A stretch of 16,891 nt of DNA from positions 1-16,891 of the forward strand of contig CAJPPE010000007.1 in NCBI GenBank assembly GCA_905372345.1, given 5' to 3'. Source of the DNA: an uncultured Treponema sp. GTDB taxonomy: Bacteria > Spirochaetota > Spirochaetia > Treponematales > Treponemataceae. Shown one piece after another: positions 1 through 16,891 of the stretch; positions within the stretch are counted from its first letter, which is position 1; every line of letters starts with the position of its first letter. Under the pieces are notes generated by a model. It was not told the origin of the DNA. It did not search any database and worked only from the letters and a program-made list of their open reading frames with translations. A program made the translations under genes and the position numbers.

Positions 1-719
1 CCGTCAGCCCAAACCTCGCCTGAATATTTTTTTATCTCTTTTAAATGAGAGTGAGCAAATGAGGCAACGCTGCCCCTATCGGTTTCGATACGGCCGCCGT
101 GATTTGAAATTATGGCAATGTCGGGTTTTAGCTCCTTCACAACTTCAATATCATAGGATGTAAAAATACCCTTAACGGCAAAGGGGAGCTTTGCATATTT
201 TTTTAAAGCAGCCAAATCTTTTGCAGTTTTTTTTTCAAGGTGAACAAGATTCCGCATAGTTACAATATTATAAGCATCCGTATCTATCCCGATAATTTCT
301 GCCGCCTCCAGTGAGGCCTCAATTCTTTCAAAAAGCTTCATCTGCGGATATGGTTTTAAAAAGACTGCCCCTTTTTTTTTAACATCCTTTAAGGCTTCAA
401 TCCCTGAAAAAAGTTTTAAGTCGGGATAGCCGTCCCCAATGCTTAAAGCCAAACCGGCCTTAACCGATGCTCTTATAAGGTCAAAATAAAATTGCCTTTC
501 GTCCTCATAGCCGACATTTTCGACAGCCCCCGTCATAGGAGCAAGACGGAGTCTCGGCAGAGGATAGGAATCAGATGTATAATAATTTTTCCACTCGGCA
601 CAGTTTAAAATAAAATTAGAGCTTTCAAAGACTCCGCCCATTCCGGGAAGCTCTCCTATGCAGGCTTTTCCGTTACATTCCTTGCATAATCGGCACTTAT
701 ATTTTTTGTTCACACTCAT
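1..719 (-). CDS. FMN-dependent alpha-hydroxy-acid dehydrogenase/oxidase (partial, C-terminus outside window)
   Basis: The reading frame opens at an ATG (719) and stays open to the window edge, giving 239 residues of an incomplete protein. The family oxidises 2-hydroxy acids such as lactate or glycolate using FMN in a TIM barrel. Visible signatures are an LAPMTG segment (residues 59-64), the conserved Lys of FAVKG (K183), the active-site ISNHGGR motif (204-210, catalytic His207) and the start of the DGG phosphate-binding motif (D239), exactly where the window stops. The N-terminus has four cysteines spaced C-x2-C-x2-C-x4-C (C9, C12, C15, C20). As I recall, clostridial members of this subfamily have a similar Cys-rich start. 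The gene is the last visible member of the long minus-strand cluster, 9 bases after the preceding stop, with only a weak ribosome binding site. The family is secure, but the substrate cannot be told from sequence. Confidence 0.85.
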   Translation of the reverse strand, partial: MSVNKKYKCRLCKECNGKACIGELPGMGGVFESSNFILNCAEWKNYYTSDSYPLPRLRLAPMTGAVENVGYEDERQFYFDLIRASVKAGLALSIGDGYPDLKLFSGIEALKDVKKKGAVFLKPYPQMKLFERIEASLEAAEIIGIDTDAYNIVTMRNLVHLEKKTAKDLAALKKYAKLPFAVKGIFTSYDIEVVKELKPDIAIISNHGGRIETDRGSVASFAHSHLKEIKKYSGEVWAD

Positions 720-728
720 TTCATTTTC

Positions 729-1301
729 TCATTTTATTTTTGACGATAAAACCAAAAGTTTTTCTTTAATATAAATTTCGGCTTGAACCTTTTTTGCATT
801 ACCCGATTCATTTTGAGAAGAAAACCTAAGCTCTCCTCCCGTATAAATACCGGTCTGCAGCGAAGACGATAATTTGTTTCCCTCATCATCTAAAAAAATA
901 AAATTTACTCTTACCAAGGCACCGTCTTTTTCTTCACTATCTTTTAAGCTTTCTAAAAATTTAGTATTTTCACTCAAAAGCAAATTTGCCAAGGCCTTAT
1001 CCTTATGGATAAAGGAATTTAGCTCACTTTTTATTCCATAAATTTTTCCATTATTTTTATCTGACAAAGTAATAAAGAAAAAAATATTTACCCCTACTAA
1101 AACCAATATAGCAAAAAAAATAGAACGCAGACCGGGATTCTCAGTTACGCTTTTTATAAAACTTCTTCTTCTAATAAAATCCGGATCGTGTAATTGCCTG
1201 ACCTTTTCTGAGGCATTTTTAATTCTATCTTCCCTATTATAGCGGGTAAAAACTTCACGGGAAGAAGAATCCCTTGTTTCAAATAAATCATCGCTCATCA
1301 T
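729..1301 (-). CDS. Hypothetical single-pass membrane protein, 190 aa
   Basis: I do not recognise this protein. It has a charged, Arg-rich cytoplasmic-looking N-terminus (about 1-50), one clear transmembrane helix at about residues 57-80 and a 110-residue C-terminal part that is probably extracytoplasmic. The C-terminal part ends in alternating hydrophobic strands (for example VRVNFIFLDDEG and VQAEIYIKEK), suggesting a small beta domain. There is no cleavable signal peptide or lipobox. The start ATG (1301) overlaps the stop of the upstream lipoprotein gene in an ATGA arrangement, so translational coupling is likely. A second ATG follows immediately (1298) and could be the real start. Its place between a lipoprotein and the rest of the cluster suggests a cell-envelope role, but nothing in the sequence names one. 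Confidence 0.75.
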   Translation of the reverse strand: MMSDDLFETRDSSSREVFTRYNREDRIKNASEKVRQLHDPDFIRRRSFIKSVTENPGLRSIFFAILVLVGVNIFFFITLSDKNNGKIYGIKSELNSFIHKDKALANLLLSENTKFLESLKDSEEKDGALVRVNFIFLDDEGNKLSSSLQTGIYTGGELRFSSQNESGNAKKVQAEIYIKEKLLVLSSKIK

Positions 1302-2503
1302 TTATCCCCGATAATTTTATCGGCCCGCCACCATACAATTAATGCTTTATCATCTCTGGCAAGAATGGCCGAAAGAATTCCCTTAGAGGAAACATGGAAG
1401 GTATTATAAAATGTTTCATCGTTTGAAACAATCAAATCTTTTTTATATTTTTTTTGAGATTTTAAATTCATCATTTCAAGAGTATAACCTTTAGTGGTAG
1501 GAGTCAACAAGTAACACCAACCGTTTTCAGTAATCCCTATCATCTCATAAACCTTTTTAAAAGTAAAAGTTTCGGTTCCTGATGTTTCAATTTCCTCATA
1601 AGCATCTACATCCATTTTTTTATCATACTTACCGGTTTTAATATTTAAAAAATACAAACAGCTTTTATCGTAACTTACTCCTAGGTTTGCCCTAGTTGCC
1701 GCATCTTTTTCTTCAAGATAGTAATCAATTTTAATATATAAATAAAGCTCATCAAAATCGGGAACTATCTTATCTATCGAAGAAAATATTTTATTGGAAC
1801 TTTCATATGGATTGGGTACTGCATTAAAAAAGATAGGTATCTTATATAGCAAGTCCCCCTTGTTATTATACCAATAAATTTTTAAACTTGTCTGTGTTCG
1901 GCAAACGACTATTATATCATTGGAAGAATTCGTATGAATCCCCTCAATAGACGGAAAAGGCGTTCCGCCAAAACCTTCCTGCCCCAGATAATCTATAAAA
2001 GTTCCGTTTTCGTCGAAATGCAGGATTATATCCCTTAGGGCCAAATTTTCCTCATGATCATACTCGATTCTTTCATCCAAAACGGAATCTACAACAAAAA
2101 GATGCTTGGAAGAGTTTACGGTTAAAAGAGCAGGATGATTAAAGGGATATTTTATAGCGCCTCTTGTAGTTGCCTTAACATCCTGAGAATCATTTTGCAT
2201 AAAGGAAGGTTCCATGTTTGACTCTGGGTTATAAAAAAAGGTAAGCAAGTCTCCGAATGACGAAAGCTTTAATATTTTTTGTCCGCCCGAATTAACTATG
2301 TAAAATATACCTTCTTTCATCAAAATCTGTGTATCAGGACGTGAATAAGTACTGTTTAAATTAAAAAGATTGAGCTCGTTTTCAAAAAGCCCGTAATTAA
2401 GGCTGAACTTTTCTTCTCTCTCAAGCTCTAAAGGAGTTTCGCGTCCGCAGCCGAGTAAAAGGCCGATAAAAACTACAAGCAATATTTTTTTTAGATTTTT
2501 CAT
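1298..2503 (-). CDS. Probable lipoprotein with beta-propeller-like repeats, 401 aa
   Basis: The N-terminus is a lipoprotein signal: MKNLKK, a hydrophobic core, then LLLGC with the lipidated cysteine at C19, which fits relaxed spirochaetal lipoboxes. The mature protein has recurring strand-rich units of the kind seen in NHL/YVTN-type beta-propellers. Examples are GIFYIVNSGGQKILKLSSFG, HLFVVDS..., ILHFDENGTFIDYLGQEG, DIIVVCR..., WYNNKGDLLYKI and GWCYLLTPTTKGY. No catalytic motif is visible. The likely role is a surface or periplasmic-face scaffold or binding protein, which is inference. The gene starts 14 bases after the aldolase-type gene, and its GAGG ribosome binding site overlaps that gene's TAG stop. 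It overlaps the next gene by ATGA. Length and fold resemble other treponemal and leptospiral propeller-type lipoproteins, but I cannot place it in a named family with certainty. Confidence 0.8.
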   Translation of the reverse strand: MKNLKKILLVVFIGLLLGCGRETPLELEREEKFSLNYGLFENELNLFNLNSTYSRPDTQILMKEGIFYIVNSGGQKILKLSSFGDLLTFFYNPESNMEPSFMQNDSQDVKATTRGAIKYPFNHPALLTVNSSKHLFVVDSVLDERIEYDHEENLALRDIILHFDENGTFIDYLGQEGFGGTPFPSIEGIHTNSSNDIIVVCRTQTSLKIYWYNNKGDLLYKIPIFFNAVPNPYESSNKIFSSIDKIVPDFDELYLYIKIDYYLEEKDAATRANLGVSYDKSCLYFLNIKTGKYDKKMDVDAYEEIETSGTETFTFKKVYEMIGITENGWCYLLTPTTKGYTLEMMNLKSQKKYKKDLIVSNDETFYNTFHVSSKGILSAILARDDKALIVWWRADKIIGDK

Positions 2504-2517
2504 CTTAATTTTAACCT

Positions 2518-3705
2518 CTAAATTTGTAAACTCATTTTAGAATATTCTCCGATATAACCGCTTCTCATTTTTTTTGCACTCCTGCGGCTGATCGGAAAAT
2601 AATTTTTAAATTTCCATGAAAGAACAAGGGCCAAAAGATTTTTTTCCAAGATTTCTTTTAGAGCATCGATATCTTCCTTATCGGAAACACAACAAAGAGC
2701 ACCGCTTTCATTTATCAAAACAGAAGAGCGGTTTTTTAAAGCATCTAGAATTTCCGCGCTCATCTCTTCAGCTCGGCTTTCAAAAAAAGGAAACAAAAAA
2801 ATGTTTTCGCCGGCAATCTGAGCAAAATCATCCAAAAAAGCCGGTATGCAGTTATCTATGTTCATTTTTTTTGAAACAAAAAGAGCCGCAGGAAGAGAAC
2901 TTTGTTCTATAAAATTAATATCCGGGTAGGTATCGTATATGCACCGATGTAAGTCGGCTTGAAAATCAAAAAGGCCTTCAATTATATTTCCGGATTTTAT
3001 ATCCATCTTGCAAACGGTAATATCGGTACTTTTATCGTAAACAGTACATGAATCGCCCTCTCGGCAGCTCGCGTAAAAATTAATCAAAGGCTGCAAGGCT
3101 TTTCTTTCATATCGCCGGTAAGCAAGGGCCAGGGCCGGAACTTCAGCAAAAATCAAATCACGGCAAAGCTCTTCCAGAGCCTCCGCTTGGGCAAAGGCTT
3201 CCGCCGCATCAGCACCGAAACAGACGGCCCCATGTTGAGCCATAATTATTGCCCCGGCAGGTTTTGTTAAGCATTTTACAATATGGCGGGCTATTCTTTT
3301 TGTGCCGGCAGAAGCATACCTTGCCACAGGAACCGATTCCCCTAAAATGGAACTAAGATTCTCATTTTCAACAGGTATGGAAGAAAAACATCCCGAAACG
3401 GCAGAGGCAAATTTTTGATGTGTATGGATTATAAACTTTATATTTTGATCGGCCCTATAAAGGCTTGCATGAACAAACCTCTCTGAAGAAGGCTTGACAG
3501 GCCCGGAAGTTTCAGGCCTATTGATTTTAAGAACAACTATATGCTCAGGTTTTAAATTCTCATAACCATAGCCTGAAGGAGTGATAGCAAAAGTATCGGC
3601 ATCTATACGCACGCTGACATTTCCCCATGTACGTACCGTCAGACCGGACGTTAAAAGCTTCTTTCCCGTCTCTATTATAATACTTTTTGCTTCATCAAGG
3701 GTCAT
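2518..3705 (-). CDS. Class II aldolase/adducin-family protein with a second degenerate copy of the domain, 395 aa
   Basis: The N-terminal half (about 1-205) is a complete class II aldolase/adducin domain. It has GNVS (28-31), the catalytic Glu of PSSE (E75), the two zinc ligands of IIHTH (H94, H96) and the third ligand in AQHGAV (H158). Relatives such as L-fuculose-phosphate aldolase and L-ribulose-5-phosphate epimerase cleave or epimerise sugar phosphates using zinc, so a sugar-phosphate or related substrate is likely but not identifiable. The usual family length is 210-230 residues. Here a further 190 residues (about 206-395) repeat the same pattern without the metal ligands: FIEQSS replaces IIHTHQ and NESGAL replaces AQHGAV. 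The gene starts 5 bases after the response-regulator stop and lies in the middle of the cluster. The domain family is firm; activity and substrate are unknown. Confidence 0.85.
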   Translation of the reverse strand: MTLDEAKSIIIETGKKLLTSGLTVRTWGNVSVRIDADTFAITPSGYGYENLKPEHIVVLKINRPETSGPVKPSSERFVHASLYRADQNIKFIIHTHQKFASAVSGCFSSIPVENENLSSILGESVPVARYASAGTKRIARHIVKCLTKPAGAIIMAQHGAVCFGADAAEAFAQAEALEELCRDLIFAEVPALALAYRRYERKALQPLINFYASCREGDSCTVYDKSTDITVCKMDIKSGNIIEGLFDFQADLHRCIYDTYPDINFIEQSSLPAALFVSKKMNIDNCIPAFLDDFAQIAGENIFLFPFFESRAEEMSAEILDALKNRSSVLINESGALCCVSDKEDIDALKEILEKNLLALVLSWKFKNYFPISRRSAKKMRSGYIGEYSKMSLQI

Positions 3706-3710
3706 CAGCT

Positions 3711-4313
3711 CTAGCTTACAACCTCATTTATTTCACTCAATAAGGCATTAAAATCTATGGGCTTTCTAAAGAAGGAATCAGCACCCAAATCTTTCATCTG
3801 CTTTTCTAAAGATTCGTCATCCAGTCCTGTAATAACAATTATATAAGGCTGTCCGAAAAAAGGATCGGTTTTTATTTTTTTGCATATTTCCTTGCCGTTA
3901 ACTCCGGGAAGGTCTATATCCAAAATAACAAAGCCCGGTTTATGCTTTACAAGCTGAGTACCTGCATCAAAGCCGTCGAAGGACTTGTATACAGTTAAAT
4001 TAGGAAGGTTTTTATTAAAAAATGAAGCAATAGCCTCATTTAAAACAACGTCATCGTCTATAATTATGATAGAATTCCAATGAGCATCTTCCACTGAATC
4101 CTGTAATTCGGGAGGAACCTTCATTCCTCTTTCTTTTATAAAGAAGAGCAAGTCTTCATAATATACCCTATATTGTCCGCCCGGCGTATTAAACGCTTTT
4201 AAATAGCCGTTTCTAATCCAGTTAATGGCTGTCTGATTTACAACTCCGCAGATATTTGCAACTTCAAGAGCGGAGTACATTTTAACTCGTCTTCTACTTT
4301 CGCTTTTACCCAT
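3711..4313 (-). CDS. Response regulator with N-terminal excisionase/MerR-type HTH and C-terminal receiver domain
   Basis: In numbering from the ATG chosen here, residues about 12-58 form an excisionase/BldC-like helix-turn-helix: SALEVANICGV, then TAINWIRNGYLKA and the wing GGQYRVYYEDLLFFI. Residues about 80-200 form a CheY-like receiver with the acidic pocket DDD (86-88), phospho-acceptor Asp132 in FVILD, Thr162 and Lys184. It is probably a phosphorylation-controlled DNA-binding protein. HTH first and receiver second is the reverse of the usual response-regulator order. No histidine kinase gene is in the window. The frame extends upstream to a TTG at 4331, but the only AAGG-like ribosome binding site lies too close to the TTG and too far from the ATG at 4313. 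A further ATG at 4280, just before the HTH, is also possible. The gene follows recX closely. Confidence 0.85.
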   Translation of the reverse strand: MGKSESRRRVKMYSALEVANICGVVNQTAINWIRNGYLKAFNTPGGQYRVYYEDLLFFIKERGMKVPPELQDSVEDAHWNSIIIIDDDVVLNEAIASFFNKNLPNLTVYKSFDGFDAGTQLVKHKPGFVILDIDLPGVNGKEICKKIKTDPFFGQPYIIVITGLDDESLEKQMKDLGADSFFRKPIDFNALLSEINEVVS

Positions 4314-4334
4314 AGTATACGAATGAAACAAACC

Positions 4335-5045
4335 TTAAAAAGAGTCGGTTATGTTTTCAAGTTCCTCCAAACATATATTCACAGTACTAACGGAAAAACC
4401 CAGTCTATACATTTTACGCATCAACCGAGGTTTATCCACCCCATTTATCAGCTGTTTTTTCAAAGCTTTTCGGCAAATATCTTCTTCCGAATGTTCCGAA
4501 AAAAACTCATTAAGCACATCTTCCACAATTTTAAAGCTTACTCCTCTTAGAGCAAGCTCGGAGGCCAATCTGTTACGGCCTTCTTTTTTACTTATGACTC
4601 TGGTGTTAAGCCAAGCTCTGGCAAAACGCCCATCGTCAAGAAATCCCTTTTTCTCAAGATAATCCAGTGCCGGATTAATCTCAAAAGCTAAAAAACCTTT
4701 TTTTTTGAGCTTCAATTCCAACTGAAATCTGGAATGTTCAGCTCTGTATAAATAGGACGCAGCGGTACACTCAGCCTCATAAATCTTTACCGCATTAAGC
4801 AGCGCCTCAAGCGATTCATCGCTTATAGGGCAACCGCATTCAGCAACAAGGCCGTCAAAGTCATCTTCATCAAAATAATCAGGCCGTGTTACAAAAGACA
4901 CTCCTTCAGAATTGATGATTTTCACCAAATCCGAAGAAGTGCTGCATATATCCGCAATAGAAAAAGGATTAACGCTTGCTGAACTGGAATCTTCGTCTTG
5001 CACCGCGCTGACCGAATTTTTTTCGTTCAACCATTCGTGAATCAC
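4335..5045 (-). CDS. recX: Regulatory protein RecX
   Basis: RecX proteins bind RecA filaments and modulate recombination and the SOS response in the cytoplasm. The C-terminal two thirds show the RecX three-helix repeats: a YRAEHSRFQLELKLKKKGF segment (about 104-122), then FLDDGRFARAWL (134-145) and SKKEGRNRLASELALRGV (151-168). The length (236 aa with the longest start) is slightly more than typical because of an N-terminal extension. That start is a GTG at 5045, giving a 77-base overlap with the end of rpsI. No convincing ribosome binding site marks it. GTG at 5003 and TTG/GTG at 4928/4925 are alternatives, and the recognisable fold begins only around residue 38. recX is not next to recA here. 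It sits between a ribosomal protein gene and a regulator gene and probably shares the rplM promoter. Confidence 0.88.
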   Translation of the reverse strand: MIHEWLNEKNSVSAVQDEDSSSASVNPFSIADICSTSSDLVKIINSEGVSFVTRPDYFDEDDFDGLVAECGCPISDESLEALLNAVKIYEAECTAASYLYRAEHSRFQLELKLKKKGFLAFEINPALDYLEKKGFLDDGRFARAWLNTRVISKKEGRNRLASELALRGVSFKIVEDVLNEFFSEHSEEDICRKALKKQLINGVDKPRLMRKMYRLGFSVSTVNICLEELENITDSF

Positions 5046-5358
5046 GTGTAAGCAATCCGTTAGCCTTTAAGGATGCATGATTTGATGCATCTACTTGGGC
5101 CAAAGCTCTTGCAATTCCGTGAGAGCACGCACCGGCTTGGCCTGTAAGACCTCCGCCTCGTACAGTGATTACAATATCATACTTAGATTCACCTGCAGTA
5201 ACCATTAAGGGTTCTTTTGCTTTTTGGACTTGTTCCGGAGTGGCAAAGTACTCGTTAATATCCTTATCATTGATAATTAACTGACCTTTACCATCCCGAA
5301 TGTATACTCGCGCCACTGAAGTTTTTCGTCGGCCTGTTCCCATTCCAATATTTTTCAC
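4969..5358 (-). CDS. rpsI: 30S ribosomal protein S9
   Basis: S9 is a small-subunit protein whose C-terminal tail reaches the P-site tRNA. The sequence shows GTGRRKTSVARV near the N-terminus, the central VRGGGLTGQAGA and HGIARAL segments, LTRDSRMVERKK, and the universal basic tail ending in FSKR. I place the start at the GTG at 5358 (129 aa), because a perfect AAGGAG lies 6 bases upstream and this gives the usual S9 length. A longer frame from a TTG at 5379 would begin inside rplM and has no ribosome binding site. The stop of rplM overlaps this Shine-Dalgarno sequence, so the pair is tightly coupled as the normal L13-S9 operon. Confidence 0.97.
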   Translation of the reverse strand: MKNIGMGTGRRKTSVARVYIRDGKGQLIINDKDINEYFATPEQVQKAKEPLMVTAGESKYDIVITVRGGGLTGQAGACSHGIARALAQVDASNHASLKANGLLTRDSRMVERKKFGQRGARRRFQFSKR

Positions 5359-5364
5359 TTTACG

Positions 5365-5370
5365 CTCCTT
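5365..5370 (-). promoter_or_regulatory. Ribosome binding site deciding the rpsI start
   Basis: The minus strand reads AAGGAG, 6 bases before GTG 5358, and overlaps the TAA stop of rplM. It supports the GTG rather than the upstream TTG as the rpsI start. Confidence 0.85.
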
Positions 5371-5797
5371 ATACTTCAACCGCTATGGGGTTCTGTGCTT
5401 GGTGAGGATGTTCGGGGCCTGCATAGACCTTAACATTCGTTAAAAGCTTTCTTCCAAGGGGTCCCTTAGGAAGCATACCTTTAATTGCAATCATCAAGGG
5501 CTCAGCCGGTTTTTTAGCGATTAAGCCGTTAAAGTTGATAGACTTTAAACCGCCTACATAACCGGAGTGAGTATAGTACATCTTATCCTTAGCCTTATTT
5601 CCTGTTACGGCTACTTTTTCGGCATTAATAATAACGACATAATCACCGATTTCCTGATGAGGTGCAAAACTTACCTTGTGTTTTCCTCTCAGCATAGCTG
5701 CAGTTTTAGCAGCAACGCGGCCAAGCGGCTTCCCGGCGGCATCAATAACGTACCAAGAGCGCGGCGCTTCATGTTCTTTAAAAAAAATAGTTTTCAT
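5369..5797 (-). CDS. rplM: 50S ribosomal protein L13
   Basis: L13 is an early-assembly protein of the large ribosomal subunit. The 142-residue length is standard. The sequence shows the N-terminal [16 protein letters not shown] segment, [22 protein letters not shown] and the family signature [20 protein letters not shown], followed by [10 protein letters not shown]. The ATG at 5797 has AGAAGG about 10 bases upstream. It is the first gene of the rplM-rpsI unit and lies behind a perfect sigma-70 type promoter. The compact genes that follow probably share this promoter. Confidence 0.98.
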
Positions 5798-5847
5798 TTA
5801 ATGTATACCTTCTACAAACAATATATGCAGATAATGTGGGTTCTGAT

Positions 5848-5876
5848 ATTATAACTAAATATAGAATAAGTGTCAA
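5848..5876 (-). promoter_or_regulatory. Consensus sigma-70 promoter for rplM-rpsI cluster
   Basis: Read on the minus strand, TTGACA (5876-5871) and TATAAT (5853-5848) are separated by exactly 17 bases. Both hexamers match the consensus perfectly. The -10 box ends 50 bases before the rplM ATG. It is the best promoter in the window and fits a highly expressed ribosomal operon. Confidence 0.9.
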
Positions 5877-5895
5877 TAACTTAAGGCTATAACAA

Positions 5896-6129
5896 TTATT
5901 CGGCTTTATTTTCGGCAGCCTTCATAGCTGCTTCTTCTTTTCTTGCATCTTGCTTATCTTTAATATCGGCAATTCCGATAAATACGGAAATAAGGCCGAC
6001 AAAGGCTGCAAAAATAGGTAAACCGCCTCTTAAGAATAAGAGAATATCCTGTCCCCAAGCCAAGCCCATGGGGAGGGCTGCAATAACCGTAAAAGCGATT
6101 AAAACAATACCAATAATAAGTGCTAGCAT
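5896..6129 (-). CDS. Small two-helix membrane protein, 77 aa
   Basis: I do not recognise the family. The protein starts directly with a hydrophobic helix (about residues 2-24, LALIIGIVLIAFTVIAALP...) and has a short linker with WGQD. A second helix spans about 34-55 (GLPIFAAFVGLISVFIGI). The tail is charged and Lys/Glu/Ala-rich (about 56-77) and is likely cytoplasmic. There is no lipobox or cleavable signal. A strong AGGAGG sits 6 bases before the ATG and a good promoter lies just upstream, so this short gene is real and probably well expressed. It is separated from the ribosomal operon by that operon's own promoter. No terminator is visible after its stop, so read-through into rplM is possible. 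The role is unknown. Confidence 0.85.
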   Translation of the reverse strand: MLALIIGIVLIAFTVIAALPMGLAWGQDILLFLRGGLPIFAAFVGLISVFIGIADIKDKQDARKEEAAMKAAENKAE

Positions 6130-6135
6130 TTAAAG

Positions 6136-6141
6136 CCTCCT
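6136..6141 (-). promoter_or_regulatory. Strong ribosome binding site for the 77-aa membrane protein
   Basis: The minus strand reads AGGAGG with 6 bases to the ATG at 6129. This is an ideal spacing and strong support that the small gene is translated. Confidence 0.85.
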
Positions 6142-6153
6142 ATTTAAGTGTTC

Positions 6154-6182
6154 ATTATTACATATTTAAACATTTTCGTCAA
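6154..6182 (-). promoter_or_regulatory. Probable sigma-70 promoter for the 77-aa membrane protein
   Basis: On the minus strand TTGACG (6182-6177) is followed after 17 bases by AATAAT (6159-6154). An alternative -10 is TAATAA with a spacing of 16. Transcription would start shortly before the AGGAGG of the small gene. Confidence 0.7.
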
Positions 6183-6218
6183 CTAGCGATAAAAATCAAG
6201 TAATAAAGTTATGGGTTT

Positions 6219-6256
6219 TACCCATCCTTAAAGAATTAAGGATGGGTATTTTTTTT
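6219..6256 (+). terminator. Hairpin with T-tract on the plus strand, between the transporter and small membrane protein genes
   Basis: A perfect 13-bp stem (6219-6231 with 6236-6248, sequence TACCCATCCTTAA and its complement) with a 4-base loop is followed by eight T residues on the plus strand (6249-6256). That is a textbook intrinsic terminator for rightward transcription, yet all neighbouring genes run leftward. In the leftward direction the stem is followed by AAAACCC rather than a T-tract. It may still stop or stabilise the transporter mRNA, which ends about 12 bases before it. Confidence 0.6.
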
Positions 6257-6260
6257 GAAC

Positions 6261-6974
6261 CTATTTTCCCGGAAGGGGATTATAGCTTACATTGTAGTCA
6301 TAAACATCTGTCTGTTCATGTTTTTTTACAAAGGCAACTATCTTGTAAGTGAAAGGCGTAAATATAACTTCTATAAACGTTTTAAAAAGATAGTTTGAAA
6401 ATGCCATTATAATAAGAACATCTATGCTGTAAAAGCCTAAAAAAGAAATAGCAACAAAAACGGCACTGTCTAAAAATTCTCCAACCAATGTCGAGCCTAT
6501 AGTTCTAAGCCATAAGTACTTGCCCTTTGTTATTACTTTTAACTTAGACAAAACAACCGAGTTGGAATACTCTCCAATAAAATAACCGAAAAGGCTGCCG
6601 GCGCAAATGCGGGGCATCTGTAAAAGAATGTTATCAAAATCTTTTTGAAATACCCACTCAGCTTCGGCAGGAAGAACACTTATAAGCCAGATATTCAGGC
6701 TCATAATAAGAAGCATAAAAAAGCCGGTCCAAATAACCTTTCTTGAAGCCTTATAACCATAGACTTCAGCTAAAACATCTCCAAAAATATAAGAAAAAGG
6801 AAAAAGAAGAGTACCTCCGTCAAAAACGAAGGGGCCAAGCTGCACCATCTTTGCCGCAAGAATATTCGACAAAACCAAAACGCCTACAAAGAGTCCGGAA
6901 ATTACCGGCAAGAAATTCGTTTTCTTAATGGAGTCCGTCTCAAGGACTCCTTGATTTAATTGTGAATTTTCCAT
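6261..6974 (-). CDS. Queuosine precursor transporter (YhhQ/VUT family)
   Basis: The protein is a polytopic inner-membrane transporter of 237 residues, a normal family length. About six hydrophobic segments are visible (roughly 22-42, 50-66, 80-101, 118-135, 165-190 and 192-215). The family hallmarks are present: FGDVLAEVYGYKASRK (64-79), RTIGSTLVGEFLDS (157-170) and the C-terminal YLFKTFIEVIFTPFTYK (195-211). E. coli YhhQ imports 7-cyano-7-deazaguanine or related queuosine precursors, and salvage of this kind suits a host-associated spirochaete. The exact substrate is inferred from the family. The ATG at 6974 has no strong ribosome binding site. The gene lies 57 bases after the CxxCxxCC protein and is followed by a strong hairpin. 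Confidence 0.88.
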   Translation of the reverse strand: MENSQLNQGVLETDSIKKTNFLPVISGLFVGVLVLSNILAAKMVQLGPFVFDGGTLLFPFSYIFGDVLAEVYGYKASRKVIWTGFFMLLIMSLNIWLISVLPAEAEWVFQKDFDNILLQMPRICAGSLFGYFIGEYSNSVVLSKLKVITKGKYLWLRTIGSTLVGEFLDSAVFVAISFLGFYSIDVLIIMAFSNYLFKTFIEVIFTPFTYKIVAFVKKHEQTDVYDYNVSYNPLPGK

Positions 6975-7031
6975 GGCAGCGATACTAACATAAAGAGAAA
7001 AAAAAGGGAATAAGGTTTCAGCTAATTTATT

Positions 7032-7718
7032 TTAAGAAGCCAGAGGCGGAGTTTCAGGATCAGTATCAGGCTCAAATTCCGGATTGTTAGAATATCTTTC
7101 AAGCATGAGAATTTTAGAAATTGCAGCAGGTAAAGCCTCCCTAAGCGGAAAGGTATGAGACGCCTGTTCAGTCATAAAACACAATATCCGTGAAGAAAAA
7201 TCGCTCATAACCGGAGGCAGTGCACCAAAAACATTGAGCAAATCTTCTTGTGAGTATTGTTTAATCGTTGAAGCAGAAAGATTCTTATCCATGGAAACCA
7301 GATATTTACACGGACGCCAGCGTACGGATCTGTCTTTGCCGTGATCTCCGGAATAACCGAAAAGGCGGCATATTAAACAACGGCCTTCATATACGGTACA
7401 ATGATAAGGATTATCGATATCGAATAGGAGGCATCCGTTTTTTTTATCTAAAACATTTTCATTAAAACGGCCTTCCAGTATTTGCAATGCCCGTTCCCTT
7501 TGATGAAAGAGAAGCCAGGAGGCAAGATAAAGAGCCTCAACCTCATAAACATCCGGTTCAAAATGGACACAGCAGGCTCCGCACCCGTCTATACACTTAA
7601 TAGGACATTTTAACATCCACTCTTTCTCAGCTTCTTCAATTTCTTTATAGACCTTATCCAAAAGCAAAATCATTTCGGCGGTTTTTGTACCTTTAAAACT
7701 TTCAGTTTCCTTTTCCAT
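7032..7718 (-). CDS. CxxCxxCC-type zinc/iron-cluster domain protein (YkgJ-like), 228 aa
   Basis: The protein belongs to the putative zinc- or iron-chelating cluster family. Its cysteines are C38, C42, C46, C49 and C50 in an N-terminal CPIKC...CGACC block. A second block has GCLLFD (C96), C107, the CTVYEGRCLICRLFG stretch (C114, C117) and RPCKYL (C137). Cysteines of this layout probably bind an Fe-S cluster or zinc, but the biochemical function of the family is not established. The C-terminal 90 residues are helical and lack recognisable motifs. The gene starts 6 bases after the DUF4954 gene, and the GCAGGG near that gene's end may be its ribosome binding site, so the two are probably co-transcribed. 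No metal-transport partner gene is next to it. Confidence 0.82.
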   Translation of the reverse strand: MEKETESFKGTKTAEMILLLDKVYKEIEEAEKEWMLKCPIKCIDGCGACCVHFEPDVYEVEALYLASWLLFHQRERALQILEGRFNENVLDKKNGCLLFDIDNPYHCTVYEGRCLICRLFGYSGDHGKDRSVRWRPCKYLVSMDKNLSASTIKQYSQEDLLNVFGALPPVMSDFSSRILCFMTEQASHTFPLREALPAAISKILMLERYSNNPEFEPDTDPETPPLAS

Positions 7719-7724
7719 TTTTAT

Positions 7725-9896
7725 TTAAGCCCTGCACTTTTCAAAAAGTTTAAGATAATATTCAGTATCTTTTTTTGATTCAATAATCAGGGCATTATCT
7801 TCTACGCTGCCCAAAACAGCTTTTCTTTCTTCAGAATTACGGTAAGTTATATCCCTAAAATGATTATTATAATCCTTATTTTTTGTATAGAATATTTGTT
7901 CTTCAATATATTTTCTTATTGCAGCTGCCTTGTCTAAAAGTTTATTCCAAAGGGCCGTATCTATCTTTTTAACCTTCATAAGCCCACAAAGAACAGCATA
8001 AGCATTTTCAGCCTTATCAACAACATAAGAACAATTCGCTTTGTCATAGGCAGCATGAATTTTCTCCCATGTGTTAAGTTTTCCTGATTTTATGTCTTCT
8101 TTAATTGAATTGAGTTTTTTTTCAGGGATCAACTGACCGCCCATATTTACCCAGTTAAAATCAAAATCTTTTGAAAGTTTAAACTCTTCAATACTCATTA
8201 CAATCTTATCTACACCCTTATCAAAATACTCGGCCAAGGTTGTAACTCCATACCATATCAGCATATCCCGATAAGCCTCATAAGATTCTACAGCCTTGAT
8301 TATTTTTACCGTGCGTTTAGACCTTTCAATATTTTCGCCTTTTACAAAAAGTTTTTTTGCCTCATCTTTTTTATCCTTGAGAATTTCATCTATGCTTAAA
8401 GGTTTATTTCCGGCCTCAATCCAAGCTGCACATATCCATTTTTCGAGAAGAGTACGGGCATTTAAAATTTCAGCAACGGTATCGGGAGCAAGATAATTTG
8501 TTTCGATGTGCTGAGTCTTTGTTATCCTCCTATCCCGTTTTAAGAATTTTTTATTATTACGTTCAATGGCATACATATTGTACATCCAATAATATGCTGG
8601 CATAATTTCAAGTCTATCCTTGTGGGGATCATTTAAAACCAAACTAAAAGGAAAAGGAATATCAAGCTCTGCCGGATAGTTTGCCTTTGCCAAAATAACA
8701 AATGAAGCAAAACGGCAATTATGTTTTAGAGTTGAAGAAAGCCCCGGCCAAAACCCGCGTCCTGCAATAATCTCGCCATCATTTCCTCTTGTGTTGTGAT
8801 TGGAACCTACAGTAGCCCCTGCAGCCATATTGGACTGACCTTGAATCATAGCTGCAACCAAAAAAGAGTTATTGTGGTGCTGTTCATGGTACGGAAAGAT
8901 AAGAGCATTGAGAACTTCACAGCAAGAAACGGTAGAGTTGTCTCCGACTATAGAATGAATCAACCTTGTTCCGTATTTTAATTCACAGTTATTACCGAGA
9001 ACAAAGCGGACTGCCTTTACTCCATAAAACACTCTGGAACCCAAGCCTATTATACCGTTTACAAGCTCTACTCCCTCCCCTATTTGCGAGGGCTCCTCAG
9101 CTGTTGATTTTATGGTTAAGTTTTTAAGTTTATTTGCTCCCTTTACATATACTGAAGAACCGAAATTAACATCTTTTATAATACGGCAGCTCTTTATTGC
9201 GGAATCGGAACCGACCTCACCGTAATAACCTCTTTTTGAGTCTTTAGAATTTTGAGTTATTTCTTCAAACTTTTTTATAAGAGCAGCGTCATCCCTATAC
9301 CTTGCCCATAAGAAGGCATCAGCCGTAATCATATCATAAAAGGGGTAAACTTCCCTTCCTCCGGCCTCATTGAGTGCATCTATCGTTACCCTAACCTTTT
9401 CATCTTCTCCGTCTTTTACAAGACCCTCTCCGAATTTTGAATGGTTGGTCGTACACATCTCATCAATACGGCTCAAAATAACCCTGTCTCCTATTATATA
9501 ATGTGAAAGATAGGCACAATAATGAATTGCACAGTTCTCCCCTATATCGCAGGAAATAATTTTACTGTTTGTAATACCTACGGGCACTGTAAAATCATGA
9601 TATTTTAAGTAAAAATTTTGAGTTGAAGCAATGCGGACCAAACCGGCAAAAAGGCTGTTTGTTATCAAATCGGTGTCAAAAGGGTCTTCAACCAAGACCA
9701 TCGACCAATCCGTACTGGAATTTCCGTTTTTTATCAAACGCTCAATTTCTTCCGAATCCAATTGACGGTACTTATGTTTTTGATAATTAGTTTGATTAAA
9801 TCTTATATAATACTCGTCTTTACCGGCCGGTAAATATTTACCATCAATAAAATCATAACCGAAATCTTCGGATTTTATTATCTGCATTTTAGCCAT
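7725..9896 (-). CDS. DUF4954-family left-handed beta-helix protein, 723 aa
   Basis: This is a large uncharacterised protein known, as I recall, from treponemes and Bacteroidetes as DUF4954, possibly with a DUF6819-type C-terminus. Two blocks of hexapeptide-like turns suggest a left-handed beta-helix: about residues 100-145 (for example CDIGENCAIHYCAYLSHYII) and about 228-405 (repeats such as IIKDVNFGSSVYV, GIIGLGSRVFYGV and HSIVGDNSTVSCC). Between and after them lies a His/Asn-rich loop: FPYHEQHHNN (H337, H340, H341) followed by GSNHNTRGNDGE (H367). The last 300 residues are helical and charged. Similar helices occur in sugar-nucleotide transferases and acyltransferases, so a carbohydrate-related role is possible but unproven. 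I chose ATG 9896 because CTGGAG lies 6 bases upstream. A GTG at 9929 would add 11 residues without a ribosome binding site. Confidence 0.85.
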   Translation of the reverse strand: MAKMQIIKSEDFGYDFIDGKYLPAGKDEYYIRFNQTNYQKHKYRQLDSEEIERLIKNGNSSTDWSMVLVEDPFDTDLITNSLFAGLVRIASTQNFYLKYHDFTVPVGITNSKIISCDIGENCAIHYCAYLSHYIIGDRVILSRIDEMCTTNHSKFGEGLVKDGEDEKVRVTIDALNEAGGREVYPFYDMITADAFLWARYRDDAALIKKFEEITQNSKDSKRGYYGEVGSDSAIKSCRIIKDVNFGSSVYVKGANKLKNLTIKSTAEEPSQIGEGVELVNGIIGLGSRVFYGVKAVRFVLGNNCELKYGTRLIHSIVGDNSTVSCCEVLNALIFPYHEQHHNNSFLVAAMIQGQSNMAAGATVGSNHNTRGNDGEIIAGRGFWPGLSSTLKHNCRFASFVILAKANYPAELDIPFPFSLVLNDPHKDRLEIMPAYYWMYNMYAIERNNKKFLKRDRRITKTQHIETNYLAPDTVAEILNARTLLEKWICAAWIEAGNKPLSIDEILKDKKDEAKKLFVKGENIERSKRTVKIIKAVESYEAYRDMLIWYGVTTLAEYFDKGVDKIVMSIEEFKLSKDFDFNWVNMGGQLIPEKKLNSIKEDIKSGKLNTWEKIHAAYDKANCSYVVDKAENAYAVLCGLMKVKKIDTALWNKLLDKAAAIRKYIEEQIFYTKNKDYNNHFRDITYRNSEERKAVLGSVEDNALIIESKKDTEYYLKLFEKCRA

Positions 9897-9902
9897 AGGA
9901 TT

Positions 9903-9908
9903 CTCCAG
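9903..9908 (-). promoter_or_regulatory. Ribosome binding site deciding the DUF4954 gene start
   Basis: CTGGAG on the minus strand lies 6 bases before ATG 9896. It sits inside the longer GTG-started frame and argues that the shorter protein is the real product. Confidence 0.7.
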
Positions 9909-9977
9909 ATTAAGCGTTTGTAAAAACACAAAGAAAAGTTAACGTTACAAAATAAACATAAGGACATCTCTCGGCAA

Positions 9978-10002
9978 AGCCGGTAAGCATCTCTCACCGG
10001 CT
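9978..10002 (-). terminator. GC-rich hairpin after the AIM24-family gene
   Basis: A 7-bp stem AGCCGGT/ACCGGCT (9978-9984 with 9996-10002) lies 24 bases downstream of the AIM24-family stop. On the minus strand it is followed only by TTT and then GCCG, so it is a weak intrinsic terminator at best. An overlapping hairpin CGGC-TTT-GCCG (9972-9982) competes with it. The octamer GAGAGATG occurs twice around the structure. Confidence 0.4.
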
Positions 10003-10026
10003 AATAAAAATAGGCTTTAAAACCGA

Positions 10027-10701
10027 TTATTTTCCACTCGGTAAAAACGGAATCAAAGATTGAGCAACCGCATGAATAGGCATTGTCTGTACAATTATTT
10101 TTCCGGGACCGGTAACTTTCGTGTTAAATAAGCCCTCCCCGCCGAAAAGGATATTTTTTACACCTTTTATCATCTCTACTTCCATCTTACAGGTTTCTTC
10201 CATTGCTGCAAGATATCCCGTATCCAAAAGCATTGTTTCACCGGCACCCAAAGTATACTCTACTGCAGAACCGTCAATTTCAAGAAAAACCGTTCCGTTG
10301 CCTGAAAGTTTTTGCATTATAAAACCTTCACCGCCGAAAAATCCTGCACCCAGCTTTTTCTGAAAATGAATCGAAAGGTCAACACCTTCAGTTGAAGCTA
10401 AAAAAGCGGTTTTTTGTGCAATCAAGGAAGAACCCGAAGTGATTTCAAACGCTTTTATAGCACCGGGGAACCTTGAAGCAAAAGATATTTCTCCATCGGT
10501 AGTTGCCGTGTATTTGTTTAAAAATAAACTTTCTCCCGAAAACATCCTTCCGAGGGCTTTACCGACTCCTCCGGCAGATGTTTCCATAGAAATCCCTGAA
10601 CTCATCCAAGCCATTCCGCCGGATTGAGTTATCATTTTCTCCCCTGCTCTAAGTTTACAAACAACGGCAGGAAAAGCATCTCCAATAATTTTGTATTCCA
10701 T
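10027..10701 (-). CDS. AIM24/TIGR00266-family protein, 224 aa
   Basis: The protein matches the AIM24-like family of bacterial all-beta proteins of 220-260 residues. It has the N-terminal AVVCKLRAGEKMITQSGGM (about 12-30), the MSSGISMETSAGGVGKALGRM region typical of the family (33-53), and then repeated beta-strand units such as GFIMQKLSGNGTVFLEIDG and GAGETMLLDTGYLAAM. The mitochondrial relative AIM24 is linked to inner-membrane organisation; the bacterial function is not known. No signal peptide or membrane segment is seen, so it is probably cytoplasmic. AAGGAG lies 6 bases before ATG 10701. The gene stands alone between hairpins at 10736-10797 and 9978-10002, so it is probably a separate or semi-separate transcription unit. 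I see no convincing promoter hexamers in the short upstream gap. Confidence 0.85.
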   Translation of the reverse strand: MEYKIIGDAFPAVVCKLRAGEKMITQSGGMAWMSSGISMETSAGGVGKALGRMFSGESLFLNKYTATTDGEISFASRFPGAIKAFEITSGSSLIAQKTAFLASTEGVDLSIHFQKKLGAGFFGGEGFIMQKLSGNGTVFLEIDGSAVEYTLGAGETMLLDTGYLAAMEETCKMEVEMIKGVKNILFGGEGLFNTKVTGPGKIIVQTMPIHAVAQSLIPFLPSGK

Positions 10702-10735
10702 AAAAAACTCCTTAAAAAAGATTAAGATAAGAATA

Positions 10736-10761
10736 CCTGCAAAAACTTACATTTTTGCAGG
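10736..10761 (-). terminator. Hairpin between ppdK homologue and AIM24-family gene (distal)
   Basis: A perfect 10-bp stem CCTGCAAAAA/TTTTTGCAGG with a 6-base loop. On the minus strand it is followed by TATTCTTATCTT, a broken T-rich tract. It is probably the second part of a double transcription stop after ppdK. Confidence 0.5.
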
Positions 10762-10777
10762 CTTTCATAAATCTAAA

Positions 10778-10797
10778 GCAGCTCCAAATGGAGCCGC
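10778..10797 (-). terminator. Hairpin just after the ppdK homologue (proximal terminator)
   Basis: On the minus strand GCGGCTCC-ATTT-GGAGCTGC forms an 8-bp stem with one mismatch-like G-T/G-A position, starting 6 bases after the ppdK stop region. It is followed by TTTAGATTT. It is likely the main terminator of the cfpA-ppdK block. Confidence 0.6.
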
Positions 10798-10803
10798 ATA
10801 AAA

Positions 10804-13668
10804 TTACTTAGATTTTTTTGCAGTCTTCTTCTTGGCAGAAGAAGTCTTTTTAGCCGGTGCGGACTTTGCCTTTACAGCCTTTTTTTCAGTTGCCTTCTTT
10901 ACAGCGGTTTTAGGCTTTGCTTTTGCAGTTTTTGCAGCTCCTTTTTTTTCGACAGCTTTAGGGCTTTTTGCCGGCTTTGCTGCAGCAGAGTTAGGTATGG
11001 GCTTAATCTTGGGTTCAAGCTTTATTCCTGCTTTTTCCGCATTCTCCAGTTCAACCTGTGCAATAGAAAGAAGAGCAATAGGTACTGAATATGACGAACA
11101 CGAAACATAGTTCAATCCGGCTTCCATACAGAAGCGTACGTTTTCCGGTCTTGCACCATGTTCACCGCAAAGACCTAAGTGCAAATCGGGGCGGGTAAGT
11201 TTACCGCGCTGAATTGCTATTTCGATTAAGTCCCTTACGCGGCTGTCAAGCACGGCAAAGGGGTTTCCATCGATAAGGTCGTACATCGTGTAGTCAGGCA
11301 TAAAGCTGTTAAAGTCATCTCTCGAAAGACCTAACGTTGTTTGAGTCAGGTCGTTGGTTCCGAAAGAGAAGAACTCTGCATATTTTGCAATCTCGTCAGC
11401 ACTTAAGGCAGAAGCCGGAAGCTCAACCATAGTTCCAACCTTGTAATCAAGGTCTCCGCCTTTTACGGCAGCTTTTACCTCTTCGGCAATAGAAGCTATA
11501 CCGGCATAGGTGTGTCCCTCAATTTTCTTTCCGTAAATGATTTGCTTTAATTCTCTAAAGTTCATTATAAGAGGAATCATAATTTCAGGCTTTACATCCA
11601 CTTTTTCTTTTTTTAGCTTGTATGCGGCTTCAAAAATAGCCCTTATCTGCATAGCATAAATTTCAGGATAGGTTATTGCAATTCGGCAGCCTCGGTGTCC
11701 AAGCATGGGGTTAATTTCAGAAAGTTTTTCAATTTCAGCAGCTAAATCCTTTTTGTTTACCTTTTTCTTTTGAGTTGCCAAATATTTTACAAAACCGTCA
11801 AGCTCAGCATCATTATGAGGCAAGAATTCATGCAGAGGAGCATCCAATAAGCGGATAGTAACCTCTTTACCGTCCATAGCTTTAAAGATACCGTAGAAAT
11901 CTTCCGTTTGTAGTTTTTGAAGTTTATCAAGAACCTTTTTTCTTTCAGTCTCGCTTGGAGCTAAAATCATTTCGCGGAAAGAATTGATTCTTTTTTCATT
12001 AAAGAACATGTGTTCGGTTCGGCATAAGCCTATACCATCGGCACCGAAGCCCAAGGCAAGCTGTGCATCACGAGGACTATCGGCATTGGCCCTTACATGG
12101 AAGTCGGACAAGAAACCTTTTGCAAGGCTTATAAAGTCTAAAAGGCCTGAGGTTTTAGGATCGGGTTCAATCAGGTTTGCTTCACCGAAATAAACGGTAG
12201 AATCCCCATAATAAGGAACATTGAGCGTAATATAATCGCCTTCGTTTATAGTAACACCTTCAATAACGGCCTTTTTTCCGCTTATTTTCATATCGGGACG
12301 TACAAGAGATATTTTGCCGTACTGTCGGGCAACAACGGAAGCATGGGCTGAATAACCACCTTCATTCGATATAACACCGGTAGAAACTTCAATACCCTTT
12401 ACGTCTCCTGCGTAGGTTGCAGGCATACATAGAATACATCTTGTGTCCATGCCCTGGAGTTTTGCAGCTCTTTGAGCTTCAATAAGCGAGTCGGCTGTAA
12501 AATATACCCTTCCTACAGCAGCTCCCGGAGCTCCTGCAATACCGCCTTTTGAAGACTTTAAGCCTTTTGTACTCATAATGTCGATTACAGGATGTAAAAT
12601 CTCGTTTAACTGACCGGGTTTAACGGCACGTACAACATACTCGGCATCTACAATCTTTCTGTTGTATAAATCAAGCAAAATCTGAACCATTGAGATGGTG
12701 CTCTTAGCTTCAACCGATTTTTGTTCAATAAGCCAAAGTCTTCCGGCTTCAATAGTAAATCGAATATTGCGGATATCTTTTGTATAATCTTCAAGCTGCC
12801 ATGCAATCTTCTGTAGGTGCTTTAAATATTCCGGCTTTATTGAATTTATATCCTTACCTTTAGCATCAACTTCATTGAATTTTTCGGCAAAGAACTGACC
12901 TTGCAATTTTTTCTCGCCGTTTACAATGTTGCGGCTGAAGAAAGAACCTGAGTATGAATCTTTTCCGTAGTTTCCATAAACCATGGGTTGAATCAAAAGA
13001 GCCGTGTCATGATCCGTGTCTTCTTCAAGGGTTAAAAGTTTACCGATAAGGCGGATTGATTCTTCAAGCTGAACTTTGCAATCATCAAAAAAGCGTGACG
13101 GCAAAAGTCCGGCATATTTGTCCATAATAGCACCGGGTTTTAGGCTGATTTTAGGCATTTTCATAGTACTTTTGATTTCTTTTAATGCCCGCTCTAAATC
13201 CTTAACTTTTGTTTCGTTTTTTTCCAATTCTTCTATTTTTAGAACAACGATCAGAATACCGTTAAGCAAAAACAGAACTTCACTTGCCGCAAAATCTTCA
13301 CCAACATTTTCTTGGAATCCTATTACCGTATCTTTGGTAAGACCGAAGTTATGCAGGGTCGGATAACTTGTTATAAGCATATTGGGAGAAATAACCAATT
13401 TTAAAAGCAATGGAGATTCATCATCACCGTATGTTTTCTTTACTTCCGTACCGAATTTGCTTAAATATGGGGCTATTTCGGAGTATATATTTGCATCACC
13501 GATATCTTGTACAACTGAAGCATCAATTATGATACCCGGCAAGATGGGAAGTTTAAGCTCTGCAAATTCGTTTGCCTGTCTTCCTCGGATACCCAATAAG
13601 TTTTTATCAACTTTTTTGCCGACGGTTTCTTTACTGTTAAAAAAATGTATATTGTTCGATATTTTCAC
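10804..13668 (-). CDS. ppdK: Pyruvate phosphate dikinase homologue with divergent ATP-grasp domain and Lys-rich tail, 954 aa
   Basis: PPDK interconverts PEP, AMP and PPi with pyruvate, ATP and phosphate using a swinging phospho-histidine. The central domain has GGYSAHASVVAR with His442 in the phospho-His position. The C-terminal barrel keeps all active-site residues I know: Arg550 (GLCRTEHMFF), Arg606 (IRLLDAPLHEF), Glu749 (GTMVELP), Asn772/Asp773 (FGTNDLTQ) and Cys834 (LCGEHG). The N-terminal ATP-grasp domain is recognisable but poor. Positions equivalent to Clostridium symbiosum K22, R92, D321, E323 and Q335 (recalled) appear as R28, V92, N301, R303 and E315. The glycine loop GTGVAFTRNP is replaced by YSGSFFSRNI. 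Residues about 888-954 form a Lys/Ala/Pro-rich tail beyond the normal end. The GTG start (13668) has AAGGAG 6 bases upstream, overlapping the previous stop. The family is certain; true PPDK activity is doubtful. Confidence 0.9.
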   Translation of the reverse strand: MKISNNIHFFNSKETVGKKVDKNLLGIRGRQANEFAELKLPILPGIIIDASVVQDIGDANIYSEIAPYLSKFGTEVKKTYGDDESPLLLKLVISPNMLITSYPTLHNFGLTKDTVIGFQENVGEDFAASEVLFLLNGILIVVLKIEELEKNETKVKDLERALKEIKSTMKMPKISLKPGAIMDKYAGLLPSRFFDDCKVQLEESIRLIGKLLTLEEDTDHDTALLIQPMVYGNYGKDSYSGSFFSRNIVNGEKKLQGQFFAEKFNEVDAKGKDINSIKPEYLKHLQKIAWQLEDYTKDIRNIRFTIEAGRLWLIEQKSVEAKSTISMVQILLDLYNRKIVDAEYVVRAVKPGQLNEILHPVIDIMSTKGLKSSKGGIAGAPGAAVGRVYFTADSLIEAQRAAKLQGMDTRCILCMPATYAGDVKGIEVSTGVISNEGGYSAHASVVARQYGKISLVRPDMKISGKKAVIEGVTINEGDYITLNVPYYGDSTVYFGEANLIEPDPKTSGLLDFISLAKGFLSDFHVRANADSPRDAQLALGFGADGIGLCRTEHMFFNEKRINSFREMILAPSETERKKVLDKLQKLQTEDFYGIFKAMDGKEVTIRLLDAPLHEFLPHNDAELDGFVKYLATQKKKVNKKDLAAEIEKLSEINPMLGHRGCRIAITYPEIYAMQIRAIFEAAYKLKKEKVDVKPEIMIPLIMNFRELKQIIYGKKIEGHTYAGIASIAEEVKAAVKGGDLDYKVGTMVELPASALSADEIAKYAEFFSFGTNDLTQTTLGLSRDDFNSFMPDYTMYDLIDGNPFAVLDSRVRDLIEIAIQRGKLTRPDLHLGLCGEHGARPENVRFCMEAGLNYVSCSSYSVPIALLSIAQVELENAEKAGIKLEPKIKPIPNSAAAKPAKSPKAVEKKGAAKTAKAKPKTAVKKATEKKAVKAKSAPAKKTSSAKKKTAKKSK

Positions 13669-13674
13669 TTTTTA

Positions 13675-13680
13675 CTCCTT
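13675..13680 (-). promoter_or_regulatory. Ribosome binding site for the ppdK homologue (GTG start)
   Basis: AAGGAG on the minus strand overlaps the TAA stop of the upstream gene and lies 6 bases before GTG 13668. It supports a GTG start and translational coupling of the two genes. Confidence 0.85.
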
Positions 13681-14707
13681 AAAATAGATTTAAAACTGTA
13701 TCAGGCGAGCCGCGCAAAAAAGCTTCAAACATGGGGCTGGCACCTTGCCTAAAATATTTTGACAACTTTGAAAGATCGTTTATTTCTTGTGCAGAAACGG
13801 CAAACTGGATTGTACTTCCATGCTTAACCTTTCCCCACTTAAATAAGGTATTTATATCTACAATACGCTCTCCGTCATAGTAAACCATAACTTCGGCATC
13901 TTGATATTTTGCAGTATAACTTCGGATAATTCTTTTCCATGCTTCAACGTTTCCGTTATGGAAGAGCTCGTTTGAAACAGGAACAGAAACAAGCTGAGAC
14001 ATCTTCTTGGGGCCTGTAGCTATGGCAGATGGGCGTTCCAAGTGTGAAGGTGCGGAACTTGCTTGAACCTTTGCAGCAGGAGCAGATGGGGCAGGAGCTT
14101 TTCTACCCGGCTTTTTGGCAACAGCTTTTTTAACTTTTACAGGAGCAGCCTTTTTGGGCTCAACATATACAAAGGGACCTGTTTTTACCGATGCAGGAAC
14201 CGAGCACGCTTTCTTTTCAAACAGTTTTTTAATGGCAGAAATAACGGAATTTGCAAGAGCTGCATCAACTGTACCTCTGTCTTGTTTTCCTACAAAAATA
14301 AGCAAAAGCTCATTTTTTCTAAATCCTTGAATAACTTGGGCAGCCGCAGGATTTTTTGGGTTTACAACAATAAAACCCAAATCAGGGTGATCGTAGCCGA
14401 AAACCAAATCAATACCTGTCCATTTGGCAAGCTCTGCAACAAAAGATGAAGCATCATCTAAAATAAATTTCAAATTTTCAGATACAACTTTATAATTCCA
14501 TTTATCAAGAAGAGAAACAGAAAGGATTGATCTAACTTGTTCAGGTTTTATCGTTTGTTCCCTTATCATAAGATTTATCTTGTCGGCAACATTCTCTTTA
14601 GGATTGCAATCATCTAAAATCTCGATAACAGACTGAATATGTTTAACCGAAGTGTTAAAATCAGTCTTTTTAGCAAGCGGAACAAAAAAATTAGTCATAT
14701 TAACCAT
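13679..14707 (-). CDS. Treponemal protein with C-terminal HPr-like domain and basic Ala/Pro linker, 342 aa
   Basis: Three regions can be seen. Residues 1-165 form a mixed alpha/beta domain I do not recognise. Residues about 180-232 are a low-complexity linker rich in Lys, Ala and Pro (EPKKAAPVKVKKAVAKK and onward). Residues about 241-323 resemble the PTS phosphocarrier HPr. An N-E-L-F-H-N-G-N-V-E-A-W stretch aligns with HPr NRLGLHARPAALF, putting His250 near catalytic His15. VMVYYDGERIVD aligns with the HPr beta strand, and KVKHGSTIQF with the family's VKQGSEITI. The Arg-Pro after His15 is absent, so carrier activity is uncertain. The gene lies between cfpA and the ppdK homologue, as TP0747 does in T. 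pallidum by my memory. I chose ATG 14707 because AAGGAG sits 5 bases upstream. A TTG at 14728 would add 7 residues. Confidence 0.8.
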   Translation of the reverse strand: MVNMTNFFVPLAKKTDFNTSVKHIQSVIEILDDCNPKENVADKINLMIREQTIKPEQVRSILSVSLLDKWNYKVVSENLKFILDDASSFVAELAKWTGIDLVFGYDHPDLGFIVVNPKNPAAAQVIQGFRKNELLLIFVGKQDRGTVDAALANSVISAIKKLFEKKACSVPASVKTGPFVYVEPKKAAPVKVKKAVAKKPGRKAPAPSAPAAKVQASSAPSHLERPSAIATGPKKMSQLVSVPVSNELFHNGNVEAWKRIIRSYTAKYQDAEVMVYYDGERIVDINTLFKWGKVKHGSTIQFAVSAQEINDLSKLSKYFRQGASPMFEAFLRGSPDTVLNLF

Positions 14708-14712
14708 AATTA

Positions 14713-14718
14713 CTCCTT
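14713..14718 (-). promoter_or_regulatory. Ribosome binding site deciding the start of the HPr-like gene
   Basis: AAGGAG on the minus strand lies 5 bases before ATG 14707. It lies within the TTG-started longer frame, so the shorter protein is preferred. Confidence 0.8.
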
Positions 14719-14728
14719 TTTTAAGCAA

Positions 14729-14760
14729 AAGCCCCCGAAACGGGGTTGTTCCAGGGGCTT
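14729..14760 (-). terminator. GC-rich hairpin between cfpA and the HPr-like gene (terminator or attenuator)
   Basis: An outer stem AAGCCCC/GGGGCTT (14729-14735 with 14754-14760) and an inner stem CCCCG-TTT-CGGGG (14733-14745) share bases and exclude each other. On the minus strand the structure ends in GGGGGCTTTTGCTT, a short T-rich tract, just before the next ribosome binding site. It lies about 35 bases after the cfpA stop. A partial terminator would let cfpA be expressed more strongly than the two genes behind it. Confidence 0.6.
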
Positions 14761-14794
14761 AAATTTTTAATCAGTTAAGCTCTAAAATCCTAAA

Positions 14795-16840
14795 TTAGAT
14801 TTCTTTAATTCCTGACTTAGCCTTTCGTCTGCCTCGTCCAGAATCAACAGAGCCTGCTTTTTTTGCCTTAACAGCACCTCTCTTGGAGCCTCGGCGTTTA
14901 GCAGGAGCACTTACAGCCTCAGCTGCGGGAGCTTCAATGGCAGGGGTGCTGTTCAACATATCGATAAACTGAGAGCGGCCGGAAGCCTCACCGGCTTTAG
15001 GATCATCCTCGGCAGCTGCAAAGCTTTGTGCAATATCGGCACGAACTGTGGATCGTCGGCGGCTGAATGAAGCAAATGCAGCATCGGCAAAGCCTTTTGA
15101 TACACCGTGCAAGAATTCGTTGAGCACGTTAGCCATTCCGTCCAATGTAGCCTTCTTTCTCTTGATTGATGTGATATCAAGATCAAGCAAAAGACCGGGC
15201 TGAATGTGGAAGGGGTTGATTAAATAATCGAATTTGTTGAATTCGGCTTCTAAGAAAGAAAGTCTGTCTTCGATAACGCGTCTTTCGATAGGATACTGAT
15301 AATCATATAAATCCTTCATTCTCTTGCGCATAATAATAATCTTCTTGCGGAGCTTATCCTTTTCGTAGACATAGGTTCTATTCATCTTTTCAACTTCTGT
15401 TTCGGGAGGCTTAACAAAGGAGATTTCATCCCAAACATGAGCCGTATCTTCGTATACGGGTTCACCTGAGGGCTCTTTGTACTTTCGCTTGATGAATTTC
15501 TTGTACCTATCTGCCAAATCATCGAAGTCTGAGAGCTTTGTCATAAACTTGGATTTGTCATAATTAGCTCTTACTACGTCCCACAAGTGCTGAATTTCCG
15601 TTTCGAAAGAGCTCATCATTACTTCATAAGCCTGTCTTTCTGCGATTAATTGAGCATTGTCATAGTACTTGAGGCGGATTTGATATCTTTCATCAGGAAG
15701 ATTGGAAATATCGGTGTCATCATATTCGCGCAAGATAAGCTCACGGGCATTCTTTAAGTTTTCGATGTACTGATACCCCATCTTTGATGTATCAAGAATT
15801 GAGGTAATCGAGTTAATAGCTGTGTTAAATCCGCGATTTCTGATGTTTTCAAGGTCGATAATCTTTTTGATGTTTTCTCTGATGTTAAGCTGATCAAAGG
15901 TCTCAGGATCAATTTCAGCTCTCAAATTGTTGATTCTTTCCATGAGCTGCTTTGATACTACATCGTATCTCTTGCTCTTTGGATTCTCAACATCATCATC
16001 AGTTATATCCGATACCTTATCAATTTTTGTGAAAATAATTTCACCATCCGATAACTCATCTAAGCCCTGATCGATTCTCCGATCTTTAACTTTTTCGATT
16101 TCCTTATCGATAACATCCATAAAGTGATTCGACAAGAGGTCCTTGATAAGATATTCAACAGTTGCCTGATACTGGAAGATAGGACTGATTAATTCGGAAT
16201 CAAGGATGTTTACTGAAAGTTTAACATCAGTTACAGTCTTAGGCTTGTAAAGGCTGTCTTTAAAAGCACATTTTACGATTGAGTAAGCGTTTTCACCTCG
16301 AACAAATGCACCTACGTCCGTCTTCTGCCTTAACAATGAGTTTGTTAAGGTTTCCAAATCGTTAACACCGCGCTGTACGTGGCCCTGTAAGTGTCCGTAC
16401 ATGTTTACAATCGACTTTTCAATTTCGCCTGTGTTAAACTTGTCAGCACCTCCGACTGCATCAAGAAGGGTAGCGATTTCTTTCGGAGTATAGCGGTCTA
16501 AAACCTTCATTTCCTCCCGATCGATAAATCCGCGAACCTTTTTGAGCATTTCATCTTCAGCCGTTACCATGTATCGGTTGAACATGTTCTGGTAGTTCTG
16601 GTTAAAGTAGTTATACAGCTTTTCCTTAACACCGCCCATTACGTCCAATCTTTCAAGGACTTCTTTGGGAAGTTTTGTGGTCAAGTGGTGTAACACTTTA
16701 TTTGTTTCTTCTTCAATCAGCTGATTTACTTCTTTCTGCTGATCTCGATAGTCTTGAGCCAACGAGTTTCTTGAACCGACAGCACTGGGCTTTTCGGGAT
16801 GGAACACATTAGGGCTCTGTGGTAGATCTAAATTTGCCAT
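14795..16840 (-). CDS. cfpA: Cytoplasmic filament protein A
   Basis: CfpA is the subunit of the ribbon-like cytoplasmic filaments that run along the inside of treponemal cells beneath the periplasmic flagella. Loss of the filaments is known to affect cell division and chain formation in T. denticola. The protein is 681 residues, matching the roughly 78-kDa family, and begins [20 protein letters not shown] as I recall for treponemal CfpA. It is highly charged and mostly helical with long coiled-coil-prone stretches (about 25-125 and 290-580). There is no signal peptide or membrane segment. The last 37 or so residues are Lys/Arg/Ala-rich ([18 protein letters not shown] and onward). The ATG at 16840 has AAGGAG 8 bases upstream. 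The 51 bases before it in the window are AT-rich and may hold a -10 box, but no complete promoter can be shown. A hairpin separates it from the following gene. Confidence 0.96.
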
Positions 16841-16891
16841 TCTTAACTCTCCTTACTTTTAGCAATTTTATTTGATTACAATATATATCAC

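Follow-up and report, generated by a model that had tools for sequence, protein, structure and literature searches.

A dikinase paralogue without key ATP-site residues and a predicted HPr-like protein that travel with CfpA in spirochaetes: a candidate PEP-driven phosphohistidine relay

Two adjacent genes that may encode a PEP-driven phosphohistidine relay were identified in a 16,891-nucleotide stretch of DNA from an uncultured Treponema sp. (the window). One encodes 747h, a protein with two predicted HPr-like folds, and the other encodes PPDK2, a pyruvate phosphate dikinase paralogue that has lost key ATP-site residues. On the sequences examined, we give an even chance to the proposal that phosphate passes from His442 of PPDK2 to His250 of 747h, with an output on, or anchored to, cytoplasmic filament protein A (CfpA), whose gene travels with the pair and was missed by the initial annotation of this DNA. 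The features of the window and of the other loci discussed are collected in Table 1.

Table 1. Positions of the features discussed, numbered on the sequence named in the second column.
Feature	Sequence	Coordinates	Strand	Basis
747h, 342-aa protein	window	13679..14707	minus	ORF, ATG start
747h residues 1–70, N-terminal helical bundle	window	14498..14707	minus	AF2 secondary structure
747h residues 72–167, predicted HPr-like fold A, without His at the His15 position	window	14207..14494	minus	AF2
747h residues 168–235, linker, Lys/Ala/Pro-rich, partly low confidence	window	14003..14206	minus	pLDDT and composition (181–233)
747h residues 236–330, predicted HPr-like fold B	window	13718..14002	minus	AF2, structure matches
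His250 codon (CAT), candidate phospho-acceptor	window	13958..13960	minus	conservation
PPDK2, 954-aa paralogue of pyruvate phosphate dikinase, key ATP-site residues lost	window	10804..13668	minus	domains, residues
PPDK2 residues 1–360, degenerate ATP-grasp domain (boundary approximate)	window	12589..13668	minus	residue comparison
PPDK2 His442 codon, swivel phospho-His	window	12343..12345	minus	conservation (75/75)
PPDK2 residues 515–876, PEP-binding barrel, PEP-site residues intact	window	11041..12126	minus	domain and residues
cfpA, cytoplasmic filament protein A, upstream of the pair	window	14795..16840	minus	NCBIfam NF040882
Basic segment, PPDK2 tail	window	10804–11040		composition
Basic segment, 747h linker	window	14009–14167		composition
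Basic segment, CfpA tail	window	14795–15016		composition
GC hairpin, 5-bp, then T-rich sequence, between cfpA and 747h	window	14733–14745	minus	
AIM24 / TIGR00266 family gene	window	10027–10701	minus	
MerR-like helix-turn-helix (N-terminal) fused to receiver-like domain	window	3711–4331	minus	by eye
PPDK2 of G027 (L181)	G027, contig 1	810725–813376		
PPDK2 in two overlapping frames, Treponema vincentii OMZ 806	L035	6024–8710		
Divergent swivel-His and PEP-barrel protein, about 560–569 aa, no ATP-grasp domain	L196 (G333)	3224–4906		

By its position, 747h is the counterpart of the Treponema pallidum gene between TP0746 and TP0748. The GTG start codon of PPDK2, at 13668, lies 10 nt past the TAA of 747h, and the AAGGAG ribosome-binding site of PPDK2 overlaps the 747h stop codon, so the close spacing is real; this bears out the initial annotation, which gave no strand, in placing 747h directly upstream of the gene for a PEP-utilising protein. 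The search for homologues of 747h resulted in 6649 candidates, 3176 of them at E<=1e-3, and PF27497 was a precomputed domain on homologues among the matches listed. The protein shares up to 93% identity with one from Treponema sp. OMZ 799 and 94% with that of the nearest genome available, and such matches place the window in the T. denticola group. A search for the C-terminal domain as a stand-alone protein returned 249 short proteins; among the matches listed, many were on short contigs and some were named partial.

The C-terminal domain of 747h had been proposed from the sequence to follow the pattern of HPr, and its predicted fold is indeed HPr-like. For residues 237–329 (fold B), AF2 placed the elements with high confidence in the order strand-helix-strand-strand-helix-strand-helix, the fold of HPr (PF00381), and the top structure matches were HPr. 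In this prediction, His250 lies just before a helix at residues 251–267, as HPr His15 lies before helix A, and fold B is predicted to have both the fold of HPr and its histidine. A second HPr-like fold (fold A), in which no His occupies position 15, is predicted for residues 72–167, which make up most of the N-terminal domain that had been proposed as the output. Between the two folds, pLDDT fell below 50 at residues 210–226. A beta-grasp (ubiquitin-like) fold of the C-terminal domain, in place of an HPr-like one, was raised as an alternative by weak Pfam matches to ubiquitin in 24 of 78 C-domains (best E 0.0022), second in number only to those to Tom6 (25 members, with a best E of 0.0018). 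Both the order of strands and helices, predicted at high confidence, and the HPr structure matches speak against it, and we dropped this reading as hardly credible.

Sequence profiles gave no link between 747h and HPr, whether by Pfam or by the profile tests of the C- and N-terminal domains. The whole protein had no Pfam match, and the NCBIfam and PDB-sequence searches likewise gave no fold: 78 relatives of 747h yielded scattered weak matches only against NCBIfam, and the full-length profile returned nothing useful against PDB sequences. The C-domain profile matched an RxLR effector repeat in the PDB (E 0.0003), a short match round one helix that was taken as chance. Alignment with hhalign to 28 HPr sequences from relatives gave a probability of 0.4% for the C-domain, although the shallowness of the C-domain alignment (Neff 1.75) weakens such tests, and the N-domain reached 2.8% against HPr. 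Fold A aligned to fold B with a probability of 0.6%, so there is no sequence evidence for an internal duplication in 747h. In place of the HARP signature with its Arg17, all 87 non-redundant 747h sequences have FHNGN, and when His250 is set on His15, Arg17-Pro18 of HPr correspond to Gly252-Asn253 in every one. The HPr sequences used for this comparison came from the 28 of 30 loci of relatives that matched a HAR-requiring pattern (two loci gave no match), and the invariance of HAR among them is partly due to selection because the pattern itself required it. Since the profiles lack a link to HPr and Arg17-Pro18 are replaced, 747h is not filed as a member of the HPr family. The HPr pattern described in the initial annotation therefore holds for the predicted fold and the placement of His250, but not for sequence profiles or Arg17; the segment VKHGSTIQF that it had cited is present in 747h, as is the segment NELFHNGNVEAW.

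The conservation of 747h was assessed in an alignment of 110 loci and the window (111 sequences), which clustering at 90% identity reduced to the 87 sequences used above. His250, the residue singled out in the initial annotation, is invariant in 87/87, and FHNGN recurs in 20/20 loci of more distant families obtained by searching the phylum. The stretches NELFHNGNVE (residues 246–255) and LFKWGKVK (288–295) are identical in all 87, which makes the motif more than a chance resemblance; in the distant families, single positions of these wider stretches vary (NDLFHNGN and LFQWGKVK at L168, for example). Other histidines are also conserved, namely His107 (86/87), His296 (84/87), and His23 (75/87). 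Fold B is the most conserved part of the protein, with a mean column identity of 80% over the last 110 residues (78 sequences) and of 31% over the N-terminal 182 residues in a somewhat broader set of 90 sequences.

The neighbouring PPDK2 is a full-length homologue of dikinases, scoring 511 bits with the maize enzyme (PDB 1vbg). Its matches to PF02896 and PF00391 are above the cut-offs and that to PPDK_N is below (19 against 27 bits), as are its scores with the TIGR01828 equivalog (652 against 843 bits) and with TIGR01417, the PTS Enzyme I model (98.9 against 341.7 bits). Residues were compared between 20 canonical PPDKs from relatives and the 75 of 110 PPDK2 sequences that have at least 800 aa, the rest being cut by locus ends or having split frames. 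The residue numbers are those of Clostridium symbiosum PPDK, whose His455 is equivalent to His442 of PPDK2. In 75/75 PPDK2 sequences, Lys22 is replaced by Arg, Arg92 by Val or Ile, Gly94 by Ser, and Gln335 by Glu or Asp; Glu323 has become Arg in 74 and His in one, and at position 337 Arg is retained by 58 sequences, while 16 have Lys and one has His. The catalytic residues of the ATP-grasp domain (Lys22, Arg92, Glu323, and Gln335) are thus lost throughout, and the earlier description of this protein as defective in its ATP site was correct. The swivel His455 and the PEP-site residues Arg561, Arg617, Glu745, Asn768, and Asp769 are kept in all 75; the catalytic Cys831 is kept in 74, the remaining sequence having a gap there. 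These ATP-site, His, and PEP-site residues are retained by each of the 20 canonical PPDKs, Cys831 excepted (Cys in 12, Ala in seven, Ser in one). The N-domain of PPDK2 has invariant residues of its own, such as Lys90, Ser94, and His106 (75/75), and so is not simply decaying. Among 13 distant PPDK2 sequences, the 12 aligned with an N-terminal part have likewise lost Lys22, Arg92, Gly94, and Glu323, and nine of the 13 have Cys at 831. In a midpoint-rooted tree of 78 sequences, 58 PPDK2 (the 13 distant sequences plus 45 from the near set of 75) separated without intruders from 20 PPDK1, with support of 0.61 at the PPDK2 node and 1.0 at the PPDK1 node. The split PPDK2 of Treponema vincentii OMZ 806 reflects disruption of the gene or else an error in sequencing, and the PPDK2 match in another genome, G320, is also shortened.

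In one genus, the ATP-grasp domain has been lost altogether, as seen at three loci (L168, L194, and L195). The frame beside 747h in G049 encodes 587 aa and begins just before the swivel domain; it retains intact both the His loop, GGYSAHAS, and six motifs of the PEP site. Searching 118 genomes of the family of G049, most of whose full-length relatives have open frames of about 880–940 aa, revealed the same deletion in two more genomes of the genus, G360 (548 aa), where all motifs were found by pattern, and G393 (556 aa), where the loop GGFSAHAS and the PEP motifs were read by eye. In both, 747h lies upstream and carries FHNGN. A fourth genome of the genus, G422 (76% complete), gave no PPDK2 match. 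The count of three excludes a sequence cut by a contig end (G384, L197) and the divergent protein of G333, whose PEP motifs are altered; no 747h was found within 7 kb around the latter. Because of the deletion, the pair in this genus matches, by its domains, the catalytic parts of Enzyme I together with a predicted HPr-like protein, and an ATP site that is degenerate in the sequences compared, or absent as here, fits a relay from PEP to His.

The cfpA gene of the window scored 1224 bits with NF040882 (equivalog cut-off 500). When 296 genomes of the phylum were searched, 747h was found in 106, CfpA in 109, and PPDK2 in 104, with a threshold of 640 bits for PPDK2 (the first match below it had 535 bits) and a divergent PPDK2-like neighbour in G101 (L171) falling below this cut and counted as a miss. 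All three proteins were present in 100 of the 112 genomes with any of them. Eleven of the 12 partial genomes are less than 90% complete, the exception being G174 (93%), which has CfpA alone. Fisher p-values for the co-occurrence were all <1e-64 but ignore kinship, so they are not to be read as probabilities. More telling than these values is that the trio co-occurs despite broken linkage. The three genes are on three separate contigs in G109, G115, and G137, and in the first two of these genomes neither partner lies within 11 kb round 747h. In G049, a distance of about 158 kb separates the pair from CfpA, whose reported frame contains one stop, and one family includes several genomes in which PPDK2 is kilobases away from 747h. 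The order cfpA, 747h, PPDK2 on one strand was observed at 103 of 110 first loci, some genomes being represented twice; at the remaining seven, one gene is missing within the stretch examined, several of these loci being at contig ends.

The basic segments of the three window proteins are rich in Lys, Ala, and Pro and look like histone H1, with Lys and Arg together making up 35% of the PPDK2 tail, 21% of the 747h linker, and 22% of the CfpA tail; in other families, PPDK2 often has a shorter frame. Such segments would be suited to binding one shared polyanion or each other. The hairpin between cfpA and 747h possibly sets different expression of the filament and the pair, and a scan for sigma-70 promoters and terminators gave nothing above shuffled sequences (one hairpin found, 1.5 expected). 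Elsewhere in the window, a gene of the AIM24 family is located just downstream of PPDK2, and a further frame joins a MerR-like helix-turn-helix to a receiver-like domain.

In the relay that we propose, PPDK2 would take phosphate from PEP onto His442 and would pass it to His250 of fold B. The output would then act on the CfpA filament ribbon or be anchored to it, for example if the binding of 747h to CfpA were switched with PEP/pyruvate status, and fold A and the helical bundle of 747h may serve as docking modules. The filament is named as the target because the three genes are kept or lost together. PPDK2 resembles PTS Enzyme I in its swivel-His and PEP-barrel domains, and G049, G360, and G393 have only these; 747h resembles HPr in its predicted fold and in the His that begins helix A. 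Unlike the PTS donor, PPDK2 is a dikinase homologue, and it is not known to have an HPr-docking subdomain; unlike HPr, 747h combines two predicted HPr-like folds with a helical bundle, lacks Arg17, and has no detectable shared profile. An ordinary HPr is also present in 56 of 59 relatives, including 48/48 of the better assemblies. PPDK2 shares with PPDK (TIGR01828; PDB 1vbg, 1dik) homology over the whole length, the His, and the PEP site, and departs from it in its ATP site and its score below the equivalog cut-off. HpeHI, CreHI, and PpsAB likewise divide swivel-His chemistry between two proteins, but these systems are ATP-dependent and act on phenolics, unlike the proposed pair, and the second component of HpeHI is an ATP-grasp protein whereas 747h is HPr-like (excerpts of PMC12167813). 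The same excerpts report a two-component dikinase in which Ala in place of the residue just before the His did not abolish activity, a result that matters here because that residue is Ala in 75/75 PPDK2.

The same domains could instead be non-phosphorylated docking modules, with 747h an adaptor for the PPDK2 swivel or for CfpA and His250 a binding or structural residue. Crh, which is homologous to HPr but lacks the active His, provides a precedent, and the absence of a His15 equivalent in fold A and of Arg17 in fold B speaks for this reading. We consider this possible but doubtful, for His250 does not vary in 87/87 near and 20/20 distant sequences, and PPDK2 keeps the residues for a complete PEP-to-His half-reaction, for which a mere scaffold would have no use. 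A purely structural role, in which 747h and PPDK2 belong to the CfpA ribbon as bridging or anchoring elements without any catalysis, would account for the co-occurrence with CfpA and for the basic segments on all three window proteins, and a 2004 tomography paper by Izard reportedly announces bridging and anchoring components of treponemal filaments in its title. The PEP-site residues tested are nevertheless kept in 75/75 PPDK2, and this role appears quite improbable.

The remaining alternative is that PPDK2 is still metabolic, converting PEP to pyruvate and transferring the phosphate to water, PPi, or a small acceptor at a remodelled N-domain, with 747h as an accessory. The invariant residues of the N-domain favour this, as does the gene content of G027, a genome that we infer to be T. 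pallidum because the position of its PPDK2 agrees with that of TP0746 in PMC10013896 and its CfpA frame (678 aa) with the length of TP0748 in PMC3373638. No pyruvate kinase (PF00224) was detected in G027, whereas it was present in the seven other genomes tested and in 14/14 controls, and there is no second PPDK, so that PPDK2, with the same ATP-site losses, is its only dikinase; G027 also encodes PEP carboxykinase, which leaves another route from PEP open. In passages of PMC10013896, TP0746 is treated as an ATP-yielding or glycolytic PPDK, and in passages of PMC8525777 ppdk is treated as a glycolytic gene. Against a metabolic enzyme stand the loss of the metal- and nucleotide-contact residues, the dispensability of the N-domain in one genus, and the many carriers of PPDK2 that also have a canonical PPDK, with pyruvate kinase in seven of the eight carriers tested. 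On balance, a metabolic PPDK2 seems unlikely.

A literature search, with most subscription journals outside its scope, yielded no paper on TP0747 and three that mention TP0746. Among titles and the beginnings of abstracts on dikinases with HPr-like proteins, phosphohistidine, and Treponema filaments, which covered few subscription papers, no description of the 747h–PPDK2 system was found, nor was a published link of CfpA with either protein in the parts of the literature searched; a term search of the PEP-pyruvate node review PMC8100219 did not return the words Treponema or spirochaete. In T. denticola, a cfpA mutant is described in passages of PMC3398590 as lacking filaments and as showing chromosome condensation and filamentation.

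Taking the proposed relay further, we tentatively suggest, as a possibility more doubtful than the relay itself, that spirochaetes have a second, PTS-independent PEP phosphorelay, in which a dikinase-derived, Enzyme-I-like donor and a tandem-HPr-fold protein would convey PEP/pyruvate status to the CfpA cytoskeleton, and that the 'glycolytic PPDK' of the syphilis spirochaete would be a signalling enzyme. If true, a metabolic phosphorelay would have come together without the PTS and would be tied genetically to a filament of the bacterial cytoskeleton. 747h and PPDK2 are two named candidate partners of the treponemal cytoplasmic filament. For the biology of syphilis, the annotation of TP0746 as an ATP-yielding or glycolytic PPDK would be put in question, and the gene content of G027 questions the last glycolytic step usually drawn for T. 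pallidum.
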